This document shows, piece after piece, positions 1-64,000 of a stretch of DNA of 64,000 bases. Numbering within the stretch: position 1 is the first letter of the stretch; every line of letters starts with the position of its first letter. The DNA is taken from assembly GCF_001887355.1 (NCBI RefSeq), contig NZ_MPIN01000001.1, positions 1,031,932 through 1,095,931 on the forward strand, read 5' to 3'. Source of the stretch: Cystobacter ferrugineus. Lineage in GTDB: Bacteria; Myxococcota; Myxococcia; Myxococcales; Myxococcaceae. Below the pieces are notes generated by a model that saw nothing but the letters and a program-made list of their open reading frames with translations, searched no databases and was not told the origin of the DNA. A program made the position numbers and the translations under genes.

Positions 1-1
1 G

Positions 2-931
2 TGGGGGCGGCACGCGCTGTCCGCGCTGGTGGGCGTGGGGGGCGAGGCCGTGTCCGCCGCGGAGACGGCCGCGGCCTCCGAGGGCGAGCCCGCGTGGTTC
101 CGCGCGAGTGTCATGGCGATGGACGAGGTGCGGGCGTGGGACGAGCGCCTGACGATCGCGCCCTCGGTGCGCGTGGAGCGGGCGGGGCCCTACACGTTGT
201 GGTCGCCGAAGCTGGGCGCCTCGCTGTTGCTGCCCGCGGGCCTCGAGCTGAGGGCGAACGCGGGACGGGCCCACCGCGCGCCGTCCTTCCTGGAGTTGTA
301 CGTGCGCCAGGGCACGCTCCTGCCCAACCCGGCGCTGCGCCCCGAGAGCGCGCTGTACGCGGACGCGGCGGTGGTGCACCGCTCGGAGGTGTCCTCCGCC
401 TCGGTGGGGGGCTATGCGAGCCTCTACGAGGATCTCATCTCCTACGAGGCCTATCCGCCCGGAGCGGCCCGGCCCTACAACTTCGTCCGGGCGCGCGTGG
501 TGGGGCTGGAGGCCGAGGGCGAGTGGCGGCCCCATCCATTCCTCTCGGCCGCGTTGAGCTACACGCTCACCGTGTCGAATGATCTGCAACGCGACGGGCG
601 CTTCTACCTGCGCGAGCTGCCCTACCGGCCCCGGCACAAGCTGTTCGCGCGGGTGCTGGGTGGCCCCCGGTGGCTCACGGGGCGCGTGGAGGTGCTGGCC
701 CAGTCGGCCCACGCGCTGTCTCGGGACGGCGTGTTGACCCTGCCCGGCCGCGCCTTCGTCCATACGGGGGTGTCCAGCACCTTCGGCTCGCGCCCGGAGC
801 TCACCGTGTCCCTCGAGGTGCGCAACCTGTTCGACGCGCGCGCCGAGGACTTCGTGGGCTATCCCCTGCCGGGCCGCGCCGTGTACGTGTCCGTGTCGGG
901 CGCGTTCGAGCCGGGAAGGAAGACGCCATGA
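2..931 (+). CDS. TonB-dependent outer-membrane receptor, C-terminal part (5' end outside window)
   Basis: The frame is open from the first bases, so the gene begins upstream of the window. The visible 309 residues are the C-terminal beta-barrel of a TonB-dependent receptor. Signs are alternating aromatic/polar strands, the receptor-typical 'APSFLELY' and 'RNLFD' motifs, and a final strand near the stop ('AVYVSVSGAF'). It would sit in the outer membrane and import a scarce ligand with TonB-ExbBD energy. The next gene overlaps its stop (ATGA). A cobalamin riboswitch lies 1.7 kb downstream in the same cluster, so BtuB-like vitamin B12 uptake is the best guess for the substrate. The plug domain is not visible, so substrate is inferred from context only. 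Confidence 0.85.
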   Translation, partial: WGRHALSALVGVGGEAVSAAETAAASEGEPAWFRASVMAMDEVRAWDERLTIAPSVRVERAGPYTLWSPKLGASLLLPAGLELRANAGRAHRAPSFLELYVRQGTLLPNPALRPESALYADAAVVHRSEVSSASVGGYASLYEDLISYEAYPPGAARPYNFVRARVVGLEAEGEWRPHPFLSAALSYTLTVSNDLQRDGRFYLRELPYRPRHKLFARVLGGPRWLTGRVEVLAQSAHALSRDGVLTLPGRAFVHTGVSSTFGSRPELTVSLEVRNLFDARAEDFVGYPLPGRAVYVSVSGAFEPGRKTP

Positions 932-2496
932 CGCCGATGCGATGTGGAGGGATGGTCCTCGCGGTGCTCCTGTCCCTCGTGCTGGCGGGGTGTCCGGACG
1001 AGGGGCCGTTGTGCGCCGAGGGCCTGAGCGCTTGTGGAGACGCGTGCGTGGATCTCTCCAGCTCCTCGTCCCAGTGTGGGGCGTGCGGGGTGGCCTGTTC
1101 CGCCACGCAGCAGTGTGTCGAGGGGGCCTGTCAGTGCCGCGCGGGGGCGGTGCTGTGCGGAGGGGAGTGTGTCGTGACGGCGTCGGACCCGGCGCACTGT
1201 GGTGGGTGCGCGGGTGCGGGCGGCGTGGCGTGTGGCCCCGAGCAGGTGTGCGAGCAGGGCGAGTGCAAGGCCGCGTGCACCCTGGCGTCCTCCTCGCTCT
1301 GCGGGCGCTCGTGCGTGGACGTGCGGACGGATGCCTTCCATTGCGGCGCCTGCGGGAGCGTGTGCGCGGACGCGCGGAGCTGCCACCAGGGCCTGTGCAC
1401 GGATGACGTCGTCGCCGCGTGTTTCAACACCGGGCAGGTGGTGGGCATCCAGGCGGGAGCGGACGTGCGGGGGCCCGCGGTGCGGGTGGGCACGAGCCCC
1501 GTGTCCCTCGCGCTCATGCAGGACGTGCTGCTCGTGGTGGATGTCTCCTCGCGGCTGCTCCAGGCGCGGCTCTCCGATTACGGCGAGCTGCCCGCGCGCA
1601 CCCAGACCGGACAGGTCCCCAATCAGGTGCTCGTGCGCGAGCCCTTCGTCTACGTCCTCAACTCCACGAGCAACACGTTGCAGGTGCTGCGGCGCGACGG
1701 CGAGCCCGCTCCGGGTCCGGGTCCCCGCTTCCCCACGGGCATTTCCCTCACCAACGTGGGCAGTGTGAACTTCGGCGCCAACACCAACCCGTATGCCTTC
1801 ACCCTGGAGGGCACGGACGCGTATGTCTCGCTCCTCGGCAACCTCCAGGGGGACGCGTCCGCGGGGGGCCGGGTGGTGCGCGTCTCGGTGGCGGAGCCCA
1901 CCGCGCCCGCCATCACGGACACCTTCGTGCTGCCCTCGGGCGAGGCCCTGAGTCCCTTTCCTGGCCGCACCACGCTCCCCGCGCCCGCGGGCATCACCTC
2001 GCTCCAGGGCCGGGTGTACGCCGCGCTGGGCAACCTGGATGCGCGCAGCTACTCCGCCGGAGGCCCCGGGTTCCTCGCCCGGATCGACCCCGGCACTCGC
2101 GCGGTGGAGCTGCTCGCGTTGGGCGAGGCATGTCTCAATCCCTTCTGGGTTCTTCCCGTGGGCGAGCGGTTGCTCGTGAGCTGTGGCGGCGCCGCCACCT
2201 ATGACGTCGACTTCAACCTCACCGACGTCCGGGGCACGGGCCTGGTGCTGCTCGGCGCGGATGGCCGCGTGTTGGACTCGCTCGCGCTGGGCTGTCCGGA
2301 AGCGACGTCGTGTCCGCTGCCCTCGGCGGGACGCTTCGCCCTGGTGGGCCCGCGGGCCTACGTGGGCGACAACAACGCGGGCCGCGTCTTCGTCATCGAG
2401 GTCGTGGGGGACACGCTCGTGGAGCGCAAGGAATTGGCCATCTGTCCTCGAAGCTCGGGCCCCTCGCTCGTCAGTGATGTCATCGCGCTGCCGTGA
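928..2496 (+). CDS. Cysteine-rich beta-propeller surface lipoprotein (BtuG-like candidate)
   Basis: This 522-residue protein starts at the ATG that overlaps the receptor stop (ATGA), implying translational coupling. It has a type II signal peptide with lipobox LAGC at residues about 18-21. Residues 25-165 carry repeated cysteine modules of the form CG..C.D...CG.CG..C, common in myxobacterial surface lipoproteins. The rest is built from YncE-like blade repeats ('VLLVVDVSSR', 'FVYVLNSTSNTLQVLRR', 'RAYVGDNNAGRVFVIEV'), so a beta-propeller is likely. In Bacteroides, the propeller lipoprotein BtuG sits on BtuB and captures B12. The same receptor/propeller pairing next to a B12 riboswitch suggests a similar role here. 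Sequence homology to BtuG itself cannot be shown by eye. Confidence 0.8.
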   Translation: MTPMRCGGMVLAVLLSLVLAGCPDEGPLCAEGLSACGDACVDLSSSSSQCGACGVACSATQQCVEGACQCRAGAVLCGGECVVTASDPAHCGGCAGAGGVACGPEQVCEQGECKAACTLASSSLCGRSCVDVRTDAFHCGACGSVCADARSCHQGLCTDDVVAACFNTGQVVGIQAGADVRGPAVRVGTSPVSLALMQDVLLVVDVSSRLLQARLSDYGELPARTQTGQVPNQVLVREPFVYVLNSTSNTLQVLRRDGEPAPGPGPRFPTGISLTNVGSVNFGANTNPYAFTLEGTDAYVSLLGNLQGDASAGGRVVRVSVAEPTAPAITDTFVLPSGEALSPFPGRTTLPAPAGITSLQGRVYAALGNLDARSYSAGGPGFLARIDPGTRAVELLALGEACLNPFWVLPVGERLLVSCGGAATYDVDFNLTDVRGTGLVLLGADGRVLDSLALGCPEATSCPLPSAGRFALVGPRAYVGDNNAGRVFVIEVVGDTLVERKELAICPRSSGPSLVSDVIALP

Positions 2497-2597
2497 GCGG
2501 TCCTGATGGATGTGTTGCGTTGCACTCGCGGCGCCGTGCGTCACGGACAACTGATTTGACAAAGGTGCCTTCGCGACCGTATCCCGCTGGCGTCCTT

Positions 2598-2791
2598 GGT
2601 TCCTCCACCCGGTGGTGGAGGCTCGAGGGAACCCGGTGCGACTCCGGGACTGCCCCGCAGCGGTGAACGGGAACGAACGCTGTCAGAAGGCACTGGTCCT
2701 CGGGACGAGGGCTGGGAAGCGACGGCCGGTAGGAAGGGGGGCCCTCTCGAGAGCCGCCCGTGCCCGTGAGTCCGAAGACCTGCCAGGGACC
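2598..2791 (+). promoter_or_regulatory. Cobalamin (AdoCbl/B12) riboswitch
   Basis: The leader contains the conserved cobalamin aptamer blocks in order: GGTGCGACTCCGGGACTGCC near 2635-2654, CCGCAGCGGTGAACGGGAAC after it, GGCACTGG at 2689-2696, GCCGGTAGGAAG near 2724-2735, and a perfect B12 box AGTCCGAAGACCTGCC at 2769-2784. A closing P1 helix can be drawn between GGTTCCT (2598-2604) and AGGGACC (2785-2791). A second hairpin, CCGTGCC/GGCACGG (2791-2797/2802-2808), competes for the 3' side of P1 and may be part of the expression platform. It lies 156 nt upstream of the lipoprotein gene at 2948. It should repress the downstream lipoprotein genes when B12 is plentiful. Confidence 0.93.
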
Positions 2792-2947
2792 CGTGCCAGT
2801 GGGCACGGCCCATACCGGTGCTTCCGAGGGGGAGCAGCGGGTGTGCCATCGGTGCGTCCTCTATCGGGCCGCGTCCGAGCGCTCATTCCGCGTCCACTCC
2901 CCTCGTGAAGCCGTGTTGCGCCCGAGGGGGCAAGGAGCAGGACGCGG

Positions 2948-4222
2948 ATGATGACGAAGATGATGAAGTCGCGCTCGCTGAGCCAGGTCGTGGTGCTGGG
3001 AGCCGCGGCATTTGGATTGCTTGTGACGGGCTGCAGTGGTCCGGAGTGCGTGGATCGCTTCGACTGCCAGATCAACAAGGGGAGCCCCGGGGCGGGCAAG
3101 CAGTTCGTGTGTGAGGCCAACGTCTGCGTGGCGCGGGACATCGTTCCCGAGACTCCCGGGACCGGTTCGGACGCGGGGACGGACGCGGGGACCGATCCTG
3201 GAACGGACGCGGGAACGGACGCGGGGACGGAGCCAACGGCGTGCGCGGATCTGTCGCATGACGCGCAGCTCGGCACCCTGCAACTCCAGCCGGGCTTCAC
3301 CGTCGTCGAGTCCGCTCTCCTTGCCGAGAACATCGGTGCCATCACCGCGGTGGCGGGTGCCTCGGGTTCGTACACGGTGTACGGCGTGAACTCGGACAAG
3401 AGCGTCTATGCGCTTGGCACCTGGCCGAATGTCGCGGGCAGCACCACTCCCCTGTTCCCCGTCGTCGAGCCCAATGGGCCGCAGAACGCCTTTCCCAGCA
3501 ACTACCTCGTCAGTGATGGCGTCCGCCTGTTGGCGGGCTACACCCTGGCTGATGCCTCCGGCAAGGTGGCCGTCCACGATACGGTGACCAACGCGTCCAC
3601 GTACCTCGCCGCGAAGGGCAACTTCTCCGCCGTGGGACTGGACGGGGCCTTCCTCATCAACGGGCTCGATCTGGAGGGGGTGAGCGAGACGGGCAGCGCC
3701 GTCTATGCCCTCAAGACGCAGAGCACCCCCTTCTCGGTGTCGAGGCTGGCCACGTTCCCGGTCGCCCAGAGCGCCAGCGGTTTCAACGCGCTGACGACCA
3801 ACAAGATCGTCGTCCTCGGCTACTTCGGCGGCAAGAACGTCCTGCACGCGGTGTCCCCCGAAACGTACGCGCCTGCCCTGGCGGCGGGGACGAGCCTGGA
3901 CCTGTCGGGCGCCAACACGCCCCAGATCTACGCGGGGTCCGATCTGTTCTATGCCGCCGGCTTCGGGGCGGGGGTGGCGCTCCATCGTGGCGCTTATTCG
4001 GAGTCCTACGAGCAGCTCACCCATGACGTCGCGCGCATTTCCCTGAGCCCCGCGGGCAGCGATGGAAAGGGCGTCACCGCGGGAAACCTCGAGGTGGTCC
4101 TCTCCCAGAGCAATACCTGCACCAGCGTGGTGGCGATGGCCCCCCTGGCCGAGGATCTCCTCGTCGGCCTGGAGGACAAGAACGGCCGCCGGCTCGTGCG
4201 CCTCCACGCGGGGACGCCGTGA
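2948..4222 (+). CDS. Riboswitch-controlled surface lipoprotein with DAGT repeat linker
   Basis: This 424-residue protein begins at an ATG 10 nt after AAGGAG. It has a type II signal peptide ending in the lipobox LVTGC (cysteine near residue 28). Residues about 74-96 form a low-complexity DAGTDAGT/DPGTDAGT linker typical of myxobacterial surface lipoproteins. The remaining 320 residues are beta-rich and resemble a degenerate propeller ('SVYALGTWPNVAG', 'KIVVLGYFGGKNVLHAVS'). It is the first gene behind the cobalamin riboswitch and overlaps the next gene. A role in B12 binding or handoff at the cell surface is inferred from that control. No known domain was identified with confidence. Confidence 0.85.
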   Translation: MMTKMMKSRSLSQVVVLGAAAFGLLVTGCSGPECVDRFDCQINKGSPGAGKQFVCEANVCVARDIVPETPGTGSDAGTDAGTDPGTDAGTDAGTEPTACADLSHDAQLGTLQLQPGFTVVESALLAENIGAITAVAGASGSYTVYGVNSDKSVYALGTWPNVAGSTTPLFPVVEPNGPQNAFPSNYLVSDGVRLLAGYTLADASGKVAVHDTVTNASTYLAAKGNFSAVGLDGAFLINGLDLEGVSETGSAVYALKTQSTPFSVSRLATFPVAQSASGFNALTTNKIVVLGYFGGKNVLHAVSPETYAPALAAGTSLDLSGANTPQIYAGSDLFYAAGFGAGVALHRGAYSESYEQLTHDVARISLSPAGSDGKGVTAGNLEVVLSQSNTCTSVVAMAPLAEDLLVGLEDKNGRRLVRLHAGTP

Positions 4223-4917
4223 GGCGCCCGCTCGTTCCCCGCATGTCCGGGGGCGCCTGGCTCCTCCTTCCCGTGCTCGCCGCGGGCTGTGGGGGGCCTT
4301 CCCTCCAGGACGAGCCCCAGGCCCTCGCGGCGTGCCCGGCGGAGCCCCAGCCGTTCGCCGACCACGTGGTGTCCTACTCGCCCGGCCCGAACGCGGGTTT
4401 TGGCCAGGATGCCTTCCCCGGCATCGTGCTCGGGCCTCCCCATGGAGGGGGGGCGAGCGCGGGTTCGCTGGACGTGCTCTCGCTGGGCCGTGGGGGAGAA
4501 ATCGTCCTCGAGTTCACCGACATCGGCGTGGTGGATGGTCCGGGCGTGGACCTGCTCGTCTTCGAGAACGCCTTCAACAGCCCCATCGGTCCCTTCGTGG
4601 AGCGGGGCATCGTCTCGGTGAGCGAGGATGGCCAGACCTGGCACGAGTTCCCCTGTGCCTTCACGGACGCGGCGGGGGGGTATCCCGGCTGCGCGGGCAT
4701 CAAGCCCGTGTACTCCTCGCCGACCAATGGGGTGAGCGCCACGGATCCCGCGGTGGCGGGGGGTGATGGCTTCGACCTCGCCACCCTGGGCGTGCCCCGG
4801 GCCCGCTTCGTCCGTGTGCGCGACGCGGGCAACAACTCCAATGGCTCCCCCTCCTCGGGGTTCGACCTGGACGCCGTCGCCGTGGTGAACGGCTACGCCC
4901 TCTGCCAGACGCCATGA
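4219..4917 (+). CDS. Surface lipoprotein, 'GFDLDAV' cell-surface protein type
   Basis: This 232-residue protein starts at a GTG overlapping the previous stop (GTGA). The signal peptide ends at LAAGC (cysteine at about residue 24). The mature part has 'VDLLVFENAF', 'FVRVRDAGNN' and 'SGFDLDAVAVVNG', the pattern of discoidin-like, calcium- or ligand-binding secreted beta-sandwich proteins. It includes one CAGIK segment and several cysteines. The overlap places it in the riboswitch-controlled operon, so it probably works with the receptor and propeller lipoproteins in B12 acquisition. That function is inferred from position, not from a recognised catalytic site. Confidence 0.8.
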   Translation: MRRPLVPRMSGGAWLLLPVLAAGCGGPSLQDEPQALAACPAEPQPFADHVVSYSPGPNAGFGQDAFPGIVLGPPHGGGASAGSLDVLSLGRGGEIVLEFTDIGVVDGPGVDLLVFENAFNSPIGPFVERGIVSVSEDGQTWHEFPCAFTDAAGGYPGCAGIKPVYSSPTNGVSATDPAVAGGDGFDLATLGVPRARFVRVRDAGNNSNGSPSSGFDLDAVAVVNGYALCQTP

Positions 4918-5075
4918 CGCGACCGCTCCCTCCTCCCACGGATCTTCACCGCCGGCGCGTGCTGGGCTCACTCGTCCAGGGCACCTGTGCCCTGGCGGCC
5001 CCGTGCGCCGGCTGTGGCTCGCGGGAGGAGGGGGACTCGGCCGGGTGCTGCGCGGTCCCGCCACCCGTCCCCTGA
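4914..5075 (+). CDS. Small cysteine-rich exported peptide (53 aa), hypothetical
   Basis: A 53-codon frame starts at an ATG overlapping the stop of the preceding lipoprotein (ATGA), as do the other genes of this cluster. The product begins with a basic stretch 'LHRRRVLGSL' followed by a short hydrophobic segment and 'APCAGCGS', which resembles a Tat or lipoprotein export signal. It ends with a second cysteine pair ('GCCAVPP'). The coupling to the riboswitch operon is the main argument for reality; the short length and lack of a clear lipobox are arguments against. No function can be assigned. Confidence 0.4.
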   Translation: MTRPLPPPTDLHRRRVLGSLVQGTCALAAPCAGCGSREEGDSAGCCAVPPPVP

Positions 5076-5152
5076 AGACCTTCGCGACGGCCCGGGTGAG
5101 CGAGTCGGTGTGGATTTCCCGGGCACGCTGATCGTGTAGGCTGCCGGGCGCG

Positions 5153-6850
5153 ATGTGGCAGATCATCATCAACGGTCCGGGTTACTTCGATACCTCCTAC
5201 GAATTGCCCGAGGGCGTCACCTATCTCGGCCGAGCGGATGAGAACGACATCGTCCTGGGTGGCGATCTCGTGTCGCGGCGGCACGCCCGCCTCATCCTGG
5301 AGGGCGAGCACCTGCGCGTGGAGGACCTGGGCAGCCGCAACGGCAGCCGCCTCAATGGCACCCTCTTCCAGGGCAGCGCCGACCTGCGTCCCGGCGACAC
5401 CATCTCCCTGGGGGAGAACTCCGTGTCCGTGCGCCAGGCGCAGCAATCCGAGAACGCGGCCACGGAGATGGTGGACCTGGGCGCCGGAGGGGTGCGCCGC
5501 TTCGGCCACGGCGACGACGTGGGCCCCTCCGTCCTGCTCGCCAAGAACATCAAGGACGTGGATCTACTGCGGGCGCTCGACAACATCTCCGCGCCCTATG
5601 GCGACTCGTCTCCCCCCCTGGCCGCGGCGCCCATCGCGCTGGCGCCGCCCACCGCGGCACCCCAGCGGGGTATCGCCGAGACGCTCCTGCTGCTCTTCCG
5701 CGCCGCGGAGACGCTCGCCACCGCCACGAACCTGACGGCCTTCCTCGAGTCCACGATGGACCGGCTGCTCCAGCGCATCGACGCCACCACCGCCGTGGTG
5801 CTCCTGCGCCACCCCACGGGGGTGCTGGTGCCCGCCTCCGTGCGCCACCGGGGCAAGCTGTCCCAGGGCGAGGTGCCCGTCTCGGACGCCATCATCGACG
5901 AGGCGCTGCGCCAGGGCCGCGCCCTGCTGGTGGGTGACGTGCGCGACGACCGCCGCTTCGCCAGCCGCGAGAGCGTCATCCTCTACGGCGTGGACCGGGT
6001 GCTCTGCATCCCCCTGGGCAGCGAGCCCACGTTCGCGGGCGTGCTCTACATCAACACCTCGGCGCGCAGCGACATGGAGCTGGAGGTGATGCTCGACGCC
6101 TGCACCGCCGTGGCGCACCTGGTGTCCACCGGCATCCAGAAGTTCTCCGCCCCCGCCGCGTCCGGCCCTCCTCTGCGCCACCACCTGGAGCGCTTCCACG
6201 CCCCCGACGTGGCCGAGCGGCGCGCCACCGAGGCCCTGCGCTCCGGCTCCCGGCCCCAGGGCCTGGAGGAGCGCACCCTGAGCATCGTCCACGTGGAGCT
6301 CGCGAGCTTCGGCGCGCTGAGCGCCCGGCTGGGGCCCGCGCGCGCCTCGGTGCTGCTCAATGACTTCCACTCGCGGCTGGGGGGCCTCGTCTTCAGCTTC
6401 GACGGCGCCCTGGAGGGCCAGCTCGGCGACTCGATGCGCGCCGTCTTCGGGGCCCTGCAGACCCGGCCGGATGACGCCGTACACGCGGTGCGCGCCGCGC
6501 TCGCCCTGCGCTCCGACTGGGAGCGCCACATGGCCCGCCGCCCCGCGGACGAGCGGTGCGCGCTGCGCATCGGCGTCAACACCTCCAAGGTGCTGGTGGG
6601 CATGGTGGGCCCCGACTCGCGCCCCTCGCTGTGCGCCGTGGGCGAGGGCGTCAACGTGGCCACCTGGCTCGCCGGCTCCGCCGAGCCCGGCCAGCTCCTC
6701 GTCACCGGCAAGACGCTCGCCGTCACGGGCGCCCGTTTCGACGTGGTGCCCCTGGGCGAGCGCCTGCTCCGTCCCCCGCGCGACAAGGTGGCGGCCTTCG
6801 AGGTCCTGGACGAGGACGTCGGTCAGCTCACCAACCCTGGTGTACGCTGA
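5153..6850 (+). CDS. FHA-GAF protein with degenerate class III nucleotide cyclase domain
   Basis: This 565-residue cytoplasmic signalling protein has an N-terminal FHA domain at about residues 20-95, with 'SRRHARL' and 'GSRNGSRLNG' for phosphothreonine binding. A GAF domain follows at about 195-325, and a class III adenylate/guanylate cyclase homology domain at about 378-540. In the cyclase domain GD426 and N501 are kept. The first metal-binding Asp is Glu382, the substrate-specifying Lys position is Gly422, and the transition-state Arg is Trp505. Catalysis is therefore doubtful, and it may act as a nucleotide sensor or pseudo-cyclase. The following gene is a Ser/Thr kinase, which could supply the phosphothreonine bound by the FHA domain. 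Confidence 0.9.
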   Translation: MWQIIINGPGYFDTSYELPEGVTYLGRADENDIVLGGDLVSRRHARLILEGEHLRVEDLGSRNGSRLNGTLFQGSADLRPGDTISLGENSVSVRQAQQSENAATEMVDLGAGGVRRFGHGDDVGPSVLLAKNIKDVDLLRALDNISAPYGDSSPPLAAAPIALAPPTAAPQRGIAETLLLLFRAAETLATATNLTAFLESTMDRLLQRIDATTAVVLLRHPTGVLVPASVRHRGKLSQGEVPVSDAIIDEALRQGRALLVGDVRDDRRFASRESVILYGVDRVLCIPLGSEPTFAGVLYINTSARSDMELEVMLDACTAVAHLVSTGIQKFSAPAASGPPLRHHLERFHAPDVAERRATEALRSGSRPQGLEERTLSIVHVELASFGALSARLGPARASVLLNDFHSRLGGLVFSFDGALEGQLGDSMRAVFGALQTRPDDAVHAVRAALALRSDWERHMARRPADERCALRIGVNTSKVLVGMVGPDSRPSLCAVGEGVNVATWLAGSAEPGQLLVTGKTLAVTGARFDVVPLGERLLRPPRDKVAAFEVLDEDVGQLTNPGVR

Positions 6851-6952
6851 GGTAGGCCCGAGTGGAGAAAATGGAGGTGGAGACTCGCGCTCGGACCCGA
6901 ATCAGTGCGAGCATGTAACCCCCTTGCTGAGCATGAGTGCCCCGCCCCCGGC

Positions 6953-9511
6953 ATGAATCCGTCGTCCTCGAATGCGCGACTGCGCCCGTTCCGGCCGGTG
7001 CCCTTTGGCCGCTACACGTTGCTGACCCAGCTTGCCACGGGCGGCATGGGGGAGATCTTCCTCGCGCGGCTGGAGGGGATGCAGGGCTTCGAGAAGCTGT
7101 GTGTCATCAAGAAGATTTTGCCGCAGCTCGCGGAGGACCCGGAGTTCGTCGAGCGCTTCGTGGGCGAGGCGCGCACGCTGGTGAAGCTCACGCACGGCTC
7201 CATCGCGCAGGTGCTGGACATGGGGCTGCACGAGGGCGATGCGTACATGGCCCTCGAGTACGTGGACGGCAAGGACCTGCGCAAGGTGGCGGCGCGGGCG
7301 AGGGACCGGCAGATGCCGCTGCCGCTCACCTTCGTGCTGTTCGTGATGGGGAGGGTGCTGGACGCGCTCGCCTACGCGCACCGCAAGAAGGGGGATGACG
7401 AGAGCGAGCTGAACCTGGTGCACCGGGACATCTCGCCGCAGAACATCCTCATCTCCTACGAGGGGGAGGTGAAGGTCATCGACTTCGGGCTGGCCAAGAG
7501 CCGGCTGAGCGCGGCGAAGACCAACCCGAGCATCATCCTCGGCAAGTTCCTCTACATGTCGCCCGAGCAGGCCCGGCACCTGCCAGTGGACCGGCGCAGC
7601 GACCTATACGCGGTGGGCCTGTGTCTGTACGAGCTGCTGTCCGGGAAGAACCCCTTCGACTCGCTGCCGCCCGGCGAGCTGATGTCCGCGGTGGCGCACC
7701 CGAACATCCCGCCGCTGTCCCAGGTGGCGCCCGGGGTGCCGGCCTCGGTGTCTCAGTTGGTGATGAAGGCGCTGGCGGTGGACCCGGCGCAGCGCTTCCA
7801 GGCGGCGGAGGAGCTGCGCGGCCGGATCAACGCGTGTCTGCTGGAGCTGGATGCCGCCTCGGGCCCGGAGTCCATCAGCCGGTACATGCACGAGCTGTTC
7901 GCCTCGGAGTACCTGACCGAGCGGCGGATGCTGGTGATGCTGCGCGAGGTGGGACGGGCGCCCGAGTCGGAGCCCGAGGGGCCGGGCCTGCCAGAGGGCG
8001 TGTCGCGGCCCGTGCCGATGTTGCCGCCGAAGACGATCCGCCTGGATGGACCCGTCGAGCCGCTGTCCTTCAAGCCCACGCCGCGCACGCGCGAGGGCGC
8101 CTCCGGGCGTGATGAGGGGGAGACGCGGCCGGCCGTGGCGATGGATGAGCCCACGGCTCCCGACGCCGTGCTGGAGGGGCCCACTCGGCCCGCCGTTCCC
8201 CTGGAGGCCATCGAGGAGTCCCGGCGCGAGCGGCCCTCGGGCTCCCAGGTGCCGACGTTGGACGAGATGAAGGCCGTGCCGGAGCCGCCTCCGGCCTTGC
8301 TCGAGGGGATGATGCCGCGCACCCTGGAGGAGGTGCCGCCGCCCATCGAGGACACGCCGGGCTGGTCCGAGTCGCTTCCTCCCGAGCCGCCTCCCCCCGC
8401 GGAGGAGCCGCGCCCGGAGCGGTGGCGGGAGCCGATGTCTCCGCCCATGCTGTTCGAGACGGAGGAGCACGAGCTGTCCGCGCCCGACGCGGAGCCGGAG
8501 GAGGAAGCGGCCCACGCGGGGACCGAGCCGCACGGGGATGCGGTGGACGTGCGGATGGACGACACGCAGCCGCGCATCCAGATGCCGTCCGCGCGGATGG
8601 ATGACACCCAGCCGCGCGTGGTGCTTCGCGACGTCTACCACGAGGATACCCAGCCGCGAGTGGTGCTGGACGAGTCGCTGTTGCGCGACACGGAGCAGGA
8701 CGACGTGCCGCCGTCGCAACGGCCGAAGTCTGGTGGGACGCACATCCCCCGCCGCCGTGTGGTGACGACGGGCGTCTCCCGCCCCTCGGCCTCGCGCAGG
8801 GCGATTCCAGACGACCTCGAGCCGGAGGACGAGGGCGAGGAGCAGACGGAGGAGACCCCGGCGCTGCCGGTCGCGCGCGAGCCCACCGCTTCCATGCCCG
8901 TGGCCCGGGGGCGTGCGGCGCGACCCCGGCGGCGGTGGATACCCCTGGTGTTCGTGGTGCTGGGCGTGGCCGTGGTCGTGGGCCTCTGGGCCGCCGTCAT
9001 TTCTCAGCAGCCCGCGTCGCGTTCGTCCCCACCGCCCACGCGTCCCCTGGTGCGTTCCACGCCCAAGGTGGCGCCTCCCGCGGTCGTTCCACCTCCGTCC
9101 GTGCCTCCTCGCGAGGAGGTTTCACCTCCCGCGCCTCCGTCCACGGCTGGGGCCGTCCCCTCCGAGGCCGCCTCGGATGCGGGCACGGCGCTGGATGCGG
9201 GCGTGGAGTCGTCCGAGTCCGCGGTGGAGTCGGATTGGCTCTCTCCCCTCGCGGCTCCGGGCAAGGCTCCGGCGGTGCGCAAGCCGCGCGCCGCACGGGG
9301 GCAGACAGAGTTGCAGAAGGAGTGGGCCCGCACGCGCCTCGCCTACGAACGGCTCACCCGGGTCATCGCGTGTGACAACCTCAGCCTCCTGTGCAGCCGC
9401 TATGACAGCCTCGAGCAGCAGGTGGAGCAGGCCGGGGACGCCGAGGATCCGCAGTTGCTCGGCAAGGTGAGGCAGCTCCAGCGCGACATCAAGAAGAGGA
9501 GCAGCTCGTGA
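6953..9511 (+). CDS. Transmembrane Ser/Thr protein kinase (Hanks type)
   Basis: The start chosen is ATG at 6953, giving 852 residues. The kinase domain spans about residues 20-290. It has a glycine loop 'LATGGMGEIF', ATP-binding Lys53 in 'VIKK', catalytic 'HRDISPQN', 'DFG' and 'SPEQAR'. It is followed by a long acidic, proline-rich linker with three copies of a DTQPR motif (about residues 537-570). A single transmembrane helix lies near 662-684, then a Pro-rich segment and a short C-terminal helical region. The kinase is cytoplasmic with its tail outside the inner membrane. It follows the FHA-GAF-cyclase gene with a gap of about 100 bp, suggesting joint signalling. Substrates are unknown. Confidence 0.93.
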   Translation: MNPSSSNARLRPFRPVPFGRYTLLTQLATGGMGEIFLARLEGMQGFEKLCVIKKILPQLAEDPEFVERFVGEARTLVKLTHGSIAQVLDMGLHEGDAYMALEYVDGKDLRKVAARARDRQMPLPLTFVLFVMGRVLDALAYAHRKKGDDESELNLVHRDISPQNILISYEGEVKVIDFGLAKSRLSAAKTNPSIILGKFLYMSPEQARHLPVDRRSDLYAVGLCLYELLSGKNPFDSLPPGELMSAVAHPNIPPLSQVAPGVPASVSQLVMKALAVDPAQRFQAAEELRGRINACLLELDAASGPESISRYMHELFASEYLTERRMLVMLREVGRAPESEPEGPGLPEGVSRPVPMLPPKTIRLDGPVEPLSFKPTPRTREGASGRDEGETRPAVAMDEPTAPDAVLEGPTRPAVPLEAIEESRRERPSGSQVPTLDEMKAVPEPPPALLEGMMPRTLEEVPPPIEDTPGWSESLPPEPPPPAEEPRPERWREPMSPPMLFETEEHELSAPDAEPEEEAAHAGTEPHGDAVDVRMDDTQPRIQMPSARMDDTQPRVVLRDVYHEDTQPRVVLDESLLRDTEQDDVPPSQRPKSGGTHIPRRRVVTTGVSRPSASRRAIPDDLEPEDEGEEQTEETPALPVAREPTASMPVARGRAARPRRRWIPLVFVVLGVAVVVGLWAAVISQQPASRSSPPPTRPLVRSTPKVAPPAVVPPPSVPPREEVSPPAPPSTAGAVPSEAASDAGTALDAGVESSESAVESDWLSPLAAPGKAPAVRKPRAARGQTELQKEWARTRLAYERLTRVIACDNLSLLCSRYDSLEQQVEQAGDAEDPQLLGKVRQLQRDIKKRSSS

Positions 9512-9556
9512 GTCTGGCCTCTCCGTTCCACGCGGGACGGAGCCAGCGAGTCCACC

Positions 9557-9967
9557 ATGGAAACACTATTGCGACGCGCGGGGTTCTTCCGAGAGCTTCC
9601 ACATGGCCTGCCGGAGGATCCCTCTCTCGTGGAATCGAGAGGAGGGCTCCCGGAAGAAGATCGGGAACGGGCGGCGGCCTACCTGCGGAAGGGAGCGGTG
9701 TTCTCCGCCAGTGGCGGGATGTTCAAGGATTGGTTCACCGGCGAGCAGGTCATCGCTCATCATACCCAGACGGATGGCGTCTGGATGTGGCCCGCGGATC
9801 TCCCCCACTACGTGGAGCGCCATGCCACGGCGCTTCCCGAGGAACTGCTCCAACGCATGCGGGACCTGGAGTGGAAGTGCCCTGTCCTGACCCGGCAGGA
9901 GCTGATTGCACTCTCGGAGGAGTTCTTCGAGTTCATGAGGAAGAACAAGAAGAAGAACAAAGGGTGA
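9557..9967 (+). CDS. Hypothetical protein, 136 aa, Trp-rich core and Lys-rich tail
   Basis: This 136-residue protein starts with ATG 45 bp after the kinase stop. It has no signal peptide or membrane segment. The central part 'GGMFKDWFTGEQVIAHHTQT' followed by 'GVWMWPADLPHYVERH' looks like a folded, conserved domain. The C-terminus is helical and ends in a lysine/asparagine-rich tail ('RKNKKKNKG'), which may bind nucleic acid or be disordered. Codon use is like that of neighbouring genes, supporting a real gene. No family was recognised. It is convergent with the lipoprotein gene that follows. Confidence 0.65.
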   Translation: METLLRRAGFFRELPHGLPEDPSLVESRGGLPEEDRERAAAYLRKGAVFSASGGMFKDWFTGEQVIAHHTQTDGVWMWPADLPHYVERHATALPEELLQRMRDLEWKCPVLTRQELIALSEEFFEFMRKNKKKNKG

Positions 9968-10034
9968 CAGGGAGCGTCGCGCGCTCCTGTCTCCCTCTCC
10001 GCCAGGGTCTCTCGGGGGCACGTCACGCGCCCCC
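9967..10034. terminator. Paired hairpins between convergent genes (candidate bidirectional terminator)
   Basis: Two inverted repeats fill the gap between the convergent genes ending at 9967 and 10046. One is ACAGGGAGCG/CGCTCCTGT (9967-9976/9982-9990, one bulged base), the other GGGGGC/GCCCCC (10014-10019/10029-10034). Neither has a clear T-tract, so intrinsic termination is possible but not proven. Confidence 0.4.
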
Positions 10035-10045
10035 GCGGCCAGGAA

Positions 10046-10414
10046 TCACTCCTTGAGTTGCTCCTGGGCCATCCTCCGGGCCGAGTCCGTGCCCGAGCCC
10101 ACGCCGAAAGGCCCGGGCTGGCGCTCCCGGGGGACCTCCTGGGGTCGGTCGATGACGTAGGGACCCCGCTTGCTGTCCTGGTTGATGTCCTCGTTCGCCG
10201 GGTGATCCTGCCAGCCCTTGTCCAGGGCCACGCCCGTGCCCGCGCCGCCCGAGCCACCCTGGCCGCTCTGCGCCTCCGAGGCCGCCGGGGTCTGGTACTT
10301 CTGGTGGATGGGCTCGTTGAACCGGCCGGCCTGCCTCGACTCCTCCGACCTGCAGCCCGCCATGAGAGCGCCTCCCACGCCCACCGCCAGCATCCACCCC
10401 ATCCAACGCGACAT
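10046..10414 (-). CDS. Small hydrophilic lipoprotein, 122 aa
   Basis: The start is the ATG at 10414, preceded by a strong GGAGG. The product has a lipoprotein signal peptide with lipobox LMAGC (cysteine near residue 21). The mature part is charged and glycine-rich with no hydrophobic segments ('GGSGGAGTGVALDKGWQDHP'), so it is probably a flexible surface or periplasmic lipoprotein. Its ending 'SARRMAQEQLKE' is helical. It is divergent from the ClC gene with 226 bp between them, and convergent with the 136-aa hypothetical gene. No function can be inferred. Confidence 0.8.
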   Translation of the reverse strand: MSRWMGWMLAVGVGGALMAGCRSEESRQAGRFNEPIHQKYQTPAASEAQSGQGGSGGAGTGVALDKGWQDHPANEDINQDSKRGPYVIDRPQEVPRERQPGPFGVGSGTDSARRMAQEQLKE

Positions 10415-10640
10415 GGTCCGCCTCCTGTGGAAATCCGTCTTGTCTTCCTGGCTCACAAGGTAGGCCCTCATCCCGAGGCGAGCAGGCCAGGAGCGGGGGG
10501 TTGTCTGGCTGGTTGGTGAGAGGCGTTGGTGGAAGGCATCGCGAGTGTCGGACGATGGGAGATCGCCCCGCGGTGCGGCTGTGCCCGCCCGGGCCCGGTG
10601 ATGAGGTTGTTGGTTCTCAACCCAGTGCGCTCGAGAGCCC

Positions 10641-12692
10641 ATGGAATCGATCGAGGAGGGTGGCCGATCGGGGCCGTGGGCGAGCGTGGAGCGGCGGGTG
10701 TTGCGGCTGCTGGCGCTCACCAACCGGCTGCGACTGCCGGGGCCCTCGGTGTTGCCGGTGGCGGGGGCGTTGGTGGGCCTCTACAGCGGTCTGGCCGCGG
10801 GGCTGTTCGCCAACCTCATCGGGCTCGTGAGCGGAATGGCCCTGGGCTTTCCCAAACTGCTCGATGCGCTCGAGCCCCACTCCTCCACCCGCGCGGCCCT
10901 GCGTCAGGCGTTCGCCGAGGCGCGCTGGGAGTTCGAGTTCCTCGTCGTGGGGATTCCGCTCGGGCTGAGCGCGCTGGTGCTCTCGCGCCTCATCATGCCG
11001 GGAGGGCCGAGAAGCCAGGTGAAGCGCCGCCTGGAGGTGCTGGGGTTGCTGGTGCTGGGGGCGCTGTCGCTCTACTACCCGCTGGTGGCGTTGGCGGCGG
11101 CCAACTCGGTCCTCGGGCACCTGCATGACGTGGGGCGGGAGGTGCGGCACCTGCCGCCCTGGTGGGTGATGTTGCTGCCCATGCTGGGGGGCGCGCTGGT
11201 GGGCCGCGTGCTGCGCGACCGTCCCGAGACGCATGGCCACGGCGTGCCCGAGGTGGTGAAGGCGGTGGAGCGCGAGGGCCGGCTGCCCGGGCGCGATGGG
11301 GTGCTCAAGCTGGTGGCGAGCGCGATCACCATCGGCACGGGCGGCTCGGCGGGGCGCGAGGGGCCCATCGTCTTTGGCGGCGCGGCGTTCGGCTCGGAGG
11401 TGGGCCGCACGCTGGGCTTCACGCGGCGCGAGCTGGCGATCCTCCTGGCCAGTGGCGCGGGCGCGGGCATCGCCGCGTCCTTCAACGCGCCCATCGCCGG
11501 GGCCCTGTTCGCGATGGAGATCATCCTGCGCGAGTTCCAGCTCCGCGTCTTCTCGCCCATCATCCTCGCGAGCGTCACCGCCACGCTGGTGGGCCGGGGC
11601 GTCATGGGCAGCGCGCCCATGGTGCGGCGCGTGGCGTACAGCATGGTGAGTGGCTGGGAGATTGTCTTCTACGCGCTGCTCGGGCTGGTGACGGGGCTGC
11701 TGGCGTATGTCTTCATCCGCTCGCTGCACGGCGTGGAGACGTTCTTCCATGGCGAGGGCAAGGGCCGGTGGAGCGCGCGGGTGGGGCGGCTGCCGCTGTA
11801 CGTGAAGGCGGGGCTGGGGGGCCTGGTGGTGGGTGGCCTGGCCCTGGTGCACCCGGTGGTGTGGGGCACGGGTCACGAGTCCATCAACGACGCGGCGGTG
11901 CGAGCGCTGTCCGTGTCGCTCCTGGCGTCGGGCTGCGTGCTGAAGCTGGTGGGGACGGCCATCACCCTGGGCTCGGGGGGGTCGGGCGGGACGTTCTTCC
12001 CCATGACGGTGATGGGAGCGCTGGCGGGCGGAGCCTTCGGCGAGGTGATGCACGCGGCCCTGCCTGGCATCACCGCCCCGAGCGGGGCCTACGCCATGGT
12101 GGGCATGGGCGGGGCGGTGGCGGCGCTCACGCGCGGGCCGCTGACGGGGCTGATGATGGTGTACGAGCTGAGCGGCAACTACGCCATCATCCTGCCGTTG
12201 ATGGTGACGTGCACCATCGCCTCGGCGCTGTGCCACGCGCTGGTGGAGCGGCGGGCGGGCGTGGACGCGAACACGCTCGGGCGCGTTCCCGTGGACGAGC
12301 TGGTGGCGTGGGTGGAGCCGGTGGAGCCCGGAGCGTGGGCTCCCGAGGTGCGTGAGCGGCTGCTCGCGTCGCTCGAGAAGGCGCTGCCCGTGAGGGATGC
12401 GGCGGGCACGTTGCTGGGCGTGGTGAGCGCGAGCGCGCTGGAGGCCCGGGAGCTTCGGGCCGACCGGGGCACGGTGGAGGGGTGGGTGAGACGGGTGCCC
12501 GCCGTGTCCGTGGAGACGCCGGTGGGCGATGCCCTGCGGCTCATGGACGCGCACGAGGTGGATGCGCTGCCGGTGCGGGGCGAGGGGAAGGTGGGGGTGG
12601 TGACGCGCGCGGGCCTCCTGCGCTTCCTCCAGCGCGAGCGGCGCATCCGTCAGAAGGAGCCGCCCTTCTCCCCCACGGAGCTGCCCAGGTAG
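10641..12692 (+). CDS. ClC-family chloride channel/transporter with C-terminal CBS pair
   Basis: This 683-residue inner-membrane protein has about 10-12 membrane helices in residues 25-480 and a CBS-domain pair in roughly 515-665. The selectivity motifs are GHGVP (199-203, usually GSGIP), GREGP with gating Glu240, and 'GSGGSGGTFFP'. In the 'LFAMEII' segment the residue aligned with the internal proton glutamate of EcClC (E203) is Ile294. H+/Cl- antiport by the usual path is therefore unlikely, and channel-like behaviour is a reasonable inference. His200 also replaces the usual Ser of the anion site. The gene ends 6 bp from the convergent HIT gene. Confidence 0.93.
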   Translation: MESIEEGGRSGPWASVERRVLRLLALTNRLRLPGPSVLPVAGALVGLYSGLAAGLFANLIGLVSGMALGFPKLLDALEPHSSTRAALRQAFAEARWEFEFLVVGIPLGLSALVLSRLIMPGGPRSQVKRRLEVLGLLVLGALSLYYPLVALAAANSVLGHLHDVGREVRHLPPWWVMLLPMLGGALVGRVLRDRPETHGHGVPEVVKAVEREGRLPGRDGVLKLVASAITIGTGGSAGREGPIVFGGAAFGSEVGRTLGFTRRELAILLASGAGAGIAASFNAPIAGALFAMEIILREFQLRVFSPIILASVTATLVGRGVMGSAPMVRRVAYSMVSGWEIVFYALLGLVTGLLAYVFIRSLHGVETFFHGEGKGRWSARVGRLPLYVKAGLGGLVVGGLALVHPVVWGTGHESINDAAVRALSVSLLASGCVLKLVGTAITLGSGGSGGTFFPMTVMGALAGGAFGEVMHAALPGITAPSGAYAMVGMGGAVAALTRGPLTGLMMVYELSGNYAIILPLMVTCTIASALCHALVERRAGVDANTLGRVPVDELVAWVEPVEPGAWAPEVRERLLASLEKALPVRDAAGTLLGVVSASALEARELRADRGTVEGWVRRVPAVSVETPVGDALRLMDAHEVDALPVRGEGKVGVVTRAGLLRFLQRERRIRQKEPPFSPTELPR

Positions 12693-12698
12693 GGCGGC

Positions 12699-13043
12699 CT
12701 ACCCCGGGGGCCAGTGCAGGGAGCGCCCGGCGAGCAGGTGCAGGTGGATGTGGAACACCGTCTGCCCGGCATCGCGCTGGGTGTTCATCACCACCCGGTA
12801 GCCGTTGTCGGCGTGGCCGCGCTCGCGCGCCAGCTTCGCGGCGGCGACGAAGAGCTGGCCCACCACCTCGCGGTCCTCCGGGGTGATGTCGTTCACCGTG
12901 GCGATGTGCTTGTTGGGGATGAAGAGCACATGCGTGGGCGCCTGGGGATTGATGTCCTCGAAGGCGAGGCACTGCTCATCACGGTAGACGACCCTGGCGG
13001 GAATCTGGCCGTCGCGAATCTTGCAGAAGAGGCAGTCGGACAT
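12699..13043 (-). CDS. HIT-family (HINT-type) nucleotide hydrolase/transferase
   Basis: At 114 residues this is full length for bacterial HINT-type histidine-triad proteins. The N-terminus 'MSDCLFCKI' carries the CxxC zinc-binding pair. The active site is 'HIHLHLL' with the triad His98, His100 and His102, and 'MNTQRDAGQTVFH' precedes it as usual. These cytoplasmic enzymes hydrolyse nucleoside phosphoramidates and similar substrates. The gene lies 19 bp upstream of the membrane glycosyltransferase on the same strand and is probably co-transcribed with it, although no functional link is known. Confidence 0.95.
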   Translation of the reverse strand: MSDCLFCKIRDGQIPARVVYRDEQCLAFEDINPQAPTHVLFIPNKHIATVNDITPEDREVVGQLFVAAAKLARERGHADNGYRVVMNTQRDAGQTVFHIHLHLLAGRSLHWPPG

Positions 13044-13062
13044 GGGCCTCGCAGTCTAACCC

Positions 13063-14529
13063 TCACGGCAGGCGCGAGGTCCAGTTCGGATCCGGCACGC
13101 AGTGCGTCTGGGGCAGCCGCACGAGGATGAAGGGGCCTTCCCCGGCCACGCGCCGCCCCGCGCCCTCGGCGCCCGCCACGGTGAGCACGTAGTTGTAGAA
13201 GCCCGAGTTCCGCCCTGCGGCGTGGCTCGGGAAGAGGGGGACGTCGCGGTGCAGGTAGCTGTAGCCGCCGGACCAGGCCAGGTGCACCGCCTCCACCTTG
13301 AGGCCGCACAGGTCCTCGAGCTCGCCGGCCTGGATGAGCAGGCGGTTGAGGGGCCCGAAGTCGTCCCAGGCGCTCGCGAGGGCCTTGGCCCCGGCGTACT
13401 GCCCCAGGTCCTGGAAGGTGAGCCGCCCCATGCGCAGGGCCGAGGCACCCGCCACCGCCACCACCACCAGGGGCAGGGCGAGCCGCGCGGGCGAGGGCGG
13501 CAGGTGGCGCAGGAGCGAGTCCAGGCCCACGCCCGCGAGCGCGGCGAACACGGGCAGCACGGGCAGGATGAAGCGCAGCTCCTTGTGGGGCTGCCATGCG
13601 TGGAGCGCGACGAAGACGGCGGCCACGGCGAGCGCGCCCGGGGCCCGTCGCGCCGCGAGCAGGGACAGCCCGAGCGCCACGGCGGTGGGCGCGCCCATGG
13701 ACCGCCAGAGGACGTGGCCGTAGTAGGAGAAGGGCGCGGTGCCGAAGGTGGCGGCCTTGCCTTGCAGGAGGTTGAAGTCCAGGTACACGCGCGCCGAGTG
13801 GAACCACCGGCCCCAGGTGAGCCAGTCCAGGAGGCCGAAGAGCAGGGCCCACCCGGCGAGCACCGCCAGTGCCTCGCCCGCCGGGCGCCACTCACGCCGC
13901 GCCACGAGCACCGCGAGCAGGCCCACGCAGAAGATGCCCGTCTGCAGCCGCAACAACACCGCCAGCCCGAGCAGCGAGGCCCCCACCAGGCGCTGGCGCC
14001 GGGAGGCGTCCGGGGCGAGCGCGAACGCCAGTCCCAGCACCACGGGCAGCGCGGAGGCGTTCTCGCTCAGGGCGCGGGGGGCGAAGTAGAGGGGCACGGC
14101 GGTGAGGGCGAACAGCGAGGCGCCCGCGGCGGCCGCCAGCGCCGAGGCTCCGTGGGCCCGCGCCAGCCGCGCGCTGCCCCAGGCGGTGGCCGCTCCGAGG
14201 AGCGCGAAGGCCCCGCGCGTCAGGCCCAGGTAGCCCCGGGGCTCGCCCAGCCCCATCCAGGTGGACAGCTCGAAGAGGGCGGCCACCATGGCCGGCAGGG
14301 CCCAGTTGCGCGCCCCGTCGATGAACTCCCAGGCGCGCATCCCATAGCCGAAGACGAGCCGGTGGGCCGGCTCCAGGCTCTGGTAGATTTCGTCCGGCCA
14401 ATACACCCCGTCATCGGTGAGGGCCAACCACACCCGCAGTGCGGCTCCCACCCCCACGGCCACCAGGAGGACGATCCGGGCGAGGAGCCGTTCGGACGAA
14501 GCTTCGGGGCGGGGGGAAGGGGTCGGCAT
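13063..14529 (-). CDS. GT22 (Alg9/PIG-B-like) membrane mannosyltransferase homologue
   Basis: This 488-residue polytopic membrane protein uses the ATG at 14529. The first lumenal loop has the GT22 signature, 'YWPDEIYQSLEPAHRLVFG' followed by 'YGMRAWEF', including the Asp-Glu pair needed by this family. The second family motif 'HKELRFILPVLP' is also present. About ten hydrophobic helices follow. GT22 enzymes use polyprenyl-phosphate-mannose as donor and are best known from eukaryotic ER glycan and GPI assembly. In myxobacteria the acceptor is unknown; lipid-linked glycans or cell-surface polysaccharide are plausible. It is divergent from hprK with only 51 bp between the starts, so the two promoters must overlap. 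Confidence 0.88.
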   Translation of the reverse strand: MPTPSPRPEASSERLLARIVLLVAVGVGAALRVWLALTDDGVYWPDEIYQSLEPAHRLVFGYGMRAWEFIDGARNWALPAMVAALFELSTWMGLGEPRGYLGLTRGAFALLGAATAWGSARLARAHGASALAAAAGASLFALTAVPLYFAPRALSENASALPVVLGLAFALAPDASRRQRLVGASLLGLAVLLRLQTGIFCVGLLAVLVARREWRPAGEALAVLAGWALLFGLLDWLTWGRWFHSARVYLDFNLLQGKAATFGTAPFSYYGHVLWRSMGAPTAVALGLSLLAARRAPGALAVAAVFVALHAWQPHKELRFILPVLPVFAALAGVGLDSLLRHLPPSPARLALPLVVVAVAGASALRMGRLTFQDLGQYAGAKALASAWDDFGPLNRLLIQAGELEDLCGLKVEAVHLAWSGGYSYLHRDVPLFPSHAAGRNSGFYNYVLTVAGAEGAGRRVAGEGPFILVRLPQTHCVPDPNWTSRLP

Positions 14530-14580
14530 GAGGGTTGGCCACGCGAAAAGGGCCGCCGGGTGATATTCCACCTGGGTCCG

Positions 14581-15542
<962 letters not shown>

Positions 15543-15546
<4 letters not shown>

Positions 15547-16406
15547 GCAACGCCCTGGCCAAGCACATCGTCGTCATCTCGGGCATGTCCGGCTCGGGCA
15601 AGTCCACCGCCATCCGCGCCCTGGAGGACGTGGGCTTCTTCTGCATCGACAACCTGCCGGTGCTGCTGCTGCCCAAGCTCACCGAGCTCGCCGGCGCGGG
15701 GCAGTTCGAGCACCTGGCGCTCGTGGTGGACGCGCGCGAGGGCATCTTCCTGCACGAGGCCCCGCGGGTGCTCGACGAGGTGCGCCGGGTGGGGCACCAC
15801 GTGGAGGTGCTCTTCCTGGACGCCAGCGACGACAGCCTCATCCGCCGCTTCAGCGAGACGCGCCGCCGCCACCCGCTCGCGCCCCAGGGCACCGTGGCCG
15901 AGGGCATCGCCATCGAGCGCCAGCGGCTCAAGGATCTGCGCGAGCTGGCCGATCAGGTCATCGACTCGTCGGTGCTCAACGTCCATGACTTGAAGCGCAT
16001 GGTGCAGGGGCGCTTCTCCCCCGAGCCCGCCAGCCCCTCCCTGTCGGTGATGAGCTTCGGCTTCCGCCACGGCGTGCCGCCCCAGGCGGACCTGGTGCTC
16101 GATGTGCGCTTTCTGCCCAACCCCTACTTCGTCCCGGAGCTCAAGGGGCTCACCGGCCGCGACTCGCGCGTGTCCGCGTACGTCCTTGACCGCGAGGAAA
16201 CGCAGCAGTTCGTGGACAAGGTGGTGGACCTGTGCCGCTTCCTCTTCCCGCGCTACCAGAAGGAGGGCAAGGCGTACCTCACCGTGGCGCTCGGCTGCAC
16301 CGGCGGGAAGCACCGCTCGGTGGCCATCGCCGAGGAGCTGCGCCAGCGCCTCTCCGGAGACCATCCGCGCGTGCAGGTGTGGCACCGCGACATCGATAAA
16401 GAGTAA
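15543..16406 (+). CDS. rapZ: RapZ/YvcJ-family nucleotide-binding RNase adapter protein
   Basis: This 287-residue protein starts at a GTG that overlaps the hprK stop. It has the P-loop 'GMSGSGKST' at 14-22, '[15 protein letters not shown]' after it, and the C-terminal RapZ domain signatures '[19 protein letters not shown]' and '[18 protein letters not shown]'. In E. coli RapZ senses glucosamine-6-phosphate and directs RNase E to the small RNA GlmZ. In other bacteria the role is less clear. Placement between hprK and PTS genes is typical of Proteobacteria and suggests a link of sugar-phosphate sensing with PTS phosphorylation. Confidence 0.96.
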
Positions 16407-16663
16407 CCCGGCAAGTCCTCGCCCCGGGGCGGGATGCTCGCGACGGGCGCTCGCCCCCTCGTCTGCCAGACGACAACGCGGGGTGTCGTCGCGGGTGAAA
16501 TTTCGGGCGTACCGCTCCGTTCGGCCTTACGTTGAAGGAAGGGTGACAAGGTGGGCGCAGGTAGGGAGTCGGGATTGGGCGGCAACGAAACTTTCGGTGG
16601 GGGTTGCGCGTCGTTCCGTTCAGGCGTAGTCAGGCAGCCCCGGGGGGCTGGTTGGAGGTGATC

Positions 16664-17110
16664 ATGGTCGGCCTCGTAGTGGCATCGCACGGACGTCTGG
16701 CGGACGAACTGGTGACGACCGCGGAGCAGATCGTGGGCAAGCTGCCCGCGGTGGCGACCTGCAACATCGAGCCGGGAACCTCTCTGGAGGATCTCCGGGC
16801 GAAGATGCGGCAGGCCGTGACGGAGCTGGACCAGGGCGATGGCGTCATCGTCATGGCCGACCTGTTCGGCGGTACGCCTTGCAAGGAATCGCTCATGATG
16901 TGCTCGGAGCGGTGTCAGGGGCGGCTGGAGGTGCTGGCGGGGGTGAACCTGCCCATGCTCCTCAAGGCCAACTCGCTCCGGTCCGAGGAGATGCCGCTGG
17001 CGGAGATGGCCGCCCAGCTCGCATCCTATGGGCAGCGCAACATCACCTGTGCGTCGGCCCTGTTGCGTGAGGCGCAGCAACGTCAGCAGCAGAGTGCACC
17101 ACGAACTTGA
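16664..17110 (+). CDS. PTS EIIA component, mannose family
   Basis: The start is ATG at 16664, 6 nt after GGAGG; an upstream GTG at 16658 overlaps that ribosome-binding site and is less likely. The 148-residue product has the phospho-acceptor His9 in 'VVASHGRLADEL' and the family motif 'VIVMADLFGGTPCKESLMM'. It receives phosphate from HPr and passes it to EIIB. A 257-bp gap separates it from rapZ, so it may have its own promoter. The C-terminal tail is Gln/Arg-rich and slightly longer than in minimal EIIA-Man proteins. Confidence 0.95.
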   Translation: MVGLVVASHGRLADELVTTAEQIVGKLPAVATCNIEPGTSLEDLRAKMRQAVTELDQGDGVIVMADLFGGTPCKESLMMCSERCQGRLEVLAGVNLPMLLKANSLRSEEMPLAEMAAQLASYGQRNITCASALLREAQQRQQQSAPRT

Positions 17111-17143
17111 CGGCCCCCGCCGGGTAGGCGATTCGAGGCTGCC

Positions 17144-17629
17144 GTGATCTCCCTGGTCCGTGTCGACAACCGCCTCATCCATGGACAGGTCGTCGAGGCC
17201 TGGCTGCCGCACTTGAAGGTCTCGCGCGTCATCGTCGCGGATGACGAGGCGGCCGCCAGTCCGCTGGTGCGCGCGGCGATGGCCCTGGCGGTGCAGAGCG
17301 CCATCGAGGTGCAGATCCTCCCCCTGCAGCAGGTGGACTTCGCGGGGGCCTCCCGTGACAGCCTCAAGACGCTGCTGCTCTTGCGCGACGTGGCGGCGGT
17401 GCCCTTCGTCCAGGCGCACGGGCTGAAGCTGGAGCACCTCAACCTGGGCAACGTGCACTTCGGCACGGGGCGGCGCCAGGTGTCCCCGTCCGTCTTCCTG
17501 TCCGAGTCGGAGCTGCAGACGCTGCAGCGGCTGGGCCACGACGGCGTGCGGGTGGAAGCGCGGGCGGTGCCCACGGAGAAGCCCGTGGAGCTGCCGGAAC
17601 TGGTGGAGCGCTGGGGAAAGGCGGGGTGA
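17144..17629 (+). CDS. PTS EIIB component, mannose/sorbose family
   Basis: This 161-residue protein starts at GTG 17144. The active-site loop 'VDNRLIHGQV' holds His13, the residue phosphorylated by EIIA. 'NVHFGTGRR' is the other conserved loop of the family. It would phosphorylate the incoming sugar together with EIIC and EIID. It lies 33 bp after the EIIA stop and 4 bp before the EIIC start, so the genes are one operon. Sugar specificity cannot be read from the sequence. Confidence 0.95.
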   Translation: MISLVRVDNRLIHGQVVEAWLPHLKVSRVIVADDEAAASPLVRAAMALAVQSAIEVQILPLQQVDFAGASRDSLKTLLLLRDVAAVPFVQAHGLKLEHLNLGNVHFGTGRRQVSPSVFLSESELQTLQRLGHDGVRVEARAVPTEKPVELPELVERWGKAG

Positions 17630-17633
17630 GGCC

Positions 17634-18350
17634 GTGAGCGTGGGCTGGACCCAGGTGGCGCTCGCCGGCGTCTGGGGCGGCCTCGTCGCGGTGGAGCGCA
17701 AGGCCTTCCTCCAGGCCATGTTCTCCCGGCCCCTCGTGGCGGCCACCGCCATGGGCGTCCTGCTCGACGACGTGCCCTCGGGGCTCTTCGTGGGCCTCGT
17801 GCTGGAGCTCTTCCACCTGGGCTCGGCCAACCTCGGCGCCTCGTTGCCGGACCATGACACCCTGTCGGCCACGGGCGCCTCGGCGTCGGCGGCGTGCATG
17901 GCGGCCGCCACGGGCGCTGGCTCCACCCCGGCCATCTGGTCGCTCTCCGTGCTGCTCTTCCTGGGGCTCGGCCGCTTGGGCCGCGAGATGGACCGCTTCC
18001 TCGAGCGCTACGCGGCGCGGCTCGCCCAGAAGGCCCTCGCCTCGGCCGAGGCGGGCCAGCTCACCCGCGCCATGCGGCAGAACCTCTGGGGCATGTGGCC
18101 GCACTTCGTCCTCTTCGGCGCGATGACCAGCGTGTGCGCCGTCGTGGGCTTCCTGCTCGGGCCGCTGCTGGAGGGACTGCCGTTGCGCGTGCTCCGGGGG
18201 CTCGCCTGGGCCTACCCCGCCATGGCCTCGGTGTCCGCGGCGATCGCCGCGCGGGGCAGCCATGCCAAGCGCTCCTCCTTCTACGCGGGCATGGGCGCGG
18301 GCGCCGTCACCCTGACCGCGGCCTTGCTGGCACTTCGGGAGTGGCTGTGA
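17634..18350 (+). CDS. PTS EIIC component, mannose/sorbose family
   Basis: This 238-residue membrane protein starts at GTG 17634. It has about six to eight hydrophobic segments and the family features 'AVERKAFLQAMFSRPLVAAT' and 'GLVLELFHLGSANLGASLPD' near the N-terminus. It forms the sugar channel with EIID. The EIID start overlaps its stop (GTGA). It is about 20-30 residues shorter than many ManY proteins but has no obvious deletion of the core. Confidence 0.93.
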   Translation: MSVGWTQVALAGVWGGLVAVERKAFLQAMFSRPLVAATAMGVLLDDVPSGLFVGLVLELFHLGSANLGASLPDHDTLSATGASASAACMAAATGAGSTPAIWSLSVLLFLGLGRLGREMDRFLERYAARLAQKALASAEAGQLTRAMRQNLWGMWPHFVLFGAMTSVCAVVGFLLGPLLEGLPLRVLRGLAWAYPAMASVSAAIAARGSHAKRSSFYAGMGAGAVTLTAALLALREWL

Positions 18351-19114
18351 GCACGCCGGCCCTCTCCCTGCCCTGGTGGGTGTTGCTGCGCGTCTTCCTG
18401 CGCTCGCTCTTCCTGCAGGCCTCCTGGAATCCGCAGGGCATGCAGAACCTGGGGCTGGCCTACGCCGTCTACCCGGCTCTCGAGCGGCTCTACCCGGAGC
18501 AGCGCGAGCTGGAGGCCGCGGTGCGCCGGCACCTCGTCTTCTTCAACACCCACCCCTACGTGGCGGCGGCCATCGTGGGCGGCGTGCTCCACCACGAGCA
18601 GCGCATCGCCCGGGGCGAGGAGACACCGGACAAGGTGGTGGCCTTCAAGGCGGCGCTCATGGGTCCGCTGGCGGCGCTGGGGGACGGCTTCTTCTGGTTG
18701 TCGCTCAAACCCGCCACCGGGGCGGTGTGCGCGGCGCTGGTGCCGGTGTTGGCGGCGTGGGCGGCGGTGCTCTTCCTCGTGCTCTACAATCTGGTGCACT
18801 TCTGGCTCCGGGCCCGGTTGTACGTATTGGGCCTGTCCATGGGGGACCGGTTGGTGGAGGCGGTGGCCCGGGTGAACCTGCCCGGCCGGGGAGCGAAGCT
18901 GCGGTCGGTGGGGGCGGCGTGCGCCGGGGGCCTGGCGGCCTGGCTGGCGGTGGACTTCGGGATTGGCGCCGGGGGCCGCTTCGCCCCGTTGCTATCCATG
19001 GGCTGTCTGGCCCTGGGGGCGGTATCCTACGCCCTCGTGGCCCGGCGGGTCCCCGGCTACATCGTGTTGTACCTCGCCGCGGGGCTGGCCTGCGTGGCGG
19101 GTGCTTTCTTGTAG
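18347..19114 (+). CDS. PTS EIID component, mannose/sorbose family
   Basis: The start is the GTG at 18347 overlapping the EIIC stop, giving 255 residues. The family signature 'FLRSLFLQASWNPQGMQNLG' lies near the N-terminus, and 'FFNTHPYVAAAIVGGVL' follows. The C-terminal part has three or four membrane helices. It pairs with EIIC to form the permease. The sugar carried is unknown. Together with EIIA, EIIB and EIIC this gives a complete mannose-type EII complex, rare in Deltaproteobacteria-like genomes, many of which keep only soluble PTS proteins. Confidence 0.92.
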   Translation: MSTPALSLPWWVLLRVFLRSLFLQASWNPQGMQNLGLAYAVYPALERLYPEQRELEAAVRRHLVFFNTHPYVAAAIVGGVLHHEQRIARGEETPDKVVAFKAALMGPLAALGDGFFWLSLKPATGAVCAALVPVLAAWAAVLFLVLYNLVHFWLRARLYVLGLSMGDRLVEAVARVNLPGRGAKLRSVGAACAGGLAAWLAVDFGIGAGGRFAPLLSMGCLALGAVSYALVARRVPGYIVLYLAAGLACVAGAFL

Positions 19115-19151
19115 AAACGTCGAGCAAGACATCGAGCGAACAGGGACGGCA

Positions 19152-19430
19152 ATGGCGAGCGTGGTCGAAGGGACATTCGAGATCATCAACGCCCTGGGGT
19201 TGCACGCGCGCGCCGCGGCGCAGCTGGTCCAGGTGGCCAACCGCTACAAGAGCGACGTGACGCTCGAGTGCGAGGGGCAGCGGGCCAATGCCAAATCCAT
19301 CATGGGCGTGCTGATGCTGGCGGCGGCGCAGGGCATGCAGGTGACGGTGACGTGCAAAGGCGAGGACGCCCCGGCGTGCCTCCAGGACATCCAGAAGCTC
19401 ATCGCCAACCGGTTTGGCGAGTCGCAGTGA
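19152..19430 (+). CDS. ptsH: HPr phosphocarrier protein
   Basis: This 92-residue protein uses ATG 19152. 'LGLHARAAA' holds His18, the site phosphorylated by enzyme I. 'ANAKSIMGVL' holds Ser49, the equivalent of the regulatory serine used by HPr kinase. Both sites are therefore intact, matching the presence of hprK and ptsI in the cluster. The gene follows EIID by 37 bp and precedes ptsI. Confidence 0.97.
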   Translation: MASVVEGTFEIINALGLHARAAAQLVQVANRYKSDVTLECEGQRANAKSIMGVLMLAAAQGMQVTVTCKGEDAPACLQDIQKLIANRFGESQ

Positions 19431-19475
19431 ACGCCTCCCGTGCCGCGGACGGTGGCCGCGGATGAAGAAGGAACC

Positions 19476-21239
19476 GTGAGCAGCCAGGCTTCTCCCACGT
19501 TGAGTCTCAAGGGCATCGGCGCCTCGCCGGGCGTGGCGGTGGGCCACGCCTACATCCTCGATCGCAAGCGCGTGCGCACCCCCAAGCTGCGCCTGGCCGA
19601 GGCCGAGGTGGACCCCGAGCGGATGCGGATGAAGACGGCGCTGGACCTGTCCGACCAGCAACTCTCCGACCTCAAGGAGCAGATCTCCCACTCCGAGGGG
19701 CCCGAGCACGCCCTCATCCTCGAGGCGCACCGGCTCATGCTCCACGATCCCATGTTCGTGGACGAGGTGAACCGGCTCATCGTGGAGGACCGCATCAACG
19801 CCGAGTGGGCGGTGCGGCGGGTGGCGCGCAAGCTCAAGCACCTCTTCGACAACATCCCGGACGAGTACTTCCGCGAGCGGCGCTCGGACGTGGAGTACGT
19901 GGCGGACCGCGTGGTGCGCAACCTGCTCGGCCAGGTGGTGGACGAGGAGGTGGCGCTGCCGGAGAACGCGGTGGTGGTGGCGCATGACCTGTCCCCCGCG
20001 GACGCGGCGCTGCTCGCGCGCTCGGGGCAGGTGGCCGGCTTCGTCACGGACCTGGGCGGACAGACGAGCCATACGGCCATCGTCGCGCGTGCCCGCTCCA
20101 TCCCGGCGGTGCTTGGCGCGGGGCGCGCGAGCGAGCAGATCTCCCCTGGAGATCTGGTGGCGATCGATGGCCAGCGCGGTGTCATCCTGGTCAATCCCAC
20201 CGAGGCCCAGCTCGCGCGCTTCCACGAGACGATGCGCCGCTACCAGGAGAGCGAAGCCCGCGCCCTGGCGGCCAAGGATCTGCCGGCCCAGAGCACGGAC
20301 GGCTTCCGCATCCGGCTGGTGGGCAACATCGAGTTCCCCGAGGAGCTGCCCGCGCTCCTGTCCCACGGCGCGGAGGGCATTGGCCTGTATCGCACCGAGT
20401 TCATGTTCCTCGACCGCAAGGAGGCCCCGAGCGAGGAGGAGCAGTACCGGGCGTACCGGCAGGTGTTGGAGGCGATGGAGGGCCGGCCCGTCACCATCCG
20501 CACGCTGGATCTGGGTGGGGACAAGGTACCGGGCAAGGGCAAGCACGAGAAGGAGCCCAACCCGGCCATGGGGCTGCGCGCCATCCGCTACTGTCTGGCC
20601 AACCGGGAGCTGTTCCGGGTGCAGCTGCGTGCCCTGCTGCGCGCGAGCGTGCACGGCAACATGCGCGTCATGTTCCCGCTCATCAGCGGCATGAGCGAGC
20701 TGCGCGAGGCCCGGAGCGAGCTGGAGGCGTGCCGCACGGAGCTGGGGCGCGCGGGCGTTCCGCTCGGCAAGCGCATCCCCATTGGCATCATGGTGGAGAC
20801 GCCCAGCGCGGCGCTCATCGCCGACCGGCTCGCCCAGGAGGCGGACTTCTTCTCCGTGGGCACCAACGATCTCATCCAGTACTCCATGGCCATCGACCGG
20901 CAGAACCGGGACGTGGCCTACCTGTACAAGCCCCTGCACCTGTCGGTGCTGCGCTCGCTGCGCAACATCGTGGCGGCCGCCCGGGACGCGCGGATTCCGG
21001 TGGCCATGTGCGGAGAGATGGCGGGCGACTCCGTCTACGCGCTGGTGCTGTTGGCGCTGGGCTTCGACGAGCTGTCCATGACGGCGGGGCAGATTCCCTC
21101 CGTGAAGAGCGTCCTGCGGCAGTCCAGCCGCGCCGAGGCCCAGAAGCTGCTGGACGAGGCCATGGCGCTGACCACCGCGGAGGAGATCGAGCGCTTCATC
21201 CGCATCGAGATGGACAAGCGCTTCGCCTCGGAGGAGTGA
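19476..21239 (+). CDS. ptsI: PTS enzyme I (phosphoenolpyruvate-protein phosphotransferase)
   Basis: I prefer the GTG at 19476 (587 residues), which follows AAGGAA; an in-frame GTG at 19440 would add 12 unconserved residues. Domains run in the usual order: an N-terminal HPr-binding and phosphohistidine domain with 'GGQTSHTAIVARA' (active His199), then the PEP-binding barrel with 'GLYRTEFMFLDR', 'VTIRTLDLGGDK', 'NPAMGLRAIRYC' and 'MCGEMAGD'. It transfers phosphate from PEP to HPr in the cytoplasm. Length matches the family (about 570-590). It closes the PTS core, but a 226-residue unknown gene follows 6 bp later and is probably in the same operon. Confidence 0.97.
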   Translation: MSSQASPTLSLKGIGASPGVAVGHAYILDRKRVRTPKLRLAEAEVDPERMRMKTALDLSDQQLSDLKEQISHSEGPEHALILEAHRLMLHDPMFVDEVNRLIVEDRINAEWAVRRVARKLKHLFDNIPDEYFRERRSDVEYVADRVVRNLLGQVVDEEVALPENAVVVAHDLSPADAALLARSGQVAGFVTDLGGQTSHTAIVARARSIPAVLGAGRASEQISPGDLVAIDGQRGVILVNPTEAQLARFHETMRRYQESEARALAAKDLPAQSTDGFRIRLVGNIEFPEELPALLSHGAEGIGLYRTEFMFLDRKEAPSEEEQYRAYRQVLEAMEGRPVTIRTLDLGGDKVPGKGKHEKEPNPAMGLRAIRYCLANRELFRVQLRALLRASVHGNMRVMFPLISGMSELREARSELEACRTELGRAGVPLGKRIPIGIMVETPSAALIADRLAQEADFFSVGTNDLIQYSMAIDRQNRDVAYLYKPLHLSVLRSLRNIVAAARDARIPVAMCGEMAGDSVYALVLLALGFDELSMTAGQIPSVKSVLRQSSRAEAQKLLDEAMALTTAEEIERFIRIEMDKRFASEE

Positions 21240-21245
21240 GCCGGC

Positions 21246-21926
21246 ATGGAGGGCGGGGGACGGCGCGGCATCCTGGACGTCGCGGAGGTCTTCCGCCTCG
21301 CGGCGCGCGCGTCCACCCAGGCGGAGCTCGACGCGCTCGAGGTGCCGTTCACCGAGGCTCCGGATGCGGTGGCCTATGGAGAGCGCCTGCGTCTGCTGGA
21401 GAAGGCGCCCCGCGTGGCCACGGACTTGCGCGGCCTCTCCTTCCGGCCCTCCTTCGTGAGGGATGGGCTCGTCCTCGCGTCGCAGTACGCTCCGCCGGTG
21501 CGCATGTTCGTGCTCGACGTGGTGGCCACGGGCCTGACGGAGTTCCTCGACCACTTCGCGCACATCTCCCGCCGTGAAGGCACCTCGCCTCCGCCCGCGG
21601 AGCTGGAGGCCGCGCGCGTGCTCCAGAAGCGCTACTTCGCCTACTGCCTCGCCTGGTGGACCGAGCTGGGGATGGAGTTCGACGAGGTCTTCCTGACGAT
21701 GAAGGAGGACGCCCTGGACCTCTTCTCCGCGGCCCAGGTGCGCGAGTGCCTCGATGGAGGGCCGGAGGCGATCCTCGGCTCGGAGCTGTTCACGGAGGAG
21801 GAGCGGGCGCTGTGGAAGGACGTCTTCGATGGCGCTCCCGGGGCGTGGACGCGGATGCGGCGGAACCTCGTCGACACGTACCAGTTGCCCTTCCGGGCGC
21901 TTCCCGCGCTCGCGGCCCGGCCCTGA
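21246..21926 (+). CDS. Hypothetical protein downstream of ptsI, 226 aa
   Basis: This soluble 226-residue protein starts 6 bp after the ptsI stop and is probably co-transcribed. It has no signal peptide, no membrane segment and no motif I recognise. It is rich in Glu, Arg, Leu and aromatic residues, with a helical character ('FLDHFAHISRREG', 'YFAYCLAWWTELGMEFDEVF'). Position suggests a partner or target of the PTS chain, but that is inference. The next gene is convergent with an 18-bp gap. Confidence 0.75.
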   Translation: MEGGGRRGILDVAEVFRLAARASTQAELDALEVPFTEAPDAVAYGERLRLLEKAPRVATDLRGLSFRPSFVRDGLVLASQYAPPVRMFVLDVVATGLTEFLDHFAHISRREGTSPPPAELEAARVLQKRYFAYCLAWWTELGMEFDEVFLTMKEDALDLFSAAQVRECLDGGPEAILGSELFTEEERALWKDVFDGAPGAWTRMRRNLVDTYQLPFRALPALAARP

Positions 21927-21944
21927 CGGCCCGTGGCGCCAGGC

Positions 21945-22445
21945 TCACGGGCGCTTGTTGCCGGGGGGATCGTCCTCGGCCGGGAGGCGATACTTCCTGC
22001 GCAGGTGGATGATGTGGCCCTCGACGAAGCGCAGGCCCACGAGCGCGATGAGCGCGAGTACCACGGTGGTTCCGGCGGCCAGGTTGAAGCCCAGCCCACA
22101 GGCGAGCCCCACGGAGGCGGTCAGCCACAGGTTGGCCGCGGTGGTGAGGCCCTTGATGTGCGTTTCCTGGCGGATGATGGCTCCACCGCCGAGGAAGCTG
22201 ATGCCCACGACGATCTGACTGGCGATGCGGCTGATGTCGGCGCGCGCCTCGTGGGTGGTGTCACCCACGAGCGGCAGGGCCACGAAGAGGCTGCACAGCG
22301 TGAAGAGACAGGCGCCCAGGCACACCAGGATATGGGTGCGCAGCCCCGCCTGGTGCCCGCGCAGCTCGCGCTCCAGACCGAGCGCGGCGCCCAGTCCGAA
22401 GGCGAGCAGCAGCCGCAGGACGATCGTGGTCTCGTCCAGTCCCAC
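21945..22445 (-). CDS. MgtC/SapB-family inner-membrane protein
   Basis: This 166-residue protein has four or five transmembrane helices and the MgtC family signatures 'LERELRGHQAGLRTHILVC' and 'VGISFLGGGAIIR'. The C-terminal cytoplasmic domain found in Salmonella MgtC is absent; only a short charged tail remains. Family members affect Mg2+ homeostasis, ATP synthase or stress survival, with no single reaction established. The upstream lipoprotein gene ends 2 bp from its start, so the two are likely co-transcribed. Confidence 0.92.
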   Translation of the reverse strand: MGLDETTIVLRLLLAFGLGAALGLERELRGHQAGLRTHILVCLGACLFTLCSLFVALPLVGDTTHEARADISRIASQIVVGISFLGGGAIIRQETHIKGLTTAANLWLTASVGLACGLGFNLAAGTTVVLALIALVGLRFVEGHIIHLRRKYRLPAEDDPPGNKRP

Positions 22446-22447
22446 GC

Positions 22448-23044
22448 CTACTCCCCGAGTTCGATCTTCTCGTTCGTGTCCTCGTCGTTCAGCAGGGGAT
22501 TGGGCAGGGTGTCGAGCGTGGCGCTGAGCAGGCGGAAGGAGGGCGCGACATAGGGGCCGGCCTCGGGGCCCAGCTCACCCGCGTACTGCTCGGTGAGGGC
22601 GGCGTAGCGCTTGTCCTCGGAGTTCCAGCTCCCGGCGGCCTCGGCGGCCCAGATCTCCCCCCCATCCGAGCAGCGCACCAACTGCGCCTTCACCCCGGCC
22701 TCCACGCCCTTGCCCACGAGCTGCACGCTCTCGGGCGCCAGCCAGAGCACGCCCTCGATGCCCTCGACGCACAAGTCCTTGAAGGTGGTGTCCTCGGGGG
22801 CGCCCGAGCGGGCGAAGTTGGCCTTCACGAGGAAGAGCCGGTTCTGGTTGACGTGGCGGCGGGCGATGAGGCTCCACAAATCGCCGAGCTGCTGCCGGCC
22901 ATCCGGCAGGGGCTGGACGACCACGGCGAGCCGCTTCACGCGCGTCTTGTCCGTGGTCTCGTAGTCCGGGCGGACGCGGCTGCTCTTCACGGTGGCGCAG
23001 CCAGCGAGCAGCGCGAGTCCCAGCACCAGAACGAGTCGGTTCAT
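22448..23044 (-). CDS. Lipoprotein of unknown function, 198 aa
   Basis: The start is the ATG at 23044. The signal peptide ends at LLAGC (cysteine near residue 16). The mature part of about 180 residues has a mixed alpha/beta look ('KRLAVVVQPLPDGRQQLGDLW', in two pieces) and ends with an acidic tail 'DEDTNEKIELGE'. It is probably anchored in the outer or inner membrane facing the periplasm. It is immediately upstream of the MgtC-like gene on the same strand. The family was not recognised. Confidence 0.82.
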   Translation of the reverse strand: MNRLVLVLGLALLAGCATVKSSRVRPDYETTDKTRVKRLAVVVQPLPDGRQQLGDLWSLIARRHVNQNRLFLVKANFARSGAPEDTTFKDLCVEGIEGVLWLAPESVQLVGKGVEAGVKAQLVRCSDGGEIWAAEAAGSWNSEDKRYAALTEQYAGELGPEAGPYVAPSFRLLSATLDTLPNPLLNDEDTNEKIELGE

Positions 23045-23182
23045 CGTCGATTTCCCTCTCCCAGGTTCCGTTCCCGCCAGTGGGAACGGAAGGCGCTTGG
23101 GTTCTACCTCACGCGCCCTGGCGGGGCGGAGGGAATGGGAGGGGGTTTCCACCCGGAGGCCGAGTGGAAGACAGAAGGCGCC

Positions 23183-24208
23183 TCAGCGCACCACGAGCAG
23201 CACGCCCTTGGACACCGCGTAGACGATGACGGCCATGAGCGCCGAGGCGGGAATGGTGAACACCCACGCCCAGATGATGCGGCCGGCCACGCCCCACTTC
23301 ACCGCGCGCCAGCCCCGGGTGGAGCCCACGCCGACGATGGCACCGGTGATGGTGTGGGTGGTGGACACCGGGATGCCGAGCTTGGCCAGGGCGATGATGG
23401 TGACGCCACCGCCCGTCTCCGCCGCGAAGCCTCCAATGGGCGCGAGCTTCGTGAGGCTGTGGCCCATCGTCTTCACGATGCGCCAGCCGCCGAAGAACGT
23501 GCCCAGGGCGATCGCCGCGTGGCACGAGATGATCATCCACCAGTCGATGTGGAAGGGCCGGTCCTTCCAGATGGTGCCGAAGAGCACCACGGCGATGATG
23601 CCCATCACCTTCTGCGCGTCGTTGGTGCCGTGGCTGTAGGAGAAGATGGCCGATGACACGAGCTGCAGCCGCCGGAACCACGTGTCCACCTTGAGCGGCG
23701 TCTGCTTGTGCACCGTCCACGTGCTCGCCAGCATCATCAACGTGCCGAGCACCATGCCGATGAGCGGCGAGAGCACGATGAAGCCGGCGATCTTCGCGAT
23801 GCCCGCGCCCACCAGCCCCTGGTAGCCGAGCACCGGCAGCGTCGCGCCAATCATCCCACCCGCCAGCGCGTGCGACGAGGACGACGGCAGTCCCCACCAC
23901 CACGTCAGCAGGTTCCAGGCGATGGCGCCCATGAGCGAGGAGAAGATGACGAGCAGCACGGCCTCGGAGCCCTCGGCGCGCAGCATGTCGAAATTGATGA
24001 TGCCCTTGCCCATGGTGTTGGCCACCTTCACCCCTCCGCCGAACGCGGCGACGAAGTTGAAGAAGGCCGCCCAGGCCACGGCGAGGTTGGGCGAGAGCAC
24101 CCGGGTGCCCACCACGGTGGCGATGGAGTTGGCCGCGTCGTGAAAGCCGTTGATGAAGTCGAAGACGAGCGCGACCGCGACAATGAGGACGACGGCGGTG
24201 AGCAACAT
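23183..24208 (-). CDS. PiT-family inorganic phosphate transporter
   Basis: The start is the ATG at 24208, two bases into the stop region of the upstream PhoU-like gene, giving 341 residues. Both PiT signatures are present: 'FDFINGFHDAANSIATVVG' at the N-terminus and 'SYSHGTNDAQKVMG' in the second half, each containing the key Asn-Asp or Asp-Ala pairs. About ten membrane helices are visible. The protein is a low-affinity metal-phosphate:H+ symporter. Pairing with the DUF47 gene is the usual arrangement, and the DUF47 protein is thought to regulate the transporter. Confidence 0.95.
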   Translation of the reverse strand: MLLTAVVLIVAVALVFDFINGFHDAANSIATVVGTRVLSPNLAVAWAAFFNFVAAFGGGVKVANTMGKGIINFDMLRAEGSEAVLLVIFSSLMGAIAWNLLTWWWGLPSSSSHALAGGMIGATLPVLGYQGLVGAGIAKIAGFIVLSPLIGMVLGTLMMLASTWTVHKQTPLKVDTWFRRLQLVSSAIFSYSHGTNDAQKVMGIIAVVLFGTIWKDRPFHIDWWMIISCHAAIALGTFFGGWRIVKTMGHSLTKLAPIGGFAAETGGGVTIIALAKLGIPVSTTHTITGAIVGVGSTRGWRAVKWGVAGRIIWAWVFTIPASALMAVIVYAVSKGVLLVVR

Positions 24209-24209
24209 C

Positions 24210-24836
24210 TCAGGAATGCTCCAGGACCACGCCCTCGATGACGTTGCCCACGTCCTGGCACTTGTCCGTGGCCATCTCGATGAGATCGTAGATCTCCTTC
24301 CACTTGATGACCGTGAGGGGATCCACGCCGCTCTTGAACAGCCGCCCCAGGCCCGCGCGCAGGGCATCGTCCGCCTGGGACTCCAGCTTCTTGATGTCCT
24401 TGACGCCCGCGAGGATCTGATCCGGCTGCTTGATGAGCCGCAGCGCCGCCACCACCTCGCGCACCTTCTCCGTGCACAGCACGAGCAGCCGCGCCAGCTC
24501 CGTGGCGTCCGGCAGGCTCGACTGGATCTCGTAATACTGCAGCCGCGCCGCCGCCGCGTTCGTCAGGTCCAACACGTCGTCGATGCGCGAGAGCAGCGAG
24601 TGGATCTGCCCGCGATCGAACGGGGTGATGAACTGCTGGTGCAGCCGGTTGAAGGCGGCATGGGTGACCTCGTCACCCCGATGCTCCACGTCCTTGAGGG
24701 CCTGCACCCGGGTGGCCACGTCCCGGTAGTCGCTCAGCAGGGCGTGCAGCATGCGCGCGCCCTCCACGGTGACGGCGCACTGCGCGTCGAAGTCGTCGAA
24801 GAACTCGTCCGACTTGGGCATCAGCTTCTCGAGCAT
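24210..24836 (-). CDS. DUF47/PhoU-like regulator of the phosphate transporter
   Basis: The ATG at 24836 follows AGGAGA and gives 208 residues, typical for this family. The all-helical sequence has the TIGR00153-type features 'VEHRGDEVTHAAFNRLHQQF' and 'FITPFDRGQIHSLLSRIDDV' near its middle. Members bind metal clusters like PhoU and are coupled to PiT transporters. The transporter gene directly overlaps the end of this gene, supporting a two-gene operon. It is soluble and probably sits at the cytoplasmic face of the transporter. Confidence 0.93.
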   Translation of the reverse strand: MLEKLMPKSDEFFDDFDAQCAVTVEGARMLHALLSDYRDVATRVQALKDVEHRGDEVTHAAFNRLHQQFITPFDRGQIHSLLSRIDDVLDLTNAAAARLQYYEIQSSLPDATELARLLVLCTEKVREVVAALRLIKQPDQILAGVKDIKKLESQADDALRAGLGRLFKSGVDPLTVIKWKEIYDLIEMATDKCQDVGNVIEGVVLEHS

Positions 24837-24934
24837 CGTGCTTCTCCTGGGCGGACCTCGTCCCAACCGGGGGACCCCGTCCGTCACGGGGGCGTCACTA
24901 CCTCACCTGGAGGCGAGCGCCAACACGAAGATGC

Positions 24935-24954
24935 GAGGGGTGTATGCACCCCTC
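24935..24954. repeat. 8-bp perfect hairpin between the lyase and DUF47 genes
   Basis: GAGGGGTG (24935-24942) and CACCCCTC (24947-24954) form a perfect stem with a TATG loop. It lies downstream of the gene ending at 25006 on the minus strand. No T-tract follows on that strand, so a role as terminator is only possible. Confidence 0.4.
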
Positions 24955-25005
24955 ATGTACGGCTCGTGTCGCTTTGTTTCTTTGTTCCCAAGAGGGGGGG
25001 CGCGA

Positions 25006-26532
<1,527 letters not shown>

Positions 26533-26549
26533 GGGGTGGAGTCCTCGGG

Positions 26550-28136
26550 TCAGGCGCTGCGCTTGCGGTTGAGGCGCGCGAAGATGGCCTTGTTGTTCTT
26601 GTAGATGTTGAGGAATTCTTCGAACAGCTCGTCGTAGAGGGCCCGGTTGCGCGGGTCCGGCTCGAAGGTCTGCGCGATGGGCACCAGCGAGGGGATTTCG
26701 TCCACGCTCAGCCGCCCGAGCGCCACCGCCGCCTGGAAGGCCGCTCCCCGGGTGTTGGCGAGCACGGGCTCGTCCACCTGCTGAATGGTCCGGCCGAGCA
26801 CGTCCGCGTGGATCTGACACCACAGCCGCGAGCGGGCGCCGCCTCCGATGATGCGCACGGGATTCAGGGTGTGGCCGGCCGCCTTCTCCACGTAGGAGAA
26901 GAGCCAGCGCGAGTTGTAGGCCACGCCTTCCATCACGGCGCGCACGAAGTGCCCCCGGGTCGTCTTGAGGGACTGGTTGAAGAAGCCGCCGCGCAGCGTG
27001 GAGTCATCCACCGGGCTGCGCTCGCCGTTGAGCCAGGGCAGGAAGATGAGCTGATCACTGCCGGCGGGGATGCGCTCGGCCTCCTGGACGAGCATCGCGT
27101 AGCGCTCGGCGGAGTCCTGGGGGGCGCTCTCGGGGCCGAAGAGGATGTGATCCTTGAGGTAGGACAGGCAGATGCCGGCGGACTCCTGCTCGTTGGTGAG
27201 CAGGTAGCGGCCCGGGAGCGCCGAGGGGATGCTGCCCAACTGGTGGAAGATGTCGGTCTTCTTGGTGGGCACGTGGCAGCTCACCCAGGAGGACGTGCCG
27301 ATGCACAGGTGGGCCTCGTGGTTGCGCACGGCGCCCGAGCCCACCGCGGCCGCGAGGATGTCCGGGGCGCCGGAGATGACCTGCACCGAGTCGCTCAGTC
27401 CCAGGGCCCGGGCGGCCTCGGGCTGGAGCGGCCCGAGCACCGTGGCCGCGGGGACGAGGTCGGGCAGCTTCTCGCGCGACAGGCCCGTCATGCGCAGCAG
27501 GCTGTTGTCGTAGTCGATGTGCGCCAGGTCTCGGTTGTCCGTCACCCAGTGCAGGGTGATGGAGTCGTGGGAGGACACCATGCGGCCGCTCAGGCGCTGG
27601 TTGAGCCAGTCCTTGGGCTCGAGGAACTTGTAGGTGTCGCGGTAGAGCGCGGGGTGCTCGTTCTGGAGGTACAGGATGTGGCCGACCGGATCCTTGCCGG
27701 AAAGGGTGGGCGCGCCGCCACAGATGTGCAGCCAGGTGAGGGCCTTGCGCAGACTATAGCCCTCGACGGACACCAACCCCTGGGCGGCGCGCCGTACGTG
27801 CTCGCGTCCGCGCGAGTCCATCCAGAGCAGGGCGGGCCGCAGGGGCTTGCCGTGGGCGTCGACGGCGACGGTGCCGGACCACTGGGAGCTGACGTTGATG
27901 CCGACGATGTCGGAGGCCGGGACGACGCCCGAGTCCAGCAGGCGCCGCGTGCCGCGGACGATGGCGGCCCACCAGGATTCCGGGTCCTGTTCGGCGCCGC
28001 CGTCGGGGAGGAGTTGGAGGTCGAGGGGTTCCTCGGTGCCCCCGCGGATGTTCCCGCGCAGGGTGACGGCGGCCAGCTTCACGGCCGAGGTTCCGAGGTC
28101 GATGGCCAGGATGGAGGCGTTACCGGAGGAGCTCAC
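26550..28136 (-). CDS. FGGY-family carbohydrate kinase (xylulokinase-like)
   Basis: This 528-residue protein starts at GTG 28136. The N-terminal phosphate-binding loop is '[15 protein letters not shown]', and the substrate domain has '[13 protein letters not shown]' and '[10 protein letters not shown]'. The C-terminal half has '[10 protein letters not shown]' and the adenosine-binding '[11 protein letters not shown]'. Length fits FGGY kinases (about 500). They phosphorylate pentuloses, polyols or related sugars; the exact substrate cannot be read here. The S1P-lyase-like gene follows in the same operon, an unusual pairing. Confidence 0.9.
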
Positions 28137-28210
28137 ACGGGCAGTGTAACGAGAGGGCGCCCATCGAAGGCCAGGGAGATCTTCACGCGAGCGTTGCTTA
28201 TCGGAAAGCG

Positions 28211-28936
28211 ATGGCCCGCTGGGATGGGCCCGCGATGCGGCCCGAGCCCATGGTTCCCACCCCCATCCGTTCCCGGCGAGAGGGGATCGGCGACCACCTC
28301 CACGTGGACCTCGAGGTCGCCCCCGGGGCCTCGGCGCTCCTGTCGAGCCAGGGCTTCACCCGCGTCTACCGCTCGCCACGAGGCTGCCGCGACGAACTGG
28401 ACGCCCGGGTGGGGGAGGGGGTCTGCTCGCGCTGGTGCCCGACCCCACCGTGTGCTTCACGGACGCCTGCTATTCGCAGCGCCAGGACATCCAGCTCGCG
28501 CCGGATGCCTCGCTCGTGCTGATGGACTTGGTCAACGCCGGACGCAGCGCCAATGGCGAGCGCTGGGCGTGTGCCTCCTTCTCCTCCTCGCTCCGTGTCC
28601 ACCAGGGGGGCCGCGCGCTGCTCGACGAGCGATGGTTGCTCGAGCCCCTGCACGGCCACCTGCCCGAGCGGCTCGGCCGGTTCGACGCGCTCGGGACCGT
28701 GCTGCTCATCGGTCCCGCGCTCGCCGCCGCCCGGGAGGCGCTCTCTGCCCGGGCGGGGGCCCTTCCCGTCATCCCCCCGCGCCGGGCTCATCTGCTCCAC
28801 CAGCCCGCTTGGGTCCGAGGGGCTCATCCTCCGGGCGGCGGCCACTTCGGCGGAGACCCTGCTCCAGTCGGCCCGGGAGTGGTTGGGCTTTCTTCCCTCC
28901 CTCCTGGGAGATGATCCCTGGGTGCGCCGGGCCTGA
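28211..28936 (+). pseudogene. ureD: ureD (urease accessory protein) pseudogene with two frameshifts
   Basis: Three successive reading frames together spell a UreD-like protein. The first has 'LHVDLEVAPGASALLSSQGF' and 'TRVYRSPRG' up to about 28420. The second has 'VPDPTVCFTDACYSQRQDI', 'LMDLVNAGRSANGE' and 'LLDERWLLEP'. The third, after about 28790, has 'LILRAAATSAETLLQSARE' and 'WLGFLPSLLGDDPWVRRA' before the stop. The first shift is a missing base at 28419-28423, shown by comparison with the fragment at 38284-38446, which keeps the frame. No other urease genes are in the window, so it would have no partner here even if intact. Sequencing error is the alternative, but two independent shifts make decay more likely. 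Confidence 0.75.
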
Positions 28937-29253
28937 GTGACGCATTGTGATGACTGGTGATGCTGGTGCTGAACACTCGAGGGGGGCGAGAGTTTGCACG
29001 GCTCTCGGGCGCCTCCTCATTATTCTCGTGGGCCATGTACCTTTGCCAGCCTGGGCCCGTGCCGCTCCACACCGACCATCCAGCGGCGCGCTAAATTGGG
29101 TGGTACTGCCTTCCCCGCCAGGACTCGCGGGATGGAGCCATGCCTCTCTTTCGAAACCCCTGGATCTGGACAGGGAATAGGTGCCATGCGAAAACTGCGC
29201 CGACCGCTCGGAGGCCAACCATCACTCGCTCGCCGCGCGGAGCGCAGCCGATC
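28937..29253. other. Non-coding junction upstream of the defence module
   Basis: This 317-bp stretch separates the ureD remnant from the methyltransferase gene. I see no convincing ORF, repeat or RNA motif in it. It should hold the promoter of the defence module. Base composition drops toward its right end, marking a probable island boundary. Confidence 0.4.
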
Positions 29254-30573
29254 ATGAGTAGAAGGACTGACACACTGACGACTCTCGAGAGGCATCTTGA
29301 GCGCTGCGCGATCTCGATCAAGCCCGCAGTCAAGCGCGAGGGGGTCGACGCGTGGTTCCCGTACTACGCGGGCTACTCTCCCGGTTTTGTTCGGGAGGCA
29401 CTCACCGGCCTCGGTGCTCAGCCCGGCTGGAGCGTGCTAGACCCGTGGAACGGTGCGGGCACGACGACGGCGGTTGCCGACGCGCTCGGTTGCGACGCCG
29501 TCGGCCTCGACATCAACCCGGTCGCTGCTCTTGTTGCTGCCGCCCGTCTGGAGCGAAGCGCCAACACGTCACATTCCGCAGGGCTCGCGAACCAACTCTT
29601 GGCAGTGGCGAGCCGCAACGAGATCGACCTAGCTGACGACGATCCTCTTCTCGAGTGGTTTTCACCGCGTGTGACGCGTCGGTACCGGAGCATCGAAGGT
29701 GCCGTTCTCGACCTGCTCGGAACCAGGGACGGTGTGAAGGTCAACCTCCAGACTGAGACCCCGCCACCCTTCGCTGCGTTCTTTATCCTTTGCCTTGTTC
29801 GGGCCGCCAAGCACTTTGCTCGGATGAAGGGGAACTCGAACCCGACGTGGATCACGCCAGAAAAGCGGGGCGACACGCGCACCGAGACCTTCGATCGGGC
29901 CTTTCTCTCAATGGTTGCAGCCTGCGCGGCGGACGCCGAGAAGGCTGCGCTTGGGCGCTCGTCGACGCGCAGCACCGTCAGCGTGGTGTCGCTCGCTGAC
30001 GCACGCGCTCTGTCACTTGAAGCTTCGTCGATTGACGCTGTCGTCACCTCGCCTCCGTACTGCACCCGCATCGACTACTTCCGCGCGACTGCGTTTGAAC
30101 TCGCCGCGCTCGGGATTGGTGCGGATGGGGAGCGTTTCAGGGCGCTCCGGAGCAGCGCGATGGGGACGAACCTAATGCGCACGACCACGCCGGATGTCAG
30201 CGCACAGCCCAGCGCCGTGCGACAGCTACTGAAGTGCATCCAGCAGCATCCGTCGAAGGCGTCCGATACCTACTACTACAAGCATTACTCGCAGTACTTT
30301 GACGATGCACGCCTCTCGGTTGCCGAGATTGGCAGAGTCCTCAAGCCAAATGCCACGGCGCTGCTTGTCGTCCAAAGCTCGTACTACAAAGACATCCACG
30401 TGCCTCTCGGTGATCTGTACGCGGCGCTCGGAGAGGAGCTCGGCTTCCGTGCCCGCGTGGTGCTGCGCGTGCCCGTCAGGCGTGTGCTCGCCACCATCAA
30501 TCCCCGAGCAAGGCATCATGAAACGGAGCGGCGGTACTCCGAGGATGTCGTTGCGCTTCAGCGCGTAGCGTGA
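29254..30573 (+). CDS. DNA methyltransferase (N4-cytosine/N6-adenine type)
   Basis: I use the ATG at 29254, giving 439 residues. Motif I is 'DPWNGAGTT' at 63-71 followed by 'VGLDINP'. The catalytic motif IV is 'TSPPYCTRIDY' with Ser-Pro-Pro-Tyr at 266-269. The roughly 190 residues between may be the target-recognition region, an alpha-like order. SPPY methylases modify exocyclic amines of C or A. The next two genes (DUF262 and HEPN) follow at 9 and 12 bp on the same strand, so it probably supplies self-marking for a defence module. Its GC content is visibly lower than that of the flanking genome (about 62% in a sampled line). Confidence 0.9.
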   Translation: MSRRTDTLTTLERHLERCAISIKPAVKREGVDAWFPYYAGYSPGFVREALTGLGAQPGWSVLDPWNGAGTTTAVADALGCDAVGLDINPVAALVAAARLERSANTSHSAGLANQLLAVASRNEIDLADDDPLLEWFSPRVTRRYRSIEGAVLDLLGTRDGVKVNLQTETPPPFAAFFILCLVRAAKHFARMKGNSNPTWITPEKRGDTRTETFDRAFLSMVAACAADAEKAALGRSSTRSTVSVVSLADARALSLEASSIDAVVTSPPYCTRIDYFRATAFELAALGIGADGERFRALRSSAMGTNLMRTTTPDVSAQPSAVRQLLKCIQQHPSKASDTYYYKHYSQYFDDARLSVAEIGRVLKPNATALLVVQSSYYKDIHVPLGDLYAALGEELGFRARVVLRVPVRRVLATINPRARHHETERRYSEDVVALQRVA

Positions 30574-30582
30574 GGAATCCAC

Positions 30583-31791
30583 ATGGCGACGAAGAAGCAT
30601 GATGCGGGCGAAGAAGAACGCGTGGACATGGGGACCGCCTCCCCCGACGAACAGAGCCTGTCGTCGCTCGAGGAGAAGTACAGCGAGCAGATGCGGCAGA
30701 TCTTCCCGACGAAGATCGACCTGCCGTGGTTGACCCTGAAGACGCAGATCGACGAGCAGATCAACTTGCGCCCCGAATTCCAGCGGCGCGACCGATGGAG
30801 CGATGACAAGAGGTCTCGCTTCATCGAGTCCGTGATCATGAACGTGCCGGTGCCTCCTGTATTTCTTGGCGAGGAGAAGCTGGGCAAGTACGTAGTGCTC
30901 GACGGCCGCCAACGATTGACGGCTGCGTACAAGTTCCTGAGCAACGAACTGCGGCTCGAAGGGCTCAAGATCTGGACGGAGGTGAACGGACTCACCTACG
31001 CCGAGATCAAGAAGAAGGGGTTTGCCGCGACGATTGAGCGCCGCTTCCTGTCGGCGATCCTCCTTACCCATGAATCGTCGCCCGAGGTGAAGTACGAGGT
31101 CTTTGACCGCCTGAACACCGGCGGAGTCATCGCCGAGCAAATGGAGGTCCGCAACGCGATCTTTCCCGGCCCCTTCAACACGATGCTTCACGAACTCTCG
31201 GAGGATCGCACTTTCCGCCAGCTCTGGGGCATCCCGGACTCTCAAGATCCCGTCGCGCTTGAGAGGAACGTTCTCTATCGCGAGATGGGCGACTTGGAAC
31301 TCGTCCTGCGCTTCTTCGCTCTGCGAGAGGCATCCTTGAAGGGGATGCGCTTCAAGGACCGGCTCAGCGACCTGATGAGCACGCAGAACGCTGCCTTCAA
31401 GAAGGATGCTTCACTCCAAGCGTGTGAGGCCGCAACGTTTCGTCAGGCGATCGCGAACTGCTTCAAGGTCTTCGGCGATGACGCCTTCAAGCTCAAGAAG
31501 GATTCGAACAAGAAGGCCAACCGCTCTGCGCCCTACGCGGACGCTGTAATGCAGGCGCTGGCGGATCGTCCGACGGCGGCACTGACTCCTGCTGCGGTGG
31601 CACGCATCCGCGCAGCGTTCGAGGAACTTTGTACGCAGAACCAGGACTTCAGGAACGCGGTCGAGAAGGGCACGAATGGTGAATCGGCGATCAAGAACCG
31701 GATCACGCTCGCCCGCGCAGCGGTGGACAAGGCGCTGAAGGGGGCGTCGTCCACGCGCACGACGACGAAGCGGTCATCCAAGAAGCAATAG
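30583..31791 (+). CDS. DUF262-domain protein (ParB/GmrS-like nuclease or NTPase)
   Basis: This 402-residue protein has the DUF262 signatures 'INLRPEFQRRDRWSDDKRS' at about 60-78, 'VIMNVPVPPVFLGE' at 84-97, 'VVLDGRQRLTA' at 104-114 and 'FDRLNTGG' at 174-181. The DGQR/DGRQR region is the ParB-like nucleotide-binding and nuclease site of this superfamily, seen in GmrSD and SspE-type defence proteins. The C-terminal 200 residues lack the DUF1524 HNH motif common in GmrD. The C-terminal tail is basic ('TTKRSSKK'). Located between a methyltransferase and a HEPN gene, it is probably the sensing or nicking component. Confidence 0.88.
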   Translation: MATKKHDAGEEERVDMGTASPDEQSLSSLEEKYSEQMRQIFPTKIDLPWLTLKTQIDEQINLRPEFQRRDRWSDDKRSRFIESVIMNVPVPPVFLGEEKLGKYVVLDGRQRLTAAYKFLSNELRLEGLKIWTEVNGLTYAEIKKKGFAATIERRFLSAILLTHESSPEVKYEVFDRLNTGGVIAEQMEVRNAIFPGPFNTMLHELSEDRTFRQLWGIPDSQDPVALERNVLYREMGDLELVLRFFALREASLKGMRFKDRLSDLMSTQNAAFKKDASLQACEAATFRQAIANCFKVFGDDAFKLKKDSNKKANRSAPYADAVMQALADRPTAALTPAAVARIRAAFEELCTQNQDFRNAVEKGTNGESAIKNRITLARAAVDKALKGASSTRTTTKRSSKKQ

Positions 31792-31803
31792 GCGGGTGAA
31801 TGT

Positions 31804-32592
31804 ATGCGCCAAGCACTCGCCGACTTCGGCACATCTCTGAACCGCATCCGGGCGCTGGCGAACAGCATCGTCGCCGCGACGGGAGCCGCGCTCTCCAACC
31901 CCGCGATCCGCGAACTGCACGAGACCCAGCAGTGTGGTTCCGTCGTGCTGCTCACCGGCTACTTCGAGGCGTTCCTGAAGGACTTGGTGCGACGCTACAT
32001 CGAAGACCTCTCAGCGTCGGGCGTCGCGTTCACCGGCCTGCCGGAGGACATGCGAAACCGGCACTTCGAAGGTGGTGGGAAGGTCCTCTCGCGCGCAGTG
32101 GAGTTCGCGCGCAAGGGGAAGCCTGCGCCGTTCGGGAGCGCTACTCCTCAAGATATCGTTGCCCGGCTGCACTCGGCCTCAGCAGGCGGCTTGTATCAAA
32201 TCGTTTGGGAGGCCTTCGCCGACACCCAGGCGAACCCCGGCCCCGACGTCGTTAAAGAGATTGCGAAGGGGCTGGGCCTCAAGAACTTCTGGCCGACAGT
32301 CTCGACCCATTCTGGCAACCCCGCACGCTGGTCCGACAGCGCCCTCACGTCACAGTTAATCGACTTGATCGCCAAGCGAAACGCGTGCGCGCATACCGGT
32401 ACTGTTTCACCGATCCCGACTGCAGCCGACATCCTCAACTTCGCCGACATGCTTGAGGCCCTCGGGACTGGGTTTGTCACGGCGCTGGAAGCCGAGCTTG
32501 CTGCCCACAAGGCCACCGTTCCCCCAGCCGCACCCATCGTGGCACCGGCAGCGGGCCTAGCCCCTGGCGGGTCCACGGCCAGCTCTCCGTAG
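31804..32592 (+). CDS. HEPN nuclease of the MAE_28990/MAE_18760-like type
   Basis: This 262-residue protein starts at ATG 31804, 12 bp after the DUF262 gene. It is helical with 'CGSVVLLTGYFEAFLKDLV' near residues 44-62 and the HEPN catalytic pattern R-x4-H at 'RNACAH' (Arg192-His197). Those features fit the HEPN-like nucleases often found beside DUF262 genes in defence islands. HEPN proteins are usually RNases that cause growth arrest on infection. The last 40 residues are Ala/Pro-rich and probably disordered. I infer the effector role in the three-gene module. Confidence 0.85.
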   Translation: MRQALADFGTSLNRIRALANSIVAATGAALSNPAIRELHETQQCGSVVLLTGYFEAFLKDLVRRYIEDLSASGVAFTGLPEDMRNRHFEGGGKVLSRAVEFARKGKPAPFGSATPQDIVARLHSASAGGLYQIVWEAFADTQANPGPDVVKEIAKGLGLKNFWPTVSTHSGNPARWSDSALTSQLIDLIAKRNACAHTGTVSPIPTAADILNFADMLEALGTGFVTALEAELAAHKATVPPAAPIVAPAAGLAPGGSTASSP

Positions 32593-32700
32593 CCTCGGCG
32601 AGTGGGCAGCTGCGCCCTCTTGTGACGACCCATATCCATGGCCTACGATTAGCAACGGTAAGCGGGGACCGAGGCGGGGCTACAGAAGGAAAGCCGCTCC

Positions 32701-32980
32701 TTGGCCGCGACGGTGGAGGAGCCGAGCAATCAGAGGACGGCGCGGGTGGATGGGGCCGGGCTGCTGCGCAGGACGTTCGCACTGGACGTGTTCTCCTGTG
32801 CGCGGTGTGGAGGCAGGCGAACGCAGCCGCTGTCAACACGCTCCAACCGCCAGCCGCTCTCCTCAAGCGAAGGCGGCCAGGGCAGGGGTGTGCCCCAAGG
32901 GGTTGCACCGTCCCGTGTACCGGCGCAGCGCGCGGCCTTGCTGACCCCGGCAGAGGCCCTTCTCGGCCCCTCCGCTCACG
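32701..32980 (+). pseudogene. IS91-like transposase 3' remnant, copy 1
   Basis: A short frame encodes 'GLLRRTFALDVFSCARCGGR', the C-terminal zinc-ribbon end found in IS91-type transposases of myxobacteria; the rest of the gene is missing. The segment 32873-32977 (105 bp) is repeated at 45308-45412 with a single visible mismatch. The element has lost its catalytic part and cannot move. Confidence 0.6.
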
Positions 32981-33389
32981 AGGTCATGGACCAGCGGGCG
33001 ATGGCCGTGAAGAAGGTGCAGGCGAACCCCACGGGGCAGGGCAAGCAGGGTATCGAGAACCTGTCGAAGGTGCTCGAGGATGGCAACTTCCGGGACTTCA
33101 TCAAAGAGCGTGACAATGCCGTGAGTGGCGGCGGCATGCCTGACTGAGAACGCGGCCCGGCTGGGCGCGGATGGCAATGAACTTCTACCTGCTGGATACG
33201 ATGGGCGAGCCGGACGAGGAGCTGTGCCTGCTCGACGACTTCGTGGAGGGAATCGACCGCCGCGGGACCGGGAGCGCATATCCTGCTTGCCCTGGAACTT
33301 CCACCATGAATGAGTCCGGCCTCCCCCGGCTCGTCCTTCGAGCCCCTGACGGAAGATACCTCCCCGGTGCGGCCTTCCCCATCGCTCCC
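32981..33389. other. Debris upstream of the lipoprotein toxin
   Basis: This stretch has no intact gene. A 48-codon frame at 33000-33147 ('MAVKKVQANPTGQGKQGI') and a frame from 33171 that begins 'MAMNFYLLDTMGEPDEELCL' look like ends of lost genes. The second runs in frame into the lipoprotein gene, but the signal peptide argues that translation starts at 33390. An immunity-gene fragment is one possible reading of it. Confidence 0.35.
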
Positions 33390-34415
33390 ATGAGCGCTCA
33401 CGCCAGAACGCGCTGCATGCCAGGCTGGATAGCGTTGCTGCTTTGCATGTGCCTTGTGGGGTGTAGCGGCACGACACGAGGCGTCCGGCCCAGCGGCTGC
33501 CACGATACGCTCAAGTCGGGTTCACCCGTGGCGCCGAGCGCCCCGCCTCCGCCACGACTGCTCCATGGGGTGGCTGGCGAGGGGTTGGGCAATGGCATTC
33601 CACGCGCCGTACTCCGGCTCGTACCAAGGGGGGCCACAACCGCGGCGGAAGCAGGGCCTGCCACCGCGACGGGAGGCGTCCTCGTGCCCGGCGGCGCGGT
33701 GCTGGCGGCGGGGGGGAGCGTTGTCCTGGTCTGTTTGACCGTCAAGGCCGCACTGGATGGGCGGCCGACCCCGCTCGACATCGCGGACACATTCTACGGC
33801 ACTCACTTCGGCGACCTTCAGGGCTGGGTCCAAGGCTGCTACGCGCCCAAGGCCACAGGGCACCCGGGGAGGGCTGCCTCTACGCTTGCGGTCAAGCCGA
33901 CTTCCGAGGCCCATGCGCCTCCCGCTCCAGGACCGGCGGCGGGAGTCGACAAGGACAGAGTTCGAGAGAACCGGGGTCGCGTCTACGCGACCTATACGAA
34001 GTTCAACGTGAAAACCGGCCGCTACTACGCAGGACGCACCAGCATGGTGATTGATCTGCGCAAACCCCTTCGCCCTCAAGCCGTGGCAGCTGTCAACGCG
34101 CGAGATTTGAACCATCACATTGATGAGAACGATGAACCAATCGGTCCCGCGTTCCAGGAAGCCCTGCTTGACAAGTTCGATGTCGGGACAGCGGTTGACT
34201 ACGCGGATAGATACAGTGATGTTGCTTATTGGCGGATCCGTGGAAGAGAGCAGCAGTTGATGGACTCTTTTGGTGGGGCCCAATCCGATACTCGAGAACC
34301 GTATCGAACCGAGAACCTCCAGCGCGGCGTGGCGAAAGATAATCCATTGGGTAGGTTGTTCCACGACGCAGCCGCGAAGCAATGGGGTCAACTCTACCCC
34401 TATACCGGAGATTGA
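33390..34415 (+). CDS. Lipoprotein with C-terminal toxin domain (SitA-like candidate)
   Basis: I use ATG 33390 (341 residues); ATG 33417 is also possible. The signal peptide ends in lipobox LVGC with Cys25. A hydrophobic, Ala/Gly/Pro-rich middle follows. The C-terminal domain (about residues 187-341) has 'GRVYATYTKFNVKTGRYYAG', 'WRIRGREQQLMDSFGGA' and 'GVAKDNPLGRLFHDAA', resembling toxin tips of bacterial polymorphic toxins, possibly GIY-YIG-like. GC content falls from about 70% in the N-terminal part to about 50% in this domain. An Imm26-like gene follows by 3 bp. In Myxococcus, SitA lipoprotein toxins pass between cells by TraAB outer-membrane exchange, and this architecture matches. The toxin activity is inferred. 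Confidence 0.72.
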   Translation: MSAHARTRCMPGWIALLLCMCLVGCSGTTRGVRPSGCHDTLKSGSPVAPSAPPPPRLLHGVAGEGLGNGIPRAVLRLVPRGATTAAEAGPATATGGVLVPGGAVLAAGGSVVLVCLTVKAALDGRPTPLDIADTFYGTHFGDLQGWVQGCYAPKATGHPGRAASTLAVKPTSEAHAPPAPGPAAGVDKDRVRENRGRVYATYTKFNVKTGRYYAGRTSMVIDLRKPLRPQAVAAVNARDLNHHIDENDEPIGPAFQEALLDKFDVGTAVDYADRYSDVAYWRIRGREQQLMDSFGGAQSDTREPYRTENLQRGVAKDNPLGRLFHDAAAKQWGQLYPYTGD

Positions 34416-34418
34416 GAG

Positions 34419-34877
34419 ATGAGTAAGCGGAAGCATATCCCAGGAGCATTCGTCAGGATGACCCTCTCCGATGGCTCCATCGGCTATGGCAGGCTGCTTG
34501 AGTCACCATATGCGGCCTTCTACGATTATAGAACCACAGGCCCGGATTCTGATCTGGATAGGATTGCGTCAAAACCCATTCTCTTCAGGATTGCCATCCG
34601 TCATCTGGCTCTCGATGCGTGGGAATTCATTGGGGAGAGGGCGCTCGATGAGCACTTGACCCAGCCTGTTGTTCAGTTCATGCAGGACCTGGGAGACTTC
34701 CGCCGCTGCACCATCTTCGACACCGCTGGAGATGAGAGGGATGCGGAGCCCCAGGACTGTGTGGGGCTCGAGCGGGCGGCGGTCTGGGAAAAGGAGGGCA
34801 TTGAGGAGCGCTTGCTCGATGCCCTCCTGAAGCGGCCCAGTGCCGCTGAGGAGCGCCTGAAGGTACGACTGCAATAG
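34419..34877 (+). CDS. Immunity protein, Imm26 family
   Basis: This 152-residue soluble protein starts 3 bp after the toxin stop. The N-terminus 'IPGAFVRMTLSDGSIGYGRL' and 'YAAFYDYRT' match the Imm26 pattern (P-G-x-F-x-I-x-L-x-D-G-x-x-G-Y-G-R). A Glu-rich C-terminal helix follows. Imm26 proteins bind and block the toxin encoded just upstream. GC content is about 48% in a sampled line, well under the genome level, indicating transfer with the toxin tip. It has no signal peptide, so it protects the cytoplasm. Confidence 0.78.
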   Translation: MSKRKHIPGAFVRMTLSDGSIGYGRLLESPYAAFYDYRTTGPDSDLDRIASKPILFRIAIRHLALDAWEFIGERALDEHLTQPVVQFMQDLGDFRRCTIFDTAGDERDAEPQDCVGLERAAVWEKEGIEERLLDALLKRPSAAEERLKVRLQ

Positions 34878-34900
34878 GGGGCTCTCCTCTTCGTCGGGCC

Positions 34901-34926
34901 AGAGAGGGTGTCAAAGAACTTGAGCG
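34901..34926 (+). repeat. REP-like repeat, left flank of the transposase gene
   Basis: GAGAGGGTGTCAAAGAACTT followed by GAGCGAC lies at the 3' end of the transposase gene and contains its stop codon (34911-34913). It matches, in inverted orientation, the two repeats at 35949-35970 and 35982-36005, and directly the solo copy at 38032-38060. Core: GAGARGGTGTCAAAGRACT. Confidence 0.65.
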
Positions 34927-35825
34927 ACGCGACCGTAGAGAGGAAAGCTCGCCGAGAAGTTCCCCCGTTCCCACTGAGCCGTCGCTTGTCGGAACGCCGC
35001 GACGAAGGTGCGGTACTGCTCACGCAACTCCCGCAGCGCCTGCCGCGTGGAGGCATGCCCCAGAGGCCGCGGGCTGCGTTTGAGGTGTTCGGGCCGGGTA
35101 TGCGGGTGCTGTGCCCTCACGGCTCGAGCCCCAAGGACTGGCTTGTTCCGTGCGCGAGCCTCGGCTTCCACTTCCTCCACCAGTGCCCGCACCGCACGCT
35201 GCCTCTCCTCCTCTCCCAGTCCTTTCCAACACGGCAGGGGCGCCACCTCCAACTCCACGGGCTCGGCCCATTGCTCCGCGAAGCGTCCTGTCTCTCCTTC
35301 CAGGTCTTCGCTCTCCCTCTTGCTCCAGCGTTTCGTCCAGTTGAACCACTGGAACAGTCGCCGCGCCGGCCCCAGCAATTGCGGTAGACACGTGAGGCCC
35401 GGCCACTCGGCGCTCTTCTCCACCAGCCCCTCGTTCACTCCATGGGCCAGCACGTAGCGCAACCGGCCCACCAATGCCGTGTCGTCCAGCACCGGCTCCG
35501 CTGAGTAACGCCTCTCCCAGAAGCCGCCGCTCCAGTCCACCAGCTTGCCCACCTTCTTGGACAGATTGGAGCGCAGGTACTGCATGAAGGAGGCGAGCGC
35601 GGCACCGCGTGCCCACACCAGCAGGTGGAAGTGGTTGGAAGCGAAGGTGAAGGCGTGTAGCCGGACGGTACCGGCGCTCTGCTGGACGGCGCGCGCCAGC
35701 ACGCCACCCACGACCTCGTTCACTTCCGCGCTGGGACGCAGCAACAGCCGTCCCTGAAAGCACCTGGAGGTGACGAAATAGAGACCCTCCTCCTGGAACA
35801 TCCTCAACGGCCAGCCCATCCCCAT
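34911..35825 (-). CDS. REP-associated tyrosine transposase (RAYT, IS200-like Y1 domain)
   Basis: This 304-residue protein has the HUH motif 'HFHLLVW' (His65 and His67) and a candidate nucleophile Tyr83 in 'MQYLRSNLSKK', the arrangement of IS200/RAYT single-strand transposases. The C-terminal extension of about 130 residues is charged and not recognised. Unlike true IS200 elements it is a single-copy-style gene flanked by short repeats rather than being a complete element with subterminal hairpins. The repeats (34901-34926, 35949-36005) lie in inverted orientation on both sides, which is how REP sequences bracket RAYT genes. It probably processes those repeats. Confidence 0.85.
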   Translation of the reverse strand: MGMGWPLRMFQEEGLYFVTSRCFQGRLLLRPSAEVNEVVGGVLARAVQQSAGTVRLHAFTFASNHFHLLVWARGAALASFMQYLRSNLSKKVGKLVDWSGGFWERRYSAEPVLDDTALVGRLRYVLAHGVNEGLVEKSAEWPGLTCLPQLLGPARRLFQWFNWTKRWSKRESEDLEGETGRFAEQWAEPVELEVAPLPCWKGLGEEERQRAVRALVEEVEAEARARNKPVLGARAVRAQHPHTRPEHLKRSPRPLGHASTRQALRELREQYRTFVAAFRQATAQWERGNFSASFPLYGRVAQVL

Positions 35826-35948
35826 CCCCCGCGTGCACTCCGCCGGGCCGATGCACCTCGTGGGCCAACGCCAAGTCCCCAGGAAGATTTGAAGATCGGT
35901 CGGTGCCCCGTCTCCGTCGAGTCCCGTTCTCGCTCAAGTCCCTCATTT

Positions 35949-36005
35949 CGAGTCCTTTGACACCTTCTCGGGACACCTTCTCGAAGTCCTTTGACACCTT
36001 CTCGG
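35949..36005 (-). repeat. Two REP-like repeats, right flank of the transposase gene
   Basis: Copies at 35949-35970 and 35982-36005 read CCTTTGACACCTTCTCG, the inverse of the left-flank repeat, with a partial third copy between them (GGACACCTTCTCGA). The truncated SDR fragment begins directly at the end of the second copy, so the repeat marks a recombination junction. Confidence 0.65.
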
Positions 36006-36250
36006 CCCCGGGGGAGATCTCCACTCCGATGACGGACCAGGAGGACGTGAACCCGCGCACCGTCAAGCGCCCGGGCTATCCGTTGGGCCGGCCGGGTGAC
36101 GCGCGTGAAGTGGCGGGCCTCGTCGTCTTCCTCACCACCCCGGCGGCGGCCTTCATCACCGGTACGTCGCTCGTCATCGACGGAGGACTCGAGCTGATGG
36201 CGGCGATCGGGGCGCACGGCCTCCAGAACGACGACTGTCGCAAGGTCTGA
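36005..36250 (+). pseudogene. Truncated SDR gene: 3' fragment duplicated from 50670-50915
   Basis: The 246 bp 36005-36250 match the end of the SDR gene at 50127-50915 with seven visible mismatches (about 97% identity), including the stop codon. The fragment keeps the frame ('GEISTPMTDQEDVNPRTV', 'FITGTSLVIDGGLELM') but lacks the nucleotide-binding fold and the YxxxK motif. It is inactive. Its 5' edge coincides with the REP-like repeat. Confidence 0.9.
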
Positions 36251-36363
36251 AGCTTCGGAATGGTCTCGAAAGGCAGACCCGCCGTGTGTCTTGTCACTGG
36301 GCCAATCCATCCTTCTTCTGCTTTGCTTTCCCCTACTCAACCTCACGCCGCACCGGGAGGTGC

Positions 36364-37115
36364 ATGTTGGCCAGGAGAGAACATGGAACCAGAACGCGGA
36401 GCACCTGGATGCTGGCGGTTCTTCTCCTGGTGCTCGTGGCGGCTCTCGGCGCTCATGCGGAGCCGCCCTCCTCCACGCTTCCAGGCCGCAAACCGGATTC
36501 CCGGGAGCCCTGGGGCGCTTTTCTTGGCAGGGCCGCACATAAGGCCATTGGCATCGAGTACCGCGTGCAGCATCCCGCCAGAGTCGTCTTCCTCAACACC
36601 GCCAATCTCTCCAGAATCGTGAAGGAGGGAAAGTTGGGGGACCCTGGGCGTCTTTCGGAGCTTGTGAGGCTCTTGCGCCCGGACATCACCGATACCAGCG
36701 CCCGCGTGCTGTTCGAGGTAAAGCCGGACGATGAGGAGTCGCGCGGGGAAGCCAGAGAACAGGCGGGGCGTTACCTGACGGCTCTCAATCAGGCCGTCGA
36801 CCCTGACAAGAAGCTCGTGGGAGGCACAGGCTTCGAGGGCTCCCTCTTCCTCGAATTCGAAAATGGGGGAGCGCTCTGGCAGTTGTCCTGGCGCACGCCC
36901 GAGCCCGGAGTGACGCTGTACCGTTGGAGCTACCGGCGCAAGAAACCCCATGCGACCTGGAAGGAGCGAGCGGCCCAGAAGGAAGAGGCGTTGCCCAGGG
37001 AAGAGATAGAGCAGCAGGGTGAGCTGGCGAGCAGGCCATCCGGGCTGCCTATGAAGGGGATGAACGCCCCAAGGGCTTCCAAGGCCAGGTCTACCTGCCC
37101 GCGGACTGCAATTGA
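36364..37115 (+). pseudogene. Secreted PD-(D/E)XK toxin-like gene with one frameshift
   Basis: The frame starts at ATG 36364 with a type I signal peptide cut after 'LGAHA' (about residue 32). The mature part has 'RPDI' (Asp107) and 'LFEVKP' (Glu118, Lys120), a PD-(D/E)XK nuclease pattern. 'AREQAGRYLTALN' follows as the usual helix. The original end 'QAIRAAYEGDERPKGFQ' is in another frame, ending at a TGA at 37113-37115. The shift looks like one lost G in 37026-37029 (GGCG for GGCGG). If read without correction the protein continues to 37161. The neighbouring 272-aa gene may be its partner. Sequencing error is possible. Confidence 0.6.
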
Positions 37116-37184
37116 GCGGGTGGGAGGCGTCTGCTGCGCTCGGATCGTGCGAAGGAGCTAGCGCTTGAGGAGCACCTGACGGCG

Positions 37185-38003
37185 ATGGTAGGGCCAAACA
37201 CCATGATCACGGAACAGTCCCCGGTGCTCGAGTTTCCAGCGTGGCTCCACGGCACCACCGCCGCCATCCTCCGCAAGGTGAGAGCCGAGGGAAAGTGGTG
37301 GGCCCGGGAGTATCTCAAGACGGGTGCCTTTCCCCCGCCCCGGCAGATGCTCCGGGTGCGGCCCGGTGAGGTGCTGGTGATGCACTCGGGAGCCGATTTC
37401 GACTTGGACCGCACAGGCTGGTGGGTGCACCTGTTCGGCGAGGTCTCCACCCATTTGGACGAATGCATCCTGACGGAGGAGCGCCAACGCACGGAATCCG
37501 CTTTCGAGGACTTCTGCCTGAGCACGCCCTGGGGCGCGCTCTACCATGCCGCGTCTCCGCCGCCGCCGCATAGCGCTGAGCGCATGGCGAAACGGCTCGC
37601 CTCTCTGATACGCTTCTGGGAGGCGCTCCAGGGCCCTCGTTACGCGTTCCGGTTCGGCAAGAAGTACACGCTGGAAGAGCTGATGGAGGACATCTGGCGC
37701 AAGACGCTGGAGGCTTGGTGCCCCAGAGGCCCCGCCTCCGTCCGCGAGCACCTGGCGCTGACGGTGGAGCGCATGGCTCGCGCCACCCGGGAGGAGTGTC
37801 TGGAGGCCGTGCTCCGGGTCATGCCCTCCGTGGTGGAAATGGACACCGACTTGAAGCACCGCGAGGAGCTCAGGGACCCGGGTTTCCTGTGCGAGCGTCT
37901 CTCCGCGCTTCCGCCGAAGAAATTCGAGGAACTCTCCAGCGCCTACTCCTACGCATTGAGCATCCAGTTGTGGGACTGGAACAGGGTGTTGGAGCGGGAG
38001 TAG
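37185..38003 (+). CDS. Unknown soluble protein, 272 aa, candidate immunity partner
   Basis: The ATG at 37185 is used; ATG 37203 is an alternative. The 272-residue protein has no signal or membrane segment and no motif I know. It is helical and has conserved-looking patches ('GTTAAILRKVRAEGKWWARE', 'GWWVHLFGEVSTHLDECILT'). It begins 70 bp after the frameshifted toxin-like gene on the same strand, so an immunity role is a reasonable guess. It could equally be an unrelated accessory gene. Confidence 0.6.
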   Translation: MVGPNTMITEQSPVLEFPAWLHGTTAAILRKVRAEGKWWAREYLKTGAFPPPRQMLRVRPGEVLVMHSGADFDLDRTGWWVHLFGEVSTHLDECILTEERQRTESAFEDFCLSTPWGALYHAASPPPPHSAERMAKRLASLIRFWEALQGPRYAFRFGKKYTLEELMEDIWRKTLEAWCPRGPASVREHLALTVERMARATREECLEAVLRVMPSVVEMDTDLKHREELRDPGFLCERLSALPPKKFEELSSAYSYALSIQLWDWNRVLERE

Positions 38004-38031
38004 CGCTCCGCGAGTGTGCCTGCCCCAGCCC

Positions 38032-38060
38032 CAGAGAGGGTGTCAAAGAACTCGAGCGAC
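38032..38060 (+). repeat. Solo REP-like repeat
   Basis: CAGAGAGGGTGTCAAAGAAC followed by TCGAGCGAC matches the left-flank repeat at 34901-34926 almost exactly. It lies 2 kb from the transposase gene and has no neighbouring partner, as expected for mobilised single REP units. Confidence 0.6.
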
Positions 38061-38134
38061 ACGACCCGGCACGACACGTGGCGGGAAGGAGAAGAACGGT
38101 GCGAGGCCGAATGCACCCTTGGGCCAGCCCTCGA

Positions 38135-38278
38135 GTGGGCTTGCCCCGGTTACGTGGCTCTCCCGCACTTTATGTGCTTCACCCGCTGCGGGCAGGCGAG
38201 CGTCTCTCATGCGGCCAGCCAAATGCGCGTGGGATGCACACAAACTGCGGGAGAGCCACTAAACTGGGGCAGGCTCAC
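38135..38278. mobile_element. 144-bp MITE-like element with 33-bp terminal inverted repeats
   Basis: The left arm 38135-38167 (starting GTGGGCTTGCCCCGGTTACG) is the inverse of the right arm 38246-38278, matching at about 28 of 33 positions, with the innermost 14 bp (GTGGCTCTCCCGCA) identical. The 78 bp between hold no ORF. It has the shape of a non-autonomous element derived from an IS with TG...CA ends, perhaps IS3-like. No clear target duplication is seen. It lies directly beside the ureD fragment. Confidence 0.6.
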
Positions 38279-38283
38279 CGCGT

Positions 38284-38446
38284 GGCTGCCGCAACGAGCT
38301 GGACGCCCGGGTGGGGGAGGGCGGCCTGCTCGCGCTGGTGCCCGACCCCACCGTGTGCTTCGCGGTCGCCCGCTACAGGCAGCGCCAGGACATCCATCTC
38401 GCCCCGGACGCCTCGCTCGTGCTGATGGACCTGGTCAACGCCGGAC
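38284..38446 (+). pseudogene. ureD: ureD internal fragment, copy 2
   Basis: These 163 bp match the ureD pseudogene region 28382-28543 (about 90% identity by eye) but keep the base that is missing there, so the frame 'GEGGLLALVPDPTVCF' is intact. Homology ends abruptly at 38446, where the tail of the gene on the other strand begins. It is only a fragment. Confidence 0.85.
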
Positions 38447-38953
38447 CTGGGAGCTGGACTCAATCCCCCGCTCGTCGAACAGCTGCTTCAATACCTGGGA
38501 TGCGTCAATGGCTCGAGGGAAGCCCGCGGGCACGGTGATGAGATAGACGATCTCCTTGAGCTCCTCCGGCTTCACTCCGGCGTTCAGCGCGTAGCTCGCG
38601 TGGATCTTGAACTGGGCGAGCTGGCCCAGGGAGGCGAACGCCGCCATCGCGGCGAGCTGGCGCGTCCGCACGTCGAGTTCCTGGCGTCCCCAGACGTCGC
38701 CAAGCGCGTAGGCCGCCGTCGCCTCGGCGAGGAATGGAAAGTCGCGGCGCATCGCCTCCAGCGCCGGTTGGGGCTTGCCGCCATTCAGCTCGGACACGAG
38801 GGCCTCGCCTCGTGCGACGCGGTCGGCGACGGTGGGACTGGTACGCGTGGGCTCGCCTGGCGGGCTGACCCGCGCGGCCGGTATCGCATGCACGCAGCCG
38901 CCGAGGGAGAGTGCCACGACGAGGGCAATCAGCAGGATGAGACGCAAGCGCAT
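38435..38953 (-). CDS. Carboxymuconolactone-decarboxylase-family lipoprotein
   Basis: The ATG at 38953 gives 172 residues. The signal peptide ends at the lipobox LGGC (cysteine at about residue 20). The mature part is a CMD/AhpD-like domain ('QLAQFKIHASYALNAGVKPE', 'ELKEIVYLITVPAGFP'). There is no AhpD-type CxxC, so peroxidase activity is unlikely. The last residues (about QVRR) and the stop codon are encoded within the inserted ureD fragment, so the native C-terminus has been replaced. It follows the molybdopterin-oxidoreductase operon (56 bp after) and may belong to it. Confidence 0.85.
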   Translation of the reverse strand: MRLRLILLIALVVALSLGGCVHAIPAARVSPPGEPTRTSPTVADRVARGEALVSELNGGKPQPALEAMRRDFPFLAEATAAYALGDVWGRQELDVRTRQLAAMAAFASLGQLAQFKIHASYALNAGVKPEELKEIVYLITVPAGFPRAIDASQVLKQLFDERGIESSSQVRR

Positions 38954-39009
38954 GGGGGTTGCTCCCGGTGGTTCAGTACAGGCTCGCGGTGGGACGGACG
39001 ATGAGCTGT

Positions 39010-41163
39010 TCAGGGGGTCGGCAGTCCGGGGAACAGCTTGTCCAGAGTGATGGGGAAGTCGCGCACGCGCACCCCCGTGGCGTTGAATACCGCGTTGACG
39101 ACCGCGGCGCCGCTTCCGCAAATGCCCAACTCGCCAACCCCCTTGATGCCGAGCGGGTTGGCGTCCTTGTCGAGGTCGTCGAGCATCACCGCGTCGAGGG
39201 CCGGAATGTCGGCATGGACAGGCACGTAATACTCGCCCAGGTCGCCGTTCACGAAGTGGCCGAACCGCACGTCCACATATCCCGCTTCATGCAGGGCGGC
39301 GCTCACGCCCCAGCTCATGCCGCCGATCAACTGAGAGCGGGCCAGCTTGGGATTGAGGATGCGGCCAGCGGCGAACACCCCCAACATCCGGCGCAGACGC
39401 ACCTCGCCCGTGTCGATGTCCACACCCACCTCGGCGAAGGTCGCACCATAGGTGTGCGCCGAGAACTTCGTGAAGTTGGGGTCATCCCACTGACCAACGA
39501 TGGCGCCGTCTGCCTCGACGCCATCTGGGAAATGGGCCGCGACGACCGCGGCGAGCTCCGCGCCCGAAGAGGCCGGCGCTCCTGTTCGCGCGATCTTCTG
39601 TTTGAGGGCCTCACAGGCGCGATGGAGCGCGACGCTGGTGTTCGCGGCACCCCATGAACCTCCCGAGCCGCTGCTCCGAGGAAGGTCTGACCGCGCCAGC
39701 ATCACCTGGATGCGTTCGAGCGGAACGTCCAGGCTCTCGGATACGAACTGGGAGAGAATGGTGTAGGTGCCGGTGCCGATGTCGGTCATGTCTGACTTCA
39801 CGATGACCCCACCGTCACGCTCCATCCGGACGATCGCCCGCGTTGGTCCCTGGAAGTGCATGCGGATCGCCGCCGCCATGCCATAGCCGACCAGGAAACG
39901 GCCATCGCGCAGTGTTCCCGGACGCATCGGCCGCCGGCTCCATCCGAACCGCTCCGCGCCAACACGCATGCACTCGACCAGCCGTCGGCCTGTCAGGGGA
40001 ACGTTGCGCTCGGGATCGAGTTCGGGCTCATTGCGGATCCGCAGCTCAATGGGATCCATGTCCAGCAGATGGGCCAGTTCGTCCATCGCCGATTCGACGG
40101 CCATCAGACCCGGGAGCTCGCCCGGTCCGCGGACCGCCTCTCCGACCGGCAGGTCGAGGGGCGTCACCCGATGGTTCGTGAACCGGTTCGGGGCCGCGTA
40201 GAGCGAGCGCGTGACGGTCGCCGTCTGCTCGCAATACTCCTCACGTGAGGTGCTCTGCATGTTCACCTCATGCGCGAGACCGGTCAGTCGGCCATCGCGC
40301 TCGGCGGCGAGCCGCACCCGCTGGATGGACTCGGGCCTGTGGCCCACCAGCGAGAACATCTGGCGCCGGCTCAGGGCCACCTTCACCGGCAAGCCCAGTT
40401 GGCGTGCGGCGAGGGCGGCGAGAATGCTGTCACAGTGGACATAAAGCTTGGTGCCGAAGCCGCCACCCACGAAGGCCGAGTCGATGTGAATCCGCTCCTC
40501 GGGGATGCCGAGGGTGTTGGCGATCGATGTCCTGGAATAGGCGAGCGCCTGGAGGCTCGCGTGGAGCACGAGGTCTTCGCCGTCCCAGCGCGCGACCGTG
40601 GCGCACGGCTCCATCGGCATCGAGAACATATGAGGAGTCGTGTAGGACTGGTCGAGCTTGACGGGAGCGTCCGCGAAAGCGCGCTCGAAATCACCCAGCG
40701 CGGTACGGGTCTCCAAACCGATGTTGGCAGTCTTGGGAGCGTAGGCGCGATCCTGGTGGCTTGCCAACTCATAGGCACCCTCCTCGACCGCATATTCGAT
40801 GTGGATCAGACCGGCAGCGGCGCGGGCCTGTTCGAGGGTCCTCGCCACCACGAACGCGACGGGTTCGCCGAAGTAGTCCACCCGATCGCTCGAGAGAACC
40901 GGCCGGGCCCGGGTGAAGGACACCGGATTGTCGTTGTCGAGCCTGCCCTGCTCGGGCGTGTTGCGATGGGTCATCACCAGCAGCACGCCAGGAGCCCGCT
41001 CGGCCCCGGAGGTGTCGAGCCTGGTGATGCGGCCCCTGCCTATCGCCGCTCCGACGATGTGGCCGACGACGGGCTCACCGGAGTCCCGCCGCTCATAGGA
41101 GTATTTCGCGCCGCCGGTGACCTTGAGTGGACCGTCGGTACGGCTGATGCCTTTGCCCATCAT
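39010..41163 (-). CDS. Molybdopterin-binding subunit of a PaoC/YagR-type aldehyde oxidoreductase
   Basis: This 717-residue protein starts at ATG 41163 behind a GGGAGGG site. It has the xanthine dehydrogenase large-subunit fold: 'KVTGGAKYSYE' at the N-terminus, 'AFVGGGFGTKLY' and 'SGSGGSWGAANTS' as cofactor loops, and the catalytic glutamate in 'KGVGELGICG' near the C-terminus. It would oxidise aldehydes or aromatic heterocycles with Moco. The FAD and 2Fe-2S subunits are encoded just upstream. A PaoD-like maturation gene is not in the window. Confidence 0.93.
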   Translation of the reverse strand: MMGKGISRTDGPLKVTGGAKYSYERRDSGEPVVGHIVGAAIGRGRITRLDTSGAERAPGVLLVMTHRNTPEQGRLDNDNPVSFTRARPVLSSDRVDYFGEPVAFVVARTLEQARAAAGLIHIEYAVEEGAYELASHQDRAYAPKTANIGLETRTALGDFERAFADAPVKLDQSYTTPHMFSMPMEPCATVARWDGEDLVLHASLQALAYSRTSIANTLGIPEERIHIDSAFVGGGFGTKLYVHCDSILAALAARQLGLPVKVALSRRQMFSLVGHRPESIQRVRLAAERDGRLTGLAHEVNMQSTSREEYCEQTATVTRSLYAAPNRFTNHRVTPLDLPVGEAVRGPGELPGLMAVESAMDELAHLLDMDPIELRIRNEPELDPERNVPLTGRRLVECMRVGAERFGWSRRPMRPGTLRDGRFLVGYGMAAAIRMHFQGPTRAIVRMERDGGVIVKSDMTDIGTGTYTILSQFVSESLDVPLERIQVMLARSDLPRSSGSGGSWGAANTSVALHRACEALKQKIARTGAPASSGAELAAVVAAHFPDGVEADGAIVGQWDDPNFTKFSAHTYGATFAEVGVDIDTGEVRLRRMLGVFAAGRILNPKLARSQLIGGMSWGVSAALHEAGYVDVRFGHFVNGDLGEYYVPVHADIPALDAVMLDDLDKDANPLGIKGVGELGICGSGAAVVNAVFNATGVRVRDFPITLDKLFPGLPTP

Positions 41164-41167
41164 CGAG

Positions 41168-42157
41168 TCACCCTCCCGTGCTGTCGGCCAGTTCGGTCAG
41201 CGTGCGCACGATGGTCCGCCTGGCCAGTTCGATCTTGAAGTCATTGCCATGATGACCGCGGGCCCCTTCGAGCGCGGCGTTCGCGGCCGCCTCGAAAGCC
41301 GCGGCCCGGGGGCGTTGGCCCACGAGGGCCGATTCCGCGACCGCGGAGCGCCACGGGCGAGCGGCGACGCCACCCAGCGCCAGCCGCGCGGTCTGGATGA
41401 TGCCATCCTGGATCTCGAGCACCGCGGCGACCGCCACCAGTGCGAAGGCGTAGGAAGCCCGGTCACGCACCTTGCGATAGCGCTGGCGACCAAGGCCGCC
41501 GGCGGGAAGACGCACGGCACGGATGAGCTCGCCTGACTGCAATCGGGTTTCGATGTGCGGTGTCGTCCCCGGCAGTTCATAGAAATCGCCAATCGGGATT
41601 CTCCGGGCCACCCCCGTGCTCGACAGGACCTCGATCTCCGCATCCAGTGCGGTGAGCGCCACGGCCATGTCGGATGGATGCACGGCGATACAGGCTTCGC
41701 TGGCGCCGAGGATGGCGCTCATGCGGTTGTGGCCCGCGAGTGCCGCGCAGCCCGAGCCGGGATCGCGTTTGTTGCAGGCCATGTGGGTGTCGTAGAAGTA
41801 CGGGCACCGTGTGCGCTGAAGCAGGTTGCCACCGGTCGAGGCCTTGTTGCGCAACTGAGCCGAGGCACCGGACAGCAGCGCCTGGGACAGCAGCGGGTAG
41901 CGCTCGCGCACCAACGGATGGCCGGCCAGCTCGCTGTTGGCCGTCTGGCTGCCGATGAACAGGCCACCCTCGTCGCTGGGGACGATCTCCCGCCAGGGCA
42001 GACGGCTGATGTCGATGAGATGGCGCGGCCGTTCGACTCCGGCCTTCATCAAATCCAGGAGGTTGGTGCCACCACTGATGAAGGTGGCGCCAGGCCTGGC
42101 CCGGGCGGCCAGGGCGGCATCGGGGCTCGTCGCCCGCTCGTAGACGAAAGGCTTCAT
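41168..42157 (-). CDS. FAD-binding subunit of the aldehyde oxidoreductase (PaoB/YagS-like)
   Basis: The ATG at 42157 overlaps the stop of the 2Fe-2S gene. At 329 residues it is typical in size. It has the FAD-binding '[15 protein letters not shown]', '[12 protein letters not shown]' and '[13 protein letters not shown]' motifs. An additional cysteine cluster ('[20 protein letters not shown]' followed by GC) matches the [4Fe-4S] site specific to the PaoB subgroup. It passes electrons from the iron-sulfur subunit to FAD and on to its acceptor. The large subunit starts 5 bp downstream. Confidence 0.94.
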
Positions 42158-42699
42158 GGTCTGGCCGCCATGGCATCGCGGATGGCGGCCACGATGTTGG
42201 GGTAGGCGGCGCAGCGGCAGAGGTTGCCACTCATCCGCTCGCGGATTTCCTCGTTGGTCACCGCACCGAGCGGAGCACTGACATCCCGGGTGACATGGCT
42301 GGGCCATCCGGCCTCGAGCTCCGCCAGCATGCCGACCGCCGAGCAGATCTGGCCCGGCGTGCAGTAGCCGCATTGGAATCCGTCCCGCTCGACGAAGGCG
42401 GCCTGCATGGGATGCAATTCCCGGGACGTGCCCAGACCCTCGATGGTGACGATCTCGTCCCCCTCGTGCATCGCCGCCAGCGTCAGGCAACTGTTGATCC
42501 GGCGACCATTCACGAGGACCGTGCATGCGCCGCATTGGCCATGGTCGCAGCCCTTCTTGGTTCCGGTCAGGGGCAGATGTTCGCGCAGGGTGTCGAGAAG
42601 CGTCGTACGCGAGTCCAGAGTGACGTCATACGCCTGGCCGTTGATCCGCAGGCGCGAGGCCACCATCACCGGCTCGAGGTCCAATCCATCGGCTGTCAT
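42154..42699 (-). CDS. 2Fe-2S subunit of the aldehyde oxidoreductase (PaoA-like)
   Basis: This 181-residue protein has the plant-type cluster '[16 protein letters not shown]' and the alpha-helical cluster motifs '[12 protein letters not shown]' and '[11 protein letters not shown]'. It links the Moco site to FAD. Unlike E. coli PaoA it has no Tat signal; the N-terminus is short and acidic, so this complex should be cytoplasmic. It is the first gene of the operon. The palindromic operator lies 77 bp upstream of its start. Confidence 0.95.
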
Positions 42700-42775
42700 A
42701 GGTCTACTCCCGAGTGCTCGAGGAGCCAGAGTAGGAGGACCCGGCCTCCGCCGCGACCTTCCCGTTCTTGATGGG

Positions 42776-42796
42776 TTGGTTAGAGTGGCTAACCAA
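42776..42796. promoter_or_regulatory. Perfect palindromic operator for the divergent LysR regulator
   Basis: TTGGTTAG-N5-CTAACCAA (42776-42783 and 42789-42796) is an 8+8 perfect inverted repeat in the 96-bp divergent intergenic region. Its last base is the A of the LysR start codon. It is the obvious site for autoregulation and control of the oxidoreductase operon. Confidence 0.75.
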
Positions 42797-43704
42797 TGAG
42801 AGATGAACTCGGAGGACTGGAGGCGTTTCTGTCTGTCGCGGAGAAGCGGAGCTTCAAGGCCGCGGCGGAGGAACTCGGCGTGACGAGATCGGCCGTGAGC
42901 CAGACAATCCTCCAGGTGGAGGAGCGGCTCGGCGTCCGGCTGCTGCAGCGAACGACCCGGAGCGTGGGCCTCACCGAAGCAGGCAAGCGTCTCTACCAGG
43001 GCCTGAAGCCGGCGTTCGCCGACATGCGCGCGACACTCGAATCCCTGAACGAGCTGCGGAGCCGGCCCTCGGGAACGCTCCGCCTGAACGTGACGTCGAT
43101 CGCGGAGGATTTTCTCTCCGAAAGGACGCTCGCGGAGTTCCTGGCGGAGTATCCGGACATCAAGCTCGACATCCTCGTCGATGACAGCCCCTCGGACATC
43201 GTTCAGCAGGGCTTCGACGCTGGGGTCCGGCTCGGCGAAGTCATCGACAAGGACATGGTCGCCATCAGCATCTCCGGTGAGCAGCGGCAACTGGTGGTTG
43301 GATCACCGGCCTACTTCGCGGCCCACGGCAAACCACGACACCCGAGAGAACTCCACGCACACGCTTGCATCGGGTGGCGGATGGCGAACGGTGCACCTTA
43401 CCACTGGGAGTTCACGGAAAAGGGGAAGGACTTCGAACTCGCCATCGATGCCCGCGTGAATACGAACGAGAAACACCTGATGCTGCGTCTGGCGTGCGAC
43501 GGGGCCGGCCTCACGATTGGAATGGAAGACACCTTCCGTTCCTACATCCAGCGGGGCGAGCTCCTTCCCGTCCTCGAGGACTTCTGCCCCCCCTTCGCGG
43601 GCTTCTACCTGTACTACCCGAGCCGCGCGCAGATTCCGCTCAAACTCAAGGCCCTGATCCAGTTCCTGCGCAAGCGTGCGCGTTCACGAGAGAGACGGAA
43701 GTAA
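42796..43704 (+). CDS. LysR-family transcriptional regulator of the oxidoreductase operon
   Basis: This 302-residue protein has the N-terminal winged helix-turn-helix ('SFKAAAEELGVTRSAVSQTI') and a C-terminal effector-binding domain of usual length. It is transcribed divergently from the oxidoreductase operon, the normal position for its regulator. No ribosome-binding site is visible before ATG 42796, and the operator palindrome covers the start codon, so the message may be leaderless or the true start may lie a little downstream. The effector is unknown; an aldehyde or aromatic compound is likely. Confidence 0.93.
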   Translation: MRDELGGLEAFLSVAEKRSFKAAAEELGVTRSAVSQTILQVEERLGVRLLQRTTRSVGLTEAGKRLYQGLKPAFADMRATLESLNELRSRPSGTLRLNVTSIAEDFLSERTLAEFLAEYPDIKLDILVDDSPSDIVQQGFDAGVRLGEVIDKDMVAISISGEQRQLVVGSPAYFAAHGKPRHPRELHAHACIGWRMANGAPYHWEFTEKGKDFELAIDARVNTNEKHLMLRLACDGAGLTIGMEDTFRSYIQRGELLPVLEDFCPPFAGFYLYYPSRAQIPLKLKALIQFLRKRARSRERRK

Positions 43705-43802
43705 GTGCTCGGCCTCGCCTCGCCCAAAGCCGCGCAGCCTGTTCGTAGGAGTCCGCGTTCGCTGTGCTCTGTCCGCGGAACCCCTCCTTTACTTCAGCGC
43801 CG

Positions 43803-44699
43803 CTACTTCTTCTTCGCGGCGGGTTTGGTGCCGGAGGCCGGCTTTACCGCGGGAGCCGGAGCCGGAGCCGGGGCCTTCTTCACCGAGGCGGCCACCACCG
43901 CGGATGGAGCCTGCTCGGCTGGCGCGAGAACGATCTCGATGCGCCGGTTCAGGCTCCGCCCCTCCGCCGTCTGGTTGGAGGCAATGGGCTGGTATTCGCC
44001 ATAGCCCAACGCGGAGAGCATCGTGGGCGGCACGCCCTGCTCCTGCAGCAGCTTCACGACCACGAGCGCGCGCGTGGTGGACAGCTCCCAGTTCGAGTCG
44101 AACTCTGTCTTCGCGTCCGTCGGCATCGGAACGTTGTCCGTGTGGCCCTCGACCCGGATGAGCTTCCCCTGCACGTCCTTGAGTGCCTGCGCCACCTTCT
44201 CCAGCGCATCCTGGCCCTCCTTGTTGAGCTTCGTGCTGCCGGAGGAGAAGAGGATCTTGTCCTTCATCTTCACCACCATCCGGCCCTTCAGCTCGGACAG
44301 CTCGATCTTCCCGGTCTTGATCTCCTCCTTGAGGCTCTTGGCGAGGTTCTCGTACTCGCTGGACTTCTTCTCGAGCGCCTCCTTCGCCGCGGCGAGCTTC
44401 TCGGTGCTGCGGGACAGTTCCTGGTTGAGCTCCGACAGCTCGTCCACGCGCTTGCGCAGCGCGCGGCGCTCGGCGTCACTGTTGGAGAGCGAGGACTCCA
44501 GCTCCGCGTTCTCCTTCTGGGCCTTCTCGGCCGCGGCGCGGCTCTCGCCAATCTGCTGCTCCAGGGCCTTCATCTGCTCCTGTTGCTCGTCGTACTGCTG
44601 CTTGAGGGTGAGCGCCTCCTTCGACTTCGAGTCGAACGCCTTCTGCGAGACGCACCCGGCCAACGGAACCAGCAGGACGACACACCAATGCATGCGCAT
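43803..44699 (-). CDS. OmpA-family lipoprotein with coiled coil
   Basis: The ATG at 44699 follows AAGGAG. It encodes 298 residues: lipoprotein signal peptide with lipobox LAGC (Cys16), a long coiled coil at about 20-130 rich in Glu, Lys and Ser, and an OmpA/MotB peptidoglycan-binding domain at about 138-262 ('VEGHTDNVPM', 'LSTTRALVVVKLLQEQG', 'NRRIEIVLAP'). The tail is Ala/Pro/Lys-rich. It would tether the outer membrane to peptidoglycan. It is convergent with the LysR gene. Confidence 0.93.
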   Translation of the reverse strand: MRMHWCVVLLVPLAGCVSQKAFDSKSKEALTLKQQYDEQQEQMKALEQQIGESRAAAEKAQKENAELESSLSNSDAERRALRKRVDELSELNQELSRSTEKLAAAKEALEKKSSEYENLAKSLKEEIKTGKIELSELKGRMVVKMKDKILFSSGSTKLNKEGQDALEKVAQALKDVQGKLIRVEGHTDNVPMPTDAKTEFDSNWELSTTRALVVVKLLQEQGVPPTMLSALGYGEYQPIASNQTAEGRSLNRRIEIVLAPAEQAPSAVVAASVKKAPAPAPAPAVKPASGTKPAAKKK

Positions 44700-45198
44700 T
44701 CGAGGCTCCTTGGATTGAAGAAGCACTCTTATACCTCCTGGCCCACCCGGGCGGGAGGGCGCGTGTTCCCCACCTGTGGAGTCGAACGTGGGTAAACACG
44801 ACGGTGTCACGCGAAAACTTCCATGGGAGAATCGAGTTCATCAGTAGAGCACCTGGTCGCGGGACAGGAGCCCGGGACCGACAGCGCGAGCGCCCATGAC
44901 ACAGCCCTCCCACTTTCGTGGGCACCTACTGAGCCCGAGCGGAGCAGCTCGAAGAGGTTCTGGTCCGTATTCTCATCTTTCGAAATTCGAAGAATGCAGT
45001 GACACCCTCGACAAAACAATCTCTCATCAAAGCGACAAACCAAATCAACCTTCACCCAGAACAGCTTTATCCTGCTATTGTCTATTTCCCCATGGCGCGG
45101 CGAAATTCCATGTGCAGGCAGGAATCCCCCCAAACAACATGGGCTCCTGGTCGAAAATCCGCGCCCCCCGCTCCCCCCAACATCGCTCCTGTCCTTCC
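44700..45198. other. Non-coding, AT-richer region
   Basis: The roughly 500 bp upstream of the OmpA-like gene hold no convincing ORF. The part near 44985-45100 is visibly AT-richer than the genome. It should contain the OmpA-gene promoter on the left and decayed mobile DNA on the right. Confidence 0.35.
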
Positions 45199-45414
45199 TA
45201 TACGTTGAGGAGAACGTTCGACTTCTTCGACGTGTTCGCCTGCGTGAGGTGTGGAGGAAGGCGGCGGCTCTTGGCGGACATGAAGGGAGCACGAGGGGGC
45301 GGGCGATGCGGCCAGGGTAGGGGTGTGCCCCAAGGGGTTGCACCGTCCCGTGTACCGGCGCAGCGCGCGGCCTTGCTGACCCCGGCAGAGGCCCTTCTCG
45401 GCCCCTCCGCTCCA
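45199..45414 (+). pseudogene. IS91-like transposase 3' remnant, copy 2
   Basis: The frame reads 'LRRTFDFFDVFACVRCGGRR', the same zinc-ribbon tail as the remnant at 32701, with a short insertion (FF). The 105 bp 45308-45412 match 32873-32977 with one mismatch. No other transposase part remains. Confidence 0.6.
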
Positions 45415-45482
45415 GCCCTCACCCTCCACATGGCTTCCATCCCGCCTATGCAGCGGGCCCGGCGCGAGGCGTGACCGCTCGC

Positions 45483-46988
45483 TCAGTCGACGCGCTCCCG
45501 GGTCCACAGCTCGACCTGGGCGCGCTCGAGGAGGGGCCTGTAGCCGTGCTCCGCCAGGGCCGTGCGCGCTCTCTCCCTCAGCTGCGGAGTCTTCAACCGA
45601 AGGACGTCGATGGCCGCCGTGCGGGGCGCCCCGTGCCCCTCGCCGATCCACTGCTCGACGGCGTCCGGCCACATGACCCACCCCTTGCGGTCCAGGTACC
45701 AGAGCACCTTGGGATCTCCATCCGAGAGCACCAACACTCGCGCGTCGGCCGCGCTCACCTCATCATGCCGCTGCTTCGCCTCCTCGAAGGCCACTGCCGC
45801 ATCCGAGGGCGAGAACCACGAGCGGGTCCGCCACAGGCCGAACGCGGCCACCAGAAGCAGTCCCACGGTCGCGACGTGATGCCAGACCCTGCTCCGGGCG
45901 CGCGAGAGCAGCGCATCCACCGCGACGCCCGCGCTCAATACCACCGCCGGCACGGCCACGAGGCCATACGAGGTGTGCCACGCGGCCGACTCGCCTCCCA
46001 GGAAGAAGAAGACGTTGGCCGAGATGACCAGGGCGCGGATCCACCCCGGCGTCCTGCGCCACCGGACGAGGAGGAATCCGACGCCGAGCACCGAGAGGAG
46101 TGGGCACGCGTAGGAGTCGAACAAGCGCTGCACATAGATACGATTGTAGAAGGAAGGGTCCCTCCAACTCGCCAGGAGCGACTGAAACGAAGTGCCCAGG
46201 TAGAAGTAGTGGACGCCGTACTTGTCCTGGAGGGCCCGCGCATATGCGTACCACGCCAGGGGAGGAAGGACGGACAGCGGCAGGTAGAGCCAGTAGGCGG
46301 AAGGCCGGAGCGCCGCCTTGCCGCGACGGAAGTAGAGCCAGAGGACCAGCGGCAGCCCGTAGGTGATGATGGGTAGTTTGATCAGCGCCCCCAGGGTCAT
46401 GGCCACCGCGGAGCCGAAGTAGAGCGGCCAGCGGGTGGGCGCGTTCTCCGGGAGGGAGCGGTCGAAGAGGTCCAGCGCCAGCAGGCCCAGCGACAAGGAT
46501 GGAACGTCGGGCTGGATGGTCCGGGCGTAGAAGAACACCACGGGCGAGAAGGCGTAACCGACGATGGCGGTCCACGCGCCGGCCGCTCCGAGGTGGCGCC
46601 TGGCCAACGCCGCGAGGCTGAAGAGGCCGATCAGCCCGAGGACGAGGATGAGCACGCGGCTGACGATGACCTGGGCCGCCCCCCCGCACGCGAGGTGGCC
46701 CGTGAGGTAGTTGATGATGGGGAACTCCATCCCGGTGATGGCGGGCCCCTCGCCGGCCTGACTGATCTCCGGGAGCCACAACGGGTTGTTCCCGCGGCAG
46801 AAGTTGCGGCCCACCATCAGCACATCGGACTCGCGCCAGTTCACCAACTGGGCGGTGAGCGACGGGCTCAGGAGCAGGACGACCGCGGCCCCCACGACCC
46901 AGACGGCGGCAGGCAGGAAACGGGCCCAGGGCGAACTTTCGACAAGCTCGGGAACACCGGTCCGCGAGGGAGAAAAATCTGACTGCAT
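45483..46988 (-). CDS. GT39-type polytopic glycosyltransferase
   Basis: This 501-residue protein has about 10-12 membrane helices. The first periplasmic loop 'WRESDVLMVGRNFCRGNNPL' and 'GMEFPIINYLTG' have the spaced acidic residues of GT39/ArnT-like enzymes that use polyprenyl-phosphate sugars. The C-terminal 110 residues form a soluble domain. The acceptor is unknown; surface polysaccharide or lipid modification is likely. A similar enzyme is encoded upstream on the same strand, 92 bp away. Confidence 0.85.
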   Translation of the reverse strand: MQSDFSPSRTGVPELVESSPWARFLPAAVWVVGAAVVLLLSPSLTAQLVNWRESDVLMVGRNFCRGNNPLWLPEISQAGEGPAITGMEFPIINYLTGHLACGGAAQVIVSRVLILVLGLIGLFSLAALARRHLGAAGAWTAIVGYAFSPVVFFYARTIQPDVPSLSLGLLALDLFDRSLPENAPTRWPLYFGSAVAMTLGALIKLPIITYGLPLVLWLYFRRGKAALRPSAYWLYLPLSVLPPLAWYAYARALQDKYGVHYFYLGTSFQSLLASWRDPSFYNRIYVQRLFDSYACPLLSVLGVGFLLVRWRRTPGWIRALVISANVFFFLGGESAAWHTSYGLVAVPAVVLSAGVAVDALLSRARSRVWHHVATVGLLLVAAFGLWRTRSWFSPSDAAVAFEEAKQRHDEVSAADARVLVLSDGDPKVLWYLDRKGWVMWPDAVEQWIGEGHGAPRTAAIDVLRLKTPQLRERARTALAEHGYRPLLERAQVELWTRERVD

Positions 46989-47080
46989 GCGGCGCGCGAC
47001 TTCCCCACGAATCCCGGACGGAAGTCAATCCATCCCACTTCCAGGTGGCCTCCCAGGCAGAGGCCGATTACGGCGCGAAA

Positions 47081-48514
47081 TCACGGCCGACGCAGCAGCC
47101 GCCAGCGACCGTCGCGACCCACTTCGGACCAGCTCGGATCGCTCACGGGGGCTCCGTCGGCGACGAAGGCCACGCGGGCCCGGGACGACTCTCCGGTGAG
47201 GTTCTCTCCCAGCTCCGTGAGGCGCCAGGGAGACCAGCGCCGCTCGACGGCGAACGCGGCCACGGTGGTCCACTCGTGGCTCGGGGACACCACCAACACG
47301 GGCGCACCGACCGGCACGTCGGTGCTCGCCGGGCCCAGCGCCCCCGCGAGCGGACACCGCCGGGGAAACAGCGGCCGGCCCGCGCCCGCCACGGAGGCCA
47401 CCAGTATCACCAGTGCGAGCACCACCAGTCCCCGGGTGGCCGCTCGCGCGCGCTCGGGAGAGGCGAGTCGGGACTCCAACCACGGACCCACGCCCACGCC
47501 CACGAGCATGGCCAGCAGCGGGAAGGCGACGAGCGAATGGTTCCACACCTTGCGCCCCGGAATGCAGAGCGCGGTGAGGACGAAGAGGCTCGCGAGCAGC
47601 AGCACGCGGGCAGTGCGGCGCACCCCCTCTTCGTCCCGGGTGCCCTCGGGCAGCAGGGCGCGGAAGGCACGAGCGGGCCGGCCCAGCGCGAGCACCCCAC
47701 CGGCCATGAGCAGGGGCAGTCCGGGCCAGAAGCGACTGAGGACGGTGCGGAAGGGGATGTACCAGGCGAGCTGCCCGTCGGTGCGCGCGCCGGAGGCGGA
47801 GGCGAGTACCTGGTGGCGCACGTAGCCCTCCCACCAGTCCGGGTGGGTGACGAGGAAGAGGACGGTGGGCACGGTGGCGGCGATTCCCACCAGCGTGCCG
47901 ATGACGAGCACCCGGAACGAGCGCTCGACGAAGGCGCGGGCGACGGCGGCACCGGCGAGGGGCAGCAAACCGAACGGTCCCTTCACGGCGCAGGCCAGGG
48001 CGGCGAGCACGCCACTCCACAGCCAGTCGCGCGGACGGGGAACGCCGAGCAGCAGCGGTATCGCGGAGCCGGTGGCGAGCAGCAGCAGGAGAGGTTCGAG
48101 GAAGGGCTGGCCGGCGCGGGTGAAGAAGCCATCGGGGATGGAGAGTGCCAGCATGGCGCTGACCCCGGCCCACGTCCCGGCGGTGCGGCGGGCGACGTTG
48201 CTGGTGAGCAGCAGGGTGCCCAGCGAGAAGGCGACGCACAGTGGGAAGAGGGCGGGCTCGCCGAAGAGGCGGATGACGAGCGCGAAGGGCCAGAAGCCGA
48301 AGGGCAGGTGCTCGAAGAAGCGCGGGTGGACGTCCGGCACGTAGCGCGGGGCGAGCCAGCTCCCGTCCTCCACCATGTGGCGGGAGATGACCTGGTAGAG
48401 CTGCGAGTCCCCGAGATCGGTGTGGGTCCACCACGTGGAGGTGGCGAGGCCGAGGAAGACGAGCACGGCCCATGCCGGGGGAGACATGAGACGCGAGCGG
48501 ACGGAGGCGGACAT
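47081..48514 (-). CDS. GT39/ArnT-like polytopic glycosyltransferase
   Basis: This 477-residue membrane protein starts with 'MSASVRSRLMSPPAWAVLVF'. The first external loop has 'HTDLGDSQLYQVISRHMVED' with Asp-rich residues as in ArnT/PMT enzymes, and 'FFEHLPFGFWPF' follows. About ten helices and a C-terminal soluble domain are present. It probably moves a sugar from a lipid carrier to an outer-surface acceptor. It may be co-transcribed with the related gene downstream. An IS3 remnant lies at its 5' side. Confidence 0.85.
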   Translation of the reverse strand: MSASVRSRLMSPPAWAVLVFLGLATSTWWTHTDLGDSQLYQVISRHMVEDGSWLAPRYVPDVHPRFFEHLPFGFWPFALVIRLFGEPALFPLCVAFSLGTLLLTSNVARRTAGTWAGVSAMLALSIPDGFFTRAGQPFLEPLLLLLATGSAIPLLLGVPRPRDWLWSGVLAALACAVKGPFGLLPLAGAAVARAFVERSFRVLVIGTLVGIAATVPTVLFLVTHPDWWEGYVRHQVLASASGARTDGQLAWYIPFRTVLSRFWPGLPLLMAGGVLALGRPARAFRALLPEGTRDEEGVRRTARVLLLASLFVLTALCIPGRKVWNHSLVAFPLLAMLVGVGVGPWLESRLASPERARAATRGLVVLALVILVASVAGAGRPLFPRRCPLAGALGPASTDVPVGAPVLVVSPSHEWTTVAAFAVERRWSPWRLTELGENLTGESSRARVAFVADGAPVSDPSWSEVGRDGRWRLLRRP

Positions 48515-48526
48515 TGGCGCGGTGGG

Positions 48527-48766
48527 CTACGTGGACCGTGGGGTGATGCTGCGAACTTCCGCGGTAAGGCGGCAAGCTCGAAATCCAGTCGAGTGCCGCT
48601 GCTGCTGCCGGTTGTAAAAGGCGTCAATGTACTCGATGCAGAAGGTCCCCACCACGGCGTTGTCCCAGCAGTTGCCCTCGTGCGACATGTGGAGTGACTG
48701 CTGCGGGTGGTACGTCACCGGTGGACGCGCGGCCCCCGCGCCACCGTGAATCACATGTGATTCCAA
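48527..48766 (-). pseudogene. IS3-family transposase (integrase core) remnant with internal deletion
   Basis: The frame contains 'SHEGNCWDNAVVGTFCIEYI' followed by 'DAFYNRQQQRHSTGF'. In IS3-type transposases the 'NCWDNAV' and 'IEYI..FYNRQRRHS' motifs are separated by about 30 residues, including the catalytic Glu region. Here they are fused, so an internal piece is lost. Only the C-terminal end of the gene survives. Confidence 0.75.
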
Positions 48767-48865
48767 GCACTTGGAAGCAGTCCCAGGAAAAAATCCTCGA
48801 CGTGTCGATTTCTCGGGGCCTCGTTCGACGACTCAGGAAACCAAAGTCGAAACGAGGAGTTCCAC

Positions 48866-49468
48866 ATGCTCACGAAGATCCTGCTCGGTGTCGCCGTTGC
48901 CCTCGTCGCGTTCATCGGCTTCATCGCGACACGTCCGTCCACCTTCAAGATCGAGCGCTCCACCACGGTGAGCGCGCCGGCCCACGTGGTGTACGCGCTC
49001 GTGGCCGACTTCCACAAGGTAGGGACCTGGTCGCCCTTCATGAAGCCCGATCCCACCCGGAGGGACACCTACGCTGGCACTCCCGCCACGGTGGGCCACT
49101 CGGTCGCCTGGGCCAGCAGTGAGAAGGCCAGCGAGGGCAAGATGACGATCGTCTCGCTCAACCCGCCCGAGCAACTCCAGCTCGAGCTCGATTTCATCAA
49201 GCCGTTCAAGGCCACCAACGCAACGGTCTTTCGTTTCGAGCAGGCCGGGAACGGCACCACGGTCACGTGGGTGATGACCGGCCAGAACGGTTTCATGAAC
49301 AAGGCGTTCTCCGTGTTCATGGACATGGACAAGCTCGTGGGCGCGGACTTCGAGGCGGGGCTCGCCACGTTGAAAAACCTCTCCGAGGCCGAGGCGAAGG
49401 CGGCGGCGGCACAGGCCGCGGCGAACGCTGCTCCGAACGGGGCGGTGGCGGGCGACACGGCGAAGTAG
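48866..49468 (+). CDS. SRPBCC-family (polyketide cyclase-like) membrane-anchored protein
   Basis: This 200-residue protein has an N-terminal hydrophobic helix (residues 4-22, an anchor or signal) followed by an SRPBCC fold: 'ERSTTVSAPAHVVYALVADF', 'VGTWSPFMKPDP' and 'GNGTTVTWVMTGQNGFMNKA'. The C-terminus is Ala-rich. Such proteins bind hydrophobic ligands in a deep pocket. No partner gene suggests the ligand. A YCII-like gene is convergent 7 bp downstream. Confidence 0.85.
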   Translation: MLTKILLGVAVALVAFIGFIATRPSTFKIERSTTVSAPAHVVYALVADFHKVGTWSPFMKPDPTRRDTYAGTPATVGHSVAWASSEKASEGKMTIVSLNPPEQLQLELDFIKPFKATNATVFRFEQAGNGTTVTWVMTGQNGFMNKAFSVFMDMDKLVGADFEAGLATLKNLSEAEAKAAAAQAAANAAPNGAVAGDTAK

Positions 49469-49475
49469 CTGGGCC

Positions 49476-49838
49476 TCAGTCCCCCTCATAGCAGACGCCG
49501 ACCTCACGCAACTCCACCGTCGACCACTCGGCGGCGGGACACTCGTTCGCGATCGCGAGCGCCTCCGCCCGGGTATGGCAATCGAAGAGGATGAAGCCTC
49601 CGACGATCTCCTTGGACTCGGTGAACGGCCCATCGAGCAGGGTGCGCTTGCCACCGCGGACCTCGATCCGCACCCCTTCCGAATCGGACCGGAGCGAGTC
49701 GCTGGCTTTCCATATCCCGCGGGCCTTGAGGTCCTCGACGAAGCGCACCATCCGCTCCATCTCGCGACGCCCCTGCTCCGCCGTCCGGCTCCGTTTCCGC
49801 CCGCCTTCCTCCATGATCAACAGCATGTACGCCATCAC
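49476..49838 (-). CDS. YCII-related (DGPF-domain) protein
   Basis: This 120-residue protein has the YCII pattern 'YMLLIMEEGG' at the N-terminus, 'TLLDGPFTESKEIVGGFILF' in the middle and 'RAEALAIANECPA' near the end. These small ferredoxin-like proteins are often beside ECF sigma factors in actinobacteria and myxobacteria; no sigma gene is present here. The function is not established. Confidence 0.9.
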   Translation of the reverse strand: MMAYMLLIMEEGGRKRSRTAEQGRREMERMVRFVEDLKARGIWKASDSLRSDSEGVRIEVRGGKRTLLDGPFTESKEIVGGFILFDCHTRAEALAIANECPAAEWSTVELREVGVCYEGD

Positions 49839-50126
49839 GCACTCCGTTCTTGGATGGAGCCAGAGCGTCTCCCATCCGCCCTACGAGCAGAAGCGTTTCT
49901 TCAGCTGCTCCATGGCGAGGACGTAAAACGGTCGCTCCCTGAGCATCGAGGCGCCCAGGGACGGTCCGCTCGCGTTGCTCCTGGGAGAGTGACGCATGTG
50001 CCTGTGTGCACTTCCGCGCGGAGCGGGCTGGAGTTGTCGACACGTGGACCCATCGCGCACGCCTCCGGCGGCCCACGCACTGCCCCGTGCATAGGGTGCG
50101 GCCACGACGCGAATCCAGGAGGGCGC

Positions 50127-50915
50127 ATGGCGCGTGTGGCAATCATCACGGGGTCGGACTCGGGCATCGGAAAGGCCTCGGCGGTGGCGCTCGCCGAGGC
50201 GGGCTTCGATGTGGGCATCACCTGGCACGAGGACCAGAAGGGCGCCGAGGACACGGCCGCCCAGGTGCGAGCCAAGGGTCGCCGGGCCGAGGTGCGCCGG
50301 CTGGACCTGAACCAGCTTCCGGAGGCCGGAGGCGTCATCGACGAGCTGGCCGATGCGCTCGGAGGCCTCGACGTCTTCGTGAACAACGCGGGAACGGGTG
50401 ACAGTACCGCGTTCCTCGACCTGGGCTGGGAGAAGTGGCGCCATACACTCCGCGTGGACCTCGATGGCGCGTTCGTCTGTTGTCAGCGGGCCGCGAGGCG
50501 GATGGTGAAGCAGGGCCGGGGAGGGCGCATCATCTCCATCACCTCGGTCCACGAGCACGTCCCGCTGATGGGCTCCTCGGCGTATTGTGCGGCGAAGGGC
50601 GGGCTCGGGCTGCTCACCAAGGTCATGGCCGCCGAGTTGGGGCAGCATCAGATCACCGTCAACGCGATTGCCCCGGGGGAGATCTCCACTCCGATGACGG
50701 ACCAGGAGGACGTGAACCCGCGCACCGTCAAGCGTCCGGGCTATCCGTTGGGCCGGCCGGGTGACGCACGCGAAGTGGCGGGCCTCGTCGTCTTCCTCAC
50801 CACCCCGGCGGCGGCCTTCATCACTGGCGCGTCGCTCGTCATCGACGGAGGACTCGAGCTGATGGCGGCGATCGGGGCGCACGGCCTCCAGAACGACGAC
50901 TGGCGCAAGGTCTGA
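50127..50915 (+). CDS. SDR-family oxidoreductase
   Basis: The ATG at 50127 gives 262 residues. The cofactor motif is 'TGSDSGIG', the stabilising motif 'NNAG', and the active site 'SITSVH' with 'YCAAKGG'. The C-terminal 'PLGRPGDAREVAGLVVFLTT' is typical of classical SDRs. It should be a NAD(P)-dependent dehydrogenase of unknown substrate. Its last 246 bp are duplicated at 36005-36250, where they form a dead fragment. It stands alone, facing the small gene at 50988 convergently. Confidence 0.95.
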   Translation: MARVAIITGSDSGIGKASAVALAEAGFDVGITWHEDQKGAEDTAAQVRAKGRRAEVRRLDLNQLPEAGGVIDELADALGGLDVFVNNAGTGDSTAFLDLGWEKWRHTLRVDLDGAFVCCQRAARRMVKQGRGGRIISITSVHEHVPLMGSSAYCAAKGGLGLLTKVMAAELGQHQITVNAIAPGEISTPMTDQEDVNPRTVKRPGYPLGRPGDAREVAGLVVFLTTPAAAFITGASLVIDGGLELMAAIGAHGLQNDDWRKV

Positions 50916-50987
50916 GCCTGGACATCGCCGTGGCATTGGCGCGGCCATCGCGCGGCGGCTGGCGCGATGGCTCCGGCCGGGTCGTCC

Positions 50988-51131
50988 CTAGGCAGGGACC
51001 TTGCGGTCCTGGAGGAGTCGGAACGCCCCGAAACCCGCCGCGGCGATCACCGCCCACTTCGTCACGCCGGTCAGGATCTTCCAGCCCGCGTACCCCTTGA
51101 GCGCCTTCTTGCCCGCACGTTTGAATTTCAT
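50988..51131 (-). CDS. Small membrane peptide, 47 aa
   Basis: A 47-codon gene with a strong GGAGGAAG before its ATG. The product begins with a basic segment ('MKFKRAGKKALKGYAGWKIL') and has one hydrophobic helix ('WAVIAAAGFGAFRLL'), so a small inner-membrane protein is likely. It lies convergent with the SDR gene and divergent from the CYP152 gene. No function is known. Confidence 0.6.
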   Translation of the reverse strand: MKFKRAGKKALKGYAGWKILTGVTKWAVIAAAGFGAFRLLQDRKVPA

Positions 51132-51321
51132 CGTCTTCCTCCCAGTGCAGCGTGAGTGGTTCGGGTGTTGCCCTGCTCAAGTTGGGAGTTGGCGGCGCGC
51201 GCGAGGATGAGCCGGGAGCATGGGCCACGCCAGTCCGTCTCGAGGGGCACCGGGTGAGCGGGCGGGTCCTGGATCGAGCCCAGGTGGACAACCGGGCCGC
51301 CGTGTCCATGTTCCGTGTGCC

Positions 51322-52617
51322 ATGGGTGGAGTGCCGCGAGATTCGAGGCCGGACAGCACGCTCGCGCTGTTGTCGGAAGGCTACCGTTTCATCGGTAACG
51401 GCTGTGCCCGGCATCGCTCCGATGTCTTCGAAACGCGCCTCCTCTTCCGGTCCACCCTCTGCATGAGCGGGGCGGAGGCCGCCCGGATGTTCTACGACTC
51501 GGAGCACTTCCAGCGGCGCGGCGCCGTCCCGCTTCGTCTCCGCAAGACGCTCTTCGGCATGGGGGGCGTGCAGGAACTGGATGGCGAGGCCCACCGCTCG
51601 CGGAAGGCGATGTTCATGTCGCTCATGTCGTCGGACGGTATCCGGCGCCTCTGCGAGCAGGCGGAGAAGCACTGGAGGGCTTCCATCCGCGAGTGGGCGC
51701 GCAAGGGGCGGCTCGTGCTCCTCGACGAGGTTCAGCAGCTCCTCTGCCGTGTGGTCTGCGAGTGGACCGGGGTGCCGCTGCCCGAGGCCGAGGTGGTCCA
51801 GAGGACGCGCGAGCTCACGGCATTGCTTGATGGCGCGGGGGGCGTCGGGCCGAGGCACTGGCGCGCGCGCCTCATGCGGATGCGGTCCGAAGTCTGGCTG
51901 GGAAGGCTGGTCACCCGGGTCCGTGCGGGCAGGCATGCCGCTGCCGAGGGGAGTGCCCTCCGGACGGTGGCGGAGTACCGGGGACCGGATGGGAAGAGGC
52001 TGGGCCCACGCCTGGCGGCGGTCGAACTGCTGAATGTGCTGCGCCCGATAGTCGCCGTCGCGCGGTTCGTGGTGTTCGAGGCCCTCGCGCTTCACGAGCA
52101 CCCCGAGAGCCGCGCGCGGCTCCTGGAGGAGGACGACGACGAGGCGTATGAGCACTTCGTCCAGGAGGTCAGGCGCTCCTATCCCTTCATGCCGTTCGTG
52201 GTGGCCCGCGTCCGGCGGGACTTCACGTGGAAGGGCTACCATTTCCCTCGGGGCCGGCGCGTGCTGCTGGACCTGTACGGCACGAACCATGACGCCAGGC
52301 TGTGGGAGCGTCCTCACGAGTTCCGGCCGGAGCGGTTCCGGACCTGGGACGGGAGCCCCTTTTCGTTCATTCCGCAGGGCGGGGGTGATCATCACACCGG
52401 GCACCGCTGCGCTGGCGAGTGGAGCACCATCGCGCTCATGAAGGTCGCCGCGCGCATGCTCACGCGCGGCATGCGCTACGACGTACCGCCGCAGGATCTC
52501 CGGGTGAGTCTCTCCAGAATTCCCGCGGAGCCGGCCAGCCGGTTCGTCATCGCGAACGTCAGGGCTGTCGAGGAAATGATGGAGCGCGCCGGCGACAGCC
52601 GTGCGCCCATGCCCTGA
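51322..52617 (+). CDS. CYP152-family P450 fatty-acid peroxygenase
   Basis: I use ATG 51322 (431 residues, near the 415-430 of the family). The heme loop is 'GGGDHHTGHRCAGEW' with Cys363, diagnostic of CYP152. The I helix has 'LRPIVAVARFV' with Arg241-Pro242, which replaces the usual acid-alcohol pair and binds the substrate carboxylate. These enzymes hydroxylate or decarboxylate fatty acids with H2O2 and need no redox partner, consistent with the lack of a ferredoxin gene nearby. Confidence 0.93.
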   Translation: MGGVPRDSRPDSTLALLSEGYRFIGNGCARHRSDVFETRLLFRSTLCMSGAEAARMFYDSEHFQRRGAVPLRLRKTLFGMGGVQELDGEAHRSRKAMFMSLMSSDGIRRLCEQAEKHWRASIREWARKGRLVLLDEVQQLLCRVVCEWTGVPLPEAEVVQRTRELTALLDGAGGVGPRHWRARLMRMRSEVWLGRLVTRVRAGRHAAAEGSALRTVAEYRGPDGKRLGPRLAAVELLNVLRPIVAVARFVVFEALALHEHPESRARLLEEDDDEAYEHFVQEVRRSYPFMPFVVARVRRDFTWKGYHFPRGRRVLLDLYGTNHDARLWERPHEFRPERFRTWDGSPFSFIPQGGGDHHTGHRCAGEWSTIALMKVAARMLTRGMRYDVPPQDLRVSLSRIPAEPASRFVIANVRAVEEMMERAGDSRAPMP

Positions 52618-52855
52618 GACGGCCAACCCGCGGAGCTCGCCCCGCTCCTCGCGTTCGATGGTGCGCGCGGTCAGTGCGTGGGTAGCAAGCGTGGGTGCAT
52701 TCGGCTCCAGCGTCCTCCGCCGCTTGCCTTCCAGGCCCTCCGCGCGGTGACCAGATTGCGCCGTGGACCCGGACCGCACAGAGAGGATGTGGTTCCTCTC
52801 GCGACGGGGGTGCGACCGGGGTTCCATTCCTCCCCGTCCATGAAGGAGTCCAGCG

Positions 52856-53254
52856 ATGGCTCAAGTGGAGACGCAGAGATCCTCGGTTCAGCCCTTCCTG
52901 CCGCAAGGCGGCATTCAGCTCTCCGAGGAGATGAAGGGTTGTATCAGCAATTGCATGTCGTGCGCGGCCGTGTGCCTGCAGACGGTGACGTACTGCCTCC
53001 AGCAGGGCGGCAAGCACGCGGCGTCCGATCACATCCGGCTCCTCCAGGATTGTGTGCAGATCTGCAAGACGAGCGCGGACTTCATGTTGCGTGGCTCCCC
53101 CCTGCACACCCGCACCTGTGGTGTCTGTGCCGAGGTCTGTGAGCGGTGCGCGGCCGAGTGCGAGAGGATGGGCGAGGACGCGATCATGAAGGCCTGCGCC
53201 GAGGCGTGCCGCCGCTGCACGGAGTCCTGCCGCAAGATGAGCGCGAGGGCGTAG
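52856..53254 (+). CDS. Cytosolic four-helix-bundle copper-storage protein (Csp3-like)
   Basis: This 132-residue protein has 16 cysteines in CxxxC/CxxC spacing along four helices ('CISNCMSCAAVC', 'CVQIC', 'CGVCAEVCERCAAEC', 'CAEACRRCTESC'), the lining that binds many Cu(I) ions in Csp proteins. No signal peptide is present, so it should be cytosolic like Csp3. It detoxifies or stores copper. No copper-sensing regulator is visible next to it. Confidence 0.9.
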   Translation: MAQVETQRSSVQPFLPQGGIQLSEEMKGCISNCMSCAAVCLQTVTYCLQQGGKHAASDHIRLLQDCVQICKTSADFMLRGSPLHTRTCGVCAEVCERCAAECERMGEDAIMKACAEACRRCTESCRKMSARA

Positions 53255-53430
53255 CGTCCCACAGGCGCATGGGGGCTCCTCAAAGACAGACGGGGGAGTC
53301 CTCGAGTATGGCTGATGGCCATGGGCCTTGCCAGAGCGTCACGGCCTCGAGAGGCGGGCTCGCTATGGACTGGGAGTGGCCCGGCTGTCGCTGGGGGGCT
53401 CCCACTACCTGCCGCGTGCCATCGCACCTG

Positions 53431-53697
53431 TCACTGCGTCTCCACGGAATCCCGCGCCCCGGTCCCGTCCATCTCCGCGGCAAGCGCCTTCCCCTCGAGC
53501 GTCAGCGACAGACCTCCGAAGGTGACGGCGACCAGGCGCTCGAGTTGCATCTTGTCGATCACGTCGAGGAACTCGGACCGGGGAATCCGCAGTGTCTCCC
53601 CCAGCGCATTGACCTCGTCGTGGCTCAACAGGGCTCCACCCTTGGACGCATCAATCGAGTACAAGGCGCGCAAGAAGGCTCGAGATGTGTCTTCCAT
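53431..53697 (-). CDS. Small protein, 88 aa, winged-helix-like
   Basis: I use the ATG at 53697, which follows AGGA by 8 nt; an in-frame ATG at 53706 would add three residues. The sequence 'LSHDEVNALGETLRIPRSEF' and 'DVIDKMQLERLVAVTFGGLS' suggest a helix-turn-helix followed by a beta hairpin. It may bind DNA or another protein. It lies alone between two intergenic regions. Family not recognised. Confidence 0.6.
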   Translation of the reverse strand: MEDTSRAFLRALYSIDASKGGALLSHDEVNALGETLRIPRSEFLDVIDKMQLERLVAVTFGGLSLTLEGKALAAEMDGTGARDSVETQ

Positions 53698-54054
53698 GAT
53701 TTGCATTCCTGAAGCGATCTTCCTTGAAGATGGGCCCCTGTAGAAGCCCTGGCAGTAGGGAATGGAGTGTGCCTCTGGCCCTTCTCTCGGAGGGCGTTGC
53801 CGCGTTTCCAGGCAGGCATGATGGGCCAGGCTGGCCGCCCTTTCGCCCTCGTCAGCATCCGTCAGCAACCCTCTTCTACCTCCGCGCACCCCCCACCACC
53901 CGTCTACGGGGCTCTCTCTTCTTGCACGTATTCCGCGTAGGCGCCAGACGGTCGCTGATGTATCCTCCGGTAGGCAAGGACACGACGAGCCGCCCCCCAG
54001 AACGTGGGCTCGAACGCGTCCGCGCTCCCCTTGTGCTTCGGTTGGAGAAACACC
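53698..54054. other. Divergent intergenic region
   Basis: This 357-bp region separates the 88-aa gene (minus) from the TPR-like gene (plus) and should carry both promoters. I see no convincing ORF or repeat. A GGAGA ribosome-binding site precedes 54055. Confidence 0.35.
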
Positions 54055-54831
54055 ATGCGCGCCGTGTTGGGTTGGATCGCGATCGTACAGCTCATGTGGG
54101 CCGGGAGTGCCCGAGCGGACGAGCTGGCCACGCTCGCGTTGTCCCAGGCCAAGGCCTTCTACCAGGCGCTCGATTATGAGCGGTGTCTCAAGCGGCTGAA
54201 GCGTGCTGGTACGCTGAAGCTGTCGGAGCCGGAGCGGGTCGAGGTGGCGCTCTACCAGGGCTTGTGCGGCGCCAGCCTGGGCCAGTCCAAGGCGGCCAGG
54301 AAGTCCTTCCAGCGTGCGTTGGAGCTGAACCCGGAGCTGCAACTCCCCCTGGGAACGAGCCCCCGCATCGTCGCGCTCTTCGAGGAGGTGGGGGGAGGGC
54401 GCCGGACCCGGCCGGCGGAGTCTCCGGCGGTGGCCGCTGCCCCCGCTCCCGCCCCCGAGGTGGCCGCCGCCCCCGCTCCGGACAAGCCGTCGGCGGAGTC
54501 TCCGGCGGTCACGCCCGATCTGAAGCCCGCGGCCCCTCCGGCCGTGGCCGAGCGTCCGCCGTTCCTTCCTCCCGCCCAACCGCCGAAGAGTGGGGTGGTC
54601 CGCGCCGTGCCCTACGTGCTGGGCGGCGCTTCGCTCGCGGTGCTCGCCACGGGCGTCGTCTTCGGTGTCCAGGCCCGCTCCTTCGAGAATCAGGCGCGTG
54701 GCGCGCATTTCGACTCGGACATGGCCGCCTTCAACAGTCAGGCCGCCTCGCGCGCCCGCACGGCCAACATGCTCTACATCGGCTCGGGAGTCGTCGCCGC
54801 GGCCACCGTGGTGAGCGCTCTCCTCCAGTAG
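54055..54831 (+). CDS. Secreted TPR-like protein with Ala/Pro-rich linker and C-terminal membrane helices
   Basis: The ATG at 54055 gives 258 residues. A signal peptide is cut after 'GSARA' (about residue 22). Two TPR-like helix pairs follow at about 25-115 ('YQALDYERCLKRLKRAGTLK', 'KAARKSFQRALELNPELQLP'). Residues 125-185 are repeats of Ala, Pro and Ser. The C-terminus has two hydrophobic helices ('YVLGGASLAVLATGVVFGV' and the last 20 residues). This is a common myxobacterial envelope-protein type. It is 26 bp before the spherulin-4 lipoprotein gene and probably in its operon. Confidence 0.85.
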   Translation: MRAVLGWIAIVQLMWAGSARADELATLALSQAKAFYQALDYERCLKRLKRAGTLKLSEPERVEVALYQGLCGASLGQSKAARKSFQRALELNPELQLPLGTSPRIVALFEEVGGGRRTRPAESPAVAAAPAPAPEVAAAPAPDKPSAESPAVTPDLKPAAPPAVAERPPFLPPAQPPKSGVVRAVPYVLGGASLAVLATGVVFGVQARSFENQARGAHFDSDMAAFNSQAASRARTANMLYIGSGVVAAATVVSALLQ

Positions 54832-54857
54832 TCCGCCTCAGCCCCCAAGGATTCCCC

Positions 54858-56348
54858 ATGAACCGCGACACGAGAGTCGCTCCTTCATTTTTTCTGCTCG
54901 GCCTGCTCCTCACGTCCGGCTGCCTGGTGCAGAACATCGATGAGGAGGGCCGCGCTTGCGATGCGGAGCACCCGTGCAGCGCGGGACGCTCCTGCGTCGA
55001 CGGTGTCTGCCTGGCCCATGTCACGCCCGCCTCGGATGGGGGTGATGGCGGTCCCTCGGAACAGGGCGATGGCGGCTCCACGGATGGGGGCGGTGGAAGC
55101 TGCCTGGACGCGTGCGTGGACTGGCTCTGTGGCACCTCCAACGCGTGCGGAGCCGTCTGCCAGCCCGAGAACGGGTGTGTCGAGGGGAGCCTGGTGGATG
55201 GCTTCGACTCGGGGGACACGGGCTGGGTCATCTTCAAGGATGATGTGACCCGCTTCGAGATGACGACCGTCTCCAGCCCGGCCCTGAGCGGGCAGGCACT
55301 GTGGCTGGACTACGACATCAACCAGGCGGGCGGCTTCGGCGGAATCGAGCGGCTCTTCGGGGAGGGCCAGGACTGGCGGCAGGCCACCGGCCTCGGCATC
55401 TGGGTGTACGGGGCCGCCACCGGCCATCCCTTCCGGTTGGAGATCTACGACACCCATTGGGTGCGCTTCGAGTTCATCGTCGCGGAGGATTGGACGGGCT
55501 GGAAGCACGTGTATGCCCCGTTCAGCGCCTTCGCCCGCTCGGTCTTCCAGCCCGTTCCGGACGCGGGCAGCGCCCCGCTGGCGCTCGAGGCGGTCAAGGG
55601 CCTGAGCATCTCCCCCGGGTACTTGTCTGGCGCCCAAGGGGCCGTGGTGGTGGACCAGCTCGCGCTCCTGCGGCGGCCCGAGGCGGGTGCCATCGTTCCG
55701 CTCTACATCTATCCCTCCCCCGGGGCGTGGGCGCCGCTCATCGAGGGCAAGGCCTCGCATCCGACGGTGCCGGTGCTGGCCATCATCAATCCCGACACCG
55801 GCCCGGGAGTGGCCATCAAACCGGAGTACGCCACCTCCATCAGCGAACTGGCGGACGCCGGCATCACGGTGCTCGGCTACGTGCATGCCTCGTACAGCCA
55901 GCGCGACGCGAGCGTGGTGCGCGAGGAGATCAGCCGCTATCGCTCCTTCTACCCGGAGGCGCGGGGCATCTTCATCGACGAGATGGCCAACACCGAGGGG
56001 CAGGAGGGCTACTACCGCGCGCTCAGCGACCATGCGCGGGACGTGGGCTTCTCGCTCACCGTGGGCAATCCGGGCGCTCGCACGCCCGTGAGCTTCCGCG
56101 GAACGGTGGATGTGCTCACCATCTCCGAGGGGCCTGGACTGACGGAGGCCGGCCTCATCCATGAGTCGGCGGCTGGCTTCGACCGGGGCTCCCTGAGCGT
56201 GCTCCGCTATGGCCTTCCCTCCGCCAGCCCGGCCTACGTCAACCAGGTCCGCCGCGACGTGCGCTACATCTACCTCACGCATGATGCGCAGAACCCCTGG
56301 ACCTCCTTGCCTTCGTACCTGAACAGCTTGCTCGACTCATTGCGTTGA
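54858..56348 (+). CDS. Spherulin-4-family lipoprotein glycosidase candidate
   Basis: This 496-residue protein starts at ATG 54858. The lipoprotein signal peptide ends at 'LTSGC' (Cys21). After a cysteine-rich and DGG-rich linker come a beta-sandwich carbohydrate-binding region (about 114-275, 'SLVDGFDSGDTGWVIF') and a spherulin-4 domain (about 278-490, 'VPLYIYPSPGAWAPLIEG', 'IFIDEMANTEGQ'). Spherulin-4 enzymes such as fungal Sph3 (GH135) cut galactosaminogalactan. The conserved acidic residue in 'IFIDEM' could be catalytic. It may trim surface polysaccharide. A kinase gene follows by 13 bp. Confidence 0.85.
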   Translation: MNRDTRVAPSFFLLGLLLTSGCLVQNIDEEGRACDAEHPCSAGRSCVDGVCLAHVTPASDGGDGGPSEQGDGGSTDGGGGSCLDACVDWLCGTSNACGAVCQPENGCVEGSLVDGFDSGDTGWVIFKDDVTRFEMTTVSSPALSGQALWLDYDINQAGGFGGIERLFGEGQDWRQATGLGIWVYGAATGHPFRLEIYDTHWVRFEFIVAEDWTGWKHVYAPFSAFARSVFQPVPDAGSAPLALEAVKGLSISPGYLSGAQGAVVVDQLALLRRPEAGAIVPLYIYPSPGAWAPLIEGKASHPTVPVLAIINPDTGPGVAIKPEYATSISELADAGITVLGYVHASYSQRDASVVREEISRYRSFYPEARGIFIDEMANTEGQEGYYRALSDHARDVGFSLTVGNPGARTPVSFRGTVDVLTISEGPGLTEAGLIHESAAGFDRGSLSVLRYGLPSASPAYVNQVRRDVRYIYLTHDAQNPWTSLPSYLNSLLDSLR

Positions 56349-56361
56349 GCCCCCGCGCGCC

Positions 56362-57993
56362 ATGACCCAGGTTCAGCTACCCCAATTGGGGAAATACCGG
56401 TTGCTCGAAGTCATCGCCAAGGGCGGGATGGGCGAGGTGTACAAGGCCCAGCAGGAGGGGCCGGCGGGGTTCTCCAAGACCGTGGTGGTCAAGCGCGTCC
56501 TGCCGCATCTGGCGGACGCGGAGAACTTCATCGAGATGTTCCTCGAGGAGGCCCGCCTGGCGGCGCGGCTGTCCCATCCCAACGTGGTGCAGATCTTCGA
56601 GCTGGGAGAGGAGCGGGGCGAGTACTTCATCGCCATGGAGTACATCCCGGGGCCTTCGCTCCACCGCGTGCGCAAGCGCCTGCGGGAGCTGGGGCATCCC
56701 TTCCCCGTCGACATCGCCGCGTACGTCGTCGCGCAGGCGCTCCAGGGACTGCACTACGCGCACGAGCTGCGGGATGAGGCCGGCAGGCCCCTGGGAATCG
56801 TCCACCGCGACATCAGCCCCGACAACATCCTGGTGACGATGGATGGCGTGGTGAAGGTCGTGGACTTCGGCATCGCCAAGGCGACGGATTCCGCGTCCAA
56901 GACCCAGTCGGGCATGCTGAAGGGAAAGTTGTCATACATCTCGCCCGAGCAGGTGAGTGGCTGGCCCGCCTCCGTGCACTCGGACATCTACGCCGCCGGG
57001 GTGGTGCTCTACCAACTGTTCACCAACACGCTGCCCTTCAGCGCGCCCTCGAACGCGGCGCTGCTCCAGAAGATCGCCACGGCGGAGCCCGAAGCGCCGG
57101 AGCGGCGTGAGCTGGATGTGCCTCCCGTGCTCAGCAATATCGTCATGAAGGCGCTGCGCAAGGAGCCGCACGAGCGCTTCGCCACCGCACAGGAGATGTC
57201 CCGGGCGCTCTTCGATGCCCTGGAGTCCTGTCAGCGGAGGCTCTTCCCGGAGGACCTCAGCGCGTTCCTCAAGCAACTCTTCGAGCAGGAGGGCTCGCCG
57301 CGGCGCTTCTTCGCGCAGCCCACTCCGCGCGGCACGCGGCTCCCCGCCCCCCCCGCGGTCGTGGAGGACGAGGCGACGGCTCCCCTGGCGGGCTCCGTGC
57401 TCTCGAATCCGCCGACGGTGACGACGGAACCCGCCCGCCCGCGCAATCGCGCGATCGCGTGGGCGGTGGGAGGAGCCCTCATCTCCGTGGCCGTGGGCGT
57501 GGTCGCGCTGCGACCGTGGGAGCGGGGCACGCCTCCTGCTCCCGCTCCGGTGGCTCCCTCCTCCGTGGCGCCGGCCCCAGCCCCCGAGAACGTCCAGGTC
57601 CAGAAGCCAGCCACCCCGGAGCCGCCGGTGGCAGCGGTGTCTCCGATCGCGGCGGAGCCATCACCGGAGAAGGCAGCGGTGCCACCACCGCGGGAGGCGG
57701 CACCACCACCGGACGCGCCCACGCCCGAGCCCACCACCCCATCCCCGGCGCCGTCGCCCCAGGAGCCCTCCCGGGTGGCCGTCATGGGACGGGTGCAGGT
57801 CCGGGTCAATCCCTGGGCGGAGGTCTTCTACGAGGGCCGCAGACTGGGCATCACCCCCATGCCCGCCATCCGGCTCCCCGCGGGGAGACGGACCCTCACC
57901 TTGAAGAACAAGGAGCTCGGGGTGTCACGCGACTACCGCGTCTCCGTTCCGGCCAACGGCGAAGTCACGTTGAAGGCGGACCTGCTGGAGTAG
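56362..57993 (+). CDS. Transmembrane Ser/Thr kinase with C-terminal PEGA-like domain
   Basis: This 543-residue protein has a kinase domain at about 12-280. It has a glycine loop 'IAKGGMGEVY', 'VVKRVLP' with the ATP lysine, 'VHRDISPDN', 'DFGIAK' and 'SPEQVSG'. A single transmembrane helix ('WAVGGALISVAVGVVAL') is followed by a Pro/Ala-rich segment. The last 70 residues ('VRVNPWAEVFYEGRRLGITP' and 'RLPAGRRTLTLKNKELGV') form a PEGA-like beta domain outside the inner membrane. It is in an operon with the spherulin-4 lipoprotein, so it may sense or control envelope carbohydrate. Confidence 0.93.
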   Translation: MTQVQLPQLGKYRLLEVIAKGGMGEVYKAQQEGPAGFSKTVVVKRVLPHLADAENFIEMFLEEARLAARLSHPNVVQIFELGEERGEYFIAMEYIPGPSLHRVRKRLRELGHPFPVDIAAYVVAQALQGLHYAHELRDEAGRPLGIVHRDISPDNILVTMDGVVKVVDFGIAKATDSASKTQSGMLKGKLSYISPEQVSGWPASVHSDIYAAGVVLYQLFTNTLPFSAPSNAALLQKIATAEPEAPERRELDVPPVLSNIVMKALRKEPHERFATAQEMSRALFDALESCQRRLFPEDLSAFLKQLFEQEGSPRRFFAQPTPRGTRLPAPPAVVEDEATAPLAGSVLSNPPTVTTEPARPRNRAIAWAVGGALISVAVGVVALRPWERGTPPAPAPVAPSSVAPAPAPENVQVQKPATPEPPVAAVSPIAAEPSPEKAAVPPPREAAPPPDAPTPEPTTPSPAPSPQEPSRVAVMGRVQVRVNPWAEVFYEGRRLGITPMPAIRLPAGRRTLTLKNKELGVSRDYRVSVPANGEVTLKADLLE

Positions 57994-58006
57994 GGCTTGC
58001 TCCGCG

Positions 58007-59242
58007 CTACGGCGTCATCCAGTTGCGCGAGACGCTCAGCATGACCAGCAGCTTGATCGTGTCGCCGTAGTAGTCCTCGGTGGGGGCGGTGGAGACGATC
58101 TGATTCCACAAGCTGTCCAGCCACGCCTGGCCGCCGGAATCCACGGTGGCCGCGACGGCGAACGGCGCCAGGAAGACCATGTCGTTGTAGGACTCGATCG
58201 CGGTGCCGTTGAGGTAGTAGCCGGCGCGGATGTTGTTCGGCCTGCCTCCGGTCTTGCCGCGAATCCAACGGCTGATGAGGCTGGCCGAGTTGCGCGAGCG
58301 GGTGTCGCCGCTGATGGCCGCGTCGATGCCGAGGCGCCACGGGACGCGGCACGCATTCCAGGAGTAGCTGCCGTCATACGGCGCCTCGAGGAATTCGGCG
58401 GGCGCGGGGCGAGGCGTGGTTTGCGTGTTGATGATGAAGTCGGGCACCAGGCCGGTCGAACTGGCGTAGGTGGTCTGCATCTTCTCGATCAACGTCTGAT
58501 GCGCGCTCAGCACCTGCGACCAGTCGGTGCTGGCATGGCCGATGAAGCCGCGGAAGTGGCCGAGCATCCAGTCGGAGCTGCGCGTGGCGTAGTAGTAGTC
58601 CGGAGCATCCTCCTCCAGCAGGCTGGCCCAGTCGCCGAGATTGACCAGTCGCGTGGTCGGGTTGATGTTGCTCTGCGCGATCGCGTTGAGCACGCGCGTG
58701 GCTTCGGCCGCGTAGTTGATGGAACCGTTGGAGCCCCACTGCTTGTGCGCGAGCAGCAACGCGTAGGCGATGTCGAGATCGCCATCGGTGGCCGAGTCGT
58801 GATCGAGGATGTCGCGGCAGTTGACATCCTGCGCCCAGGCCAGCAGGTCGGGATTGTTCTGGCTGGGATGCCGGAGGTTGTAGCGGTGCAGGCCGTCGAA
58901 GATCGTCTGGGCCTGCGGGTCCTGCCCGGCCATCATCACGGTGATCAGCATGCCGTAGCCCTGGCCCTCGGACACGACATAGGCGCCGTCGCCCGTGCTG
59001 GCCTTGATGCGGTAGTCGCCCGCCTGGCAACCGGCGACGACGTAGCGGCTCTTCCACTTCCAATAGAAGTCCGCCGTCGCGCTGTCAGCCGCGGCCGTGC
59101 CGGCCGAAACGCTCAAGGTCGACGCGTGATAGGGCTGATGGTGACTGCCGAACGGATGGTTCTGGGCCTGCGCGGTCCCGGCGATGCCAGACAAGGTCAG
59201 CGCCAGTCCCGGCAGAAGGTGTTTCAGCGAAGGCATGGGCAT
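58007..59242 (-). CDS. GH8 endoglucanase
   Basis: This 411-residue protein has a signal peptide cut after 'GTAQA' (about residue 26), so it is secreted. The GH8 catalytic acid is Glu92 in 'SEGQGYGM' and the second motif is 'ATDGDLDIAYALLLA' with Asp153 and Asp155. It cleaves cellulose or related beta-1,4-glucans. There is no carbohydrate-binding module. It stands alone on the minus strand and is convergent with the kinase gene. It lacks partner bcs genes, so it is probably used in feeding or predation. Confidence 0.93.
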   Translation of the reverse strand: MPMPSLKHLLPGLALTLSGIAGTAQAQNHPFGSHHQPYHASTLSVSAGTAAADSATADFYWKWKSRYVVAGCQAGDYRIKASTGDGAYVVSEGQGYGMLITVMMAGQDPQAQTIFDGLHRYNLRHPSQNNPDLLAWAQDVNCRDILDHDSATDGDLDIAYALLLAHKQWGSNGSINYAAEATRVLNAIAQSNINPTTRLVNLGDWASLLEEDAPDYYYATRSSDWMLGHFRGFIGHASTDWSQVLSAHQTLIEKMQTTYASSTGLVPDFIINTQTTPRPAPAEFLEAPYDGSYSWNACRVPWRLGIDAAISGDTRSRNSASLISRWIRGKTGGRPNNIRAGYYLNGTAIESYNDMVFLAPFAVAATVDSGGQAWLDSLWNQIVSTAPTEDYYGDTIKLLVMLSVSRNWMTP

Positions 59243-59719
59243 GGAAGTGCTCTCCAGTCAGTGACGGTGATGCGCCCGCTGATGCCCCACGAATGGCTCG
59301 AATGCAAGGCAATAACTGGAAAAGCGGTCGTGAGCGAATATCAAGAAATGAGAACGACGAGTGATCATGTGCGTCGCGGCGCGTCATCGTGGGCAAGGTG
59401 GCTCGAACAAGTGACACCTTCATGACGCCTCGAAGGAGTGGTTCAGCAGACAGAAGACTTTCACGAAGTCCTCACGCTTATCCTTTCCATGCATTCTTGT
59501 CTCTCGCACTGCTCGTTGGCATCGCTATATTCAAGATGCAGTTCAGCCAGCGCGAGCCTTCCACGGCCATTGTTCGCAATCTCTGAGAATGCACCGATAT
59601 CATCATGATTAATGAGTCCATCGAGTATGGGCTTCTCATGAGCAATGCGCTCAGTGATCAAGAAGGTTTTGTTGTTGCTTCATGACGCAGCACATCAATC
59701 ATCGAGGAGAGGGAGTTTC
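59243..59719. other. Divergent intergenic region, relatively AT-rich
   Basis: The 477 bp between the GH8 gene and the secreted protein gene hold no credible coding sequence. Base composition is lower in GC than the flanks. It should carry both promoters. GGAGAGGGAG before 59720 is a strong ribosome-binding site. Confidence 0.4.
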
Positions 59720-60436
59720 ATGAACAAGCTGATGAGCAGCGCCGTGTGTGCCATTGCCGTGACGGCATCTCTCGTGGGTGGGCAGGCGAGTTCCCAGGCC
59801 ACCGCGCCGGTGTCCGTGAGCTACACCTTCGCGCAGGGCGCGGAGGGCTGGACGCATGGGTTCGCCGATCTTCCGACGGATTACGTCAGCCTGGGCATCT
59901 ACGATACCGACTTCGGTTGGAGTGCCATTCCGGATCAGTCCGGGGTGAACGGCCTGATGATCCAGAGTCATAACCGCAGCGACGACGTCTTCATGTACAT
60001 CACGAAGAAGGTCGACGCGTCCGCGGGCCTTCGTCCCAACACGCAGTACACCGTCTACCTGAGCTTCGACCTCGGGACCAGCGTCAGCGAGGGGCAGATC
60101 GGAATCGGCGGCGCGCCGGCCGAGGGCGTCACGGTCAAGGCCGGGGCGGTGAACTACGAGCCGGTCCTCCAGGTGGAGTCCGTCGGTGGCTTCCCGTACT
60201 ACATCCTCAACGTCGACAAGGGTGCTCAGACCAATGGTGGCACCGACATGCAGGCGCTTGGCCACCTCGGCAAGCCCAACCCGGACCAGGAGGGCTACCA
60301 GCTCAAGCACTTCGAGCACACCTTCACCGTGACGACCAATGCCCAGGGAGCGGCCTACCTGATCATCGGCACGGATTCCGGATTCGAGGGTCTGACCAGG
60401 ATCTACTACACGAACATCCAGGCTGACTTCATCTAG
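59720..60436 (+). CDS. Secreted beta-sandwich protein of unknown function, 238 aa
   Basis: The ATG at 59720 follows GGAGAGGGAG. The signal peptide is cut after 'GQASSQA' (about residue 27). The mature part has an Ala-poor, beta-rich sequence ('SYTFAQGAEGWTHGFADLP', 'ITKKVDASAGLRPNTQYTVY', 'HTFTVTTNAQGAAYLIIGTD'), like a carbohydrate-binding module. No catalytic motif was seen. Low-GC promoter and strong signal suggest an abundant extracellular protein. Its function is unknown. Confidence 0.85.
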   Translation: MNKLMSSAVCAIAVTASLVGGQASSQATAPVSVSYTFAQGAEGWTHGFADLPTDYVSLGIYDTDFGWSAIPDQSGVNGLMIQSHNRSDDVFMYITKKVDASAGLRPNTQYTVYLSFDLGTSVSEGQIGIGGAPAEGVTVKAGAVNYEPVLQVESVGGFPYYILNVDKGAQTNGGTDMQALGHLGKPNPDQEGYQLKHFEHTFTVTTNAQGAAYLIIGTDSGFEGLTRIYYTNIQADFI

Positions 60437-60450
60437 TCAGGAGAAGCGCC

Positions 60451-60492
60451 AGGGGAGGTCCATTGGGAGCTCATGCCCGGTGGACCTCCCCT
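60451..60492. terminator. Perfect 12-bp hairpin between convergent genes
   Basis: AGGGGAGGTCCA (60451-60462) and TGGACCTCCCCT (60481-60492) are a perfect inverted repeat; the loop can extend the stem by GU and GC pairs. It lies between genes ending at 60436 (plus) and 60517 (minus), so it is a good bidirectional terminator candidate despite no clean T-tract. Confidence 0.6.
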
Positions 60493-60516
60493 CGTCGTGG
60501 GCTGGTTGCTGGAAAC

Positions 60517-61314
60517 TCAGCGCGTGGTGGCTTGCAACGCCTGCGGCTTCGGCGCCGAGATCCGTGCCATCAGCTTCACGACGAGGGCCCGCGGGAAGAA
60601 CCGTGACGCGAACGTGGCCAGGAAGTTCCCGAGGCCGTGGATCACCGACGGCCGGTTCTTCGGGAACTCGTCGAGCCCGAGCCGCACGACTCCTTCGGGG
60701 CGCGCTTTCCGGGCGCCTCCGGCCGCGCCCTCGCCCGCGCGTTCGAAGAACGGCGTGTCCGTCGCGCCGGGGGAGAGGGCCATCACCCGCACGCCGCGGT
60801 CCTTGTATTCGGCCCACAGCGCTTCAGTGAACGAGAGCACGAAGGCCTTGGTCGCCCCGTAGACCGCCATGTACGGCGTTGGCTGGTACGCGGCCATTGA
60901 GGCCACCTGGATGATGCCGCCGCGCCGCCGCTCGAGCATCGGGAGGAACACGTACGTGAGCTCGACGAGCGCTCCGATGTTGAGATCGATCTGGCCGCGC
61001 TGCGTCTCGAGGGGAATGTCCGCGAACGGCCCGTGCGCCCCGAAACCCGCGTTGTTGATCAACACGTCGACGTCGAGCCCTCGCCGCGTCACTTCATCGA
61101 ACACGCGCCGCGCGGCGCCCGGCTTCGTGAGATCCTCCACGATGACCTGTGCGTGCTCGAGCCGTGCGGCGAGCGCCTCGAGCTTCTCCTTGCTGCGCGC
61201 GACGAGCACGAGCTTCGCGCCGCGGGCATCGAGCTCCCGCGCGAAGGTCTCTCCGATACCCATGGAGCCACCCGTCACCACCACCGTCTTTCCCGCGAAA
61301 TCGAAGTCGTTCAT
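60517..61314 (-). CDS. SDR-family oxidoreductase (DltE/YqjQ-like)
   Basis: The ATG at 61314 gives 265 residues. Cofactor motif 'TGGSMGIG', 'INNAGFG' and the active site 'YGATKAF' preceded by 'VASMAAYQPT' are present. The pattern fits SDRs that act on lipophilic alcohols or ketones. The C-terminus has a hydrophobic and basic segment ('FFPRALVVKLMARIS'). It is divergent from a LysR regulator, 65 bp away, which probably controls it. Confidence 0.94.
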   Translation of the reverse strand: MNDFDFAGKTVVVTGGSMGIGETFARELDARGAKLVLVARSKEKLEALAARLEHAQVIVEDLTKPGAARRVFDEVTRRGLDVDVLINNAGFGAHGPFADIPLETQRGQIDLNIGALVELTYVFLPMLERRRGGIIQVASMAAYQPTPYMAVYGATKAFVLSFTEALWAEYKDRGVRVMALSPGATDTPFFERAGEGAAGGARKARPEGVVRLGLDEFPKNRPSVIHGLGNFLATFASRFFPRALVVKLMARISAPKPQALQATTR

Positions 61315-61370
61315 GCGCCCAACATGCGTGACGGGGGATTTTCTGGGAATGGACATGGCTGGTAAGCTGA

Positions 61371-61386
61371 TTTCCACCCATGGAAA
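61371..61386. promoter_or_regulatory. Inverted repeat overlapping the LysR start codon
   Basis: TTTCC-N6-GGAAA (61371-61375/61382-61386) includes the ATG at 61380. A related TTC-N3-GAA motif lies about 30 bp upstream in the divergent promoter region. Both are candidate sites for the LysR regulator; the arms are short, so confidence is low. Confidence 0.3.
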
Positions 61387-62246
61387 CCTCGATCCAGCCG
61401 TCGTGGGATGACCTGCGGGTGCTTCTCGCGCTGCATCGCCACCGGAGCTTTCTCGCCGCGGGCCGCGCGCTCGGTGTGTCGACCTCGACCGCCGCCCGGA
61501 GAATCGAGGCGTTGGAGAAGGCACTTGGCCGGTCATTGGTGCATCGCTCGAGCGCGGGTACCTCCGTCGAGCCGGATGCGCTCGAGCTGGTCAGCCTCGC
61601 CGAGCAGCTCGAGCTCGGGTTGCAGGCCGTGAAGCGGGATGAGGGCGACGCGGCGCTCAGCGGCACCGTGCGGGTGTCGATGTCCGATGGTTTCGTCCGG
61701 ACGGTGGCACGGGTGCTCTCGGTGCTGCGGCGAACCCATCCGGCACTGTTCTTCGAGATGATTTCCGAGGCGCGCATGGCCGACCTCGCGCGGCGCGAGG
61801 CGGACATCGGCATCCGCCTGGCAAGGTCGACGTCTCCGGTCCTCATCCAACGCGAGGTGGGCCGGATCCGGTTGGGGCTCTACGCCGCGCCGTCGTACGT
61901 CGAGCGGCGCCTTCGCGATGGCCGGCTCAAGCGGGAGGACATGGCCCGGCATGACTTCCTGGGCATCGACAGGACGCCGCAGTGGCTGGCCGCGCAGGGA
62001 GCGAAGCGGTTCGTGTTCACGAGCAATTCCAACTTCGCGCTGCAGGAGGCGGTCGAGCAGGGGCAGGGCATCGCGCTGATGAGCGCGCCGCAGGTGGGTT
62101 CATTGCCGCTCGTGCGGCTCGAAACGGATTTCGAGTTCCCATCGATACCGGTGTTCCTCGCGTTCCATCGCGAGCTGCGCAACGTGAAGCGCGTTCGGCT
62201 CGTGCTCGATGCGCTCGAGGCCGAGATCCGCACCGCGACGGCATAG
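61380..62246 (+). CDS. LysR-family transcriptional regulator
   Basis: This 288-residue protein has an N-terminal helix-turn-helix ('SFLAAGRALGVSTSTAARRI') and a LysR effector-binding domain of normal length ('SGTVRVSMSDGF', 'READIGIRLARS'). It is transcribed divergently from the SDR gene at 60517-61314, its likely target. The effector is unknown. It ends 8 bp before a decayed sigma-54 activator on the other strand. Confidence 0.93.
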   Translation: METSIQPSWDDLRVLLALHRHRSFLAAGRALGVSTSTAARRIEALEKALGRSLVHRSSAGTSVEPDALELVSLAEQLELGLQAVKRDEGDAALSGTVRVSMSDGFVRTVARVLSVLRRTHPALFFEMISEARMADLARREADIGIRLARSTSPVLIQREVGRIRLGLYAAPSYVERRLRDGRLKREDMARHDFLGIDRTPQWLAAQGAKRFVFTSNSNFALQEAVEQGQGIALMSAPQVGSLPLVRLETDFEFPSIPVFLAFHRELRNVKRVRLVLDALEAEIRTATA

Positions 62247-62254
62247 CTGCCGGG

Positions 62255-62672
62255 CTACCGTGGCTCCGCGCTGGCACGGAGGCTCGCTGCCTTCCGGGCC
62301 CACAGCAGCCAGCCGTTCTTCCGGGCGTCGCTCTCGAGGTCCACGGGCCGCGTGAGCCCGGTGTGGGTCTTCCCCGAGACGAGCTCCACCTCCCCGAGCG
62401 CCAGGCGCGCCTCGAGCTGCCCCTCGCGCACCATGCGCCCCAGGTCCCGGTTCGTCGCGGCGATGACGCGCAGGTCCACCGCGACGGGCCGTGTTCCCCC
62501 CACCGGCAGCACCTCGCCCTCCTGGAGCCAGGGGCTGGTCGCACTCCAAGGCCACCACGAGCAACGGCCGTGGGGGAGCGGCAGGCTCGCGCGACTCACC
62601 CTCGAGATTGGACAGTGTGTCGTCGTCCGGAGACACGGTGCGGGCACCCGGCGGTTCGTGGGGCACTATCGC
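62255..62672 (-). pseudogene. Sigma-54 (NtrC/FHA-type) activator remnant
   Basis: Two frames contain pieces of a myxobacterial sigma-54 activator. 'PLLVVALECDQPLAPG' is the usual start of its FHA domain (about 62560-62610). 'LQEGEVLPVGGTRPVAVDLR' and 'VIAATNRDLGRMVREGQ' are the middle of the AAA+ domain. The P-loop and GAFTGA parts between them are deleted, and the sequence after the AAA+ part is not recognised ('LALGEVELVSGKTHTGLTR'). It cannot be functional. Confidence 0.7.
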
Positions 62673-62699
62673 CCCCTGGTGAGGCCGTGGCAATCACCC

Positions 62700-63920
62700 T
62701 CACTGCCGCGCGAAGCGCAGGTGCAGCGAGCGGGGCCCGCGATCACTGAAGTTGGAGCCCTGATAGTCGTAGGGCTTGTCGGCGAGTTCCCAGCGCGGGA
62801 GCGTGAGCAGGGCGCGCAAGGCTTCCTCGATCTCGAGCCGGATGAGGGAGGCCCCCGGGCAGTAGTGAGCGCCGACCCCGAAGGTCATGTGCCGGTTGGG
62901 CGTGCGGGTGATGTCGAAGCGCTCCGGCTCGGGGAACACGGAGGGGTCGCGATTGGCCGCGGCGACCATCGCGTAGACGAGCCGCCCCTTGGGAATCCTC
63001 GTGCCGCCAATCTCCGTGTCCTCCACGCACACCCGGTTGATGGACATGACGGCTGGCTCATGGCGCAAGCCCTCCTCGATGGCGCCCCGGAGGAGGCCCG
63101 GGTTCTGCCTCAAGGCACGTAGCTGCTCGGGGTGGCGCATCAGCGCGAGGACCGTGTTGGTGAGCTGGTTGGTCGACGTGACGAAGCCGGCGCCAATCAT
63201 CTGGAAGGACTGGATGACGGCCTCGCCCGCCAGTTGGTGATGGCCCTGCTCTCCCGCGATGAGCTGGCTGATGAGATCGTCTCCGGGCGCCGCGCGGCGC
63301 TTCTCGACGAGGTCCGCCAGGTAGTCCACCATGTCGTTGGTGCTCCGCCGCACGGCGTTCCTCGCCTCGTCCGAGCCAACCCCCGCGCCCGCGGGCTTGA
63401 GCAGGTCCCTCGACCAGTCCATGAACCGCGGCCGATCCGCTTCGGGGAGCGCGAACAGCTCGGCGATGGTGTTGAGGGCGATGGGCTCGGCGAAGTCCGC
63501 GACGACGTCCATCTCCCCCTGCCGCCGCCCCTTCTCCAGGGTCCGCTCCACGAGCGACACGAGCCGGGGCCGGAAGTGCTCGATCGCCGCGGGCGTGAAG
63601 CCCTTCATGACGAGCTGGCGCAGCAGCGTATGGCGAGGGGGATCCTGGAAGAAGACGAGCCGCGACCAGACCGAGACCATCTTCTTCGTCGCCTCATCCT
63701 CCCCCAGCATCCCCAGGCTCCCGAACAGCGCGTCCGCGCGCCGCGAGGAGAAGCACGGGCTCTTGGTGAACGCCTCGATGTCGGCGCCGCGCGTGAGGAT
63801 GAAGCACTGGAAGGGATCGAAGAAATAGACGGGCTGCCAGGTGCGCAATCGCTCGAGAATGGGAAAGGGATTGGCGAAGAAGCTCTCGCTCATCAGATCG
63901 ATATCCGCGCCCGCGATCAT
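62700..63920 (-). CDS. Cytochrome P450
   Basis: This 406-residue soluble P450 has an ExxR at Glu283-Arg286 and the heme loop 'FGVGAHYCPGAS' with Cys354. The I helix reads 'GAGFVTSTN': Val247 occupies the acid position of the A-G-x-D/E-T motif, while Thr248 is kept. The rest matches the soluble bacterial CYP107-like class. It would need a ferredoxin and reductase from elsewhere. A GGAGG precedes the ATG at 63920. It might belong to a biosynthetic cluster that continues beyond the window edge. Confidence 0.93.
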   Translation of the reverse strand: MIAGADIDLMSESFFANPFPILERLRTWQPVYFFDPFQCFILTRGADIEAFTKSPCFSSRRADALFGSLGMLGEDEATKKMVSVWSRLVFFQDPPRHTLLRQLVMKGFTPAAIEHFRPRLVSLVERTLEKGRRQGEMDVVADFAEPIALNTIAELFALPEADRPRFMDWSRDLLKPAGAGVGSDEARNAVRRSTNDMVDYLADLVEKRRAAPGDDLISQLIAGEQGHHQLAGEAVIQSFQMIGAGFVTSTNQLTNTVLALMRHPEQLRALRQNPGLLRGAIEEGLRHEPAVMSINRVCVEDTEIGGTRIPKGRLVYAMVAAANRDPSVFPEPERFDITRTPNRHMTFGVGAHYCPGASLIRLEIEEALRALLTLPRWELADKPYDYQGSNFSDRGPRSLHLRFARQ

Positions 63921-64000
63921 GGTTCCTCCAGGTCTGTCTGGCGAGACGGCCTGGGAAACTAGCTCGAAGGTCCGAAGAGCGACAGGGGGCGGGGAGGCTC

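Follow-up and report, generated by a model that had tools for sequence, protein, structure and literature searches.

The locus analyzed here most likely encodes an outer-membrane capture and uptake system for B12 (i.e., cobamides), a variant of the Bacteroides BtuB-BtuG-BtuH system in which two lipoprotein genes, LP1 and LP2, would be repressed by a cobalamin riboswitch. We refer to the whole 64,000-nucleotide stretch of Cystobacter ferrugineus DNA as the window. We establish here the riboswitch, the order and strand of the genes, their family relations, their predicted folds, and a linkage that is conserved across relatives (Table 1). A first-pass annotation had described a cluster transcribed in one direction, with a riboswitch between a receptor-propeller pair and two or three lipoproteins, and it was largely right. 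All locus genes lie on the + strand, and the riboswitch follows the receptor and propeller genes and precedes LP1 and LP2. The annotation missed the BtuH counterpart and mistook a pseudogene for a lipoprotein. Lipoboxes were recognized by eye in the products of the 928 propeller gene (LAGC), LP1 (VTGC), and LP2 (AAGC).

Table 1. Features of the B12 locus, in window coordinates.
Feature	Position	Strand	Evidence
BtuB-like TonB-dependent receptor gene, 3' part (full protein, 651 aa)	2..931	+	PF00593, 2.2e-23
BtuG-like lipoprotein; Cys-rich MXAN_6577/STIG1 N-terminal part and predicted propeller	928..2496	+	NF041328, 1.6e-44
Cobalamin riboswitch aptamer (RF00174)	2580..2801	+	87.2 bits, E 3.7e-20
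B12 box AGTCCGAAGACCTGCC	2769..2784	+	Sequence and alignment
Hairpin CCGTGCC-AGTG-GGCACGG, directly 3' of aptamer	2791..2808	+	Single-sequence folds
LP1, lipoprotein of 424 aa, first gene 3' of riboswitch	2948..4222	+	No Pfam or NCBIfam family
LP2, BtuH-like lipoprotein of 232 aa, LIC_13355-related	4219..4917	+	Fold; NF033170, 1.5e-10
Pseudogene of Tat-signal Rieske [2Fe-2S] protein; 5' part is the 4914-5075 open reading frame	4914..5131	+	Comparison with L066

The receptor gene starts 1,025 bp before the window (position -1024; full gene, L004:16908-18863). Judged by sequence, its product is closest to characterized BtuB among TonB-dependent receptors. A phmmer search of the PDB with the single receptor sequence placed E. 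coli BtuB first (1.5e-24; FepA, 2.8e-15). The receptor family profile, which takes in distant homologues and agrees with the single sequence in putting BtuB first, returned BtuB for all of its top ten PDB matches (E 6.7e-54 to 9.1e-45). TIGR01779 (TonB-B12) is the best NCBIfam match (1.9e-37). Since the receptor scores below the NCBIfam BtuB equivalog cut-offs (129.1 versus 599.7 bits for TIGR01779; 108.4 versus 836 bits for NF007926), we refer to it as BtuB-like and not as BtuB proper.

The 928 product is the likely BtuG counterpart, and its gene overlaps the receptor stop by 4 bp. Residues 160-522, approximately, are predicted to form a seven-bladed beta-propeller (AF2 pLDDT 84), and the top seven PDB chains found by Foldseek with this model were all BtuG (E 1.6e-11). 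By VIA, BtuG reached a Z of about 28 with other propellers higher; compared with viral folds, the model matched generic propellers alone. The propeller sequence profile reached BtuG in the PDB only at E 0.15, and only after the homologue from locus L147 was added. Pfam DUF5074 matched neither the window propeller nor any of 13 homologues.

The riboswitch match covers the full RF00174 model (positions 1-189; gathering score, 31.5 bits). The window's riboswitch is one of three cobalamin riboswitches in the genome, another of which precedes CbiM. A search for a riboswitch 5' of the receptor in this genome found none, and the window riboswitch heads LP1 and LP2 only. The hairpin directly downstream of the aptamer is a candidate part of the expression platform, and a similar hairpin was present in most of 12 leaders folded as single sequences.

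The gene for LP2 overlaps that of LP1 by 4 bp. The predicted fold of LP2 (AF2 pLDDT 90) is of the BtuH B12-binding domain type and stands clear of other jelly-roll families. The model matched BtuH2 (7BIZ) with a Z of 13.7 and BtuG1 (8BLW_B) with a Z of 12.7, while the next fold scored 9.8; 8blw_B was also the sole Foldseek match below 1e-3 (E 1.5e-5). Of the locus products, LP2 is the one that most clearly resembles a protein known to bind B12, namely BtuH, which the first-pass annotation had not named. Sequence searches of the PDB with LP2 returned nothing, and the LP2 profile found no BtuH chain at E values up to 10; BtuH emerged from the fold comparison only. Because the similarity is not detected by sequence, we classify LP2 as BtuH-like only. 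The B12-contact residues of BtuH2 include Gln333, Asn399, and Phe401. LP2 residues Asn117 (conserved in 67 of 67 homologues) and Phe119 (63 of 67) may correspond to BtuH2 Asn399 and Phe401, judged from the alignment ranges. By family-model matches, LP2 belongs with the LIC_13355 family of Leptospira. The family model NF033170 matches 58 of the 67 LP2 homologues, with the window LP2 at 40.8 bits and so below the cut-off of 120. One Leptospiraceae homologue (L157) passes this cut-off; its gene precedes a BtuB-like receptor gene and follows a riboswitch-like element of 25.6 bits, which is under Rfam's 31.5.

We gathered 72 LP2 loci by protein similarity alone. A cobalamin riboswitch lies upstream on the same strand in 52 of the 62 loci that have enough upstream sequence, where chance would give about 0.0004 per locus at roughly one riboswitch per 3 Mb. 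The linkage of LP2, riboswitch, and BtuB-like receptor was found repeatedly and in several phyla; relatives of LP2 and LIC_13355 occur in Myxococcota, Leptospiraceae, and metagenome-assembled genomes labelled Bacteroidia, Ignavibacteria, Calditrichota, and Planctomycetales. The receptor is directly preceded by a cobalamin riboswitch in 19 loci. Many Myxococcaceae carry a second riboswitch 5' of the receptor, which is absent in close relatives of the window. As relatives carry this additional riboswitch immediately 5' of the receptor, riboswitch control of the receptor pair seems to have been lost in this genus. The homologous locus is also present in the laboratory myxobacterium Myxococcus xanthus (L096). 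In L079 (the same contig as L116), a single riboswitch is followed by LP1, LP2, receptor, and propeller. In L147, a riboswitch and receptor are followed by a single protein that fuses a DUF5074 propeller (1.1e-7) to an LP2 domain; this protein matches 8blw_B at 4.8e-10, and its propeller aligns with that of the window at 2e-7.

We propose that the BtuB-like receptor would be made together with the BtuG-like propeller lipoprotein, which probably caps it. At low cobalamin levels inside the cell, the riboswitch would permit production of LP1 and LP2; LP2 would then bind cobamides on the cell surface or close to it and deliver them to the receptor with its cap. At high levels, the riboswitch would turn LP1 and LP2 off. 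Both LP2 and the 928 propeller are expected to bind B12, and LP1 may have some part in its capture. For the inner-membrane step, we considered the single FecCD permease system of the genome. Its assignment as a heme transporter was dropped, as the permease scores best to BtuC, and the system therefore stays a candidate for this step.

Several results count against the BtuB-BtuG-BtuH-like reading. The receptor falls far short of the NCBIfam BtuB cut-offs, the propeller lacks a DUF5074 match and ranks behind other propellers for BtuG by VIA, with its profile reaching BtuG only at E 0.15, and LP2 does not find BtuH by sequence in the PDB. Moreover, no riboswitch precedes the receptor pair here, and this genome carries cobalamin biosynthesis genes, whereas among gut Bacteroidetes BtuH is enriched in B12 non-producers (PMC8941943). 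The missing riboswitch would also fit import of an iron complex (siderophore or heme) by the receptor and propeller, with the riboswitch driving LP1 and LP2 for an unrelated purpose, and siderophore and heme receptor models do match the receptor (e.g., MxcH, 7.5e-29). We consider this very unlikely, however, given that BtuB is consistently the nearest match of the receptor, that homologous receptors lie directly behind cobalamin riboswitches, and that all four genes follow one riboswitch in L079. The presence of corrin ring genes, together with the riboswitch before CbiM, makes it conceivable that the locus salvages a corrinoid precursor or a cobalt complex and not complete B12. The present results fit either ligand; BtuH2 makes most of its contacts with the nucleotide loop and the corrin ring (PMC8941943), and overall we regard this alternative as unlikely.

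The remaining alternative concerns LP2 itself, which could be a carbohydrate- or matrix-binding lipoprotein of the discoidin/CBM32 type (i.e., an adhesin) that is B12-regulated by happenstance. Indeed, CBM32, discoidin, and SUN domains share its fold (Z 8-10), and LIC_13355 was published as a Leptospira adhesin whose recombinant form bound laminin and plasminogen, with B12 unmentioned (PMC11891782). This seems quite improbable, since the BtuH2 and BtuG1 matches lie clearly over that background, the riboswitch and receptor linkage recurs in several phyla, and LP2 is joined to a DUF5074 propeller in L147.

The BtuB-BtuG-like assignment of the first-pass annotation is well supported by the receptor profile, the Foldseek result, and the recurrence of the same genes under riboswitches in many relatives. 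As in B. thetaiotaomicron, a TonB-dependent BtuB-type receptor adjoins a seven-bladed propeller lipoprotein (PMC10404256, PMC6143338) at a locus linked to a cobalamin riboswitch. Unlike BtuG, the window propeller has a Cys-rich STIG1-like N-terminal part and lacks a Pfam DUF5074 match, and no riboswitch serves the receptor-propeller pair in this genome. BtuG was reported to be exclusive to Bacteroidetes (PMC6143338), and in the literature searched the system is, as had been claimed, undescribed in myxobacteria. With BtuH2 and the BtuH domain at the C-terminus of BtuG1/BtuGH (PMC8941943), LP2 shares its predicted fold, its lipoprotein nature, a B12-riboswitch operon, and a BtuB neighbour, and the L147 fusion has the propeller-BtuH architecture of B. 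theta BtuG1. However, LP2 is about 190 aa without PKD domains, is approximately 19-25% identical in structural alignment, and comes from an organism that carries genes for B12 biosynthesis. BtuJ/DUF4465 proteins are likewise accessory lipoproteins that bind B12 and have been reported from several phyla, Myxococcota among them (PMC12751083, PMC13398666), but DUF4465 (PF14717) had 0 matches in this genome while the Bacteroides control was positive.

Earlier accounts presented lipoprotein-assisted B12 scavenging as particular to gut Bacteroidetes. Because a riboswitch and BtuB-like, BtuG-like, and BtuH-like genes occur in a myxobacterial genome, a variant of the scavenging kit very probably exists in predatory soil bacteria as well as in other phyla. 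Its occurrence in such predators suggests that the strategy has an older origin or greater mobility, and that it may also operate in genomes carrying B12 biosynthesis genes. The chances appear evenly balanced for a broader proposal, in which LP2 and LIC_13355 form a cross-phylum BtuH-type B12-capture family that partners BtuB-like receptors and propellers, and LP1 and the exported Rieske protein are new corrinoid-handling components, perhaps in extracytoplasmic redox processing. If so, LIC_13355 would be primarily a B12 lipoprotein, which affects the interpretation of the published adhesin. Two function-less families, LP2/LIC_13355 and LP1, gain a testable function.

The first-pass annotation had also suggested comparing the LP1 product with BtuG; profile comparison with the 928 propeller detected no relation, and the reading of LP1 as its relative was set aside. 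Profiles of 24 or 32 LP1 sequences matched nothing in the PDB beyond a low-complexity linker. The supposed third lipoprotein (4914-5075) was rejected, since it is what survives of the 5' part of a gene for a Rieske protein, a gene that is intact in relatives. Its 3' part is out of frame and its middle is missing; the fragments are 84% (residues 1-52) and 91% (residues 131-163) identical to the intact L066 copy, and the L123 homologue contains the Rieske domain PF00355 (3.6e-8). The position of LP1 after the riboswitch is conserved in relatives. To our eye, its strand pattern is propeller-like.

We found that LP2, a 232-aa lipoprotein, is linked to cobalamin riboswitches across its relatives. 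The LP2 loci (n = 72) were gathered by protein similarity alone. Sixty-two had enough upstream sequence: in 49 of them a same-strand cobalamin riboswitch lies no more than 2.5 kb upstream, and in three more it heads a receptor-LP2 operon. Riboswitch density in these genomes is approximately 1 per 3 Mb, thus the chance expectation is approximately 0.0004 per locus. The first-pass annotation had placed a cobalamin aptamer between a receptor-propeller pair and lipoproteins, all transcribed in one direction, and our data bear this out.

Features of the riboswitch-lipoprotein locus (window coordinates)
Feature	Position	Strand	Details
TonB-dependent receptor, 3' part	2-931	+	5' end of gene lies 1,025 bp upstream of the window
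Lipoprotein, 522 aa	928-2496	+	
Cobalamin riboswitch, full	2580-2801	+	RF00174, 87.2 bits, E 3.7e-20
LP1	2948-4222	+	
LP2	4219-4917	+	
Rieske remnant	4914-5131		4914-5075 piece plus out-of-frame piece ending at 5131

The 12-Mb genome contains three such riboswitches, including that of the window. Of the other two (G000:C16:237114-237321 and G000:C7:92789-93005), one lies upstream of CbiM in a cobalamin-biosynthesis cluster, with CbiD, CbiE/T, and CbiQ genes downstream, and the remaining one lies upstream of a class I ribonucleotide reductase. Since no riboswitch precedes the receptor in this genome, that of the window heads LP1-LP2 only. The usual Myxococcaceae order is riboswitch, receptor, propeller, riboswitch, LP1, LP2, sometimes with a second riboswitch-LP1-LP2 cassette after LP2; a riboswitch lies directly 5' of the receptor in 19 loci, and in locus L079 a single one precedes LP1-LP2-receptor-propeller. 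Given that the receptor riboswitch is also absent in the close relatives L066 and L067, and that an FHA gene ends 54 bp before the window genome's receptor, it was likely lost in this lineage. LP1, or LP1 with LP2, is multicopy in L070, L072, L080, L081, L084, L089, L091-L094, L097-L099, and L113, and an additional riboswitch often precedes the second copy. The leader contains a CCGTGCC/GGCACGG hairpin after the aptamer (2791-2808), and most relatives have similar hairpins. No T-run was found after it in the leader, so the switch may regulate translation and not termination.

No Pfam family fits LP2, which weakly matches the NCBIfam LIC_13355 lipoprotein model (1.5e-10), a model that matches 58 of 67 LP2 homologues. 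The AlphaFold2 model of LP2 is confident (pLDDT 90), and among approximately 350,000 PDB chains Foldseek returned only 8blw_B (BtuB1-BtuG1, B. theta) below 1e-3, at 1.5e-5. A structural aligner gave BtuH2 (7biz, "B12 binding lipoprotein") the top rank, with Z 13.7 across 155 residues; 8blw_B came second (Z 12.7), and the next family reached Z 9.8. Sequence search found no LP2-BtuH relation. Direct binding of B12 is established for the BtuH domain (PMC8941943).

The 928-2496 product joins a Cys-rich, MXAN_6577/STIG1-like N-terminal part to approximately 360 residues modelled by AlphaFold2 as a propeller of approximately 28 strands, or seven blades (pLDDT 84). The first-pass annotation had proposed comparison with BtuG by structure prediction. 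In Foldseek, Bacteroides BtuG structures (8okv, 3dsm, 8bn0, 8bai) account for all seven top PDB chains, but a second aligner placed BtuG at Z approximately 28 and other propellers higher, up to Z 33.7. The predicted propeller fold is therefore secure, while specific kinship with BtuG is only suggestive. L147 provides a bridge: there a riboswitch and receptor precede a single protein in which a DUF5074 propeller (Pfam, 1.1e-7) is fused to an LP2 domain, and this protein matches BtuG1 (8blw_B, 4.8e-10) while its propeller aligns with that of the window at 2e-7.

Among NCBIfam models, the receptor scores best with that for the TonB-dependent B12 receptor (1.9e-37) and falls far short of the equivalog cut-off. 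Its best PDB match is E. coli BtuB (1.5e-24), with FepA as the next family (2.8e-15). With a profile built from 15 receptors of LP2 loci, the ten best PDB sequences are BtuB1, E. coli BtuB, BtuB3, and BtuB2, starting at 6.7e-54; the colicin I receptor comes after them (2.6e-42).

BtuG was reported to be exclusive to Bacteroidetes (PMC6143338), and BtuH to occur mainly there, plus three Firmicutes (PMC8941943). Myxococcota are known to have DUF4465/BtuJ (PMC13398666), but this genome lacks it. We found no description of the present locus in the open-access papers searched, in agreement with the earlier claim that such a system is undescribed in myxobacteria.

What had been annotated as a possible third lipoprotein is instead the remnant of a Rieske [2Fe-2S] gene. 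Its two pieces align, at 84% and 91% identity, with residues 1-52 and 131-163 of the intact Tat-signal Rieske protein (163 aa); the middle, including both Rieske motifs, is missing. Intact copies occur in L066 (2348-2836), L067, and others (e.g., L123:8549-9085). Among the 68 loci whose sequence extends far enough past LP2, 24 have an intact Rieske gene after it.

Deeper Myxococcota carry, between riboswitch and LP2, a gene related to the LIC13354 exoprotein family (best match 1.7e-13, short of the cut-off), so that the Leptospira pair LIC_13354-LIC_13355 recurs behind cobalamin riboswitches; such genes occur in L111, L117, L122, L124, and L128. In the Leptospiraceae locus L157, LP2 passes the LIC_13355 cut-off and lies downstream of a riboswitch-like element (25.6 bits, short of the Rfam threshold of 31.5) and upstream of a BtuB-like receptor. 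Host-adapted L. interrogans upregulates LIC13354 (3.77-fold) and LIC13355 (3.72-fold) together (PMC3953431), and a published study presents LIC_13355 as an adhesin that binds laminin and plasminogen (PMC11891782). Our data suggest a B12 role for LIC_13355.

Most likely, low internal cobalamin would permit LP1-LP2 expression; LP2, presumably displayed at the surface, would bind cobamide outside the cell and pass it to the BtuB-like receptor, putatively capped by the propeller. The inner-membrane step may be served by the genome's single FecCD-type permease (G000:C1:552707-553666), which has no riboswitch at Rfam threshold and whose best model is BtuC. The neighbours of this permease are an ATPase and a binding protein of the BtuF/heme type.
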